This document shows positions 1 to 64,000 of a stretch of 64,000 bases of DNA, in pieces; position 1 is the stretch's first letter, and each line of letters begins with the position of its first letter. A program made the translations under genes and the position numbers. The notes beneath the pieces were generated by a model, which saw only the letters and a list, made by a program, of their open reading frames with translations, had not been told where the DNA came from and made no database searches. The DNA comes from Agaricus subrufescens (taxonomy: Eukaryota > Basidiomycota > Agaricomycetes > Agaricales > Agaricaceae): the NCBI GenBank assembly GCA_029945375.1, contig CM057066.1, positions 1,116,001-1,180,000 of the forward strand. Reading direction: 5' to 3'.

Positions 1-123
1 GTCGTAGATGTTTGTTGGCCGTTCTATCGTCCAAAGTTGGTCAGTGCATTTCGGAATATATATACTACAGAGCTGTGGCACACACTCACTAAGACAGGGT
101 TTCCGTAAGCAGTTCAGGTTGGT

Positions 124-3100
124 TCATCTTGAAATAGTGTTACTTAAACTTGAGTTCCTAAACCTAAACCGAGGATGGCTAGGTTCCTGGGTAGAACTTC
201 CAAACCGAGGTCCATGGTCTTTTTCAGATTTTTGTAAGATTTCTTGACTTGTAGGGCGCTGTTTAGGTTCAATTGACCAACATTTCCCGACCAATTCACA
301 CAACATCTCATTGAAATAAGAATTCGGGTCTGTTGTTGCGTGGTCCAGCTGAGCGGGAAGTTCTCCTCTCATCAACTTGGAAAGGGCTTTGATATCCGAA
401 CATCCCGCAAACGGTGTGAGTCCAGTCAAGACCTGTAGTCATTTGAGTATCACCATCATATACGGCACAAAATTAAACTGATACATACCTCATAGCACAC
501 ACAACCAAAGGCCCAAATATCGCTTTCATGAGTAGGGTGTGCATCATCCTCTAAAAGTTCCGGAGAAGCCCAGCGGGTTGTAAGTCCAGAAAATCCAACT
601 GTAGTCTTGGAAAATCCAAGTGTTTCATCTGTGACAATAGTTGACAGCCCGAAATCGGCTAGGCAAGCATTTTGGTGGTCGTCAATTAATACGTTGCGCT
701 ATGTAAGCGAGTGAGTGACTCAACACACAAGAGTTTGGACATGATTCATACCCCTTTGAGGTCTCCATGAACGATATTCTGGGCATGAAGGTAATGGAGG
801 CCATTCGCAATGTCATAAACCTTGAAAAAGTGTTGTTAACAGGTTAGACATGGATACGGAACATAGAATATACTAACAAATGGCTTGCGAGGAGCATCCG
901 GTACCCTCTCTAAATACTCGACGATATCACCATTTTCCATCCAGGGCGATACAAGGCAGATTCGTTCCTTTCTCTCTAAATAGAATATTCCATCAAAAGG
1001 CACGATATTAGCATGGTCAAGTTGACTCCACAGAATCGCTTCCCGGGCATGAGCCTAACAGCAATAGGGCATGTCAATAAGACAGGTATTATCAGGAGGT
1101 TAGGGTAGGATGGTCCCGTACCCTTAACAACTCTTCTATCTTTGACTTTTGATATAAACGTACAACTTTCAGACAGATCAGCTGCCCTTGATAACGTCCT
1201 TGAAAGATGTCACAGAAACCTCCCCCATCCTTGGAAGCTATATCTTGGACGCCACTTAGGACGTAGCAGGTAGGATATAACATAGAGACTTCGCAGAGTT
1301 TTCGTAATGCGATCACAGTATGCTTGAGCAGCCAGGGTTCTGCAGCCCTTCGAAATTCTGGATCCGAAAGGTACTAGATAATCAGGACCAAATGAATATT
1401 AATAGAAAAACGGTATCTTTCTCCACTCACTGACATGATTCAAGTGGTCAATCAATGATTGGGCACTGTGATCCCTCAATTCAAATAACGTCTTCCTCTT
1501 TGCTTTATCCCGTAATGTATTCGAGAGCCATGCCAAAGTCTATGCAACTTCAGGAAAACATGAATTGAAATCATTCAGATCAGCATACCTCTTTCGTATT
1601 AGGCAATTGTTTGAGTTTCCATAAGTCTTGTTGCTCAACCCGCCCTACCTGCAAGCTAGGTTGAGCCTGAATAGCCAAGCCCTGCTGAGACTGTTGCAAT
1701 TATTTCAGCATGTTTATTCGCAATTAAGATTCAAAGGAGAACACCCACGTTTGACCGTGCAGGAGCTGAATCATATACGAAAGATGTTGGGGTTTCAGAG
1801 GATGAAGGCTGTGGCACACGAGGTTGCGGTGTTGGGAAGCGGGGAGAGCCACTTTCACGTTGCTTACTTTGTTTGGCTAGGGATTCTTTACGCGATGTCA
1901 CAAGTCTTTCTGCCTTTAATGCTTCCTCGGCGTTCTGTTTCCATGATGACTCGATAATCTCGGATTTTTCACATAATTTTTTGTCGAGCTCAGCGATTGA
2001 AGTCGGCTCAGCCTCCTTCCGTAGTTCTTCATCGCTCCTCGTAGCAGCCAGCAGAGGTCGCACTTTCGTGTAAAGTTGCCACCAAGGCCACCCTCTCAGC
2101 TCATTGTACACCCTGGCGTTCTTTTGAATAGTTCGAATCGCCATAGCCCTTTTCAATATTCTCTTCATCTGTTTCCTCGCGATCCACATTCGCACAGCCC
2201 CTTGTAAACGTGCAAAAACGTCATGCATTAGCATATCCTTTCGTACTTCAAGCTCTTCTAGGACGCCCATTTTGAGAAAGATTTGCGAGTTACCAATTTG
2301 GTATTTGCTCTCGTTGAGTTCCAAGGCATTTATTACTTGATGACAGGCCGTGCGACCATCCCCAGTATACTCACGAAGTATGACTCCCGGTGTTAAGATT
2401 TCATATCGTTGATTGAATTGTTCAAAGGGAAGCCGATCGGGGTAACCCAGGCGAGTAATGCGAATGCCTTCCAAGACACCATTACACCGTAATTGGTCCA
2501 AGACAAGAGGGACGTCAATCCGATTGGGTTTCTTGTAATTGTTTGGAACGATGCAACGTACGAAATGGGGTTGCGTGGATCGGAGTTGGTCCATAAGGTT
2601 AGAAAGCTCGTTCCTGAGGCGTTGACCGACTGTGCGGAATGCGCCCTTCCTGAAGATTGGTTGTTTTCTTACAATGCCCACGTTCTTAGAACCTCTTGGG
2701 ACGGTGACATCGCTATATTCCGCAAACAGGGTCGCAATATATTTCTCGGAGGAAGCAGCAAGAACTTGAGTCAAGTTGTCATTGAGCACGTCCTTATGTT
2801 TCTTCAACCAACCCCCCGTGTGGTATTCCACTTTAGCAGCATAATGTTGAATGATAAAACCTGGCCCGAATCGACATGGTTCATACTTTTCTTTACCAGA
2901 GTGTCGGTGCTGTTCGTCTTTGTCTGGACTTGCCCAATAAGTATGCAATTTATTGGTTAAGATGAGATCCGTTCCTTTCGGCATGATGCACTCCTCGTCC
3001 AAGCAGGGGAGGATACCAACTATATTGGCAAATAATTCGAAGAGGTTGATGGTAGGTTGTAGATCAAGACCGAAATTGACATAATCCCAGTGGATGTGCT

Positions 3101-4865
3101 CGCGAGCATACTCCTCTTGCTCAAGGATGAACGTATAGTGATTGAAGAAGTGTTGCAACTTTTCATTTGTATAATTGATGAGGAGCTGCTCGTAGCCATT
3201 GCTTTCAAGCATTTCGAAACCAGCGACATCAAGGATACCAATAAATGAGGGCGTGGATGAGGAGCAATCCAGTGCGCTGTTGATCCGCTCCACAAGTGCG
3301 CCAAACGATTTCTCGTACAATGTTTCACTCAACGCTGTTAAATCATCTAGTGTTTGTTGGCGAGTATGAACTTGAGTCACCCACTCACGTCCAGCAAGAA
3401 CGCGTGGATGCAAGATTGCTCGGGTGAACTCTGTGAGAGAAATACCAAGTAAATGGCAGACACGTTCCACCCGTGAGGTATTCGGCATTATTGCGCCATC
3501 CCTTCGGGGAGAATTAATGACGATATTTCCAATATGAAGGACAGCTGCAACGACTCTAAACAAGTCAAATTGCTCCGCTGGCGTAAATCCCATTGTGTCA
3601 AATGCAACCTAAAACAAAAATGGACATTGGTATGAAACTATTCTCTCACAAACCTTACCTTGAGCGCACCCCATCTCTCTCTATCATCAACGCCATCTAT
3701 CTCTCGCACACTCTTATTCAGGTGCACGTAATCCTCTACGCCTCCGCCCAGAAACAGTTCATCTTGGAAGCAATTAGTGTCATGCACGCTTCCAGCAATG
3801 GGAACCATACTCTTTAGCTCGTCGCCTCCTGCAAGTAGTTGATAAAACACATGAAAATTCCTCTCTGCTTCATTTCTATAGGTAACTCGATTTTTCTCCA
3901 ATAGATGCCAGTCAATCTTCGCCCCTGCAATGTTGCCATCTAGGGTAAATAAAATGCGTACAAACTGTCCAAACCGACTGGAATTGTTGTTCCTTTTTGT
4001 CTGAGCGTTACCAAACGCTTCCAAGATGGGATTAGCTTGTAGAATTTGCCGCCCAAGCAAACCCAGGCGGCTCCTCGAGGACATAGGCGCGACGGAACCA
4101 GCGGTCCCAGTTCGTGATTGATTAAAGAGTGGGAGTGCATGCGTATCTGGGGCGATGGCGACTAAATATTGGATAACCTTTCTCATGCTTTCTGTCTTTC
4201 CAGCACCTGATTCGCCACTTCATATCAAAGAATCGAAATCACTATGAATCATAAGGACTTGATGGATCAGCGACGCACGTAATGACAATACTTTGATTGC
4301 CTCTCCCATTGCTGATGTTGGCCCATGCACGTTCGGCAACCGCAAAAATGTGGGGTGGATTATGATCCTTACGCTTGTTGTGATACTGCTGGATAATAGG
4401 GTCTGTGTAGAGGGGGAGACTTTGGTAGGGATTGATGGTGAGGAGGGATGAGCCCGAATATGTCTATGAACAATATCAACTACACACTCGGGAAGAAGAA
4501 TCTGTCATATCGACGTACGTAGATTGCCCCTGAATAATATCTCAACCGTAGACTATGCACGACACTCGCTTCGTTGAGGAATGCTAAACGAGCAATATCA
4601 TCCACCCTATCGAACTTGGTTGGGTTCATTCTGGATAAGGAAGCAAACGGTATTATCTTTATCTGTTGGCTGATTCAACACACAAATGCCAAGTTTGAGA
4701 AGAGGACAAACTAACTTCACCACTCCGTTCCATGACCACTTCAGCAGCTTCTGCACTTTCGCTGTTGACACGTCCAGGGAGATAGCCCTCCTCGACATCG
4801 GGGACCCAGACCCGGTATCGTTGCCGGGCTGCCTTTGTGACAGCAGAAGGCCTGGCACCGACCAT
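124..4865 (-). CDS. Myosin II-like motor fused to a C-terminal TKL-type protein kinase
   Basis: Twelve exons join in phase to give about 1,373 residues. Exons 1-5 (from ATG at 4865) encode a myosin head. They contain an SH3-like start, the P-loop [10 protein letters not shown] across the intron at 4218-4278, switch [10 protein letters not shown], switch II DVAGFE, the actin-binding and converter regions, an IQ-like neck and the [14 protein letters not shown] segment typical of class II. A linker of about 120 residues replaces the long coiled-coil tail. After a GTGGGT intron (1691-1748), exons 6-12 encode a TKL kinase: a helical pre-kinase region, LICLKVVR (ATP lysine), HGDLKG catalytic loop (HGD instead of HRD), DFG, a WASPE activation-segment end and a C-terminal CW...RPT motif. 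The kinase half has no in-frame ATG before its catalytic core, which argues against a separate gene. The motor family binds actin and ATP; kinase targets are unknown. Two neighbouring genes remains the alternative. Confidence 0.78.
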
Positions 4866-5538
4866 GGTTGGGTGTACTCACTCACTGTACTCGGAGGGGA
4901 CTACAGTCCCGTGACCCATACTAATTCCAACTAACATGCAGCTCGCATGCGACTAAACCGTATTCATAGCGGCAAAGCCCGCGACCCTGACAAACGGGTG
5001 TTCATTATTACATTGAACTCTGGAGGTACAGTCAGTTCAAGAAAAGGACACGGGGAGATTAGGCTAAGCGCGGTAGCGAACTAGACATAGTATGGCAGTA
5101 AAGTGAAGCCTGGGCTGAGGCAGTGTACTAAAAATAACTCAAGATTGGCGTGTATGTGTCACCGACACTGGGTTGGGGTGGGAAGGCCTAAAGGCTAAAT
5201 TAGAGCGGGAGCTATGAGTTTCAATGGGCGAGACCGAGGGAATCCTAAAAGTCGAGTAACGCTGGACATAGTGGAAAGCCCGGTATTGAACACGAGCGCC
5301 CCTCTTATTCCTAATCTGTTGATGTATTCCTTCTCTGGTCACGACGAGCTTGTTCCATCGGGAACATTAGACGCTCGGATCGGAAAGCAATGAGAGGAAC
5401 CATTGAAAAGTACGAAACTATGACAGGTGAAATTCAATCAATACTACCAACACAACTGAAGCCCATATGTCTAATTTCTTGTTTATAAGAGCACATTCGT
5501 GAATAAATGAATAGACGAAATGACTAATACCGAACATT
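4866..5538. other. Intergenic region, no gene seen
   Basis: This 670-bp stretch lies between the start of the myosin-kinase gene and the end of the RNase H gene. It holds only short open frames of low-complexity, protein-unlike composition. It should contain the myosin-kinase promoter, but I see no convincing TATA box. Confidence 0.5.
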
Positions 5539-6102
5539 TCAGTCGGCGATACCTAACGCCATCTTTGCCAGCTTGTCTGCAGACTCGTTATACTCTCTCG
5601 GAACTTGCCAAAAGCGAACGCGGGTTTGAGACTCCTCAACCAAACTCTCCAGCAACCCGAAGTCATCAGCATTTACTACAGATTCCCCATTATGTTTCTT
5701 CCACCCATTCTCTTTCCACTTGTATATCGAGTCTGTCATCACATTCGCGACGTACGCAGAATCAGTGATTATCACAATACCAACAGGGCAGTGATGACAT
5801 GGACCCCCGTCGATGATTCCTTGTGTTATCTGTTTCAAGGCTTCAGTGGCGGCATGGATCTCAGCACGTTGGTTAGTCTGAGGTCCATTTCCTCCCAAAA
5901 GCCTTGAAATATTATAAGGCGAGTCGGGTGAGTAATAGACGCCAATAGCAGCTACTGCGCCAGGTAGGCCATTCCGAGAACAAGAACCGTCGACGAAAAC
6001 GGCCAAGTCTCCGCTTTCGTTGATGATACTCTGTTGGCAGGAGGAACAGCGACCAACAACTTCATCAGGCGCTCCCGAATATTGGTAAAATCGGTTATGC
6101 AT
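5539..6102 (-). CDS. RNase H family protein (type 1 fold)
   Basis: This single-exon protein of 187 residues carries an RNase HI domain. The enzyme family cleaves the RNA strand of RNA:DNA hybrids. The four metal-binding acidic positions can be placed: Asp in VFVDGSCSRNG (about residue 38), Glu in NQRAEIHAATEAL (about 79), Asp in IITDSAYV (about 113) and Asp in NESADKLAKMA near the C-terminus. A short Cys-rich N-terminus (CSSC) precedes the domain. There is no obvious mitochondrial presequence. The length fits a stand-alone fungal RNase H-like protein rather than the domain of a retroelement, and no reverse transcriptase lies nearby. It diverges from the VHS-GAT gene across 375 bp. Confidence 0.82.
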   Translation of the reverse strand: MHNRFYQYSGAPDEVVGRCSSCQQSIINESGDLAVFVDGSCSRNGLPGAVAAIGVYYSPDSPYNISRLLGGNGPQTNQRAEIHAATEALKQITQGIIDGGPCHHCPVGIVIITDSAYVANVMTDSIYKWKENGWKKHNGESVVNADDFGLLESLVEESQTRVRFWQVPREYNESADKLAKMALGIAD

Positions 6103-6477
6103 GCAGTGATTTCAAGCTCAATGAGTGAGGTGGAAAAGTGACGGGCTGTTGGTCTCACCGAATTTGAACCTTGGGGCCGGTAGTATCGAAGAGGAAAGAT
6201 TTTTTGATCAGTTGTGTAAGATAAGAGCCCCTCGGTTTCAGATTTCGAACCGCGGGGCGCCAAATCTTGCATTGAGATAGTTAAATAAAACTCACCGCAC
6301 AGGGCAAAAACAGAAAAAGCATGAGCTCGACCGGCGAGGCGTACCGTGAAAACGATGATAGCCGGATGATATCACGACATACCAATCTACGATTACCAAA
6401 AAAGGGAAAGTGTTCCGTGTGCCACGCCTGCCTCCGGACTTTCTGTTTCGTCCGTCTCCGCTGCTTTCGAGCCCGCC

Positions 6478-8179
6478 ATGCTTGCCTCAGGCACGAGCTG
6501 GATGCGCACAAACCCGCTCGAGGTTCTCATATCTCGCTCCTGCGAGCCCTCACTTCACGAACCTAATTATGCCCTCCATCTCGAGGTGGCTGACTACATC
6601 AACAAAAAGAAAGCCAACAAGTACGGCTCTATATTCGTACCCAAAGAACCGTTCTGACGCCCAGTGGTAGCCCCCGGGAGGCAGCAATGATAATAGCCAG
6701 ACTTGCCAACCATCGAAATCCCCACATCGCCCTTCTCGCCCTAGCCCTCCTCGACACCCTCGTCCAGTCCTGCGGATATGCTTTCCATCTGCAAATAGCA
6801 ACCAAGGAGTTCCTAAACGAGCTCGTCCGCAGATTCCCAGAACGACCGCCGCCGTTCCCGAATTCCGTGATGACACGCATACTGGACCTGATACACAGCT
6901 GGAAAGAGGGCATTTGCACCGACTCGAGATGGAAAGAAGACCTAGGGAACATTAGAGATATGCATCGACTACTCACGTTCAAGGGGTATCGGTTTAGAGA
7001 TACGGGGAGGCAACCTGCTCTTGCAACAACTTCTGTGCGTTTGACCCAAGGTTCATTTGATTCCTGGACTGATGCCTTGCTTCTACTAGCATAACATAAA
7101 GTCTGCGGAGGAACTGGAAGAGGAGGATCGCGCTGCCCAATCTGCCAAACTTCAAGAGCTCATCCGACGGGGTACCCCTAGAGACCTGGCCGTAGCACAG
7201 GAACTCATGAAATCTCTAGCAGGGGCTAACCCCGATGCGAAGCCAGATTACCGCGCTCAGGCACTCAATGATCTCAACAAGCTCGAGCAAAAGGTCATTT
7301 TGCTTAACGAGATGCTAGATAATGTTGACCGAGATCGGGGGGAACGATTCGTCACGGGTGATGCTTATGACGTGAGTCCGTCTAATCGTTTGTTTGTTTC
7401 CGTGACTCTTATGTCTATGATAGCAAGTTGCATCTATCCTTAAAAATGCCCGACCTAGACTCCAAAAATGGATAAACGATGCAGAAACAGACGATTCTGA
7501 ATCTCTTGACACATTCCTCCAAATTAACGATCAGATAAATACCGTCCTCTCGAGATATGAAGCATTCAAGAAAGGCGACTATGCTGCCGCGGCCAATCCA
7601 ATACCCTCGGAACTTTCCAACAATTCTATCTCCCAGCAAGACTCCTTGATTGATTTTGATGAAGGCCCACCCGCGACGGCTACAAACGCCGCTGATCCAA
7701 CGGGTGGCATTGGAGACCTTGCAGGATTATTCAACGCTCCCTCCCCGCCTGTTTTATCTCAAGCGCATGCGTTCGGTAGCCTCGGAGCACCAACCCATGC
7801 CCCGGCTCCTACCTCAGCATACAGCAACAACATTACCTCCAACAATGGATTCGGTGCTCTCCGCTTAGGTGGGGAGAGCGGTAGCGGTGCATCGTCACCA
7901 TTTCAGCCTCAACAAAGTGCAACGCCCCCAGCGGCGATCATGCTTCCCACGTCTCCGGGTCCTACTAGTAGTTTTACTCAAAGGGTACCGGCACCACCAC
8001 CGAGTATGTTTGGAGCCCTGAGTGGCACGAACCTTTCGCCAACGCAGAGAAATTCAAGTCAATCACCACATCGGCCGCAATTGCAGACTCGGTCCCAGTC
8101 TCAGCCTCAATCCCAACCGCAGCAACCGCAGCAGGCGCCAGCCAAAGATCCCTTTGCGGATCTGGCTGGGCTATTCTAG
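6478..8179 (+). CDS. VHS-GAT domain protein, GGA-like sorting adaptor
   Basis: Four exons (6478-6620, 6671-7034, 7090-7371, 7424-8179) give about 515 residues. The VHS domain includes HEPNYALHLEVADYIN, PREAAMIIARL, NPHIALLALALLDTLVQSCG and KEFLNELVRRFPERPP. The GAT domain follows, with SAEELEEEDRAAQSAKLQEL, RRGTPRDLAVAQELMKSLAG and a helical RPRLQKWIN segment. GGA-type proteins bind ARF and sort cargo at the trans-Golgi and endosome. The tail is Pro/Ser/Gln-rich and disordered, contains a clathrin-box-like LIDFD, and ends with DPFADLAGLF. I see no gamma-adaptin ear domain, unlike yeast Gga1/2. ATG 6478 or the in-frame ATG 6502 could be the start. Confidence 0.85.
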
Positions 8180-10318
8180 TCCCTTCCCGCTAGTGACCGA
8201 CAATGGAGGGATATGGAAACGGACAGAGGTTGATGAGGAGTTGTACAGATTATTTTGGTTATTCGAGACTATGTGGATTCGTGTTGAGTGACCAATCTTT
8301 TGTATGCGTCTTTAAACTACTTGTGGAACACGGGTGTATTTGATTTGCGTTTATTTTGTTCTTCCTAATTTTTCTCTTTCTCTTTTTCTTTGACTTGATG
8401 TACCTCGGTGAATTGCGGTGTCATTATCATTGTTCGATATGAATGTTGTTTTACTGAGTCATTTTTTCAATACAGAGTTTCGTATATGACATGAAACCTC
8501 GGTTTTATACGGTGCAGACGTTATTGTATGAGTATAAGGGTAAGTTTCAAAGGGCCGGACAACTCCGTTGATGATGTCACTAGCGAACGAACGTGGTGCC
8601 TTCAAAGCCACTCAAAATAGCCACTGCTGGATTGGTTGCAAGCGGCCCTAGTGACATTACCGGGGGTACGGGTACAACAGCACCGTTCGGATCGTAGGAT
8701 AGGTTTTTGGCGGATTTGCATTCACGTTGTGGTAAAGCGACCATGCAAATCAGAGGAATTCCTACGAAGCGGTCCGGGTGAGCCCTTTTTCGTTTCTTCG
8801 AGGTAAACGAACTAAACGTCATGTGCCACAGAAGGTTTTGTGTATGAGAATTTGAAGCCCAAGTTTCACAAAAATATCCGAGGCGGGACTATGAATTCGG
8901 CAACAGTGAGAAGTTCTACTATTGCAGCTGTCTCTCTCGACTCCAGGAACTTTTCAGTGATCACTGCACCTGGTTTGACGTTTCAATGGTCACATTTGAC
9001 TTCGCCTAGGCTTCACCTTACCAAACCCGGAAAAGGACCTCAGAGTATTCCAGAGATAGCTCTTTTCTAAGAAAGCTCATATTATATATCAAACTACTTT
9101 AGTCCTGGGGCCAGACCGATAAGCCACGGACACTCTAATATTCTAGACCGACTAGCGCGGCTATCAAGGAAATATACATCAGCTTTCGGGTGCGTATCAC
9201 TGATCAGTGTTTGATTACCTCGATGATTCACCTAATACCGCAATCTGAAAGCCGGTGAATCACTTACAAGTCCGGTTCTTCATAGTAGCACGGGGACTCT
9301 GGGACTCAACGGCGATACTCTCTCCTCGAAGCTTATTCTACACAATTTTGCCTACCCGCCTACTTCACGACCTGCTTAATGTAAACGGAAGTTATCTCAA
9401 TCTCGAATGAACGTGGGCTCTTTTTGAGAGTGGCTCTATATGTACGTACCCGCAATTAAGCTGGCACTAGTCAATGCGGAAGCCAATCTTTTACCGCTTC
9501 CTTTTGCTTCCTCCATTGAGGTACAACTTCCATCGCAGCCAGTTCTATGGATTTGCTCGTATAGCTACATCTAAAAGCTCGAGACCTTGGACGCGGGGGT
9601 CCAGGTCGGCCTATTGTTTGACACTGGTCAATCCTTTAAATGTCCATTAATGTACTGCTCCTCACACTTACTCTGTCATTTTGTCTCGCTGCGTCAAACC
9701 TATGAACGCGGCGTTGTGGGTATTTGGTAGTTGAACCTGCGGCTGCGGATATGATTCCTACTCAGAGTCTCAACCTGGATAGAAAGCAGTCAATTTGACT
9801 CTCTTCTGCCCGAAGGGTCTATCCGCACGTCGTTGTATATAAGCGATTTCCAAATGCTTTTGAGGACATGCAGTGTGTGTGTATGTGTGTGTATACTAAC
9901 ATGCCGTTGTCTAATTGATCTTATCAAACGATCCCTTTGGTGGCACCGACACTCGTAAGAATGTAAATTTCTCTTCCTCCAATGCAATACGACGGGATGT
10001 TGAGAGCTTGAAAACAAACTTCCTGCCTTCGAGATAATGACAAATGAGACGCTTAATTATCCATCATTCCGATACTTCTTTAGGCAAGTAAGCTCACCCA
10101 ATAAACAAGCCCGAGACGGGCTCTCAACTGACCTACCCACCCATCGGTATATTGGAACACTCATGCATCTACTTCCTGTGACGCTTACTCCGGATCGGAG
10201 AGTTCTATACCGGATAGACTCTGCTTTATAATTCTCACATTGCCATCCTCTTCTTTCGCTTCTCCGCATACTGGCCTTCTCTATCGCTTAGGTCTTTGTG
10301 CTCGGTGAACTTTAAAAA
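8180..10318. other. 2.1-kb intergenic region, no gene seen
   Basis: The first few hundred bases are probably the 3' untranslated region of the VHS-GAT gene. The remainder has only short frames without recognisable domains, splice-linked extensions or fungal-like composition. A small GT-rich tract lies near 9873-9893. No tRNA, LTR or terminal inverted repeat was recognised. Confidence 0.45.
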
Positions 10319-10327
10319 GTATATATA
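10319..10327 (+). promoter_or_regulatory. TATA-like element upstream of the ICMT gene
   Basis: A run of alternating TA bases followed by GG lies about 180 nt before the ATG at 10505. The position suits a core promoter with a long, pyrimidine-rich 5' leader, which is visible downstream (many TTCC/CCTT tracts). Confidence 0.45.
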
Positions 10328-10504
10328 GGATGGCAGCTGCCCCCTCCTTCCAGATTTTTTGACTTGCCAACCTTTCCCCCCTCGACCTCTGTCAACTTGC
10401 TTCCCCGCACGAGGCTTAATCGAGTTACGCTCCTCATCACCAAAATTTTATTCCGGTCCCAACCTCTTGCTTGTTCTTCGAACTTCTCTCCCATAAACGT
10501 AGCA

Positions 10505-11350
10505 ATGTCGAAAGTGGCAATGCAGATGAGCTTGTACCTCATCAATGCCCTCTCCGTTCACCTATCGCTTTCCCCTCCCAACCCTCCAGCTAAACAGCAT
10601 GTCTGCACTGGAACTCCGGGGACAGATACGCTCTTTGAACGTGTTGTACAGCATATCACCTTTCTGAGTAAAGTGAGTCTTTTGTTTGATATATATCTAT
10701 ATCGCGCATGGTTTCAATTCCTGATCAACTCCAAACCCTTTTATCGCTTATCAGGCTTCGGTGTGGTTCTTCACATGCCTGAACATCATAGGGACCTTTT
10801 CCCATGGAACCACATTTCCCTTCTTCATGTCACACCTCCCGCGATCCGTTTCAACAATGACCCACCCCATCTTGTTCCTCGGAACAATTCTTACCGTTCT
10901 CTCAGCCATCCTTAGATTCTGGTACGTAAACACCTTCCATTCATCTGAAAAAAAAACTTTGTTTTAATCCTCGAAAAAAAAACACAAAGGTGCTTCAAAT
11001 CACTCGGACAACTCTTCACATTCGAGATAACCATCCGTCCCAAACACGAACTCATCACACACGGTCCCTACGCCTACGTCCGACACCCAAGTTACACAGG
11101 TGTCTACCTAACTCTAATCGGTGCCACCTTTGTTCTCATCGCTCCCGGAAACTGGACAGCCGACAACGGCATTCGCAATCCCCTAGGCCTCTTCCTATTC
11201 TGTCTCTGGATGCTCAAATGCAGCTTCGCCTTTCGTGGGATGGGTACCCGATTGAGAGCCGAAGACAGTCTCTTGCATGCTAATTTTGGTTCGGAGTGGG
11301 AGCTGTATGCGAAGAGGGTGCCGTATAAATTTGTACCTGGGGTTTACTGA
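10505..11350 (+). CDS. Isoprenylcysteine carboxyl methyltransferase family protein
   Basis: Three exons (10505-10672, 10755-10921, 10990-11350) join in phase to give 231 residues. The C-terminal half carries the family signature: RPKHELITHGPYAYVRHPSY followed by TGVYLTLIG, then a hydrophobic helix and a short tail with EWELYAKRVPYKFVPG. The family transfers a methyl group from S-adenosylmethionine to the C-terminal prenylcysteine of CaaX proteins such as Ras and mating pheromone, in the endoplasmic reticulum membrane. At least four hydrophobic segments are visible, as in yeast Ste14. Intron 1 is GTGAGT...CAG and intron 2 GTACGT...AAG. Agaricomycetes usually carry several ICMT paralogues, so this need not be the main Ste14 enzyme. 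Confidence 0.85.
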
Positions 11351-11657
11351 TCGATTTTTCTTCTCCATCGGTGAGATTTTCAAGATGTCGTCCTTTTTGG
11401 TTAATCGATGTCATTTGCTGAATTCTCAATTGTTACAGGCACGGGTGGGGACATTTTTGGGTGTTATAGGGCCGAACCCCCGAGTGGAGTGCCTTTCAAG
11501 AAGATAAAGTTCTCTCTTATAAAGAATAATTAGAATAATTTATCCGTTTACATAAATTTCTTGCAGCATGAAAATAAAGTTGTGAATTAATCTTCCGAGA
11601 AAAGAATACTTACATACACTAATCTAAGGAGAAGGGTAACAACACATGTCAGAAATC

Positions 11658-13148
11658 TCAATCATACTGGCGCATCGTCTCTTCCAAGGCATCCATATCG
11701 ATATCAAATTTCACCGTCTCGCCAAACGAGAGATCTGCATCTGAATCCGGGGGTAAATCCTCATCCATCCCGTCTTCAATGGATTTTGTAGCATCTTCAC
11801 GATGAGGCTTTTTATGCAACGTTCTCAACGGAGACGATGATCGGTGGCTAGATGTCTGATCGCTTCCCGAGGAAGAGCTAGTCGGTGGTGATTGCGTGCT
11901 GGAGAGCAGTGGCGGCTTAAATTTCTCTTTTGCCGGTTTTGCTACTTTGTGATTACGATTCGACGAATCAGATGGATTTTGGGAGGGTAAAGGACAAGTG
12001 TTCGTTCTCCGCATGCCTAGAGGTGGAGGGCGTGCACCCACGCCGTCCTGAGAAAGTGGCAATACGCGCGCATGATGATTGGCAGGGATGCGTGGGGGTG
12101 GCCTTTTCGAATGGCCAACTGTGGGGACCGTGGTATCAGAAGGTGGCCTCAAATCCGAGGAAGACCCTGAAGAAAATGATGCCAATGAAGCGGAGATTGT
12201 GCGTTCAAGCTTAAGTCTCCGTTGCCTTCGTTCCGGATCAAGAAGTGAATGAAGTTTAGGCGTAGGACCAGGTGCGACGTTGGTGTTTGAAGGAGAAGCA
12301 TTTTGGGTCCGGGAGATTGGTTCGCGCTGGTTCTCAGAACTAAGGAATTGTGGAGTGAGACTTGATTCCAATGATACGGAGGATGAAGCGAAAGACAGTT
12401 TCGAGGGTAGGGTCGGGTGATCAGGTTGAGTTGGTGATAGCATCAAATCTTTCTTCAGTAAAGGGGGGACCGGGGGAGGTGGCATCGCTTCAGGGGAGGA
12501 TTTTGGAGGGTCCACGTCCATCGTGTAACCGGTATGATCTTGTTGATAGTTAGAACCTTTTCTGACTCTCGCTGGCCGTCCAGATATATTTATGGGAGTG
12601 TCAATCAGAATCGCCAATTCTCCCCCTTTTCCTTTTGCAACACCCTCCGAGGCGGAATCAAGTCCAAACACCGAGTGAACCTCACGTTTCACTCTTTTAA
12701 CATGGACATTCCGCGTACGTGCTGTGCTGTGGGGTAAGGGTTTTCGCTTATGCCCGTCCCTTGATGTATTCGTGTCCTGGCGAATACCATCATTTATCCG
12801 CGCTGAAGCTTTCTCTAGCAAGTTGAAAAATTTGTCACAATCGAGAGCGGAAACCGCCTCTCCGTTGGCAGCGCTAGACGAGCGTGACTGTCGATTCCGA
12901 TAGTCATATGACGGAGCCTGCCAACTTGATGTATCAACAGGTCCATTTAAATCGTACGAAGTAGACGGTGTAGAGTCATGCGTTCCTCGTCTACCGGAGC
13001 CCGACGAGGTCGCAAGTGTAAACGACGATAATGACGTCGAAGTTGATGCAGGAGAAGGGGACTGGGGATTGGAAAACGAAGCCTTATTCGTGGTGTATCG
13101 AGAGGATCGCCCGGTACTGGGGAAGTCCCTCGGTGCTTTCGTGTTCAT
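11658..13148 (-). CDS. Disordered Ser/Pro-rich protein of unknown function
   Basis: This is a single uninterrupted frame of 496 codons starting at ATG 13148. The protein is rich in Ser, Pro, Thr, Arg and Lys and is probably mostly disordered. Features visible are a basic stretch with HVKRVKREVH (a possible nuclear localisation signal), a short helical patch DKFFNLLEKASARIN, a PPPPVPPLL proline run, and an acidic C-terminus ending DIDMDALEETMRQYD that looks like a conserved short linear motif. I do not recognise a domain. The uninterrupted length in an intron-rich genome and the patterned acidic tail support a real gene. Confidence 0.7.
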   Translation of the reverse strand: MNTKAPRDFPSTGRSSRYTTNKASFSNPQSPSPASTSTSLSSFTLATSSGSGRRGTHDSTPSTSYDLNGPVDTSSWQAPSYDYRNRQSRSSSAANGEAVSALDCDKFFNLLEKASARINDGIRQDTNTSRDGHKRKPLPHSTARTRNVHVKRVKREVHSVFGLDSASEGVAKGKGGELAILIDTPINISGRPARVRKGSNYQQDHTGYTMDVDPPKSSPEAMPPPPVPPLLKKDLMLSPTQPDHPTLPSKLSFASSSVSLESSLTPQFLSSENQREPISRTQNASPSNTNVAPGPTPKLHSLLDPERRQRRLKLERTISASLASFSSGSSSDLRPPSDTTVPTVGHSKRPPPRIPANHHARVLPLSQDGVGARPPPLGMRRTNTCPLPSQNPSDSSNRNHKVAKPAKEKFKPPLLSSTQSPPTSSSSGSDQTSSHRSSSPLRTLHKKPHREDATKSIEDGMDEDLPPDSDADLSFGETVKFDIDMDALEETMRQYD

Positions 13149-13733
13149 TGAGTTAGTTAACCTTTTTGAAAGCCTAGAACTGTAGAGACGAACTTCGGGA
13201 AAGCTCTGGATGCGGCTTGAAGGCGGCTTCTGATAGGAGATTATCGAGTGCTGTGCATGGCACCTGTGAACCTAGCCATTGAACAGAGTCATCATTATAG
13301 TCCATATCTCAACCCGAGGCGGGCTGAGTCGGTTTCGTCCAATTGTCACGAAGACGCGTAGCCTACGTGAATCTACAGCGTGGTGAGTATTAGAGGGTCT
13401 GGAAGAACGACAAACACAGGTGGTTTGTGAGATTGAGTCATTACAAACAAAAAAATACGGGGGGCCAGACAGAAAAACCCACCGTCTAGCATTCGGGGGG
13501 ACGCGTTGGGCGTCGAACGTTGATGTCGAAGATCAAGGAATACTAATTGCTAAATCACCACGTGATTAGTCATAACCATGACGATTCTTGTGCAGCGCGA
13601 ACAAAACCATCCAAAATGTCGTGTAAGTTATCTACAATACAATATAATGTCACAGCAGTTTAATGACATCCAAGCGATAGGTATACGGGTCATATTAGAA
13701 GAGAGAAGAAATAAACCCTAGAGGAAGCACTGC
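13149..13733. other. Intergenic region, no gene seen
   Basis: This 585-bp interval lies between two genes on the minus strand. It should hold the promoter of the disordered-protein gene and the 3' end of the Bem46-type gene. No further feature is supported. Confidence 0.45.
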
Positions 13734-15217
13734 TCAATCATGCATTGGTGAAGGAGAGAGTCTGGCGATAAAGTTCGCAATAGCCGTCCAGTACCCAGGT
13801 TGCACGCATGTATCATCTGGGTACAAGATAAGCAACTGCTGAGGACGTATGGTAAATAATCCTTACTGTGACCACCGCGTGGGTATTCCTTGTATTCTAT
13901 GTTTTCAGTCCCGGGCTGGTATTCTTTCCCTCCAGAAGTTGTCCGTTCTCCACGCTTCGCAATGGCCCCAAAGAGTAAGGACATCTGCTCCTTTGGCACG
14001 ACTTGGTCTTGAAGACCACTTAGCATCAAAACAGGTGTACGCAAAGGGATTTTCGAAACTTTGGAAATAGAGTCCCATTTCTGGTGACAAAGGAAAGCAA
14101 AAGGACTAAGAAGGGGAAGGGTGTGCGGAATAAGACTCGGAAGTGACGTGAAAGTATTCTCGACGATAAGTGCTGCAATCTTTGCTCCAAGTTAGAGCAT
14201 TGTGAGTACCCGTAGAGAATGACCGGTCTCACCTTGTCAGGGTTCTTGCTGATTAGGTCAATTGAAACAGCTCCGCCAATGGATTGGCCATATAGGATCT
14301 GGGACAGATGTTAGAGACTCGAACGGAGAGCGGAAAGAAGAACAGACAATTGGAGTTTGTTTGTAGCATGGGTCTTGAAGCAAGTAATCCAATCCGGTTT
14401 GTGCATCCAGTTGCATCCCTATCGAAGCAGCTGATTCCACTTGCATAAAAGGTGAAAACGCAAAATACACACCTTTTTCATTCGGAGTACCATCGGAAAG
14501 TCCATATCTGCAAGAACCGGGGTCGGAAACCAAAATTTCCACAAGCGTCATAGCTTACCCTCTGTAACACATCATCAACACATTGCAACGCATGCGCATG
14601 TAGAAGACTTTGGCCAACGGGATTCGATGACCGTGGTTGCCGGCATTTCCGTGGAACATGACAACGGTAGGACGACCTGCCACAAACTGTATTGCAAAGA
14701 TTAGGTACCGGCCACAATGCTAAGACGTAACTTGCCTCGTCTTCAGAGATGTTTGAGTCTGCATCGTCAGGAAGGGGAGTGGCATCCGGGTCGGACTTGA
14801 GCTGTTTGCTCTGCCGCAGCATGTAGCACCTCAGTGTGATACCATCTGGAGTCACTAATTCGAGGTTTTGAGAGTAATGTATTCCAAATTCGCTAGGATG
14901 AGCGACCTCTGGGAAAGAATAAGCGTAAGGACATTCGAAACAAGCTCTGAACATACGCGTTCTGGAACCGGCGGGAAATGCCGAGGGGTAGATCAAATAG
15001 CCTTGCCCATACCAGAGCAATCCAACACCTGGGTTGCATTAGTATTAGCCTCTCGGGTACCTCGCAACTCGTGAAAAATGTTTGTGCGCTTACTGAGTGT
15101 CGAAAGGCCTGCGGCCGTGGCCAATGTTCCCTAGCTGGAAAGTTGATAAAGGTGGCTTTCAGTTTAAACGAGGCAAACCTTTGCAAAGGCTTCCAACGAC
15201 GGAATAAACTGCGACAT
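13734..15217 (-). CDS. Bem46/ABHD13-type alpha/beta hydrolase
   Basis: The gene has several exons. The first encodes MSQFIPSLEAFAK, the next GTLATAAGLSTL, then VGLLWYGQGYLIYPSAFPAG, a membrane-anchored start typical of Bem46 and ABHD13. Downstream are TPDGITLRCYML, VVMFHGNAGNHGHR (oxyanion region), GYGLSDGTPNEKG, a nucleophile elbow encoded as YGQSIGGA (about 14260-14295), TPVLMLSGLQDQVVP (acid residue region) and the C-terminal catalytic His in GGHNDTCVQPGYW. The last exon, recovered by an in-phase intron, ends at 13734. The family is a membrane-associated serine hydrolase linked to polarity in fungi; its substrate is unknown. The catalytic Ser, Asp and His positions all look intact. Confidence 0.82.
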
Positions 15218-16270
15218 AGGCTGGGATGGCTGCAAAGTATACACGCGACGGGAGACCGTTGTTTGGCAATGTTTGGCATCCTCAACATCTCTCGATGACA
15301 TCGACAGACAGGGTCGATGCTGCGGAGTCGATTCCAGCGCTGTTCCCTCCATTTCACACGGACTTTTTTTGAATAAACATTGAATAAACACGTATTTCAA
15401 GCGTATTCTTCACGCATCGAGTTGTGACCATTTGATCCCCAAAAGACCGGCTCACAGGGGTTCGAGGTGAAATAAAAAAAACTCGACTATGTTAACGGCA
15501 TCTGCTCCACTAGATCAGGGATGGATGATGCTTCCCAAAATTTTCTTGCTAAACTTTTCGCCTCGCGGTCATAACCCGAAAGCCGAATTCAGAGAGCGTA
15601 AGTCAAATGAAACCAAAGTCAACTTATCACCTCTTCTAATCCTATCTGCGAGTCCTGACTCGACCACGGAGCTCACTATCAGCCGGGGAAACGCTCTGTG
15701 ATTTTAAAATCTGAACCCACAGCGCCCGCGGACCCTATAAATTGATTTGTTTGCGACCGATGAACGGCTGAGAAGCTGATGGATTACATACAAGTATCAT
15801 AAGGTTTCATACAACTGTATCGATTGAAGGCCAGTCTAGCCCGAACTCCGGATTAGCGTGATGTTTGCTGTCATGTATTTGTCTGTTGGAAGGATATCAA
15901 ACCCAATGTCCACTACAGCTTACTTCTAGCTGAAAAAAGGATAATGGGACTTCCGGCATACACGTGGGATGGTTCATTGTTGGACAGATTCAACGCCTGC
16001 GAAGCATTATCATACCCATACATAATTGATTGCAAGATCGGTCTTACTTGTCAATCTGTGGTCGGACGAGGAAAGTGGCAATTGCAGGGTTCCGTTATTT
16101 CGCGTAATCTATTATTGGTGGCGGTCAAATCGGGAAGCCCCAAACAGGAGCCCAATTGCATTTTTTTTTTTGATCCTTTATGCCATTCAGAATCGCGATA
16201 GACACTTCGGCGGAACGATGCGGATGCAGGACAAACAAACTGCCGTCGAAGGCTTGGCATTTTTGAGGCG
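15218..16270. other. Intergenic region, no gene seen
   Basis: About 1 kb between the divergent Bem46-type gene and the first secreted-family gene. It contains only short frames without domain character. A 10-base T run lies near 16160-16170. Confidence 0.45.
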
Positions 16271-16276
16271 TATAAA
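16271..16276 (+). promoter_or_regulatory. TATA box of secreted family gene 1
   Basis: TATAAA lies 108 nt before the ATG at 16379. The same motif at nearly the same distance precedes both paralogues, which supports a functional core promoter. Confidence 0.7.
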
Positions 16277-16378
16277 TTCTGGCGTCCTGCGTTCATTTAC
16301 TACCATCGACCTTCTTCCAGGTTTACATCTCTCATCGCTTCACAGCTCCCCAACTCAACCCCCACATTCTTTTTTAAA

Positions 16379-17230
16379 ATGCGCTCCTTTGCTTCCATTG
16401 CCACTTTCGCCTCTCTCGCTTTTGCGACCGTCTGCTCTGCTCTGCCCACCGTAGCCCACCCCTATGGTGCAGTTGCCCACGTAAGTTGTTTGTTTTCTTG
16501 TGAGCGTCTCCGCAGCTTAATATTTATTCTTTAGAATGAGCACAAAGATGTTGCCACTCGCGGTGAACCGGCTCACGCTTATGTGCCTGCCGCTATTCCC
16601 CATCACGAATACACCCGTGGTGATGACCACAAGTCAGCTCTCGACATTATTGTCGAGGTCACCGCTGTCGTCAAGCCCATGTGCGACCGATTGAGTAAGT
16701 TGGACTAGTTTATGACTGTGTACATGCTATTGACTGTCGTAAAGCTGCTGTCATCAAGGCTGATGTCGATGTTAACATCGCCGCCCAGACTTCCGTTGAA
16801 ATTCTTACAGATATTAAGGCTGTGCTCGTCCAGGCTGTTGTCGATATCAGGGCTGCCATTGATCTTAACATTGGCCTCACTGTTAAGGGAGTTGTGGTCG
16901 CTGTTGATGTTGTCGCCCACATTGTCGCTGAGCTCCTCCTTGTACGTTGGCTTCATTCCCATGATTAGGCACTTTACTCATTGCATATTTTAGGTTGTCG
17001 TCGCTGTTCTTGGATTGGTTGTGAAGGTCTGCGTGTCTGTTAACGTTCAAGTTATCCTCGACCTCGTTGCCGCAATTGCCGTACAACTTTCCATCATCGT
17101 ATCTCTCATCCTCGGCATCTGTGTCAATCTCCTTGTTGTCCTCGTCCCTCTCCTCGGTGCCATCATTGACATCTGTGTCGACCTCAAGTTGACTGTCCTC
17201 CTTAAAGTTCTTGCTGTTGTTAAGGTTTAG
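16379..17230 (+). CDS. Small secreted hydrophobic protein, tandem family member 1
   Basis: Four exons (16379-16480, 16535-16694, 16745-16941, 16994-17230; intron phases 0,1,0) give 231 residues. The N-terminus MRSFASIATFASLAFA is a clear signal peptide with a probable cleavage site after CSA. A variable His-rich spacer follows, then a conserved junction VKPMCDRLS and a long C-terminal region of Val/Leu/Ile/Ala-rich helices with regularly spaced Asp and Lys. Cysteines occur in VKVCVSV, LGICVNL and IDICVDL. The helices look amphipathic and not purely transmembrane, so a soluble helical bundle, surface-active protein or membrane-inserting protein is possible. The function is unknown. It is the first of three tandem paralogues with the same exon plan. 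Confidence 0.85.
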
Positions 17231-17833
17231 ACAAATGGAATAGAGAAATCGGCGCTAGTACTAGTTTGTTGTAGTGTCGTTTCAATACCTATTTTTGTTT
17301 CATTTCAAATGGGTTTATAATGAGTATCTTTGGATCTGTAGATGTGGCGTCGGGGACGCGGCGCTATATGTCATGGGCGTGATCGCCTGCTTATGTTAAT
17401 TCCGTATAATTGACTAATCGACAGTTGAAATTCAACAGCATTAATCAGTATGTTTGGGTCTGTAGTTGGTATCGTGGCCATGTAATCCACGTGGGTCGCA
17501 TATCTATTAATAGAGATGACTCTTGATTCTTTTTTCCTGGCAATTGCATGAATTTTTATTCCGCCTCCAAATAATACTGGAATATATTATGACTGGAATG
17601 TATCATGACATTCTTGTTCAAGTTTACCGTACGAGAACGTAACAGGCACAGTGTACTCACGGGCGCCAAGTCCCGAAATTACGGCCTAATTTATTTCCCG
17701 TGCGTAAGCTGTTTCACCCTTTGCCGAATAACCTACCGTATTACTCTTTAGATTGTTTTCGAATCACGTACTCGGAACGACTCGGATTCTTAGAATGTTG
17801 GGTAACCACTCAGGATCGATGGTCTAGGCTGCA
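17231..17833. other. Intergenic region between tandem genes 1 and 2
   Basis: About 600 bp with no coding signal. It should contain the 3' end of gene 1 and the promoter of gene 2. Confidence 0.45.
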
Positions 17834-17839
17834 TATAAA
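17834..17839 (+). promoter_or_regulatory. TATA box of secreted family gene 2
   Basis: TATAAA lies 108 nt before the ATG at 17942, exactly the spacing seen for gene 1. Confidence 0.7.
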
Positions 17840-17941
17840 GACAGACACTGTTTTGCTGTTCGACTTCATCAGTTTTTTTACCAACTCTACTCTCTCAGTC
17901 TTCGTCGTCGCACTTGACATCCCACCCTCACTCTTTTAACA

Positions 17942-18839
17942 ATGCGCTCCTTTGCTTCCATCGCCACCTTTGCTACTCTTGCTTTTGCGGCTCTCGCGTC
18001 GGCTCTCCCCACCGGCGGTGCTGACGGTGTTGCACTTCCCAACAAGGTGAGCCGCATTCCGAGAGGTTGCTTTATTGAAGTTAATCCTCGGCTTGAAGGA
18101 TGTTGCTGGTGCTGGTAACCCCACACCGGATCTCCACCACGTTGGTGGGTCGAAAGCCACTAGGGATGCTGTAGAAGATGTCTTTAGCAAGGCCACTGGT
18201 ACTCACCAACCCCGTGACGAGGTTGCTGTTGCCGGTCACTCGGTTGTCAAGATCATTGCCGACGTTACTGCTGAAATTAAGCCTCTTTGCGACAAACTGA
18301 GTATGTTCCCGTCATTTTTTACAGTTGACGATGACTTATTTTGCTTTAGCTGCCGCCATCTCTGCTGATGTTGAGGTCAAGGCTGCGGTTGATGTCTCCC
18401 TCCAGATCCTCGGTCAAATCAAGACTATTCTCGTGAAGGCTAAGGCTGATATTGAGGTTGCCATTTCGGCTGGTGTTGACCTTCTCGTTCTTGACGGCAA
18501 GACTCTCGCTGTACATGCTGTTGCGCAAATTGTTGCTGTCCTCGTTGTTGTACGTGCATATCATTCATTCATCCATTCTCCCGACTTAGAACGTTTTTGT
18601 AGGTCATCACTACGACCCTTGGCCTCGTTGTCAAGGTTTGCGCTTCGGCTAACGTTGAAGCTCTTGCCACCATCATTATCGACATCAACGTTTGCCTCGC
18701 TGCTATCATTGCTCTTGTTGTCAAGATCTGTGTTGGTCTCATCGTTGAACTCAAGCCTCTCGTCGAGTGCATTGGTGCTATCCTCATCAAGCTCGACCTC
18801 AAGGCTCTCATCCAGGTTTTGGCAGTTGTTCGTGCCTAG
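17942..18839 (+). CDS. Small secreted hydrophobic protein, tandem family member 2
   Basis: Four exons (17942-18046, 18099-18300, 18350-18549, 18603-18839; phases 0,1,0) give 247 residues. The signal peptide is MRSFASIATFATLAFA with probable cleavage after ASA. A polar spacer of about 75 residues follows, then the conserved junction EIKPLCDKLS and the helical C-terminal region, including KAKADIEVAISAGVD (shared nearly unchanged with member 3). Cysteines occur in VKVCASA, INVCLAA, VKICVGL and VECIGA. The N-terminal exon is almost identical to that of the other two copies, while the spacer differs strongly. This suggests conserved secretion and fold with a diverging linker. The function is unknown. 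Confidence 0.86.
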
Positions 18840-19883
18840 ATATTATAGATTTATACAGTTCATGAGTATGATATGATTGATATCATCATAATGGCATATA
18901 TGATTCTTTAGACGTAAACGTATTGAAGGCTTCTGTCAGATTTCTGTTTTACGAGTTGAGCTTTTTTTAGATATTGTGATGCAATCGTACACTTGGATGC
19001 TTTTTTGCTTGATAGCTGATCTAGTTGGAGCTGCTTCCGCAAGGTAACGTTCAAGGTGATATTTGACGTATGGATCCGTGTTTATAGGTGGTGTGCAAGG
19101 AATTTTTGAACTTTCTACATGAAGTTAAGCATGTTATATTTATAAGCTGCCGGCGGCTCATTCTGTATACAAATGGTTAGGTTTCTCTTTTAGGACCTAA
19201 ATCTTGAATCTGATCCATCCCGTTATGATGGCCGTGTGACTGACAGAACCTTCTGAGAGAATATTTCACATGTATTTTGCCAAGAGTTTTTTTTTTTCAG
19301 AGTTGCAGTCTCGATTGTTTGTTCCCCGTCACCGAAACTCAAATATCTCAGACAAAAACACCCAAAAATCAATTGAATGAAAGACCGTAGACAGGGATCG
19401 GCTTGATTCATTTGTCTTTTCAACGCCTCGGCGTAGCGCCTCCTTTCTGTGCTAGAAGGGTTCTCGTGCGCGATGGAAAGCCAATAAGCTAAACGGGGAT
19501 AGTTGATATCCACGACTGTCAAACCGATCGCTATCAATAAAGAACGACACCACAACCTCGCGGTTACTTGTGAATCCTGATTTTTGTGGGTGCTGACTTT
19601 TCATTATAATTTTCCTTGTCTGTGAATGACACTTTGTTTATCATCAGTCACAACATGACTGTTTCTATTTTTCATCGGCTTCTTAGCACTTATTCAATGC
19701 GTAATTGAAGAATCAGCCCAGTCACGATGATCAGAAGAAGCCGACATCGTTACTCCCGCCAACTCCAAGATTTTTGATGTGTTGGAGTCGAATAACTATT
19801 TTGCGTTAGTTCCATATCAGCTGTTACCACGGAAATTTTCACATTTGGGAAAACGAATGATCTCATGCAGCAGGGGTGAGACA
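18840..19883. other. Intergenic region between tandem genes 2 and 3
   Basis: About 1 kb. A minus-strand open frame at 19223-19555 has no recognisable protein character and no splice support. No decayed fourth family copy was recognised here. Confidence 0.45.
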
Positions 19884-19889
19884 TATAAA
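19884..19889 (+). promoter_or_regulatory. TATA box of secreted family gene 3
   Basis: TATAAA lies 115 nt before the ATG at 19999, close to the 108-nt spacing of the other two paralogues. Confidence 0.68.
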
Positions 19890-19998
19890 ATGTGAACATT
19901 TTCCCCTAACCCGCAACGATAGCTTTCCCGCTTTCTTAACACCCCCCTAAACCCTCTTTGTCGTCTCTCAGACACACCCCACATTCTTTTAAAGAAAT

Positions 19999-20885
19999 AT
20001 GCGCTCTTTTGCTTCCATCGCTACTTTTGCCACGCTCGCATTCGCGTCCGTCGCGTCCGCTATCCCCACGTTTAACGCCGCCCGTGCTCCGGTGAGTGTC
20101 ATCTCCGGTTTATCGCGTCCAATACGATTACTCAACCTTTAATCAGGGTGCCGTTGACGTCTCTGCTAAAGTTGGCACTGTTGTTCATGACATTGCTGTT
20201 GTGCACCCTCGTGCCGTCGTTGACACCAATGTTGGCGATGTCTCTGTTGATTTCGATCGCCGCGATGGTCAACTCTCTGTCGTTGAGATCCTCAACGAAG
20301 TTACCACCACAATCACGCCTATTTGCAAGAAATTGAGTAAGTTGTTTTCAGAATCAATGACACGACGTGACGCTAAATGTTATTCCCATTTTAGCTGACA
20401 CTGTTTCCGCTGTGGAAGTTGATGTTACCGCCATCTTGCCCACTGTGCTCGATCTCCTTGGTCAAGTTGTGAGCGTCCTCACCAAGGCCAAGGCCGACAT
20501 CGAAGTTGCCATCTCCTCTGGCGTCGTTCCTCTTATTCTTAATGGTAAGCTCCTTGACATCGGAGCTGTTGCCCACCTTCTCGGTGCCCTCATTTGCGTA
20601 AGTCTTTCCTTACTCTCTTCTCCATGCTATAAATAATCAATTGCATTATTATAGACTATTATCCAATGTCTTGGTATTGTTTTCAAGGTCGTCGGCAGTG
20701 TTCACGCAGACGTCCATGGTCTCATCACTCAAGTCGGTGCCATCCTCGGTGAAATCATTGGCCTCGTCCTTAAGGTCGCAGGTGGTCTCCTCGTTGCACT
20801 TTTGCCCATCATCGCACCCGTCCTCGGCACCATCCTTTCTCTCGGTCTCCATACCGTGGCTAGTATCCTGACCATCCGTCTCTAA
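19999..20885 (+). CDS. Small secreted hydrophobic protein, tandem family member 3
   Basis: Four exons (19999-20091, 20147-20336, 20395-20597, 20655-20885; phases 0,1,0) give 238 residues. The signal peptide MRSFASIATFATLAFA matches member 2, with probable cleavage after ASA. The spacer is acidic and distinct from the other copies. The junction reads TPICKKLS, and KAKADIEVAISSGV follows. The last exon is the most divergent: it keeps one Cys (IIQCLGIV) and gains Gly-rich hydrophobic helices such as EIIGLVLKVAGGLL. The loss of most C-terminal cysteines argues against conserved disulfides in that half of the family. Function unknown. Confidence 0.85.
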
Positions 20886-21765
20886 AATAGCAGTTACCCT
20901 GTAGAACTATTTTACCGAGTATTATTGTTGTCATGTGAGCATGGTGTTCACCGGATATCCTGGAAATTTTTTTTTGTCTGTAAACAATTACATTGATACG
21001 CGAAAAATGTATTGATGCCGAATGTTCAAGTTTGTCACCGCCTTTATTGTGTCTTCCCCGGGTACCCAAGTCTCCTCTTTGGGGTTCAACCAATGAAGCT
21101 GCGATAAAAATCCCCTGTAGTCTCAGCCCAAAATTCTCACTCCTGTCCGATTGGAGGGGCTATCTCATGACCCCCCCGCTTCTGTCAGGACTTACTCCAC
21201 CGTCTAACCAGGTATGGAGAATATACAATCAATCTTTTCCCAGAATACAAAAAATTCGAAGGAGCATCAATCCATAAAAGGGAATGTCCTTACTCCAAAT
21301 AGCTTCACCCCACAATTCCGTCATTTCGGGCTCCCACAATCTTCTGTCATTCAAAAATAGCCCGTTAGAAATGGCGACAACTGCCGATCGCAAGGATAAG
21401 ATTGGTAAAAAAACCGCAACGGGCTTTTATCACCGATTAAACATATAACATGACAAAACAATGACTTGCAGTTTCGTTTAAATTGTATCTACCCAAGAAA
21501 AATACATCCATCCATTGCATCAACAATGTCATTCCGTCCCAAATTGTAAGCGGTATCCATGATATCGTAAGATTAAGGAAGCAGGTAGTTCGAAAAAGGA
21601 AGAGAGGACGGAAAGAAAAAGAGCGGTAGAGGGAAAAACCAAGAATTATGCTAAAGGGGGTAACAGGTCTTTATTGGGGATATATAGGAGCAAGATTGTG
21701 GTGCGTAACGACCTCCAGGAAATGAAAATGCACTATATCCAAGGCAAGGGTCAAATGTAAAAATA
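20886..21765. other. Intergenic region, converging 3' ends
   Basis: About 880 bp between the convergent ends of secreted gene 3 (+) and the F-box-like gene (-). No coding signal was recognised. Confidence 0.45.
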
Positions 21766-24640
21766 TCATGTCGAACTAGGAGCATCTCCACCATCCCCAC
21801 CAGCATCAGCAATCTCCTCTTCCTCATACAAAGTTCTAGGTTTCCAAACTTCAGGAAATGGATACCAACTCGATCTCAACTCATATATTCCCAAAATACC
21901 CTCAGGATCTTCATCATCCGAGTCCCAGTCTGTTCCTTGTTCTTCCACGTAATATGTCTCCGGTTGATGATTGATAGAGAAATAATCCATGTGGACATTC
22001 GATTCTTGATTTGGTGGTGGATAGGTTGGCGTAGATAAGGGCGATGAATTTGCATAATTTGCATAGGGGGGGTACGCTGAATAGCTTGTTGTAGGTCCTC
22101 CAGGGATGGTGTAAGCAGTTGAGAAATTATTTGCAGCCTGGAATAAATTTGGGATACTAGATGGATGCGCCAAGGGCGTCGTGAGTGTTGGAGTAGACGA
22201 AGGTGGTGTAGTGCTGGAGGTGCTACCAGCAGATGTAGTTGCGGCGGTACGTCTACTACGGAAAGAGAGGGACCTGCTGGTCTCAGGCCGCTAAAATGAA
22301 TACATCAATAAGCATGATCATGCCTTTCGGGTGAAGTGACCCACTTTTTCATTTAGTCTTTCTTCAGCATCTTCATCTGCAGTGCTCTCTTCTTGGCCTT
22401 CATTTTCCCTCCGCCTCTGCTCCCTCACCTCGCGAGCCTTCCTTCGCCGTTCCTCTCTTCGTTTTTTCTCCCTCTCCTCTCTTTCACGTTCCTTCCTTTC
22501 TCTTTCTTCCCTTTCCTCACGTTCTTTCCTCTCCCTTTCTTCTCTTTCTTTCCGCTCTCGTTGTTCTCTCTCCCTCCTCTCTTGCTCCTCTTTCTGGAAC
22601 CTCTCCAGTAACAATTTCCTCTCTTCCTCCATCTTCCTCTTAGCCTCTTCCGCTTTCACCTTCCTCTCCACCTCTAACCTAGCAAGCTTACTCTCCCGTC
22701 TGATCTCCCACTCCTTGGTCATCTGAGGGGTGTACCTCCGCCTATCAATATCCCAATCCAACCACCGATCATCAAATCGATGTGGGCCAGGTCTCCGTCG
22801 ATATTCAAATCCAATACGTGTAAGTTGACCCAATTTGCCAGCAAAGAATTGGGCACAATTTCGTCTTTGGATTCGCCAAGCGTGAGCGACCTTAGGTGTA
22901 TGATCTACGTCATCATTGATAATGGAAAAAGTGTATTTGGGGTCGGATGAGGAATGACAATCAAGTACCGGGCCTATATCTTCGAATTGCATTCCGAGGC
23001 GGAGATGTTTTAGAGTACGTCGGATAGGTTTGAGGTTCTCGACATATTCAGACTATAGAAGTATGGTCAGCTCACGTCATAGGCGGATCAACGGAACTAG
23101 TAAAGTATAATCCAGGTGGTAATAGAAGAGGTCACGATGAATCCCAACAAGGATAAGAGGAAAATACCGCAAGGGACTGAAACACTTACCCAAGTCGGAA
23201 CATCATGCCCATCGTGATAACCACACTTTTCTACCTCTAAAACCTCCAACACTGGGAAACGATCCGCCAAAAACTTGCAGATATCAGGTTCGATCTTTTC
23301 CTCGAGCATGATACGCAGATGCTTCAACATCTGGTTCTTGTGAACGGTCTCCGGTTGCTTGAGTACGGGTTCGGGTTTAGCATCAGCATTTTCCTTCTTC
23401 TTTTCCGACTGGGGTTGCGGCGTCGGTTTCGGTGGAATAGTCTTAGGCGCGGGTGTCCCAGCAGCGGACACCTCTCGCAAAATCTTCTCCATAGTTTTCT
23501 TGGAGAAAGCGGCGGTGGGTTCAGAAATATCACTGATAGCCAATATCGCCAACCGCCCAACACCTTTCAAAAAGTATCCTACCCGGTCTAAGTTACATGC
23601 ATCCGATACGGCGAGGGATTCTATCTGCTCCAATAATGATCCGTGGTTTCCTTTAGCCGATATGTATTCAGGTGCAGCAGGTAGGACTTTGAACATGGAG
23701 TCACCCCGAGCGACCGATTTTGCGAATAGCAACCTGAGTTCCTTGAGTTCGCGCATCTTGCTGATGACATCCACGAGTTCAGTACCCGTCTGTCTTGGTG
23801 GATGGCCCGTCATGACCAAAGACACGAGTCTTGGCCATTCATGTTGATAAAACTCGTCGAGTGTACAAAGATCGCCAGAGACCTGGACTTGGGTGAGGGA
23901 CGTGGGCTTGCCGACGTCAAACAGGAAAGCGGAGGCAGCATAGCGTGCAAGGATGTCGTTCTTGTACTTTTTCCGGTACTCGCGCGAGTAGTACAGGTCG
24001 GGGCTTGAATACCGGGAATGGTACGGACTCTGGCCGACACGGGGCGCCTCGGCGACGGGGATAAGGTACAGGCGTTCAATGACGAACTCGGGGGGACTCT
24101 TCGGAATCATGGATATGTAAAGAGGTGTGTCGGTCATGCGGAGCTCGCGGACAGAAGTGCAGGTGAGAAGGGCATTGAAGAGAGAGTTTGGAGGAAAGAA
24201 AGGGCAACAGATGGAGAAGCTGATGAGGGAAGGCATGCGGGGGAGCGCGGTGGCGAGTTTGTCGGTGTGCCTGGGGTGGTAGTCGCCACCAACGTAGTAG
24301 CGGTCCCCCCATCGTGGCGGAGACGCATCGGGCCAATCGTCGGGCCAGATGAGATCAAATCGCCTGGAGAAAAAGTCAGAACAGGCTATCAGCAGATGAA
24401 CAAAGCGAGAACTGGCTTGAAGAGTGGCCATAGACTCTCAGGGAAGAAATGGAGGCCGGATTCCTCGTCGTGTTTGGTGGGGTGCGGCCATCGTACGTGG
24501 GAGAAGAGATAGGGAAGGCAGAGGCGCCTGAGCTCGCTGTTTGCAGCAGCGAGTGCGGCGAGGGCGGCGATGTTGTCGCTGGTGCGGACGGCAGCAAGGA
24601 GGCCGACGACGGGGAGGATCTTGCGGGGCTCGAGGGGCAT
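21766..24640 (-). CDS. F-box-like/LRR protein with long charged helix
   Basis: The start is ATG 24640 and the stop is at 21766. Exon 1 begins MPLEPRKILPVVGLLAAV and encodes an F-box-like helical start (LRRLCLPYLFSHVRW). The middle part has irregular leucine-rich repeats (SLISFSICC, SVRELRMTDTPL, LKELRLLFAKS, LKHLRIMLEE, LEVLEVEKCGYHDGH). A QPQSEKKKENADAK linker lies inside. A later exon carries a very regular Arg/Glu/Lys helix (coding 22385-22660). The final exon is Ser/Pro/Tyr-rich with an acidic end. The last intron uses a GTGGGT donor and joins in phase, so the tail belongs to the same gene. The first intron boundary near 24375-24430 is uncertain and may be GC-AG. F-box/LRR proteins usually recruit substrates to SCF ubiquitin ligases, but the F-box here is weak. 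Confidence 0.7.
22385..22660 (-). repeat. Low-complexity R/E/K coding tract
   Basis: A purine-rich coding strand, seen as CTC/TTC/CCT runs on the plus strand, encodes about 80 residues made almost only of Arg, Glu and Lys with rare Gln and Ala. Units such as REREERERK recur. The composition predicts a long single alpha helix stabilised by i to i+4 salt bridges. The DNA is prone to replication slippage, so length variation between strains is likely. Confidence 0.8.
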
Positions 24641-24724
24641 GGGGAGGAGAGGAGGGAGAGAATATTTATCTAATTATTTATCCACACAATATTTTAATTA
24701 TTATTCATTCACACGCTGGACATG

Positions 24725-25595
24725 CTACGCTGCATACGCCTGTGTCCACTCCCGGCTCACCCGCTGCGCATCCTTCTCGTTCTCCTTGTAGTGCTTCGCA
24801 ACGTCCGTCGCAAGCGGGTCGTCGGGGTTCGGCGCACTCAGCAGCGCCTGGATCGACAGCAGCACCGTCCGGATCTGCAGCGCCGGCGACCACTTATCTG
24901 GAAAACAAAATGTAAGCCCCCTCGCTCGCTTCGGACACGATCCCTACCTTTCAGGATATCCAAACAGATTCGGCCCAGCTTATCTGGCAAAAACAATTCA
25001 TTTCCGATCATTCCGTAAATAAACACCTATACGTACCGATATTGGGGTGGTATATCTTGGTCAGGAAGCGGACCTTGGGAGGCGCCATAGGGTACTCTTC
25101 TGGAAGAAACAACTCAAGTTTGAACTTGCCATCTGTGCAATAGAACAAGATAAAGTGGGATAAAACCCACAACCCGCTGCGATCACAGAATCCCGATCAC
25201 TTACGTTCAAAAGGACTCCCTCCCGGACCTTCGATGGTCACATTGAAATACCGAAGGTTGTCTTCATGCGGTTCAGCAGAGATCCCGGGCGCAGGATCTG
25301 CAACGAGCCTCTCCGTTTCCTGTCAAATAAACGCGGTTGAAAATGACGTTTTCTTCATAGACCACGGATCCAGACCTTGATTATCCTCTGAAGCGTGACA
25401 CATTACCCCAATAGATGCCGATGAAGCACAGATATTCACCCAGACCGCAATACAACATTCAAACATGATCATGCAGCATCAGACCAAAGTAGGGAAGCGT
25501 CAGATTGAGTGACGAGATGATCGAAAAGTAACCCAGCACACCCGTCAGCCGTCGTCCGGTCACGATAATTCAGAACACACCTTTGGCAAAGCCAT
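24725..25595 (-). CDS. ubc13: Ubiquitin-conjugating enzyme E2 of the Ubc13/UBE2N type
   Basis: Six exons encode about 150 residues, the normal length of the family. Exon 1 (25581-25595) encodes MALPK and exon 2 (25376-25387) only RIIK. The rest reads [49 protein letters not shown], then [19 protein letters not shown] with the catalytic Cys, and [19 protein letters not shown]. It ends REWTQAYAA. Ubc13 works with an Mms2/Uev partner to build Lys63-linked ubiquitin chains on PCNA in post-replication repair and in endocytosis. The close match along the whole length makes this assignment firm. The 3' end lies only 85 bp from the start of the F-box-like gene. Confidence 0.93.
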
Positions 25596-26022
25596 GCTAA
25601 CAATCACTCAGTTCCAGGTTCTTGAATACGACGTTGCTTTAGAAATCGTGAGGGTAGCGTGATATATCAATGGCCCGCCGTAAACTCTATACTAACGATC
25701 AAGCAGGCGCATCACCTCAGTTTTCAGCTAGCTACACTGTACATTGCGACAGGCACTCACACCGCCGAGTGGTTTGCGAAAAGTCTTGTAGATGGGGAAG
25801 GAGGGATGGTGGTAGTGGATAGAACAGCTTCAGGCGCCTTTCCGCACCTGAACACTGCATCGGGCAATGCTGACTCATCTTATCTAAATTGAGTCCCAAT
25901 CAATGTCACAATAACTATCAGTACTGGTACAAGCAGATAACAAGCTAATATAATGGAGACAGATGCCCGGATCCAATGAAATAGAACAGAATGAGAGAGA
26001 AACGTGCATGAAAATAGAGATA
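25596..26022. other. Intergenic region, no gene seen
   Basis: About 430 bp between the ubc13 start and the RING gene stop. It should include the ubc13 promoter. No clear TATA box or other feature was recognised. Confidence 0.45.
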
Positions 26023-29000
26023 TTACCAGAACTCCCCACCACCAAAAGGACCGCCACCACCAGTCGAACTCGAACTAGGGCCGGTTCCGCTATTGCTACC
26101 GTTCGGACCAGATCCACTAGGATCAGAGCTAGGGCCCATACTAGGGTCGCCTGCGCTTCCGCTTCCGCCTCCGCTCCCGCTCCCGCTTCCACCATGTCGG
26201 CCACCACCACTACCGCTTCCAGGGTTCCTCCTCGGTGACATCATGTGTCTACTGCACCGGAGTCGAGGATGCAGCCTCGGTTCAACCTCAGTACGACACA
26301 CGGGACAAGTGTTGGCGGATTTGAACCATTGCTTGAGCCCTCGTCAGTAACTTGAACTAGAAACACGAGTCAAGGAATCGCACATACCTCCAAACACGCC
26401 TTGTGCATCCAGTGCTTACAATTTCCCGACTTCAGCAGGACATCCTCTGGGTCATACTAATACAAATGATCAGCTCACGCTCAGGAAAGACAAAACAAAG
26501 ACAGAAACGTACATCCTCCAAACAAATCGGACATCTCAGTTCACCTCCTTGTTCCACCCACTCCTTATACTTCCCCGTCTTCAGCTTTTTCAACACTGCT
26601 TCTGGTGTCGACTTCGGCCTCACATCCCCAAGAGCCTCCTGTAACGACAACAAACTCTCATACGACGCATCAAATTCGTCGTCGTTCTGAACGGCAATCA
26701 AATCAACAAAAAAGAGACACAGTGAAAAGACTTTGGACTTACCATATAATCACCTGAATCTGCAAACCTCCTTCCGAGTCTGAACCTCATCATAGCATTT
26801 CCACCAGTACCATTATTACTACCAGCCATAGAGCCCGCTCTTAGCCTATTCATTGCCCTCTCTCTCATCCTAGAGGGTCGGCCGGGATCGTTTGCAACCC
26901 CTGCAGCTGTAGATACTCCTCCACCGCCGCTAACACCAGCCCTATTTGTGTCTTGACTGCCTCCAGCCGTAGCGTTCCGAGGTCGAGGACCAACTCTTTC
27001 CAAACCCTGCGACGGAACCCAGCCCACATAGCCAGAGCCAGCATGCAGACGATGACGCGAAATCAAATTCTCTCGTTCACGTTCAACTCCTTGCAATCTC
27101 GACTCAAGACGTGGTAATGGCATTCTTGGTCCAAAATTTGGTAAAGGCGGGTCTCTATACCGTCTCGGTGATGTGAAACTTGCAAGTTCCGGCTCTTCAT
27201 CACTATCTTCCTCATCCTCCTCTTCTGTCAAAGCGCTTCGGAGATTATCGTCAATAACGTTATACCATCTCCTAGTATGAGATCTGGTGTGTTCACTATT
27301 GTTGCCAGTAATCGTTGGTCCACTATCGTTTGGCGCGTGGATCTCCCTAGCTCGCCGAACTGCATCATGAGTGACACCCGGAATCGTACCAGAAGGGTTT
27401 GGTAGATCCGTAGTTGCCATGTTTCTCGTAGGGGCACGTGGATTGTTGTGGTCATTCCTCCATCTCAAAGCATCCCAATGCGTCTCCCCAATCCTACGTT
27501 CCTCAACCACTTCCTGTCTCATTCTCCTTTGCCTCTCACTCGCCGGACGCATCGCATCCATATTACTCCTAAACCGATTTTCAATTGCACGACTCGAAGA
27601 ACCAGGACTGGTGCGATATTCAAATCTTTCCGGCGACCTCTCCAATAACCTTTCCAAATGTGGCCGAGACAATTGTCTCCTGTCAAGGTCAAAAGGCGTC
27701 GATGATGACGATGACGAAGGTGAGGACGACGACAAAAAGTTAGGATGCGCAGCCGAGGTCAATAACCTCGCGTTTGAGGATCTTTCTCCTTCTCCAATAC
27801 TATTTTCATCTCCTCGTCTCGCCACTCCATCCCGTCGTTGACGTCTCAGCAAATTCATATATCCTTGCCACATTTGTTCGTCTTCATTTACCACGCTATT
27901 CAGAGGTTCTTGTACATCGGATCGTTCCCTCGTACGGGGCCCCGCCGCCGTGGCAGCAGCGGCATTTTCAGAAGAATCATTTTCAAAGGAAAGCGGTGGA
28001 ATCACAGGTGGAGATTGAGTTCCACCTGAAAGACCATGAGGATGAGGATGGTGATATTGATAACGAGGTGGCGGTCGAAGAGCAAATACATTCCTCGAAG
28101 ATTGTTCTGGTGCGAGCATATAAGGAGTAGAGGATGGGAGCGACGTCGTAGATTGAGAGGGGAGGAAACCAGAAGACATTGCAGGTGGGGAAATCGATGT
28201 TGCAGTGGCAGGAGTAGGTCTGGCCGCTGCGGCAAACGAGGATGATGAGGGAACTGAAGATGATGTTTGAGCTGCGTATTCTCGTGGCCCACCTGCAATA
28301 GTCTCCAACGTATTCCTAAATATTCCAGGGGCATACATCGTTGGATCAATGACATGGTTCCTCCGCTCTCTATCTGGATTACTATTGGTGTTGGCACTCG
28401 GAGAAGACGAAGAAGCCATGCCTGCGGTAGATACGTTCGGAGCGGCGGTGGCTGGGGTGGCTGAAGGTGGAGGTGGGAACGGTCCAGAACGGCGGAAATC
28501 GACCGCAGATGATCTATGCATGATCGGAGCGCGGAGCGGCTATGCATTAAATCCTCATAAGCTAACAGAACAGAGAAAATTCAGAGATCGAAAAGATAAG
28601 ACCTACATTCTGAGCTCGCCCCCGTCCTTCTTCACTGACATCCATTCTCATCTCAGATTCACCCCCCTCATGTCTATCCCATCGATTCATCATCTCACTC
28701 ACCCCATCCCTCATACTGCCCAACCTCGTAACCAAATTAACCAGTCTAGCATTGTCATCCGCCACAACTCTCTCTTCATCCATATCTCCATCAGAATTTC
28801 TAACAGGCGAAGGTGTAAAACGACCTGTAGTAGCAGAAAAGAAACCTGATGACGAATTCGAAGAATAATGCTCGGATGTCGGAGCAGCGGCGATGATAGA
28901 TGATGGCGCAGAAGATAAATTCGCAGTAAAGCCTCGTGCTGGATGAGGTACACTTGTGGCGTGAGGGCCAGCAGCAGTGGCGGTTGTATTCGGTACCAGA

Positions 29001-32000
29001 CTGTCGAAAAGTGAACCCAAGCCGGGCGAAGGCAATTCAGTGTCCAGGAACATTCCCCGCCTAGGGGTATGCAAAGGTAAAGCATTAGAACCAGACGCTG
29101 AAGAGCTAGAAGTCCCCGAGCTCGTGAAAGAGTCTGTCATAGAAGAATCCGATGACGATACCGAATCAAGTGATGGCCTTGCACCTGAATCCGTTATAAA
29201 TGGCCGATGTGCCGATGTTGTCACTGAAACCGGATCGACATGATCTCCAGGCGACCGAAGTTGGAACATTGTCCCCCATTCTCCTCCAGAAGACATTTGA
29301 TGTGGCGGTGCATTAGCAACTGTCGTTGAAGGACTTGCGTTGTTATCCCTATTGTCACCACGTTGTGACCATGACATACTGCTTCCATGTCCATTGTCAT
29401 CATCACCCCCACTATTTCCAGGTCCAGCGTTTTCGGAAGGGGCAGGGACTGGCCTGATGGAGTGAAGTCTGGGTCGAGGTGGGGGCGGATTAATACGAGG
29501 TCCTGACACACGGTCATTCGTGTTTGAAGCACTACCACCCCCACCACTGTTTGTGACCCTTGGAGGCATCCCAATACTATCAAACAAATCCGGAAGATGA
29601 CGCGTAAGCCTCCTTGATATAAAATCTTCGTAGCGTATCTGCCTGCCACCAACATCAGGTCGTTGACGTCGATCTTGTTGTACCTGTGAAACTGGAGCCA
29701 AGGCACGCCGCTGTCGTTCAATAGCTTCTCCGACACTCTCCTCCCGTCCTCTATCTTCATCACGATACGCGCCATGCCCCAAATCTCCATTGTCGTCAAC
29801 ATCCCTCAAACTCTCTGCCTCCTCACCAATTGAAGCCCAAGGTCTCCCAGACGATCTCCTAGAAGCATTCCACGAACCAATATGTACCCTCCTAGCCACA
29901 TCCAATCTTGCATGTAATCTCCTAGTCTCAGTTGCATTTTCCGCCACAAGCGAATTATCGGACCCTACAATACGTGTATGTGGTCTGTACGTATGTTGTA
30001 GTTCTGCCGCCCGCTCTTGTTGTCTTTGCCGCTGCAATTCTCGATCTTCATCTTGTGATAATTGTTGCGCCTGCTCTGATAGTTGCCTCTCCCGATCATC
30101 ATTCAAGATCACATCGATAACATCCTCTACATCATCATCATCATCATCGTCATCATCATCAAGGACTTCAACATCAATTGGATTTGTATTCCTTTGTCTT
30201 TGACTTTGATGAAGAAGATCTCGGTGAGACGACAATAAAGGCACTTGTTGACCTAGCGAAGGTGGAGGGACAGCAGTAGGGGGTTCAAACAGTTGCATAG
30301 ACGGTGGCGTTGGGGGTGTCAATGCCAATATATCCGCAAGTTCGGCTGAGATTCCTGCACCAGCACTATCACTTGCACGAGAACCACCACCATTACTAGT
30401 CCCGAAAACAGAGTGACTCGCAGGACCGAGATTGAGTTCAAGACTGGGTGGCAAGGAATCATTGCTTTCCCCAGAACCTCGCCTTTCCCTCTCCCTCTCC
30501 CTTCCAACATCAGCAGTGATGTTTGAAGAACGCCTCGAAGGGGAGAACAAATGACTTCTCCCTCCTCTATGCGACAACAAGAAATCAGGTAATCTGGGTC
30601 TCAGACCCGAAGGTACCGCCTCAGCAGGAGGCGCATGAGGGGGAGAAGAAGAATGAGCAGCCGTCGATTGAGAGGTGATTAACGGTGGTGACGAAGCCGA
30701 AGAAAACAAACTTGAAGAAAACGCCGGGTGCGAAGATATCAAAGGTGAAGTTGACGCCACCGGACTAGGCTCAGAATGCCAATGCCGAGTCGAATGTAAT
30801 GGATTCCATCCATCATCAGTTTCAATATCATCTGTACCTGGACTTAGTCTCAAAAATGAAGCGAATATTAGGGAAAGACTCACTATATAATCTCAGTCTT
30901 CCCGCGTTTCGATTTGGGGCTGACGGTGTGCGGTGTCTCGATTCGCGATCTAATATATAATATCAGCACATGAACACTCATGAAAGAAGAGAAAAAGCGC
31001 TCACGAGGATCAACTTGAGGAGAAACCTGATCTGCCCTTGTCGTCGACGATGTAATAGACGACCCCAAAGTCCAAGGTAACCTCTCCAATTCCAACTCTC
31101 TCTGCCTTGCTTCCGTCTCATCAGAAGATTCCATATCAATATCCATCCCAACAACACCACTATCCATAGAAAGCCTCCTTTCCAGAGTCGGCCTTACAGC
31201 TAAAGAGTGTCAACGAAAAAGGTGATTCAGAATGTTAGATAAAGTAACCCATAGTTATATAATGTACGTACGAGGAGGAAGCGATGGAGGTAATGAAATC
31301 TGTTGTTGTTGCTGTTGTTGTTGTTGTTCCCTCTGCCGAAGATTCAAATCAAGCCCAAGATTAGTGTCCACAAACCCTATAATAACCAAACGAATTGAAC
31401 AATCTAGAACAAAACAAAAAAAGGACACACAAACAAAAAAGAAACACTTACCAGACAAAACATCATCCTCCCAACTCCTCCTCGTCCTCCTCTCCCCTTC
31501 CTCTCTCGAAACACCAGACAAACGTCTCCCAGAAGAATTATCCTCACGCGCCATCGGAACACCAACATCCCTCAAAAGATCCGGATCAGGACTCCCAGGA
31601 CTTCCCAACCAATCATAAAACTCGCTCAACGAAGGTGACGGCAACTCCACTTCCCCCAAATTCGAAGACCTCTGAAGTGGCCCTCGCGCATGTACACCAC
31701 CTTGAGTACCACCATTCCGATCATGATCACTATTATTGTTAACAAGTGAAAGTCTCCTTGTCCTCACTGACCATCCATCCCTATCCCGAGACGACGTCAC
31801 CGACAATGGTGTCAATCGACGATGAGGTAAGTATCGACCATCACCTCGTGTTGCAAAATTCAAACTCGAAGACGAAGACGAACTCAAATTGGTAGGTTCG
31901 GTGAGTATAGGAGGTAAAGTCGGCGGCCTACCAAACCTCCGAACCATATTCACATTCGTCTCTTCCAACGCCCCCGCCAACGAAGACGACGACAACGACA

Positions 32001-33651
32001 ACGACGATGACGAAGATGAAGAAGATGAAGAAGCAGAATTCGATAAACTTTGAGAATGTGAATCTCGTTGTACGTCGTTATTCGAGAACGTCAAAGCGGA
32101 AGGAGTGACAGGCGGAGGAGCAAAGGATATAGGACTAGGCTGTCGACTTTCAAGGTCATTTAGGATATTGGTAGTGGGTGGTTCATCATCGTTGTTTGGT
32201 GCCGATGTTAGAGTATTTGAAGACTCCACGAGCCCCGGAACAAGAGGCGAAGAAGGTGATCGAAGTGCCTGAAGTGCAGAGTCCAGATGATCTCTGAAAC
32301 GCGGATAACCATTGATAGTATGACCATCTTCAGGAGGATCATTCTCCCCCTCGTCATCATCATCCCCCTCCGCGCCATCCAACCCTCCCATTGCTCGATC
32401 ATGATTCGTCGTAGTGGCAGTAACCCCTCTTGCAGAAGTCGAAGGAGTAGCAGCATCAGAACCAATATCCAAAGACGACCACACAGTATTCGGTAGTTCA
32501 ATTCTAGGTGGGGTATCACGCACTGTAGCTCGAACAAGTCGGTTGCTACGTCCATGAACCCGTTGATGCTGATGAGGCTGATGGCTCGTCAAATCTTCAT
32601 CATCTCCAAGTTCATCAACATCTTCATCATAAGGTGGTGGTGGTGGTGGAATCCCTGAAGTGGCAGGTAGAGCATAAAACGGTTCAAGATGATTCCGTTG
32701 AACACTCCTATTCGGTAAATGTAGTACCGGGGACGTCGACAAATGTTCACTACCTGCAGAGGATGCAGACATTACATGCCCATGTCTCACCGAACCTACT
32801 CCAATTATCAGTAAAAAAAAAAAAACAAAACAAAGAAAGTGATATCAAACACAAAATCAAAACACTTACCAACCGGCACAACTCGATCCTCATGGTCCTC
32901 CACATCAACACCAGCTTCATCTCTCAAAGAACTCAACTCCAACGGAGGTAACCTCGGTGGTGACGCAGCCTGCTGCTGCTGCGGTTCTCCCATCCCGGCA
33001 ACCGGTAAACCCCTAGATGAACCAAGAGGACTAACAGACCTCCTCAACACCGCAATCTCATTCTCAAACACATTATATCTCTGCATCGTAGCCCTAAACC
33101 TGTCTTCCGGTCCTCTCAAACCACCACCAGCAGTGACAGTATCAGGAGAAGAAACTTCTGTCTCATTAATAATAACGCCAGTACCGGTGTCAGCGCCAGT
33201 CGAAATGGTTGTTGTTGTCGATGATGATGAGGGTAAAGATAAACTCCCAGTTGCGCTCGTCACAACAGGAGGAGTCTGGGTGGATCGCGAAAGGGGTAGA
33301 GAGGGTAGAATAAGACCCGGCGAGGAAGACCTATCTGATCTGCTCTGAGACGACGGTGCGGATGAGGATGATGATGATGATGACGGTAATGGTAACGAAG
33401 CTGAAGATAGAGGCGATGGTGAAGTCGATATCGTCGATGGCCCTAACCCCAAAGTTGAGATTGCCGTAGCAGTAGCATGTGCACTAGTCGTCGTAGTTGT
33501 AGTATTGTGAATTGCGGAAAAGGTCAAGGTTGTTTGCTGTGTTGTTGGAAAAATAGATGATTGAGGAGATGTCGATGTCGATGCAGATGTCGATGTAGTC
33601 GGTAGCGGTAGCGGTGACGGTAAGGGTCTAGAAGCTGATGACTGTGTGTGG

Positions 33652-33683
<32 letters not shown>

Positions 33684-34193
33684 CTGGGGTTGTTGTCGAC
33701 GACGTTGTGAGGAAGAAGACGAAGAAGCCGCAGAAAATTCAATTCCCCCACCAGAGTCCAAGAGAGGAATATCAGACATATGAACGTCCAGTGACTCCAG
33801 TCTCGGCGTAGGCAATCTGGGTGGTAACGAAAGACCTCTCCCATTCACAGCAGCAGACGACGACGACGCAGACGACGAAGACGGCACAGCAGAGTCCAAC
33901 AACGGCTGCTCAGCACTCTCACTGCGTCGTCTCTTGTTCCGCCCATTACTGCTTCCTCCCCCTCCCCCATGACCAACACCACCGCCACCACCACCACTCC
34001 CAACAGCCACCCCTCCTCCACCACCCATCGACCCCCTACTCCTCTCCCCCTCTCCATCACTCTCAGCCCCTCCAAACAACTCTTCCAAGCTCCTTTTGAA
34101 CGACGTCGGGCCTCCAGCGGAAGAAGCCGTCGAACCTGACGACAGTGTAAGCCTCAGATGCAGTCCCCTACCATCGTCTGTTGCAGTGGGCAT
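26023..34193 (-). CDS. Giant, mostly disordered RING-H2 protein, probable E3 ubiquitin ligase
   Basis: The gene runs from ATG 34193 to a stop at 26023, with about ten or more exons and roughly 2,500 residues. Most of it is disordered and rich in Ser, Pro, Asn, Gly and Arg, with homopolymers of Ser, His, Gln and Asp. A basic KRRRSES patch near the N-terminus could be nuclear targeting. The only clear domain is near the C-terminus, built from three exons: RCPICLED, then a segment with CKHWMHKACLE, then NTCPVCRTEVEP. This gives a C3H2C3 RING-H2 ligand set. RING-H2 proteins recruit E2 enzymes; ubc13 lies next door, but a partnership is only suggestive. A Gly/Ser-rich tail ends the protein. The junction of the two largest exons uses the intron about 28540-28606 and is in phase, supporting one gene rather than several. 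Confidence 0.72.
31301..31328 (-). repeat. CAA/CAG repeat encoding polyglutamine
   Basis: A nearly pure trinucleotide repeat inside the RING-H2 gene encodes about nine glutamines. It is likely to vary in length between isolates. Confidence 0.8.
33651..33683 (-). repeat. CAT/CAC repeat encoding polyhistidine
   Basis: An almost perfect CAT trinucleotide run (ATG on the plus strand) inside exon 1 of the RING-H2 gene encodes about eleven consecutive histidines. Slippage here is expected to alter the protein length without frameshift. Confidence 0.85.
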
Positions 34194-34292
34194 CTGTGGC
34201 GGTATGGCGAGACAAGTGAGAAGCCCTTTGAGCTATTTTGTAGGACTCTGGTGGATGTCCGCTGCCAGGGTGTGTGACATTCAACTTATTAA

Positions 34293-34298
34293 TATATA
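34293..34298 (-). promoter_or_regulatory. TATA-like element of the RING-H2 gene
   Basis: TATATA, read on the minus strand, lies about 100 nt upstream of ATG 34193, the same spacing as other TATA boxes in this window. Confidence 0.5.
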
Positions 34299-34484
34299 AA
34301 CGTCGCCCGTCTTTCCCCTACCCGCTGTACATAATCATCTCGCACTGCCTTGGCTTTTTTTTCTTTCACTGTCCAGGCGCTGCTTGCACAACACGCAGAC
34401 GCTGGGCAAAGCCAGAGAGGAATAAAACATTCTGAAACCAAAAGAGTAATATATATGGTATATATATACACATGGGTATCCTTA

Positions 34485-36986
34485 TCATGCGGTACCATGT
34501 CGTTTCAAAGCAGCAGGTCTTGAGGCCGAGCCCCTCCCCAACGCAAGCCTCTCTGCAAGCCTCTCGACAGCACCCCCATCATCAAGGGCCAGATCCTCCA
34601 CCAGTGCCCTTCTGATCAGCGCTTCCATATCTACATGGCCACTCCCCGATCTAGTAGCGACACGCATACTAGGCGTGGGGAACATTGGCGCTGGCTGAGC
34701 GTTCCCGAAACTTGGCAGACGTTCATTGACCAGGTCAGACCGCCGACTGATTTTCCTCTCAATAAGAACACACATATAGCAGAGTGAAACCACTTACGCG
34801 TCGTCAAACGTTTTGATACTTCTGTTGATGCTGCCTTGCACATTAAGTGCATCAGGTCCCCGCATGGCAGGCTCCGCATCTCCGGGCGTGAGTTCTGTCT
34901 GATTCTCCGCTTCCTCACTGCAAAAGCGCATTTCGCTAAGAAAAGAACAACAAAAATCAGAGATGGTGCCACATACCGCAACAATTGGAACACTCTCTGC
35001 ATTCTGCCAACCGCCAAGATCTTGTTCTTAATCGCCTGTCTCCTCGCAAGTTGTTCCGCAGCAAGCTCCGTTTCAGTCTTCCCCTCCCCGTCCTCTTCCT
35101 CCGACTCTACCAACTCCTCTTGGCTGCAAATACTCAAAATTGCCAACAGCATTTCTGTAACTGCAAGCTCTTAATCAATACCCGGTCAAGCTAAAAATAG
35201 ATCTTTTGCGCACTTTTTGCACCAACAAAAGGTAAGCTCCAGGTAAACGCATTCATAAAATTGGGCAGCCAATAGGGGTGTGGACTGGCATTATACTGCC
35301 TAATAGTGATGTTCCTATTCTCGTACTTGAGCACCGCTGCTCGATTGTGGTATACATCCAGATAGTTCGGCGCGGAAAAGATCGTGATCAAACTTGGGAA
35401 CTTTTTTGCCGGTGATTTCTTGTACATGGTATATCTGTCATGCAATGATGAATATATCATTTTTAATAGCACTTTGAGTGGCAGATACACACCCAGCATC
35501 TTGAGCTTCGTGCCCCCTTATAACTGACAGCAGTCCGTTCCTCTCCAAAAACGAACAAACAGCATCATATCTAAGCATTTTCGCCCACGTCAAACTTGAG
35601 CTCTTCAAATCGATGACAATGGGCGGAAACCACTCACGTGTAATAATACGAACAACCTCTGTTCGTGTTCTGTAGGAACATGGTCCCATGAGGAATCTGC
35701 CCTTGTTCACTTCCAAAACATGTTATGGGATCCGACCATAGCAGGTCGCATAGGAGCCCATGCGAACCAGGTTCTTTGAATCGATCCATCTGTCAACAAA
35801 AATCAGCTGTTAAAGTGGTCCATGATGCATGAGAATAGCCTACATTTTCTATATCCCTCAAGGTTCGAAGATCCGGAGATATTCCACCATGAACACAAAG
35901 AAACTTGCGGTCCACAAGGGCAGCGACAGGTAGGCAATTGAACGACGCGATACACGCTTCATACAGGGTTGCACTGTATTTGTGTAAACCTAGACTACTG
36001 GTGTTAGTATAGCGGGAGGGACTAGCGGAAGCGACGAACATTCGCGTTTGAACGTGAAATACTCTGTCAAATGTCGACATTCATGATTTCCCCGCAGTAG
36101 TATAAACTTTTTCGGATACCACATCTTGAGCGCATACAAATACAACAGACACTAACGTTTTTTGGTTAGAGAGGGAGGAGACCAAAGACGAGAAGAACAC
36201 ACCTCGATACCAAAATTCCCTCGATCAACATAATCTCCTAGAAAACAAAACGTCGTTTCGCCAATCTTTCCTCCAACTTCAAACAGCTTCATCAAGTCAT
36301 ACTGATAACGACGCCACTCGTGCATTAGCACCAGGATCATAGGTAGAGCAATCGCGACGCAGCACGTACATATTGTCCATGAATGTCACCACAAACTTGA
36401 GAAACAAGAACAATCAGCCCTCACTCTGTGATTAGAGTATCGGGGGGACTCACCAGTCACAGGGCCCGAAAGCTGAACCAAGTTGGCATCTCTCCTCAAC
36501 AAGGTTGTAGCGTGTTCAATAAGCCATAACGCATGGTGTTCATGGAGCCTGCCCTCTTTAAAAAAATGTGTCTTCAAACCTTCGATATTGGGTAGCGTGT
36601 GGCCCCATTCATCAGTGACATAGAAATCTGCCTCTGAGATTTTTTGCGTGTTGGGCGGTGGCACCTGGAGAGCCGAACATCATGACACAGCGACACGAGA
36701 GAGAGAGAGAGAAACACACCCAAGGCGCCTTGCGCGCAGCCACTTCCGATGTGGGTATCGAAGATAAGGGAAGAGTATCGCTGCCCGGGTAGGCCGTGAA
36801 CCCGCCAGGCATATGCACACCAGCGGAATGGTCAGGAGCGCTATCGCGACTTTGGGTGCGGGAGATGACGTCCGGGGGCGGTACCGGGGGTGGAATGACG
36901 GGTTGCTGTTGTTGCTGGGCATTCTGAATCTGCTGGATAGCATTGCGCTCCTGGGCAGCGGCAGAGGGGGCCTTTTTCCTGCCCAT
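34485..36986 (-). CDS. cna1: Calcineurin catalytic subunit A (PP2B phosphatase)
   Basis: A multi-exon gene from ATG 36986. The N-terminus is Gln/Pro-rich. The metallophosphatase core is complete: [16 protein letters not shown] (split by an intron), [43 protein letters not shown] and [13 protein letters not shown]. The calcineurin B binding helix follows ([20 protein letters not shown]). Next come a calmodulin-binding segment ([20 protein letters not shown]) and a C-terminal autoinhibitory region (NERLPSF). It is the Ca2+/calmodulin-dependent Ser/Thr phosphatase that activates Crz1-type signalling in fungi. The tail ends ALKRHGTA. Several short introns interrupt the core. All catalytic metal ligands that I can place are present. 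Confidence 0.93.
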
Positions 36987-37269
36987 TCTGAGGGACTTGA
37001 CGAAGCTGGGAGCAATGGTGGGCGCGGGAAGGAGAGGAGAGGGTTGGTATGACGCCTGACGCCCACTGGGAACGAAAGAGGCAAGTCAGGGCGATCGCCA
37101 AATCAATCAGTGCCCCGGGGCAAAGGCTCATGAGGCCCTCGGGGGGGAACATTTGCCAGGCGCAGGGTATCCAGCCCAGCGTGGGGGCGCGGTCGACGTC
37201 GCAGCAAAACCTCATATATATCAGGGTCCGCACAGCCTGCTTCCATATAGAAACTACATTATACACGAT
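36987..37269. other. Short intergenic region between calcineurin A and arg5,6
   Basis: 283 bp separate the ATG of calcineurin A from the stop of the arginine gene on the same strand. It must contain the calcineurin promoter. No further feature was recognised. Confidence 0.4.
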
Positions 37270-40274
<3,005 letters not shown>

Positions 40275-40507
40275 CCTAGAGAGAGGCAAATACTGCGATT
40301 TCGGGAATTTGAGGGTTGCAGATAGAGCAGCCAGCCAAACAGCTCATAACTCAAGGTTACCCAATTGCGTTAATCCCTCCAAATAGGAATGAGCTTCCCT
40401 CTTCACTAAGTTCACTTCGCTTTATCCACGCAAAACACAGGGTGATATTTGAAACTACAAGACTAAAATGCTAATACAACAAACAGGTAGGCCATAACAC
40501 ATCGTTA

Positions 40508-41419
40508 TCAAGGTTTCGCCGAGATCATTCTCACTAGTCCATCCCTTTTCCTCCGCAGCTTATCCAATCTAACCATATCAGCTCGGCGTTCTCGGTCCAA
40601 CTCGACATTCTTCTTCGTACCCCAACACCTGATCATCATCTGCTCCCGAAGATGATTCTCCCAATGCAAGTACTTTTCCGCTATCCTGTCATACCTCAAA
40701 ATCTGGTGCTTCTTGTTGATCAACCGGATTCTTTGGTTGATCTTCTGTAAACGACGAGAACACGAGGTTACAATGTCGTCTCGTAATACGTGGTTCCGCC
40801 TGCTTCTTCTATATGATCTCACATCAGCAATGCTGTTCACTTGTCGGCTATGTTTTGAAAAATCGATAACGCACCGGTGCCACCATGCTCTATGCAACGA
40901 CAACCTGTTCCGTGAATCGATCACTCGTTTCCGTAGTTTGTTCAAAATGACTCTTTTGTTCGATTTTCCATCGGGCGACGATACAGGCGATGTTAAAGGC
41001 GAAGGCGTCAATGGAGGGGGGCATGCCGAATGAATAGCACCGCATGGCGAAAGAAGCTCTCCACCGCCACCAATACTACCATCCGCAGCAACAGAAACAG
41101 GAAAACGCCCACTACGACCACAGATCTGCTTCACCACCGCACCGCCGGTTGCATCATCATCATCATATTCATATCCACTTCTACCACTACTCCAGTTGTC
41201 AACAGCATCTAGCCCCAGAACCGAAACAGTCAGCGACAATCGCTGCTGCTGTTGCATCCCCCCCACTACACGCGCCACACGCTCCCCCAACATATTCCGT
41301 CTTGGTTGTTGTTCGCCACCCTCAAAGGTGCGCCTATTATGACCCCGGTCGATTGAAGTATTTCCTTCATTTACGATCACAGCCCTCCGTGCATTAATCG
41401 GACCAGGTTCTTTTCGCAT
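40508..41419 (-). CDS. Basic protein of unknown function
   Basis: A single uninterrupted frame of 303 codons from ATG 41419. The N-terminal half is Gly/Ser-rich with an acidic DDDDA patch. The C-terminal half is a highly basic, helical region with many Arg, Lys, Trp and His (LHRAWWHRCVIDFSKHSRQV, LHWENHLREQMMIRCWG) and ends DGLVRMISAKP. I do not recognise the family. A TATA-like site sits about 95-100 nt upstream. The basic helices could bind nucleic acid, but that is a guess. Confidence 0.62.
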   Translation of the reverse strand: MRKEPGPINARRAVIVNEGNTSIDRGHNRRTFEGGEQQPRRNMLGERVARVVGGMQQQQRLSLTVSVLGLDAVDNWSSGRSGYEYDDDDATGGAVVKQICGRSGRFPVSVAADGSIGGGGELLSPCGAIHSACPPPLTPSPLTSPVSSPDGKSNKRVILNKLRKRVIDSRNRLSLHRAWWHRCVIDFSKHSRQVNSIADVRSYRRSRRNHVLRDDIVTSCSRRLQKINQRIRLINKKHQILRYDRIAEKYLHWENHLREQMMIRCWGTKKNVELDRERRADMVRLDKLRRKRDGLVRMISAKP

Positions 41420-41512
41420 TTACTGTTTTAGTACGTTCGTCGAGAGAGAAAAAAAATGGGGATGAATTGCTGATGGGTGATGAGGATGAGAAAGTTCGAG
41501 ATGATTCAGGAG

Positions 41513-41523
41513 GATATATAAAT
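41513..41523 (-). promoter_or_regulatory. TATA-like element of the basic-protein gene
   Basis: A TATATA-containing stretch read on the minus strand lies about 95-100 nt before ATG 41419, matching the spacing of other core promoters in this window. Confidence 0.5.
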
Positions 41524-43931
41524 ATTGTCGTCCGTAAAACCGAAAGAAAAAAAAAGATCTTGGGGAGAGATTCGAAATGGGAGATGGCGCTCGAGGAAGA
41601 CTTGATGATAAATAACCACAGGAGTGAACAGCAAGAAAGAAAAAAAATGGGGCAGAAAATTCCTATTTGACGCGTCGATTAATAACAGCCGGAGCAGTGC
41701 TGTGTGAAACCACGCACCTAGACAAAGAAGCGAAAGAAACAGAGACCGAGACTAGTACAGTTGTTGGTTGAATCGAATTTGAGCAGGCTGCACCCTAGTT
41801 GGAGACGATGGTCCGGGGCAGCGGATTTTGTCACTGGTGACGGGGAGTGGACGCGTTGAGAACCCCACCTATTTATCCTACCAGGGGCGTCACGGCGCGT
41901 GACTGATAGTGATGGAGATGTGAGTCAACAACGATCAACATCATCGGATTAGATTGTCTGGACATGATGACATCTGATTTTGTCTTCCTCTCCCCGCCGA
42001 CCGTTGTATGATGATCAATGATGTATGCGGATCATGGCTATGCCGTTGACACTCCCCTCAACGTGGCTAGACATCCCCACATTACGACAGGTCGGCGGGG
42101 CCATGGACGCTGCGGGACTGGGTGTGATGGTACTTGCCTTTCTTTGCAGAATGAAGCACAAGGGACTCGTCATCGCCCTAGTTTATAATTAACTACCTTT
42201 TGTTTGGTTTGGGCACCTGCCTTGTGCCCGCTTTCTTATCAAAGTCCACCTTACGCACGGCTCCCACGCCTTGGAGATACTCGGGACTCAGCCCGTCTAA
42301 ATCCTGTGCGGCTGGTCCCAAAGTCAAGTGCGCAGGGGCCAATGAACGGGCGCATAGTACGGTTTCCGAACTCGGGACCGCCAGGATATTGAGGATAACT
42401 GAAGTCATTGGTGCAGGGAGAAAGGGCAAGCGTCTGAACCTTACCGCGAGAGGCCCAAAATCAGGGCTCGATGTCAGAAGGAAACAGGTGGCCAGACAAC
42501 CGACTACCAGGAGGAAGTCATAATGCCGTATCTGTTATTTTTGACCAGCCAGACGCCACCTGTTGTCCCCTGCTTGGTAATCGACGCGGACCAATAAAGC
42601 AGAGCGACGACTGCGGTGGACCAGCGAGACAGCGGCGTCTATGCTTGTCGGTCATAGGACCTAAACTCCTCCGTTCTAATCGTTGCAAAACAGTGGGAAA
42701 AGAAGAGTTGGGTAGCAAGTCGAACAAAGATTTTACGAATCTGTCAGTCAGACGTACTTACCAGAAGGGCGCTGTTTCAGTGTGTGATTGTGCTCGTCCT
42801 GAAGGGGATCGAATGAGGTTTTGTGGCACTTTTAGGCTTTTAACTGGGTTATTCGATATAAAATCGCCACGCACCATTTCGACTTGTTCTTTCGTCTGAC
42901 GGGAAGCATGACGACCCAGGTTTTGAACAACCCTCTCATGACCGAGGAGGTAACGACATGGCTTGACATCAAAAAGTCAGTTTTGATACATGAGAATCCT
43001 GTTGTGCCTCTATTTATGCGTGGCGTCTGTCATCATCAACTTCATCAGAGGTTGTTCAAGACCCAATGAGCGAATCAGTCGGTGGCCAATTTTCTGGAGT
43101 TTATTGCAGGGAGTAGGCAATATATTCGAGAAGCAAAGACAAAGGCTCCGATATGAGGAAGGGTAAGTTGACTTCCTCCTAACGGGTAGGTGGTGTTCTT
43201 GCATTCTAGGTATGATTCAGCCGTGATACATTGTGCCGCAAGTGTTGAATTTTTGTTCAGTTGGTACGAAGAGCGGGGATCAGCAAATAACGTCGGCGAG
43301 GACTGGCCGCATAGTTCAGTAGATTGGCGGAACTCGCAAGGAGATAGTTATCTCGAAATTTGTGAGATTGACAGTAGAAGGGGTAGTGTCATAAGGCGGA
43401 CCACAGGAAGACGCATCAATTGCTATAAGCGCCCGTCCTTCAGTAAATAAATGCATACATTTGATCGCATCATTCCCTTTTGGCTCTTCAACTACTCTCT
43501 TGGTTCATGGCGAGATCTGGTGTCCCTGCGTATCTTTGTCGAAAAAGGCTGGAAATTGCTTCGTTCTAGTAATTGGCTTCTCGGTTACAGCATAACTATT
43601 TGTTGCAATCTCCATTTTCTGTGTCGCAGAGCCACCGTCGTGTCTTGATGCTTGCTGACGCAGGAGGATTGTCGGTACGGCCCGACAAAATCAGCCCTAC
43701 GCGCCACTTCTTGGGGGCAGAATTATTGGGGATCGGACATTTGAACTTTTTCGAGGCAAGGCGCCTGCAGATCGAAAATTTGGATGACATGACGTTTTGG
43801 CAAGTTTGGCATGGAATTCGATCATCTGCTTGCCTATATCTTTGCCATTTCCCTTTTTCTTTTTATCTCCTCCCCTTCCTCCTTGTCTGTCTTTGTCTCT
43901 CCTTGGTCTTGGTTCTTCCCTCCTCTCTTCC
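41524..43931. other. 2.4-kb region without a convincing gene
   Basis: Between the divergent basic-protein gene and the O-methyltransferase. Two moderately long open frames on the plus strand (42200-42523 and 42471-42899) and one on the minus strand (42193-42429) overlap, but none shows a domain or fungal splice signals. They may be relics or chance. The last 130 bases before 43932 form a pyrimidine-rich leader. Confidence 0.4.
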
Positions 43932-46900
43932 ATGACGTTCTCCGTCCTCAGGGCCCTCCACGGCATTATTGGCGAGGCTCTGGACGAAATGGAGGCGATA
44001 TATGCGCTCTATGGGTCGCAGAATAAATCCTCGGCGGGCAAGGAGAATTTTCCGGACGTCCCAGGTCGTCCGCCGTCCGGTCGTTCAGATCGGCCCCACC
44101 ATCGCCCTGCTCTCTCCATAAATTCCTTCCCTAATGCCTATCTATCTCCTCCTCCCTCTCCTTGTGTCAAAACAGATGCTTTTCACGAATCATCTACCCT
44201 CGACTTTCCTTCTCTCGACGCTCATTGTGATCCCTCATCGCTATCTGAAACATTGACCCAACATCCCGATGTGATTGCCGCCATTAATCGCATCATAGCG
44301 GCGTGTGGACAAATGACGGCAACCGTTCAGATGCCATTTTTGACTATATGCGACGCTACTATGAGTGTCAGTTTTGCCGATCCTTGTCACATCATAGTGC
44401 CTCTTTTTTGCTAATGTTCTGGTGGCGTTATTAGTATCATCTACCTTCTTGTATGCGTCTTTTTGAGGCGTCGCATACCCCTGAGATATTGCGGGAAGCT
44501 GGTTTGACAGGTTTACATGTTGATTTAATATCTGGGAAAAACGGTGTCGATAGAACAAAGCTAGGTGAGCAGACATTCATCCTGGTTGCGCGTTATCTCT
44601 GACGGCATGAGCAGCGCATGCTCTACGCCTTTTGGCGACACATCATATTGTAAAGGAACTTGCGCCGGATGTCTTCGCTTTGAACAGGATTTCCTCTACA
44701 ATTGATACCGGAAATAGTTTCGAGGATATCCAACGATGGACTACGGAGGGGGAGTGAGTGTCGAGGGTCTTGTGTCGTCACGAACGGATACTCACAAGTT
44801 GTTCCGGCAGAACGGAAAAGAAATATGAAGGAACGTCTGGAGTTGCGGCTTTCGTTGGACTTTGGTATGTGCCACATCCAATCATGCAGCTGTTGTTAAA
44901 GGCTCTTTGGGCAGCTCGGACGAGATTTTCAAGTCGTCCGCTTACATGACAGATACATATCTGTTGTCCCAGTCAGAGATTACTAGGGCGGGCACCGACC
45001 CGACGAAAGCTCCATTTTGTTTTGCGTTTGGCACTGTTGAGTCGCAGATTGGCTACTTCGGGTGGCTCGACGGATTATTTGAACAGAAAATGGAACAAGA
45101 TTTTGAGGAAACTAGGTTGGTATTCCTCATTGACGGTGCAGCATACACGCTGATGGTCATTTAGACTCGGAGCCGGTCAGGGTAACCGACGCCTTTCTGT
45201 TAAAAAGCATACATCACCGTACACTCCAGGATCTGCGAGGCCTGACCTACCAATATCGAAGGAAAGCCCAAATCCTAACCAATTTCGCCTAGAACGCTTT
45301 GGGAAGGCGATGTCTGGTACCTGTTCCTGGGAAACTCCCGGCGCTATACTGAAGGGTAGGTTGAGATGTCCTCTTTGAGTATAGTATTACTCAACGATAT
45401 ACAGGTTTTGATTGGCATTCATTGCCACGCCGCAGCGTTATAGTTGACGTTGGTGGCGGCATTGGATCAACAAGTATGCTTCTTGCTAGCGTCTTCTCGC
45501 CTGGCGATGATAGTGGCCTAAACTTGCGGTTCATTATTCAAGACCGTCCAATTGTCGTTGAGATGGGCGAAAAGGTATAAGGGTTTGAATGCATTGTTTC
45601 TAACGTAGACTAACGTTCCTGCGTTATGATAGGCTTGGGCAGGCAAACGTCCCGAGTTTCTCGAGAATGGAACTGCACTCTTTCAAGGTACGACTTACCT
45701 TGACCTTTCAAATGAATGGTATTGATGAGCGTTACCTTTGTAATAGTGCACGATTTCTTCACCCCCCAACCGGTCAAACAAGCCGCCGTCTTCCTGCTAC
45801 GAGTCGTTTTGCATGATTGGCCCGATAATTTCGCGCGTCGAATTCTACTGCACTTGAGAGAAGCCGCAATGCCAACAACCAAGCTTCTCCTCGGTGACTT
45901 CATTTTGCCGTTAGCATGTCCAGATGAAACAGAAGACATCTCTTTGGAAGGCATCGAAGGCATTGAAAGCGCATTAGCATCTCCACCATTGCTCTCCAAC
46001 TTGGGTAAGGCTAGTGCGAACGCTTACTGGATGGACATGACTGTGCGTTCTCGTCTTCTTCATTGTATCAAAGAGCTGACCATTCACATATGGTTAGATG
46101 CAAGTAGTGTTCAACGCTCAAGAAAGAACATTACGGGAAATCGTCGCTTTGGCCGCGTCCGCCGGCTGGCGGGTCACGAAGGTCACGACATGTATCAGCT
46201 CACTCTTTGGATGGATCGTTGCTGTTCCAACAGCCATACCCCCCCAACCTCAATATCAAGCTGCGCCTACAGCAATGCATCACGATCCTGCGTTCGCTGT
46301 CCATCAGGCCAACATAGACCGGTCGAATGAGCGGGGTATCGAGCGTTCGTCGTCGAGGTGTGGTACGCCCACATTCGGCTCAAGAATGCAATTGTCATTT
46401 GTGGAGGAAGCGCTGTCCAAATTTAGTGGAGGCTTGCTTCGTTCTCGCAAGTCTGGGTCAGCTCGACCTACGGTCTCGCCGAGAACGTCCTTGTTAAAGC
46501 AGTCCATCACACTCAAGCCTGTTCCAGCCAACAAAAAGAAGACTCCTACACTTTCCATACCGCCGATTACGACTTCTCCGACTCTCTCCTCCCCTTCTAT
46601 CAAAGGTTTTCCTTCTCCCAAGCAATCGTCACAGTCCCCAGGTCAGAAGACTGTCCCAAGGCGAAGGTTGTCTTTTGCTAATCTGCGCTCACCACCGTTC
46701 AACTTTGAACCTACCCCTTCCCTGCCTACTCTGCCTCCTTCTCTTGCACCACCGTTGCCTAGATCACCTAAACAACGCTTTCCGCGGAAATTATCTGGAG
46801 CCAAGTTGCCCAGCGTACACGGTCAGACTACCCCCTCGAGCTCAGGCTCTACTTCTCCCAATCTAAGCCCAACTCGACAATTTCCTGAGCCGAGTTCACC

Positions 46901-47513
46901 TTTGATTTGGCGACAAGAACTCGAGATTCCTGGTCGCTCAAATGCGATCCCGTTGCGTACATCACCTCTTATGGCCAGTGTTCACTCAGGAAATGATGGG
47001 CGGGACACACAGTCCACTCCGAAGACGTTCCAATCTCAGATTCGGTCTATGGCTCGGCGGTCGTCTTCAGCACATTTGCAAACTCCTGAGAAATCTTTGC
47101 CTCCCTTACCACTGCAAACTGCGGCCAAGATAGAACTCAGAAAACGAACAAAGAGTGTTGCTGGACTTTTCGCGAGGGCTAGTCAAAATGCTGCCAGCCG
47201 AGCGATATCTGAAACACAGCCTTCCCAGGCAGCTGACTTGGATAGTCGAATTGGTGTGGAGCCCAGCAGGCTGGGGGGTCTTCTAATACGCGGTGGCGGT
47301 GGCACTGGTTTGCGCCATGAGAAGGATAGGAACGTTGTTATGCCAGGAGAGCTGCCTGAGTTTACTTCCTTCGCTGATGCTGATTGGGGCACTTCTGTTG
47401 TCAGAGACAAGTGGGGTTTTGAGGAACGAGGGAACGACGATAATCACGTCAATGTTTTAGCCGCTGCTGCGATGATTGAGAAGAAAGTACCCAGGAAGAA
47501 AGAGTCCTCGTGA
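43932..47513 (+). CDS. SAM-dependent O-methyltransferase with a long disordered tail
   Basis: Multi-exon. Exon 1 (43932-44366) begins MTFSVLRALHGIIGEALDEM and contains DFPSLDAHCDPSS, the start common to Agaricomycete O-methyltransferases. Exon 2 (from 44435) has YHLPSCMRLFEASHTPEILR. Later exons carry GTSGVAAFVGL, SSAYMTDTYLL, the SAM-binding motif VIVDVGGGIGSTSM, VHDFFTPQPVK and RVVLHDWPDN, typical of the COMT-like fold. The catalytic domain should end near SSLFGWIVAVP. In the same frame a further 400 or so Ser/Pro-rich residues follow, with many SP and TP sites and a defined end (DWGTSVVRDKWGFEERG). Enzymes of this type usually act in secondary metabolism. The tail is not part of the family and could be a fusion. 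The substrate is unknown. Confidence 0.8.
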
Positions 47514-48344
47514 TTGTTGGTATAAATTTAAGCATTGATTGATGTTTAACAGCATTGTTTTCGACTCCATAATTATGTTTCCTTCCGATTAACTGGCTCA
47601 TTCACGAACGTTCCTGTTCTGACTGATGGCAGCAAGCCAGTCACCGCTTCAACAAACAAGACTTATGAGCTTGCTTGCCCACATGCTTCCACCCGTCTCC
47701 GCTACACAGCCGCTCAGGTCGGAGAAAAGTGTTTATTTTGGGCTCAATCAGTGATATTATTTGATGCACGAGGCAAGTCAGGATCAATTATGATATCTCA
47801 ACATATCACTGGACCTGGTTTCCTTGAGCATTCCGAACTTGAACCTGAAGAACTTACGTTGACCGATCCTCCCCGGCGGCCTCAGTTCGCTAAACAACTT
47901 CTCCGTTTAGAGTGCTGAGACGATTTGGGCTCGTCTGTAAGACACGCTACTGCGAACCAGTGTTAGAACACTCGCTCTAAAGCCTCATGACCAGCCTATG
48001 ACTCACACTGAGCGATGCCCGACGTCGGCGGACCCTTGTCTCGGGACCCTTATTCTTTTGAAGGAGATGGAGCCTTCAGCATTTTGGGAGGTCTTGATGC
48101 AACCTTCGTATAAGATACTGACTCGGAATGCGCAGCAATTCTTTCTCCTTCCCCCCACTTTTTTTATCCCCCCCTTAACCGACTGCTGGGCTTGGAGGGG
48201 TTCATTCCCCACCGATAACGCTCAAAATACTAATTTGTGTTCTTCATTGCCCTACATATCTGCCCAGGAATTTCTTGAAAGTGCTGTTGCTCTGCTAATA
48301 GTCTGAACGTAGTTCTTACATTCCCGATACCAAACCTCTTCAGT
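47514..48344. other. Intergenic region, no gene seen
   Basis: 830 bp between two plus-strand genes. The first part is probably 3' untranslated region. No domain, tRNA or repeat was recognised. Confidence 0.45.
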
Positions 48345-50071
48345 ATGCCGTTGCAGGCTGCTTTGTCACTATACAGGGTGGATGCTCTTCCATACGACAT
48401 CTTGTATCGGATCTCTCAGTATCTTTCTCCTCGCGATGTGTCGGTTTTGGCTGCCGTGAATAGGCGGTTAAGGGATGCTGTTGGGTTGGATGCGAAATTT
48501 GGAGAGATCAAACTTGACAAGCATGATTCGAGGATGAAAGGGATATGTGAGATGCTTAGGTTAGTCTGCCTTTTATTATATTGTGAGGGGGCGATGCTGA
48601 CGCCGGTGCCTTACATGCTGTGTATTTTTATCTATCTGATGCGCTCGGTGGCTTCATTTTAATAATTGTCGGCGTGGAGATACAGCCGAGGGGAAGTGGC
48701 CAGGCATGTCCGTCGCCTCGAGGTACAACCCTGGCGTGTTCAGCCAGGAACGAAGACCCATGCCAGTCGAAGCGAGAATGCGTGGAATCACATCAATACG
48801 TTTTTTAACCCCCATTATATGGATCAACAAGCTGAGAGACGGGTACGAAGGAGAATCAGGAAGGACGTTGCGCGTGTTACGGACGCCATTCGATCTCTAC
48901 GATATGTTGAAGAATATTGCGTTACCTACGACGAACGGAGTCCCTATCACCGAGAACTCTTTGATGCGCTGCTCTCCCCGACACTCGAAACCTTTGCTCC
49001 GACATTGCACAAGCTGTCTATCCAAGTTCCGTTCGAACACCTCTCTCATTTGTCTTATGTCCGCCTTCCCAAATTGCGCGATCTGGACATATGCTTGTGC
49101 ACTGGAGATGCCCCTATGAACGATATCAAGTACGCGCTTGATGGATTTTTTGTTTTCCTCCATAATATCACGACGCTCGAGCATTTGAACATTTCTGTTA
49201 CACCTTGTTCGCGCCGGCTTGACCTTTCAGCCTTCTCCGACCGTTGGGGAAGGTTTCCTGGTCTCAAATCTCTCGGCCTCTGTATCCCTTTCAATGGGGT
49301 TGCCCTTTCCTCCCCTGAAGGTTTCTTCGAACACGTCGTGGAACCACATGCTTCAACCTTGGAGAAGCTCAGTCTGAGCACCACCCGCGCCTCTGTCTGC
49401 CGTGGCCCGCCTCGATATTGCGAGAACTGGATTCCACGGATTGTAAAGTCATCGTTCAACACTGCGTTTCCCCGTTTGCGGGAAGTTGAATTGGCGTTGA
49501 GGCCTTTGAAGGCCAACCTCGATGATCTCAAGATATTCCTCGGGAATCGTGCTCCGACGCTGGAGAAGTTGAGCTTTACGGAAAGGGCATTGGAGATACA
49601 CGAGTTGAGGGAGCTGTTCGAGTCTTTGTGCCCATCAGGTGCCTTTTCAAATGGGAGAAATGACGTGTTGAGGTGTTTGAAGATGAAAGTCAATGTCTTG
49701 AGCCCTACCTTGATTGTTCTCGCTGCGGAACATTTCCCGATGCTCAAGTCTCTTGACCTTACGTTTGCCGATGTATCGGATGGCTCGCAGGGGTTGAAGA
49801 ATCATGAACCACACTCGCAACAGAAGCTGGTATGTCGTATCGGTCATCCTTGTTTTTAGCGTTGTTTCTGATTCATATCTTCTAGTATACTGCATTCACT
49901 CGTTTCCTTATGCCCTACAAATCTACTTTATTTGCGAACTGGGGCCTCCGCAATCTTAATCTCGATGAAGGGCCAACCAAACTTCCTTGGTTGCGTACTC
50001 TAGAGCGTGTTTGCATTGACTGGTTCGGTTCGCCTATTCCGGTAGGAGAGTTTGTCTACATTCCCATTTGA
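48345..50071 (+). CDS. F-box protein with leucine-rich repeats
   Basis: Three exons (48345-48561, 48680-49829, 49886-50071) join in phase to give about 517 residues. The N-terminal F-box reads ALPYDILYRISQYLSPRDVS followed by VLAAVNRRLRDAVG. The body has repeated LRR-like strands and helices: LPKLRDLDICLC, TLEHLNISVTP, LKSLGLCIPFNG, TLEKLSLSTT, LREVELALRP, TLEKLSFTER and LKSLDLTFADV. F-box proteins bind Skp1 in SCF ubiquitin ligases and the LRRs choose the substrate. Such genes form large, variable families in Agaricomycetes. Intron 1 uses a GTTAGT donor and the frame resumes as RYSRGEVARHVRRLEV. No key residue looks lost. Confidence 0.83.
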
Positions 50072-50435
50072 TTTTTTTTTTGTATACCCGATTGTTTTGA
50101 ACATACCGCATGTACATGACGAATTCAACACCTAATGTGATAATTTATGAAAATGTATGTGCTACTTGTCACTCTTATGTTTGTACTAGTATTATAGTTT
50201 GATGTAGCTGATGAAATATGATTTTGGTTCAATGGCTTGATTGCTTGGCGGGGATTTGGTGATCTTTTTGGGTGTCGATTTTCTCCGCCAAGGCTACTCT
50301 AGTGGTCGATCCAGGAGGCGTTTCATTATACCGAGGGTACATCGGCGGAATTTTCTGCCGCTGACTAATGTATCCGTAAGCTACACCCGGGCCGGTGACG
50401 GGTTTTCTACAGGCTTAATCCGACCCCCATCCGTC

Positions 50436-51233
50436 ATGGATGTTAGCAAAATTCCTGTTCTGTGGCTACCGAACTTATATGCCGAGCTGAATGCTTTACA
50501 AGACAACCCTTCCTCCGGTGTTGTTTTCACTCAACCTGGCGTTGTCATCAAGTATTAAGATGATCTCGTAGAAGAAATACTTTGCTTGCACTTTGTGCGG
50601 GCTATACTCTCCACTCTCGTTCCTAAAGTACTACACCATCCCCGCTTCCTCGCAGACGTCATTCAACGAACCGCCGTGTCTGGTATATATCCATGGAGAA
50701 ATGTCCAGTGTACCGCCGAGGCAGTTATCGATGATATGTCCACAGATGAGCTTGATCGAGCAATCCAAATCGATTCTTGCTATGATGTCGAAACGCACCT
50801 CAAGATGTCTTGGCTCTGTCACTGGCGGGCCCCTATCGGGATTTTTCACCCCGCGCACCTTTACCCCAAACATTCTTCTTCTAGCACAGGAGAGTTTATT
50901 GACAGCTTTCGTCAAATCTTGCTACTCTTCTGTACCGAAATATTCATGGTAACTCTCCTCGGCCAATTGCCACACAATGATGCTTCACGATTTACACACG
51001 GCGATCTACTTCCAAAAACATCTTAGTGAATGGTTCGGAAATTACGGCTGTCGTGGGCTGGTCAACCGCCGACTTTTGCCTTGCGTACTGGGAATATTGT
51101 CGGATGCATGATCCTTATTTCGCTAGCCAGGGCTGGGACTACGTATTAAATCGTTGACTCCCTACTCCACGCAGGCTTATGCTGTCAAAGATGTTTTGAA
51201 CGTCCGGCGACACTTTTCTATTCTGGAACCATA
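50436..51233 (+). pseudogene. Decayed APH-family (aminoglycoside-phosphotransferase-like) kinase
   Basis: The reading begins at ATG 50436 (MDVSKIPVLWLPNLYAEL) and includes FTQPGVVIKY, which resembles the N-lobe of fungal APH-like small-molecule kinases. A TAA stop at 50556-50558 interrupts the frame where the family has a glycine. The frame reopens as DDLVEEI, then shifts (VYIHGEMSS is in another frame) and returns with STGEFIDSFRQILLLFC and the catalytic loop RFTHGDLLPK. A one-base loss near 51012-51024 shifts the frame before LVNGSEITAVVGWSTADF. There the metal-binding Asp (normally IDW) has become Gly. Together these point to an inactive relic. The substrate of the intact family is usually unknown in these fungi. 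Confidence 0.75.
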
Positions 51234-52275
51234 AACTTGTACTTACCCTTATACTTGCCGGTGTTGAAATTCACAAGTGAATGACAATCAGCCGATCATT
51301 AGAGATGTTTTGGACACAATCCATTTTTCTACATACAAAATGTGACTGATGTATCCCGTTTATATTTGCTTAAACTTGCTCGCTTTTCAGATATACGATG
51401 TACGAGGCAGGATATTCTCAGGCACGTTACAATATGTCAAAGATTGCCTTACAACCGTTACGCACAAAGGCCTTGCCGATATAATCGGTTCGGTTGCTGG
51501 ATAGATCATCACTTGTATGTGATCTAACTTAGGTCAATGAATCCATAATGTGCACTCAGTCATTGGGTATGAGGTGACAACGGTTGTGAAAAAATTCTCG
51601 ATGGAAAGGAGCGCATTTCCAGCGCAACAGCTCCAAATCGAATAATTGTTGAGTCATGATCACAAGTGGCGGTAAAGCCGCGGGTCGCGGCTGCGACAGA
51701 ACTTTACAATAACAGTCGCTTAGCTTTCCTGTGCTAGAGAAAGGCAACTTCAGGTAGAAATGTGCAGTGTAAAACGGTCCAGTTTCGAGTGTGACCATGT
51801 GTGTGCGCGTGTTTGAGCAAGCTAGCATTGGGACCACTAGAATCACTACCTGAATTACTGCTCCTATACTCTCGACGATTATGTTGTACGTCACTCCAAT
51901 GCCCATGTGTCTGACCACTGACAAAGCTTCAAGAACTTGCCCGTATTATGTGGGGATGTGCTTTCGAGTTATCTGTTATCATCACGCGGTTCACTAGCTC
52001 AAAGCTAGACTGACAATGTAGCATAGCAAGAAATCGCACTTCACGGCTGTAACGAAATGCATTGCATTTTGAATTCGAGTACTGCACTATTTCTATTTTG
52101 TTCACCGATCGGGAGGCTACATCCCCACTGTCACGAGGCTCTTGTGCGTTACCCTTCAGATTCCAGGAATGAAACTCTTGGGAAAAGAGAAGCTGTTCTT
52201 CTGCGGCTTCTCCGAATGGATTACGTACCGAAGCTCTCGTGTTCGATAGGTATTTAAGCTGGTCATGAAATCCAC
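51234..52275. other. Intergenic region, no gene seen
   Basis: About 1 kb between the APH relic and the P450 start. Its last part must hold the P450 promoter. Only chance open frames are present on the minus strand. Confidence 0.45.
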
Positions 52276-53047
52276 ATGGCTGACAACATGGGTTTCCCAC
52301 TGAGCCTTATTGCATCGATCTTCTGCCTTGCATGTGTTGGATGGCTCATCGATCGCTTTAGGCTCCCCAAGTTCGGTCGCGTCCGTCTTCCACCAGGACC
52401 AAAAGGCTATCCAATCATAGGAAACATTTTCGATCTTCCAGCCCACAAACCATGGCTCGCTTATGATCGCATGTTCAAGATCTACGGTGAGCCATGAACT
52501 TCCCCAATCCTCATTTGCTTTTGGGCTTAAACGGTTACCATAGGTGACATGGTTTACCTGAACGTATTTGGACAAAGTTTCTTGATCTTAGGAAGTCCCA
52601 AAGTGACCAACGATCTTTTCGAAAAACGCTCCAAGAATTATTCGGATAGGGTCCGTTCTCCAATGATAATGGAATTGTGAGTGCTCGCGCTACTACGCCA
52701 AAGGAATGGTTTCACAATTTCTTTCTTTCCTTAGAATGAAATGGGATTTCAACTTCGCCTTGCTACCATACGGTCCGGTCTGGCGAGATCGTCGTCGCGT
52801 TTTTGGAAATCACTTCCACCAGAAAATGGTCAGCAAATACTTGCCTGTGCAGCTGAGGAGCATACGTGCCTTCATTCGAAATGTACTGGATTCGCCAGAG
52901 AGACTGGACGAATGGATACAGTTGTAAGGTCTATCACGACGGGCCTGGCCGTTTACTAACAACTGGTGTTTCTCAGTTCTATTTCATCGTCGGTCATGAA
53001 AATAACCTATGGCATGGAAGCTGAGGTCAAAGATCCATACCTTGAGT
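52276..53047 (+). pseudogene. Cytochrome P450, 5' part (gene split by a transposon)
   Basis: Exons 52276-52486, 52544-52676, 52735-52923 and 52977-53047 encode the N-terminal third. The membrane anchor begins MADNMGFPLSLIASIFCLAC, followed by the proline hinge LPPGPKGYPIIGNI. Downstream are LNVFGQSFLILGS and LLPYGPVWRDRRRVFGNHFH, which is the helix C WxxxR region. The exon breaks at codon GAG-T in DPYLE, exactly where the CACTA-like element begins. If transcribed, this part would run into a stop within the element and give a protein lacking the heme site. Together with 62551-63827 it forms an intact 519-codon frame. It resembles the OrdA/CYP64-like P450s common in Agaricomycetes; the substrate is unknown. 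Confidence 0.9.
53045..53047 (+). repeat. Target-site duplication AGT, left copy
   Basis: AGT directly precedes the left terminus and is repeated at 62548-62550 directly after the right terminus. Three-base duplications are the rule for the CACTA/EnSpm superfamily. Keeping a single copy restores the P450 reading frame. Confidence 0.88.
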
Positions 53048-53073
53048 CACTGTGAGCCCCGGGGCTAGGGAAA
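53048..53073 (+). repeat. Left terminal inverted repeat
   Basis: Bases 1-9 of the element (CACTGTGAG), 11-17 (CCCGGGG) and 19-24 (TAGGGA) match the inverted right end, with mismatches at positions 10, 18 and 25. This gives a repeat of about 26 bp. Confidence 0.88.
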
Positions 53074-53145
53074 ATCCTAGCCCTAGATCGGGGTTAGCGT
53101 AATCTCCTAAATTTGTTCGGGCCATACATAATACACATTTTTTAG

Positions 53146-54000
53146 AAACGTCTTAAGCACGTTTTTTCCTGACAAAAAATGTCAGGAAAAGGCGTACATA
53201 TGTTAAGGCTTAAATATACATGTATGTCCGGGTAGTTTTACCGGACTTAAACTTGAGAAAATCATACTTTTTTTATTTTAATAAACTAAAGAGACAAACG
53301 ACGAAACGCGACCATCGAGTGGTCGCGTTTCGTCCGGGTGGTCGCTAGACGACCCTGACAGTCGACGCGAACGTCGACTGCCAGAATCTGAAGAAAAAAA
53401 ACGGACAAAAAAAATCCGGCTCTCCCTCAAGAGCCGGATGATAAGAAGACTCAAATGCGACCACAAAGTGGTCGCGTTTCGTTGGAGTCGTTCGCAAACG
53501 ACTTCAATGGTCGACGCGAACGTCGACCATCGACGTGAGCGCGGGTGCTCAGCGTGACCGACGTCGCGCGAGATCCCGCGCTCGTTTGGCCCTCCCATCA
53601 CCTCCCATCACCTCCCCCCCCTCTCCCAACCGGTGTCCCCTTCCCAAGATGTCGCGCTTTTCGTATTATTTCGCACCCAGGGGCATTCAAGAACATCATA
53701 GAGCCCCTAATCTTGTCCCTGGGTGGTTTGAGAGGAGGGATGCTCTTGAAGCTTTGAAGGGAGCATTGAGGAGCCACAGGGGGCTCCTCATGCGGATTCT
53801 GCGAGGGAGGAGAGTTGAATGGATGCTGATGTGAGTATTTTATGTTTTTTAAACATGATTGAGCACTTACCTTTGATTAGGGGACGAAACCACAAGTCCA
53901 GGTGTGCAGGGGGAGAACCTGCACACTGGACTATAAGGGGGTTTTTCGGGGGACATGCAGAGGTTACTCTGCATGTCTACGACGGGAACATCGGTTCCCG
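53146..54000. repeat. Dense array of perfect short hairpins at the left end of the transposon
   Basis: About fifteen inverted repeats with 5-15-bp arms and 3-9-base loops follow each other. Examples of arm pairs are 53164-53174/53180-53190, 53302-53314/53320-53332, 53359-53367/53372-53380, 53414-53423/53430-53439, 53457-53464/53468-53475, 53486-53492/53497-53503, 53507-53516/53521-53530, 53767-53775/53782-53790, 53895-53910/53918-53932, 53953-53962/53967-53976 and 53983-53989/53994-54000. Most differ in sequence, so this is not one repeat amplified. The array runs into the 124-residue coding region. Subterminal repeats bind transposase in plant CACTA elements, but such a varied hairpin series is unusual. 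Confidence 0.85.
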
Positions 54001-54073
54001 ATTGTTTTTGAACGGGGGGAGATGGTCCCGCCGCGGTCGCAGTCGCTCTGAGTTCCGGGCGCGGGCATGGTGA
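53649..54073 (+). CDS. Predicted 124-residue basic protein inside the transposon
   Basis: Two exons (53649-53823 and 53874-54073) join in phase through a GTGAGT...TTAG intron. The protein begins MSRFSYYFAPRGIQEHHRAP, has GLLMRILRGRRVEWML at the junction and ends with an Arg-rich tail SRRGRSRSEFRARAW. I do not recognise a domain. Three or four hairpins of the subterminal array lie within its coding exons and help dictate its sequence. It might be a small DNA-binding accessory protein, but the open frame could also be a by-product of the GC-rich hairpin DNA. Confidence 0.4.
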
Positions 54074-54436
54074 GTTCGAGTATGCAAAAGGTCTACCAAT
54101 GCTGTAAGCAAATCTTTTTTTCTTGTTGTTGTGTTTTCTTGCTTTGAGTGTCGTATTTGTCTTGAATTTGATCTGTAAATTTTTTTGAAGTATATTGTAC
54201 AATATTAAGGCTCGCGCGCACTCACATTTGATATAATTCTTGAGATTGCTGTCCTTTGATCTCGCCTCGTCTTCGTACCTTCACTATTAGCATATTAAAG
54301 CCTGGTTTTCTGAATGATCATAACGGTGAAGTGTGGATCCATTATTATCAAATGAAATAAATAAAAAAAAGTCAGTCAAAAAAAACTATCTGAACTGTTA
54401 GTGTGCACAATCGAGAGGAGGGCACGGGGCGCATAC
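54074..54436. other. AT-rich spacer inside the transposon
   Basis: A 360-bp T-rich spacer between the small plus-strand gene and the convergent end of the transposase gene. It probably holds both 3' untranslated regions. No hairpin array continues here. Confidence 0.45.
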
Positions 54437-57400
54437 CTAATCGTCATCTCCTCTCGAAATACCTGTCCTATCAACAATACTCCACCGGCCTCTATCGTGG
54501 ACTCGTCCGACTACACATTGCACCGTGTTCAAATCTACTACTTGTACGGTTCCAGTTTTTTGATATGTATAGAAGCCGTTCTTTTGAGTGATTTTGACAG
54601 TTTGCACCACGGCATATATGACGGTCGTTGATGAATTGAGACCTAATGGGGGTATACTAGGTAAGTCAATCACGAGCACCCGCTTCAGTTGTCCAAAGAA
54701 CGACCGCTTCACGTAGACCGGTTGGCGGTTTCGTTGGTGTGTGCACTTGTCAACCATCTGAACATACTATTTGGTTGGTTCAATATGGGAATCTCACGAA
54801 AGACTACAAAGCACTCACTTTAATGAAGGAAGCGTCGCGCGAGTCCTCACCTCTTCGTACCAAGTCACAACCTACAATCGTATCTCCCCCAAATAGAATA
54901 TGAATCCTGGCGTAGTGAAGAACGGGCCCATCGAGGCTGATGAGCGTTTTGACAGTTAGTTTTGGTTTTTCAAATCGTGTTGCCAAAGCCGCAAAAATTT
55001 TGTCTCGGAGATACATAGGCACAGATTCGCGTCGTCGTGGTGGAGAGAGCTTGTAGGACGAATCTGATACGACGTGGTTTGGAGTCTACACATTAAGGAA
55101 CATGACAACGTACATGAGTTGGATATCAGATCGTTCACCGATAGTTCTGCTTTAGGGGCTGTGAAGCTTAGTTCCGAATAAAGGTTATACTTCAACCGCA
55201 CTTGATCAAGCTGAGCCATTGCATTGACGAAGGCGGCGATGGCTGAATAAGGGTGTCGTCGACTTCTGATGGAGGGTAGGAGGGTATTGCAGTGCCGTTC
55301 CATCGGGAAAGCCCAGTAAGTCCAGACTGGACCCGCAACCCGAATACCCCATGCAATATGAAGAAGAGCATGAACTGTTAGGGGGCAGGCTGAGAGACGA
55401 CGGGGCTGATATAAATAGTAAAACCTGAAATGAGTCGAGGTGACGTGAAATTAGAAATACACGAGATTAGGTATGTATACGGAAACTCACTTTTCATAGT
55501 CCTCTACCCAAGTGCGAAAGCCAGTGTCTATTATATCCAACATCTCGTCATCAATCTCAAGCTCCAAACAAATTTTGAGCAGCTCGACGAGCTTCAGGAA
55601 ATGTTGATAGTATTTTTTTTGCCGAAACCTTTCATTCAACAGAATAGGCGCAACGAAAAGAGTCCAGTTCGAATACATTTCTGCCGTCATCTGAGATTGT
55701 TGCAAAGCGATATTGGGAAGGGGCTTCCCAAAAGACGATGGTATGGATGCTGTAGCGGCAGCTGTGCCAACTCCAATCTGTCTCCAGGACTCGGGCGGGA
55801 TAACATAGCCTTGATTTTCGTGGTCAAGGTTTTTGAAGGAGGCGGTCCAGAATAAGATGAGGTTAGGAATGAGGTTTTCCCAGATGAGGTGCATAAAATC
55901 GAACGGAAAAGATTCGGGAAAGGATACAGAGGACAGCGAGCTGAGGATGGGTACGCCTTTGATGCCATATTGCTTGGCGAGCCGGTTGGAGGTGGCTTGA
56001 TTATGAGCACCTTGTACCTCCTTTGCCTGAGCCATCAATTCAGCATGCGACCGAAGAGGAAGTTGTGACGGGTCTAGCGAACAATCGGAGTCCGGAACTC
56101 CATTTCGTCGTAAAGGAACGTAATACGTGTTGGAAGTATTGCCACGGACGCCCATTATTTTGCACACTCGACAAGGGCTAATTCCATTGGCCCCCTTCAT
56201 GCGCATGAGGAGCGCCACGGCAGGGATATCGCCAAAAATCAGGAGGAGGTAAGCATGGAGTAAGAAAAGCCTTTGGCTAACGGCGTCGAAAGTCCGGACT
56301 CCAACCTCAAGTTGAATGAGTTCTTGGACAAGGGGCCAAAGAAAGGAGTCCATATCCCAGGGCTTTTTAGGCCCCGGGACGGTTCCGACGTTGATACAGT
56401 ATTTCTTTTGAAAACGTATCTTGGGTGGGAGATTGTAATTGAAGAGGATAATCGGCCAACATGTCTTGTCTCGTCGTTTGAATGGCGCAAAGCCGTCAGT
56501 GGAAAGACCAAGTGCAATATCACGAGGGTCCGAGAAAAAGAAGAATGGTTGATCGTCGTTACTGGATGGGACAATTTTGTTCAATAATGACCGGTAGTGA
56601 GAGCCATCGAAAACGTCTGTCGTTTGTCCATCCTGATGCTCAAAGTTGGCCCGATAGCGCATTTTTTCAGCAAATTGGCGATTGGCGGACATCGCTCGTA
56701 AGCGGGGGATCAAGGGAAGATAATCAAAGGTTTTGCGTGCTTTATTTTGATCACTGAACCGTGGCTCCTTGCAATTGGGACATTCAGTGAGGCCTTCATA
56801 GGGTCCTGTGAAACAGACACAGCTGTTCACGCAACAGCTATATCGTTTTGGTCGAAAATCTGACAGGAGTTCAACACGGTTCTTTGTCTTCTTGAGCGTG
56901 TGATGGTAAGATTCCGGAAAGACAAACTGGAACTTGGTGAAGGTACTTTCAGTAAGATGTTCTTCGACCTTCAAAGCATACTGGCGGAGCAGGCTCAGGT
57001 CAGACTCATCCAAAGAGTTATCTGGAGCGATAATCAGTATGATAAACGATCATCAGAGAGAGACGCGTACCAGTCGTCATCAACCTGCACGCTAAATCAT
57101 CACTGATACGATCCCAAAAAGCGATTGAGGCAATATCCGTTCTGGAAAGATTGGCGTCGGGGTTATCTGCTTCACGATCCTCCTCATAATCATCATCATC
57201 GTCATCATCATCCCTGGGTCCTTCATCATCCCCGCTCAGGTTTTGATCCTCGTTTTCGCTCCTACGGTCACTATCGTCATTATCGTTAAAAAGGGGTTCG
57301 CCGTTGTCGTCCTCGTTCCGTGGCTGTTCCAAATCCTCCTCTTCCTCGTCCTCATCATCAGTGCCATCTCCGTCCTCTTGAACCCCTGGTACAACTTGAG

Positions 57401-57785
57401 TGGGGGGATTAGTCCAACGTTGTTCAATAACCAGCCTGGTTTTTTCTGCGACCTGTAACGACCGAGACGATGGGTTACTAGAATGTGATTGTGGTGGAGA
57501 ATCTATGTTTTCAATTTGAAGCGGGCCGGGACTAGGGGCATCGTCCCGCCTATCCTCCCAATCTTCACTGCGGTCTTCAGGGGAGTTTGAGCGCTGATGC
57601 TTCTTCCCCGCAACGAGGCTATCATTTTGAAGGGGCGGACAGTCATCCGGGGACTCCGCGGTCGTAGCCACAGCCCTTTTTGCCGCTAAGTGCGCTCGCC
57701 TCGTGGGATAGGAAACGTACTTGTTGCAGCCGCAAGTACATATGCAGGCTGACTTGTTTTGTACTCCGAGTCGGCTGGAATCCAT
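54437..57785 (-). CDS. Tnp2/CACTA-type transposase (Plavaka-like)
   Basis: Five exons encode about 1,030 residues. Exon 1 (ATG 57785) has a Cys-rich start (CICTCGCNKYVSYP), then a long acidic disordered region. Exon 2 (about 57026-55487) holds the core: a zinc-binding region CCVNSCVCFTGPYEGLTECP, GLSTDGFAPF (first Asp), FGDIPAVALLMRMKGANG with PCRVCKI (second Asp), and FDFMHLIWENLIP (Glu region). Exon 3 carries the DUF4218-like segment RLSACPLTVHALLHIAWG and GPVWTYWAFPMERHC. After a 53-nt GTGAAC intron the frame resumes as TPNHVVSDSSYKLSP, and the C-terminus has VVQTVKITQKNGFYTYQKTG and VGRVHDRGRWSIVD. All junctions can be kept in phase, so the gene appears intact. The protein should cut and paste the element by a DDE mechanism. 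Confidence 0.87.
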
Positions 57786-58466
57786 AGGAAGGGCTAACAG
57801 GAGGTAGACAGTCAAGGGAACAAAATGATGACAGACGGTCCCAATGCATAGGTAGCGTGTTCACACACGTGCACAATGGCAGTGCGTGGATTATTGAGAA
57901 GTAGGGTGGTTGGGGGAGACCACGACGTGGCATTAGGAGCAGGTAAACCATCGAAAGGCGAGAAAATCGGTATGCTGAACATTCAGAAGAGATAAATCTC
58001 AGCCTAGGTGCTCACATGCGATTCTAACGATAAAACTCACCAAAGTGAAGTACACATTTGAGGGCCAAATCGAAGGGTGAAAATAGCCAGCGACCAACAA
58101 GTGGAGACAATCAGGATCAAACGCCACTACATGTACGGAGGGTGAGCGCATCCTACAAGGTAAAATTTGAGATTGAGACAACGATGTTCAATCTCAACAG
58201 AAGGCACAGGTGCTAGGGTTGTGAAAGATAGAGAGAATATAGTTGAGGGGGATTCAAAGCAGAATCCAGGTAGAGATAGATCGCCGCCAGAGGCAAGTAC
58301 CACGAGTCGCAGAGGGGAAGGACTGCATCAAGTCAGCGTTGTGAGGTGATCGTGGACAAACAGAGTCAAATAAGACTCCCCCAAATGCATTAAGTTCGAA
58401 ACGACTATACATCAGATACGCGTAGAACAAACAAGGCAAAACAACCGCCTTGTCTTCGTGCCTCAC
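57786..58466. other. Transposon internal spacer
   Basis: 680 bp upstream of the transposase start. It should contain the transposase promoter. Open frames here are short and show no domain. Confidence 0.4.
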
Positions 58467-59112
58467 TCAACATTGTCCCCAGCAAACTTTATAACCACCT
58501 TCACGGAACAAGCATCGGTTGGTATATCTACTGCGAGATGTTTGAGCGTCTGGTTGACATGTTAGATTATACAGAAATCTATGGTCAGTGCACAACTCAC
58601 TCTCTGTTTCTTGTGAGGTATGTCACCACCGGCACTCGTTTCCTTTACCCCATTTTCAATGGGATCCGTACCTATGTCCCTTTTCCTTTTAGGTACAGCG
58701 ATCTCTGGCTGGACCTCCTTGGCTTTGCCTTTGCGCTCTTTACGTCTCCTGATACGCGCCATCATCTCCCGACTATAGATTCCTCTCGAACCGGAAGGTT
58801 TATCTTTTTCAACCGTGACTGAAGGGGAGCCTGGAGGTGAACTGCTAATAACAATTACTGGAAACATGATTAGTCTAATCATATTGCAGAATGAATGAAT
58901 TTTGACCTACTTTCTCTTTTTTTTGCATCTTTCGCTTCTCGGAGTGCGCGTTCTTTCCTCCAGGCTGCGCGCTCTTCCTTCCAGGCTTCCTCGTCCAGCT
59001 GGCTCTGGAACGGCGGAGTAGCACCAGAATAATCAAAGTAATGAATTGACGAAGAATCTGGCTCAGTGAAACAATCAAAACCACTTCCAGAAGCGGGAAA
59101 TTGAGAGCTCAT
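58467..59112 (-). CDS. Predicted small basic protein of the transposon
   Basis: Three exons from ATG 59112 join in phase. Exon 1 encodes MSSQFPASGSGFDCF and a charged helix (DEEAWKEERAAWRKERALRE). Exon 2 encodes ISSSPPGSPSVTVEKD and strongly basic patches (MARIRRRKERKGKAKE, PKRKRD) that look like nuclear localisation signals. A short last exon ends GYKVCWGQC. No known domain was recognised. Plant CACTA elements encode a second, DNA-binding protein (TNPA), and this gene is a candidate for a similar role, on position and charge only. The third exon is the least certain. Confidence 0.45.
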
Positions 59113-60305
59113 AGTCGATGCTCGTTGTAGCGAAGGATAGGAGATGATGGCTTTTCGATCATAGTCTTCAACCTTTATATGTGGTCCCTCGGCGATACTC
59201 GTAAGGCTTTCTCGCAATTACTTCATCTCTTTGCCCATCAATGACCATTGCCACTGGGTACGGAATTCCAGGCATCCCCGCCTATCCATCTGGAGTCGTT
59301 TCCGATGGACAAGACCCGTATCGGTACCAGCACTTAGGCCTTGCGTATTGATGGTTGTCATGAACAACTCTTCGCTTCTCTTGTATCGGCGGACCTTTGC
59401 AAACATCTGTCTCGTCATCTCCCGGCCTTTGTTCGGTTCATTCCTCACTTTTGGATCCGGAACTTGGATTATCGGTCGTCGGAGTTCAGGTTCGTCGCTG
59501 CAAATGCTACTACATTAATTCTTTTATACTAGTCAGAGAAATCGTTCAACAGGCCGCACTCCTACTTCTTCCAATTTGTACATAGTAGGTCGGTCCTCTT
59601 TTCTCGAACCATCCAAAGTAGGACATTCACTATCTCTAGTGTAATCACAAACCTATGCGGTTTCCAAACATTTGTTTTGTCCTTGCCCGATCTCTATTCG
59701 GACCGGACATGATCAATTATTCCTCATGAAGTCGTCGGAGCTTAGGTCGTCGGTCATCGGTCGTCGGTTACTGGTCGTCGGTCATCGGTCGTTGGTTACT
59801 GGTCGTCGGTCGTCGGTCGTCGGTCGTCGGATATTGGTCGTCGGTCATTGGGTTACTGTCTTTTGTTATCCAATATCATAGGTTCGCAATTGTTACAAGG
59901 TTCCGCTACAAGCGCCGTTGCATTTTCTATACGAGTTGGATTGATGTTTAAAGCGCCTTGCCCTTCCCTCCTCCCCCAAGTTCGTTTTATAGGTCAGTCT
60001 CCCTTCCAGAGCCATTCAAAATGGAGCATCAACGTTGAATTTATTTATTAATGTTTTAATCTTCAGATTGCGTGTTGAAAAGCTGTATAATATTCCGATC
60101 ACGATTGAATCTGGTGTTTCGGCATGGCGGTGAACGGCTTCGGTTGGATGGTGCGTAATGTTTCAACCGCCCTCCAGGAGAATGAGCTGATTACCAGATT
60201 CGTTCCTAATTCTTTCTTGGCTACCGATTCAGATCGTCAACCGCTTCACATATTTAAAGGCTCATGTAGTCGATTAATGTGAGTACTTAGAGCAACTCTC
60301 TGCCA
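59113..60305. other. Transposon internal spacer with tandem repeat
   Basis: This 1.2-kb spacer between divergent transposon genes holds the minisatellite at 59744-59862. Otherwise no gene or conserved feature is seen. It probably carries the promoters of both flanking genes. Confidence 0.45.
59744..59862. repeat. GGTCGTC-type minisatellite
   Basis: Units of GGTCGTC and GGTCATC alternate with TACTG spacers. A block with the order GGTCATCGGTCGTYGG then TTACT occurs twice, followed by about five plain GGTCGTC units. It lies in the transposon spacer. Confidence 0.8.
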
Positions 60306-62271
60306 ATGGCGACTCAACGAAAAACTAGAAGCGCTACAAACGCCTCAACGCTATCATCCAATCCCAGTGGTCCGACTGTGCCGCCAAAGGCTGCAAAAGC
60401 CAAAGGCTCAAAGAGGTACCTGGTTCTTAATCAATGTATACTAATCATCCGCCTCTGATGCCGCTCCAGGAAAGAAGCACAAAAATCTTGCCCTCCGAAT
60501 GTCGACGAGAATGGTGTCTCATCCCTAGCCCCAACGAAGAGGAGTTCGAGGAAAAGGTTGGCTTTCATATCTCGCCATAAACGTCTTCTGACCCCCTTTG
60601 AGGAAAACCACACGTAGCGACGAGTCTATTCATGTAGAGGATGAGCCCTCGACGCCAATGGAAGTTGATACAGCTGCTGAGTTAATGGAGCCTACCGCTG
60701 AGGAAGAGCTATCTATCGAAGAGGTATATTCAGTTACATATTTTCTTATTTTATTTTAATGACTACCGACAAATAGGCTTCAAAGACCACGAATTCCACC
60801 TTGACGAAGAAGTCTGCCTCGACGAGGAAGTCTGTATCGACGAAGAAGTCCGCCTCGACGAAGAAGTCTGCCTTGACGAAGTCTGCCTCGATGAAGAAGA
60901 AGAATTCCACCTCAAAGAAGTCCGCCCCGACAAAGTCAGCTGCGCCAATGGAGCAGGAGCTTACTGCCCCAGCTAAGGAAGCTACCGTCTCGGCGAAAAA
61001 GTCCAGTGCCTCAACGAAGGGGCCTTCTACTTTGACGATAGCTCACACTTCAACAAACAAGCCGACTGTTTCGACGAATGGTTCTGCCTCTTCAAGGATA
61101 ATGAAAGCTAGTAGTTTGCCGAAGAAGGCAATCCGACCTGCAGGTAATGATCGTTGTTCTGAATTTACTAACCATTGCTGACCAGTTCAGCAGTTTCTTC
61201 CTCCATGTTGCTAGCCACGAGCTCCGCTAGCTCCAGCCAGTCTGTTTCTGCCTCAAGCATTGACACGTCAGCGCCGAAGGAAGATGATTCCGGTGAAGAC
61301 AAGTTTGAGGCCCTTCGTAAGACGGTCCATCTCCTCTCAGGTAAATTCAATTGGGTTGACCCTTTACTTTGCTCACTCGTCTTTAGCAAGATTGAATGGA
61401 CAGGAGAAGGCTGACACTGCCCAACCGAAAGAGCAGTCAGAAGATCTTATTCCAAAGCCTGTAGGTTCTCGAATTTCAAAGGCGCAGCTACGAGCTGCTA
61501 TGGGACTTAGTGGACGTGCAAACAACAAAATTTACAATTCATGTCGAGTAAGTCTTGTGATATCTTGACCCTCTTAAGTATTGCTTCTGATAAACATGAT
61601 TTACTAGACTGCTGTTCGAGATGCTATAATACAGTTACAGTTTCCAGTCAACATTGACTGGCGCAAACAAGACCGCCAGCTTGCTTTTCAAGTGGTGGAG
61701 CTGGTAAGTTTCATATATGTCATATATTCCATTTACTTATTTTCGGAAGGCGAAGTTGGGCCAGCCACTGCTGAAGAAATTCAAACAGAACTGGGCTGCA
61801 GAACAGATCCTCATATCAATCTGCCAGAACAAACGTAATTACAAGAAGAAACAAGTCCGTGGATACAGCCGGAAAAAGGTTGAGCATAACGATAATCACG
61901 ACAGCAATGAGGGTAGGGAGAATGAACCTGGAGATGAGGAGGGGTCTGAGAATGAGAATGACCAGGGAGATGAGGGGCCCGATAACGAGAATGACCCAGG
62001 AGATGAGAAGGGGTCCGAGAATGAGAGTGACCCAGGAGATGAGGAGGGGTCCGAGAATGAGAGTGACCCGGGAGATGAGGAGGGGTCTGACAGTGACTTG
62101 GGAGATGAGGAGGGTTCTGAGAGTGGGGCTCAATCGAGTGGCGAGATGGACGATGAAGATGGTGTGGATGAAGAGGCTCGAAAGGAAACACGTAAGGGGC
62201 TGAAACGAAGGTATCAAGATGAGGATAATGGCAAAGATGTAGGGAAGGGGAAAAAACCAAAGAAATGCTAG
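60306..62271 (+). CDS. Transposon-borne protein with Lys/Ser and acidic repeats
   Basis: About eight exons join in phase from ATG 60306 (MATQRKTRSATNASTLSS) to the stop at 62269-62271. The N-terminal part is Lys/Ser/Thr-rich with KSAST-type tandem units (coding 60795-60960). A folded-looking middle follows: SRISKAQLRAAMGLSGRANN, TAVRDAIIQLQFPVNIDWR and LLKKFKQNWAAEQILISICQ. The C-terminal part is an acidic repeat based on GDEEGSENESDP, then a basic end (KGKKPKKC). The middle region is the kind of segment I would expect to be conserved between related elements. The function is unknown; nuclear and DNA-binding activity is plausible. It is transcribed away from the transposase. Confidence 0.6.
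61915..62115 (+). repeat. Tandem coding repeat for GDEEGSENESDP units
   Basis: A repeat of about 36-39 bp, with the core GGAGATGAGGAGGGGTC, recurs about six times with small changes and alternates GSENESDPGDEE with related units. It encodes the acidic tail of the transposon-borne protein. Confidence 0.8.
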
Positions 62272-62521
62272 CTTTTTGTTGGGGCCTTTACCGAAATTTC
62301 ATAGGATTATTCTTTTATTATTCTCCTAACTTAAACCCGGTTTAATTTTGACTATTTCACATATTAAGTAAGGAATTCCCCAATTATATAAGTCAGGGAA
62401 GTGAAAGTTAGTCTTGGAAATATCTCGCTTACAAGATAGGGTAAGCACAGATCAAAACTCTGGATTAGTCAAGTCCTAGTCAAGTCTATACCCTACATTC
62501 ACACGTACATAAGCTCGGTGA
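62272..62521. other. Right subterminal region of the transposon
   Basis: 250 bp of AT-rich DNA between the last transposon gene and the right terminal repeat. Unlike the left end, it shows no dense hairpin array, so the two ends are strongly asymmetric. Confidence 0.55.
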
Positions 62522-62547
62522 TCTCCCTAACCCCGGGTCTCACAGTG
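62522..62547 (-). repeat. Right terminal inverted repeat
   Basis: Read on the minus strand from 62547, the sequence begins CACTGTGAGACCCGGGG and continues TTAGGGA, matching the left end apart from three substitutions in about 26 bp. Confidence 0.88.
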
Positions 62548-62550
62548 AGT
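62548..62550 (+). repeat. Target-site duplication AGT, right copy
   Basis: AGT directly follows the right terminus and repeats the bases at 53045-53047. Confidence 0.88.
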
Positions 62551-63827
62551 ATGTAGAGGAAGCCATGGAGGGATTGAATGAGGCGGCTATCCCAGGAAAT
62601 TTCCTTGTTGACATCTTTCCATCCATGAAGTACATTCCAAACTGGTTTCCGGGGACGGGATGGAAAAGGCGAGCGCAACATTGGAGGGATGTCAACCATG
62701 AAATCCGCTTCAAGGCCTTCAATGTTGTCAGAAGTCAGATGGTCAGCGACCACATACTACCTATTGTATATTAAACGTTTTTAACAAAACATTTGCAGGA
62801 CGAAGGAATTGCAACACCGTCCCTCTGTAGAACATTGATTGAGGATTTGCCCGATTCGACCTCAACCAGCCGACCCGTGAAAGAGGAAGTTGCGATAGAT
62901 ACATGTGCCGTATCTTACATAGGTAAGTCACAAAAGTGATTGATGTTCAAATAGCTAATAACGCTGACGCAGGTGCTTCCGAGTCGGTATGAGCTGATAG
63001 CTTCGTTGCTTTTTCCTGAGTTGACATCTCTTCCTAGAGTTCATCTGTAGGCCGGACGTTCTTTATGGCTATGCTCCTGCATCCAGAGGCTCAAAAGAAA
63101 GGTCAAGCCGAACTAGACAGAGTACTGAATGGGCGGCTGCCTGAACCAGATGATGCCCCATTTCTGCCTTACATAAATGCTATGGTGAAGGAGACGTTGC
63201 GGTGGCAGCCTGTAGCCCCACTTTGTACGTAGCTGGATGTGTGTTCTCCTTCTGATGTTTTTTCACTGATGTCCCCGAAGCCATCCCTCATGCTGTGGTC
63301 GGTGACGACGAATATAATGGATATTTTATACCCAAAGGTACAATCGTGTTTGGAAACTCCTGGTAAGTCTATTTTTATCTTTATTCACCTTTGATCTTGA
63401 ACGTCACCCAGGACACTCATGCATGACTCGGAAATGTATGAAGACCCAGAGAGCTTTATTCCCGATCGTTTCCTGAAAGATGGGAAACTTGATAGTACCG
63501 TTCGAGACCCATCAATAGCCGTATTTGGATACGGACGAAGAATCTGCCCTGGGCGATATTTTGGTCTGAACGCTCTATTCTTGATGATTGCTCATACATT
63601 GGCTGTATTCGATATCAAGCCTGCATTGGATGAAGATGGAAATGAAATACAACTCAAGGCTGATATGACGGATGGTTTATCATCGTGCGTGCAAAAGTGT
63701 TCGCGTAATGTGGTCATAGTACTAACGTTCCGTCTTTGATAGTCAACCTGTGCCATTCGCATGTAGGATTGTTCCGCGCTCGAAGGCTGCTATTGACTTG
63801 ATACGGCACAGCAGCCATATAGAGTGA
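62548..63827 (+). pseudogene. Cytochrome P450, 3' part (gene split by a transposon)
   Basis: Coding resumes at 62551 as YVEEAMEGLNEAAIPGNFLV, with the first codon completed across the insertion. Exons are 62551-62741, 62799-62922, 62973-62986, 63038-63224, 63281-63362, 63412-63684 and 63743-63827. Visible motifs are the WFPGTGWKR segment, the oxygen-binding helix I region split by the 14-nt exon (GASES), the ExxR motif in KETLRWQPVAP, IPKGTIVFGNSW, and the heme-binding loop FGYGRRICPGRYFG with its Cys ligand. The gene ends RHSSHIE. The nucleotide totals of all exons add to 1,560, giving 519 codons plus stop once the element and one AGT are ignored. No other damage is seen, which supports recent disruption. 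Confidence 0.9.
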
Positions 63828-63942
63828 ACATACTGTCTTCGGTGGCTTTTGCTTATATATAAATTGAAATTATACTTCAAGGCATATACTCGCAGGCACT
63901 ATCACTCTATCGCATGTTTTTAAGATCCCGATTTTGCAAAGC

Positions 63943-64000
63943 ATGGCCGATGAATCCGTAGGAGAAACGAGTGTGATTGTGTCTGCAGAACCAAACTTGA
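63943..64000 (+). CDS. Possible start of a further gene, truncated by the window end
   Basis: ATG 63943 opens a frame MADESVGETSVIVSAEP that continues to the window edge. It lies 116 bp after the P450 stop. There is too little sequence to identify it. Confidence 0.25.
   Translation, partial: MADESVGETSVIVSAEPNL

Follow-up and report, generated by a model that had tools for sequence, protein, structure and literature searches.

A probable fusion of a myosin II-derived motor with a C-terminal TKL-type kinase in the mushroom Agaricus subrufescens

The window, that is, the whole 64,000-nt stretch of Agaricus subrufescens contig CM057066.1 analysed here (positions 1,116,001 to 1,180,000), contains on its minus strand a motor-kinase gene, F1, which we model as 13 exons encoding 1357 aa from window position 4865 to 124. 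Both ends agree to the nucleotide, with the ATG at 4865 and the final base of the stop codon at 124, and all introns are GT-AG. Intron choice in this and the other models described below was manual, with motif frames and the comparison of copies as guides. The encoded protein runs from a Myosin_N domain (aa 18-55, 28.4 bits) through a full myosin head (aa 70-776, 762.4 bits, covering positions 1-679 of the 679 in PF00063), two IQ-like motifs and a linker to a C-terminal kinase (aa 1070-1323, 149.9 and 143.1 bits for PF00069 Pkinase and PF07714 PK_Tyr_Ser-Thr, respectively). The joined frame proposed in an earlier sequence-only reading of this DNA is thus borne out by the gene model and the Pfam matches.

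The 5' part of the gene follows the layout of Myo2, the ordinary myosin II gene of the same genome, and of F2, a second motor-kinase copy. The ATG lies in exon 1 (4716..4865), which also encodes part of the SH3-like domain at the myosin N-terminus, and the head match begins in exon 2 (4519..4662), which has 144 nt and the same phase in F1, F2 and Myo2. Exons 3 (4279..4463; 185 nt) and 5 (3659..3762; 104 nt) are likewise of equal length in the three genes, while exon 4 (3811..4217), which encodes the P-loop GESGAGKT (aa 161-168) and switch I NNNSSRF (aa 236-242), is 81 nt shorter than in Myo2 and remains in frame. Intron 4 (3763..3810) is 48 nt long and open in frame; a 12-exon, 1373-aa model that read it as coding was dropped, because the counterparts in Myo2 and F2 measure 50 nt, so that retaining them would cause a frameshift. 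One of the protein searches was run with the 1373-aa version and another with the 1357-aa version, the latter being used for the Pfam scan. Exon 6 (1749..3608) carries switch II (DVAGFE, aa 457-462) and LRCNGVLEG (aa 703-711) in its motor part, followed towards its 3' end by the IQ-like motifs, a remnant of the start of the coil and, from about aa 917 onward, a linker resembling exon 1 of K3, a stand-alone kinase gene. The IQ-like motifs start at aa 797 and 822 and were recognized by a loose pattern, Pfam giving no IQ match.

Motor and kinase frames are joined across intron 6 (1691..1748), a phase 0 intron of 58 nt with the donor GTGGGT at 1748, as the sequence-only reading had described, and the acceptor CAACAG. 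Exon 7 (1589..1690) encodes linker that corresponds to the 3' end of K3 exon 1, and exon 8 (1435..1539) an N-terminal extension of the kinase, which continues into exon 9 (1122..1373) together with Met1050, the glycine-rich loop and the lysine of ICLKVV. Exon 10 (878..1054) supplies the helix C glutamate (AREAIL), exon 11 (752..820) the catalytic loop VHGDLKG, exon 12 (489..698) ADFGL and RWASPE, and exon 13 (124..432) the end of the C-lobe, the tail and the stop codon.

The derivation of the motor from myosin II holds up well against the genome's own Myo2, with which F1 shares 77.5% identity across the head and neck columns compared. In a tree confined to myosin II heads (F1, F2, Myo2 and 25 matches picked from the 120 listed), F1 and F2 group together (94/84) and, joined by Myo2, separate from those 25 matches (98/96); F1 and F2 were flagged as long branches, and their heads have evolved faster than that of Myo2. 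In addition, the best PDB matches of F1 exon 6 are class II myosins. The F1 head is complete, with P-loop, switch I and switch II kept except for one I-to-V change, and both the aspartate and the glutamate of switch II retained. The coiled coil, as had been noted from the sequence, is missing and a kinase takes its place: the F1 alignment departs from Myo2 after KRES/QRES. Tail loss rests on this alignment rather than on Pfam, since no myosin tail model matches the joined F1 protein, but none matches a 542-aa piece of the Myo2 tail either. We therefore file F1, on its alignment, as a class II-derived but not a conventional class II myosin.

Regarding the kinase half, F1 keeps the glycine loop, the lysine, the helix C glutamate, the catalytic aspartate, DFG and an APE-type motif. 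Two variants were observed in these motifs, HGD in place of HRD and SPE in place of APE. Its best listed match is an Agaricus bisporus protein (73% identity over 60% of the query). The earlier assignment to the TKL group seems reasonable from the similarity to three relatives, at 34-39% identity, that are named TKL or TKL-ccin, though the label is softened by the PDB search, where tyrosine kinases and B-Raf score alike.

F2 lies about 1.3 kb further along from F1 and has the same 13-exon layout, with the same 12 intron positions and phases; beyond it lies K3, which has a first exon of its own, whereas Myo2 (locus L010) is located about 195 kb away. The F1 and F2 exons are 65-91% identical. Where the two copies differ in exon length, they do so by a multiple of 3 in all five cases (6, 93, 27, 3 and 3), whereas none of the eight non-zero intron length differences is such a multiple. 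An apparent F2 frameshift at the end of exon 4 was ruled out: guided by the Myo2 locus, a 50-nt intron is found there and F2 is open throughout. The presence of a second copy with an open frame and identical intron positions and phases argues that the F1 fusion is more than chance. F2, K3 and Myo2, none of which figured in the sequence-only reading, give the fusion its strongest support.

Both fusions depart from Myo2 at the same point and then enter sequence like K3 exon 1, which is most simply explained by a single fusion followed by tandem duplication. In line with this notion, the kinase halves of F1 and F2 group together in the kinase tree (93/91) and then with K3 (100/99). On the 5' side, DNA similarity of F1 and F2 to Myo2 starts 11-12 bp upstream of the ATG. 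Over the 600 bp upstream of the start codons, similarity that would point to a shared promoter did not rise above shuffled sequence, the observed score being reached by 240 of 300 shuffles for F1-F2, 49 for F1-Myo2, 29 for F2-Myo2, 58 for F1-K3 and 54 for F2-K3.

The junction intron of F1 itself resembles the K3 exon 1 region, with a local alignment score of 23.0 that none of 2000 shuffles reached. The F2 junction intron alone gave a marginal result against K3 exon 1 (p 0.06, 2000 shuffles), and of the other 11 F1 introns one, intron 3, gave p 0.006 when tested likewise. Judged by eye, the first exons of two paralogous kinases (L027 and L028) are too divergent to align with K3 exon 1, and the two Agaricus models that cover this region begin near exon 8. 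As to the direction of change, it is likely though not proven that the F1 junction intron was born from kinase coding sequence.

Taken together, these features lead us to regard as probable that F1 is one gene, encoding a myosin II-derived motor in which a C-terminal TKL-type kinase has replaced the tail and the motor serves mainly to target the kinase. Sequence comparison supports an origin in which a 5' segment of Myo2, from about 11 bp before its ATG to just inside the coiled coil, was copied and joined in frame within the first exon of a kinase gene, the fused gene later being duplicated in tandem. The product would be single-headed and form no filaments; its head would bind actin, in F1 perhaps still driven by ATP and with the pair of IQ-like motifs occupied by light chains, and the kinase, carried at the tip of the lever arm, would act on substrates at actin-rich sites. 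Force production may be secondary or lost, and in F2 it is probably lost. The C-terminal placement of the kinase has parallels among its long relatives, which often carry it at that end with other sequence in front: of 120 examined, a single kinase is C-terminal in 39, N-terminal in 11 and elsewhere in 9, and 61 have more than one kinase stretch. The suggestion of the sequence-only reading that the protein couples actin position to signalling is plausible as a prediction.

The emphasis on targeting comes from the kinase being the more constrained half. Between F1 and F2, dN/dS (NG86, 95% bootstrap) is 0.31 (0.25-0.38) for the motor and 0.11 (0.06-0.18) for the kinase core, values that may overstate constraint because intron divergence (K2P 0.43 and 0.38) lies below both the 4-fold divergence (0.59 and 0.49) and the NG86 dS (0.71). 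The ratios of 0-fold to 4-fold change are 0.54 and 0.53 in the motor, indicating weak constraint, against 0.13 and 0.21 in the kinase. Moreover, of 370 near-invariant head columns, defined by at least 98% conservation among the 120 listed myosin II matches, 56 are changed in F1 and 63 in F2, and over a wider set of 454 columns, gaps uncounted, the two carry 71 and 84 substitutions, compared with a median of 1 and a maximum of 29 in those 120 matches, which themselves define the columns. F2 further reads NNNSSQF and DIAGFG, having changed the switch I arginine and the switch II glutamate, and sparing of the nucleotide loops in F1 beyond chance was not significant (P 0.14). The relaxed constraint and the F2 changes speak against a plain working motor, and they could mean that the fused gene is made but its motor, perhaps unfolded or inactive, is mostly dead weight, the kinase alone being of importance. 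We consider this unlikely. Exons 1 to 6 contain no stop or frameshift over 950 codons in the F1 model and 988 in that of F2, whereas neutral simulation at dS 0.3 produced a mean of 36 stops and no stop-free run in 1000. On both branches, 0-fold changes are significantly rarer than 4-fold ones (126/1464 versus 42/263 for F1, p 4e-4; 151/1464 versus 51/263 for F2, p 7e-5), and F1 has kept its P-loop, the letters of switch I and the acidic residues of switch II. These substitution patterns indicate that the fused motors are relaxed but not neutral.

Since one chain holds head, IQ-like motifs and kinase, the kinase could instead phosphorylate the motor to which it is joined, or the light chains, and thereby set motor activity in the manner of class III myosins, where head and kinase also share a chain (PMC3942036). 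The opposite domain order, and the fact that the motor is the less constrained half, make such self-regulation very improbable here.

Almost equally slight, and a shade slighter, is the chance that the locus holds two adjacent genes, a truncated myosin and a separately transcribed kinase. The motor frame does stop at a TGA (1733-1731) when intron 6 is retained, and the statement of the sequence-only reading that no in-frame ATG precedes the catalytic core needs correction: an in-frame ATG is present at codon 1050 (1283-1281), 19 residues upstream of the glycine-rich loop at aa 1069, and could begin a bare kinase core. However, this methionine corresponds to A in K3, and a start there would omit exons 7 and 8, which contain no in-frame ATG themselves; reading back in frame from exon 7 meets a stop at the fourth codon. 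These exons are nonetheless constrained as coding sequence, with an F1-F2 dN/dS, subject to the same possible overstatement, of 0.13 (0.06-0.28) for exons 7 and 8 together and 0.16 (0.08-0.32) from exon 7 to the codon before Met1050; exon 7 alone gives 0.44 (0.21-0.87), dS is saturated in exon 8, and the linker within exon 6 is indistinguishable from neutral at 0.77 (0.33-1.95). The comparison thus indicates that both the kinase and the linker exons 7 and 8 are under purifying selection. Since these two exons lie ahead of the earliest in-frame kinase ATG, their constraint as coding sequence suggests that translation enters them from the motor. In F1, moreover, the start exon of K3 has been replaced by motor sequence, and F2 has the junction intron at the same place and in the same phase.

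The least probable alternative, to which we give very little weight, is that the copied head acts as bait for an attacker or modifier of host actomyosin, with the kinase as alarm output. The faster evolution of the copied heads would fit such an integrated sensor, as would the company kept by related kinases: 38 of the 120 listed carry a Pfam accession counted as non-kinase, presumably including NACHT- and NB-ARC-type domains. But the relaxation is explicable without a bait role, and some of the fused models among these relatives may be annotation errors.

Returning to the fused motor-kinase as a protein in which the head targets the kinase, we tentatively suggest, as a reading that may well not hold in all its parts, a myosin of a new kind, whose class II-derived head serves actin targeting or sensing for a C-terminal TKL-type kinase. 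It would have arisen by duplication of Myo2 sequence into a kinase locus, with a junction intron derived from the coding exon of that kinase, and would represent one among many cases in which a fusion-prone family of mushroom kinases captured a front-end partner. Both parents probably survive as close copies, Myo2 and K3, in the same genome, which would make F1 a traceable example of a new motor-signalling protein arising, with joining inside an exon, apparent intron birth from coding sequence, tandem duplication and substitution, in one of the copies, of key motor residues as its steps. It would also draw attention to a family of mushroom kinases that annotations often place downstream of unrelated domains.

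To our knowledge, the motor-kinase chains known are those of holozoan class III myosins and their relatives, with the kinase in front. The sequence-only reading knew of no fungal precedent for the order seen in F1, and none was found in the literature searched; nor did any protein with both a myosin head and a kinase appear in three protein searches, among the 120 matches listed for each. A hidden fusion was considered for the top match (P0001, from Macrolepiota), which lacks a tail accession among its Pfam entries, and rejected: its 1077 aa continue into a coil of ordinary appearance and include no kinase. In class III myosins (NINAC, Myo3) and in three choanoflagellate class III-like orphans, a head and a protein kinase share one chain as in F1, but the kinase is N-terminal (PMC3942036 and PMC5583752); the opposite order claimed for this locus is therefore upheld, F1 differing further in its fungal host and class II-derived motor. 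If the fusion is real, it would represent a separate, independent occurrence in fungi, in which both the class of the motor and the kinase differ from those of class III.

Closer to home, F1 shares with Myo2 the N-terminal region, the head, both IQ-like motifs and introns 1 to 5, and differs from it in the linker and kinase that stand instead of a coiled-coil tail and in the changed head columns. Its kinase half resembles the expanded TKL kinases of mushrooms, such as TKL-ccin of Coprinopsis and those of Laccaria, whose expansion is reported in PMC2838846; in contrast to F1, the 120 long kinase relatives listed include none with a myosin head among its Pfam entries. Class XVII myosin-chitin synthases are old and widespread, whereas the F1 fusion looks lineage-specific. 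They do offer a fungal parallel for an enzyme joined to a myosin head (PMC2375034 and PMC3942036), with another motor class and another enzyme.

As judged from sequence, the in-frame joining of a class II-derived myosin motor to a C-terminal TKL-type kinase appears to be real and present in two copies, and is probably lineage-specific. The first copy, F1, lies on the minus strand at 4865-124 of the window (bases 1116001-1180000 of contig C10, in an assembly of 44.65 Mb and 44 contigs), and our hand-built model has 13 exons encoding 1357 aa; its 12 introns, of 48-67 nt, all follow the GT-AG rule. Pfam matches Myosin_N at residues 18-55, Myosin_head at 70-776 and Pkinase together with PK_Tyr_Ser-Thr at 1070-1323; a loose pattern finds two IQ-like motifs, while Pfam gives no IQ match in F1. 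The sequence-only reading of a motor passing in frame into a C-terminal TKL kinase is correct overall, with two amendments: it had seen no in-frame ATG before the kinase core, although the codon of Met1050 is one, 19 residues ahead of the glycine-rich loop, and it had missed an intron at 3810-3763.

The second motor-kinase gene, F2 (C10:1114779-1109916, or 7780-2917 of locus L009; minus strand; 1397 aa, open in the model), is matched by Pfam for Myosin_N, head and kinase, and shares the position and phase of 12 of 12 introns with F1. Further along on the same strand, K3 (C10:1109409-1107345; L009:2410-346) is a stand-alone kinase of 571 aa with its own first exon, whose C-terminal tail shows by eye a repeated proline- and serine-rich stretch. 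Immediately upstream of F1 is an RNase H-like gene (PF00075, 82.4 bits; window 5539-6111, minus), which may have been carried along with the tandem unit, since a 67% similar, apparently interrupted piece of it lies upstream of F2 (L009 ~8188-8384). Beyond it, on the opposite strand, there is a VHS-domain open frame (6594-7091, plus; 98.7 bits).

The ordinary myosin II heavy chain, Myo2, starts at C10:1315522 on the strand opposite to F1, F2 and K3. Downstream of its first six exons, which we modelled, long coil-like open frames are seen by eye, and one 542-aa stretch taken from them has no match in Pfam. Identity of its head over the compared columns is 94% with Macrolepiota, 92% with Leucocoprinus and 90% with Leucoagaricus; the protein matches place the window among mushroom fungi.

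The case for one gene in each copy comes from exons E7 and E8, which evolve as coding sequence upstream of any in-frame ATG in the kinase half. Between F1 and F2, dN/dS is 0.13 for E7 and E8 together (95% bootstrap 0.06-0.28; 69 codons, with only 19 comparable four-fold sites) and 0.16 from E7 to the codon preceding Met1050 (0.08-0.32; 99 codons). E7 by itself gives 0.44 (0.21-0.87), dS of E8 by itself is beyond the computable range, and the linker piece within E6 is indistinguishable from neutral (0.77; 0.33-1.95). There is no in-frame ATG in E7 or E8, and the frame of E7, when traced upstream, is closed by a stop at codon 4 in F1 and at codon 14 in F2. All five non-zero differences in exon length between the copies are multiples of three, as against none of the eight in intron length.

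With respect to the origin of the fusion, similarity of F1 and F2 to Myo2 starts 11-12 bp before the ATG, runs through the head and neck into the beginning of the coil, and ends at the Myo2 residues KRES (QRES in F1, QRDT in F2), after which both align with K3 exon 1. The K3 counterpart of the linker and junction intron is a single open exon with its own ATG. The junction intron of F1 (intron 6; 1748-1691, minus strand, phase 0) resembles that exon with a score of 23.0, matched by 0 of 2000 shuffles; the F2 junction intron scores 12.5, equalled in 6% of shuffles, and among the 11 other F1 introns ten give p >=0.14 and intron 3 gives p 0.006. Past the intron 6 donor, the motor frame of F1 meets a stop and then ILIANK, which reads SIANK in the same frame of K3. 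Given this likeness and common frame, the simplest history would be an in-frame join within the first exon of the kinase, followed by conversion of a portion of that exon into an intron that now excises an in-frame stop. Conversions of this kind number only five among 28,256 introns studied in Cryptococcus (abstract of PMC2740785). The direction may also have been the reverse, with a former intron becoming exon in K3.

Concerning the order of join and duplication, a head tree of 28 rows (F1, F2, Myo2 and 25 picked by hand from 120 listed matches) unites F1 and F2 at 94/84, both flagged as long branches, and sets F1, F2 and Myo2 apart from the other 25 at 98/96. In the kinase tree, which has 17 rows including 14 selected matches, F1 and F2 join at 93/91 and K3 joins them at 100/99, with Agaricus bisporus kinases next. 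Both trees are compatible with a single fusion followed by tandem duplication, after the lineage split from the other sampled genera.

The fused motor halves appear relaxed, though still under some constraint. The 0-fold/4-fold ratio by branch is 0.54 (F1) and 0.53 (F2) for the motor, against 0.13 and 0.21 for the kinase, and 0-fold changes are significantly rarer in all four (Fisher p 4e-4 and 7e-5 for motor, 2e-6 and 1e-6 for kinase). By NG86 the motor comes out lower (0.34, 0.33), but we place more trust in the former ratios since introns are less diverged than synonymous sites. About 36 stops would be expected under neutrality in a gene of such length at dS 0.3 and the models hold none, their introns having been picked by hand, so that openness is partly by construction. 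Near-invariant head columns (n=370) are changed at 56 positions in F1 and 63 in F2; over 454 such columns, differences number 82, 94 and 8 in F1, F2 and Myo2 with gaps included, and 71 and 84 in F1 and F2 with gaps excluded, against at most 29 (median 1) among the 120 matches that define the columns. F1 retains GESGAGKT and NNNSSRF, with a single I-to-V change in DVAGFE; sparing of its nucleotide loops beyond chance is not significant (P 0.14). F2 carries GGSGAGKT, NNNSSQF and DIAGFG, altering the switch I arginine and the switch II glutamate, whose salt bridge is required for ATP hydrolysis in other myosins; F2 is thus probably a pseudo-motor with no working ATPase on a well-kept kinase.

The kinase half retains the lysine, the helix C Glu, the catalytic Asp, DFG and SPE, with HGD in place of HRD. 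In the PDB it matches tyrosine kinases and B-Raf best, and the group is likely TKL, given that relatives in Coprinopsis are named TKL/TKL-ccin. Many such kinases are present in the genome, with at least 137 exon-by-exon matches to K3 (pieces, not genes). Equal-scoring matches are scattered over the assembly (C2:1196902, C6:1095599, C9:816669; also C2:4016609, C5:3173724, C5:3241743), as if pieces had been spread by repeats or recent duplications. At a paralogous kinase locus (L028 ~4680-5070), open upstream sequence hints by eye at another long N-terminal extension. Among the 120 long relatives listed (P0121-P0240), a single kinase is C-terminal behind at least 300 aa in 39, N-terminal in 11 and elsewhere in 9, and 61 have more than one kinase stretch. 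Sorted by eye, the Pfam lists of 38 among these 120 include an accession that we take to be non-kinase, with arrestin, RhoGEF/CNH, SH3, NACHT or NB-ARC, Kelch and WD40 types among them. In some of these multi-domain relatives the gene model may be wrong. Unrelated domains are frequent in annotations of this mushroom kinase family, whose general fusion habit merits separate study.

Most likely the fusion, if expressed, would bind actin through its myosin head, perhaps with motor activity, and direct the kinase to putative substrates at actin-rich sites. Among the matches listed in three protein searches (best 120 of 7980, of 339 and of 1010), none carries both a myosin head and a kinase accession. 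The first and third searches scored only candidates with most words in common, and a full-length relative, if any, would be expected at the top of the first listing. No fungal myosin-kinase fusion is named in the titles listed from a literature library covering only a minority of subscription papers. The relevant passages of PMC3942036 and PMC5583752 assign the protein kinase domain among myosins to class III and related sequences, and for the 12 fungi sampled in the former, the only specific partner domains named there are those of class XVII.
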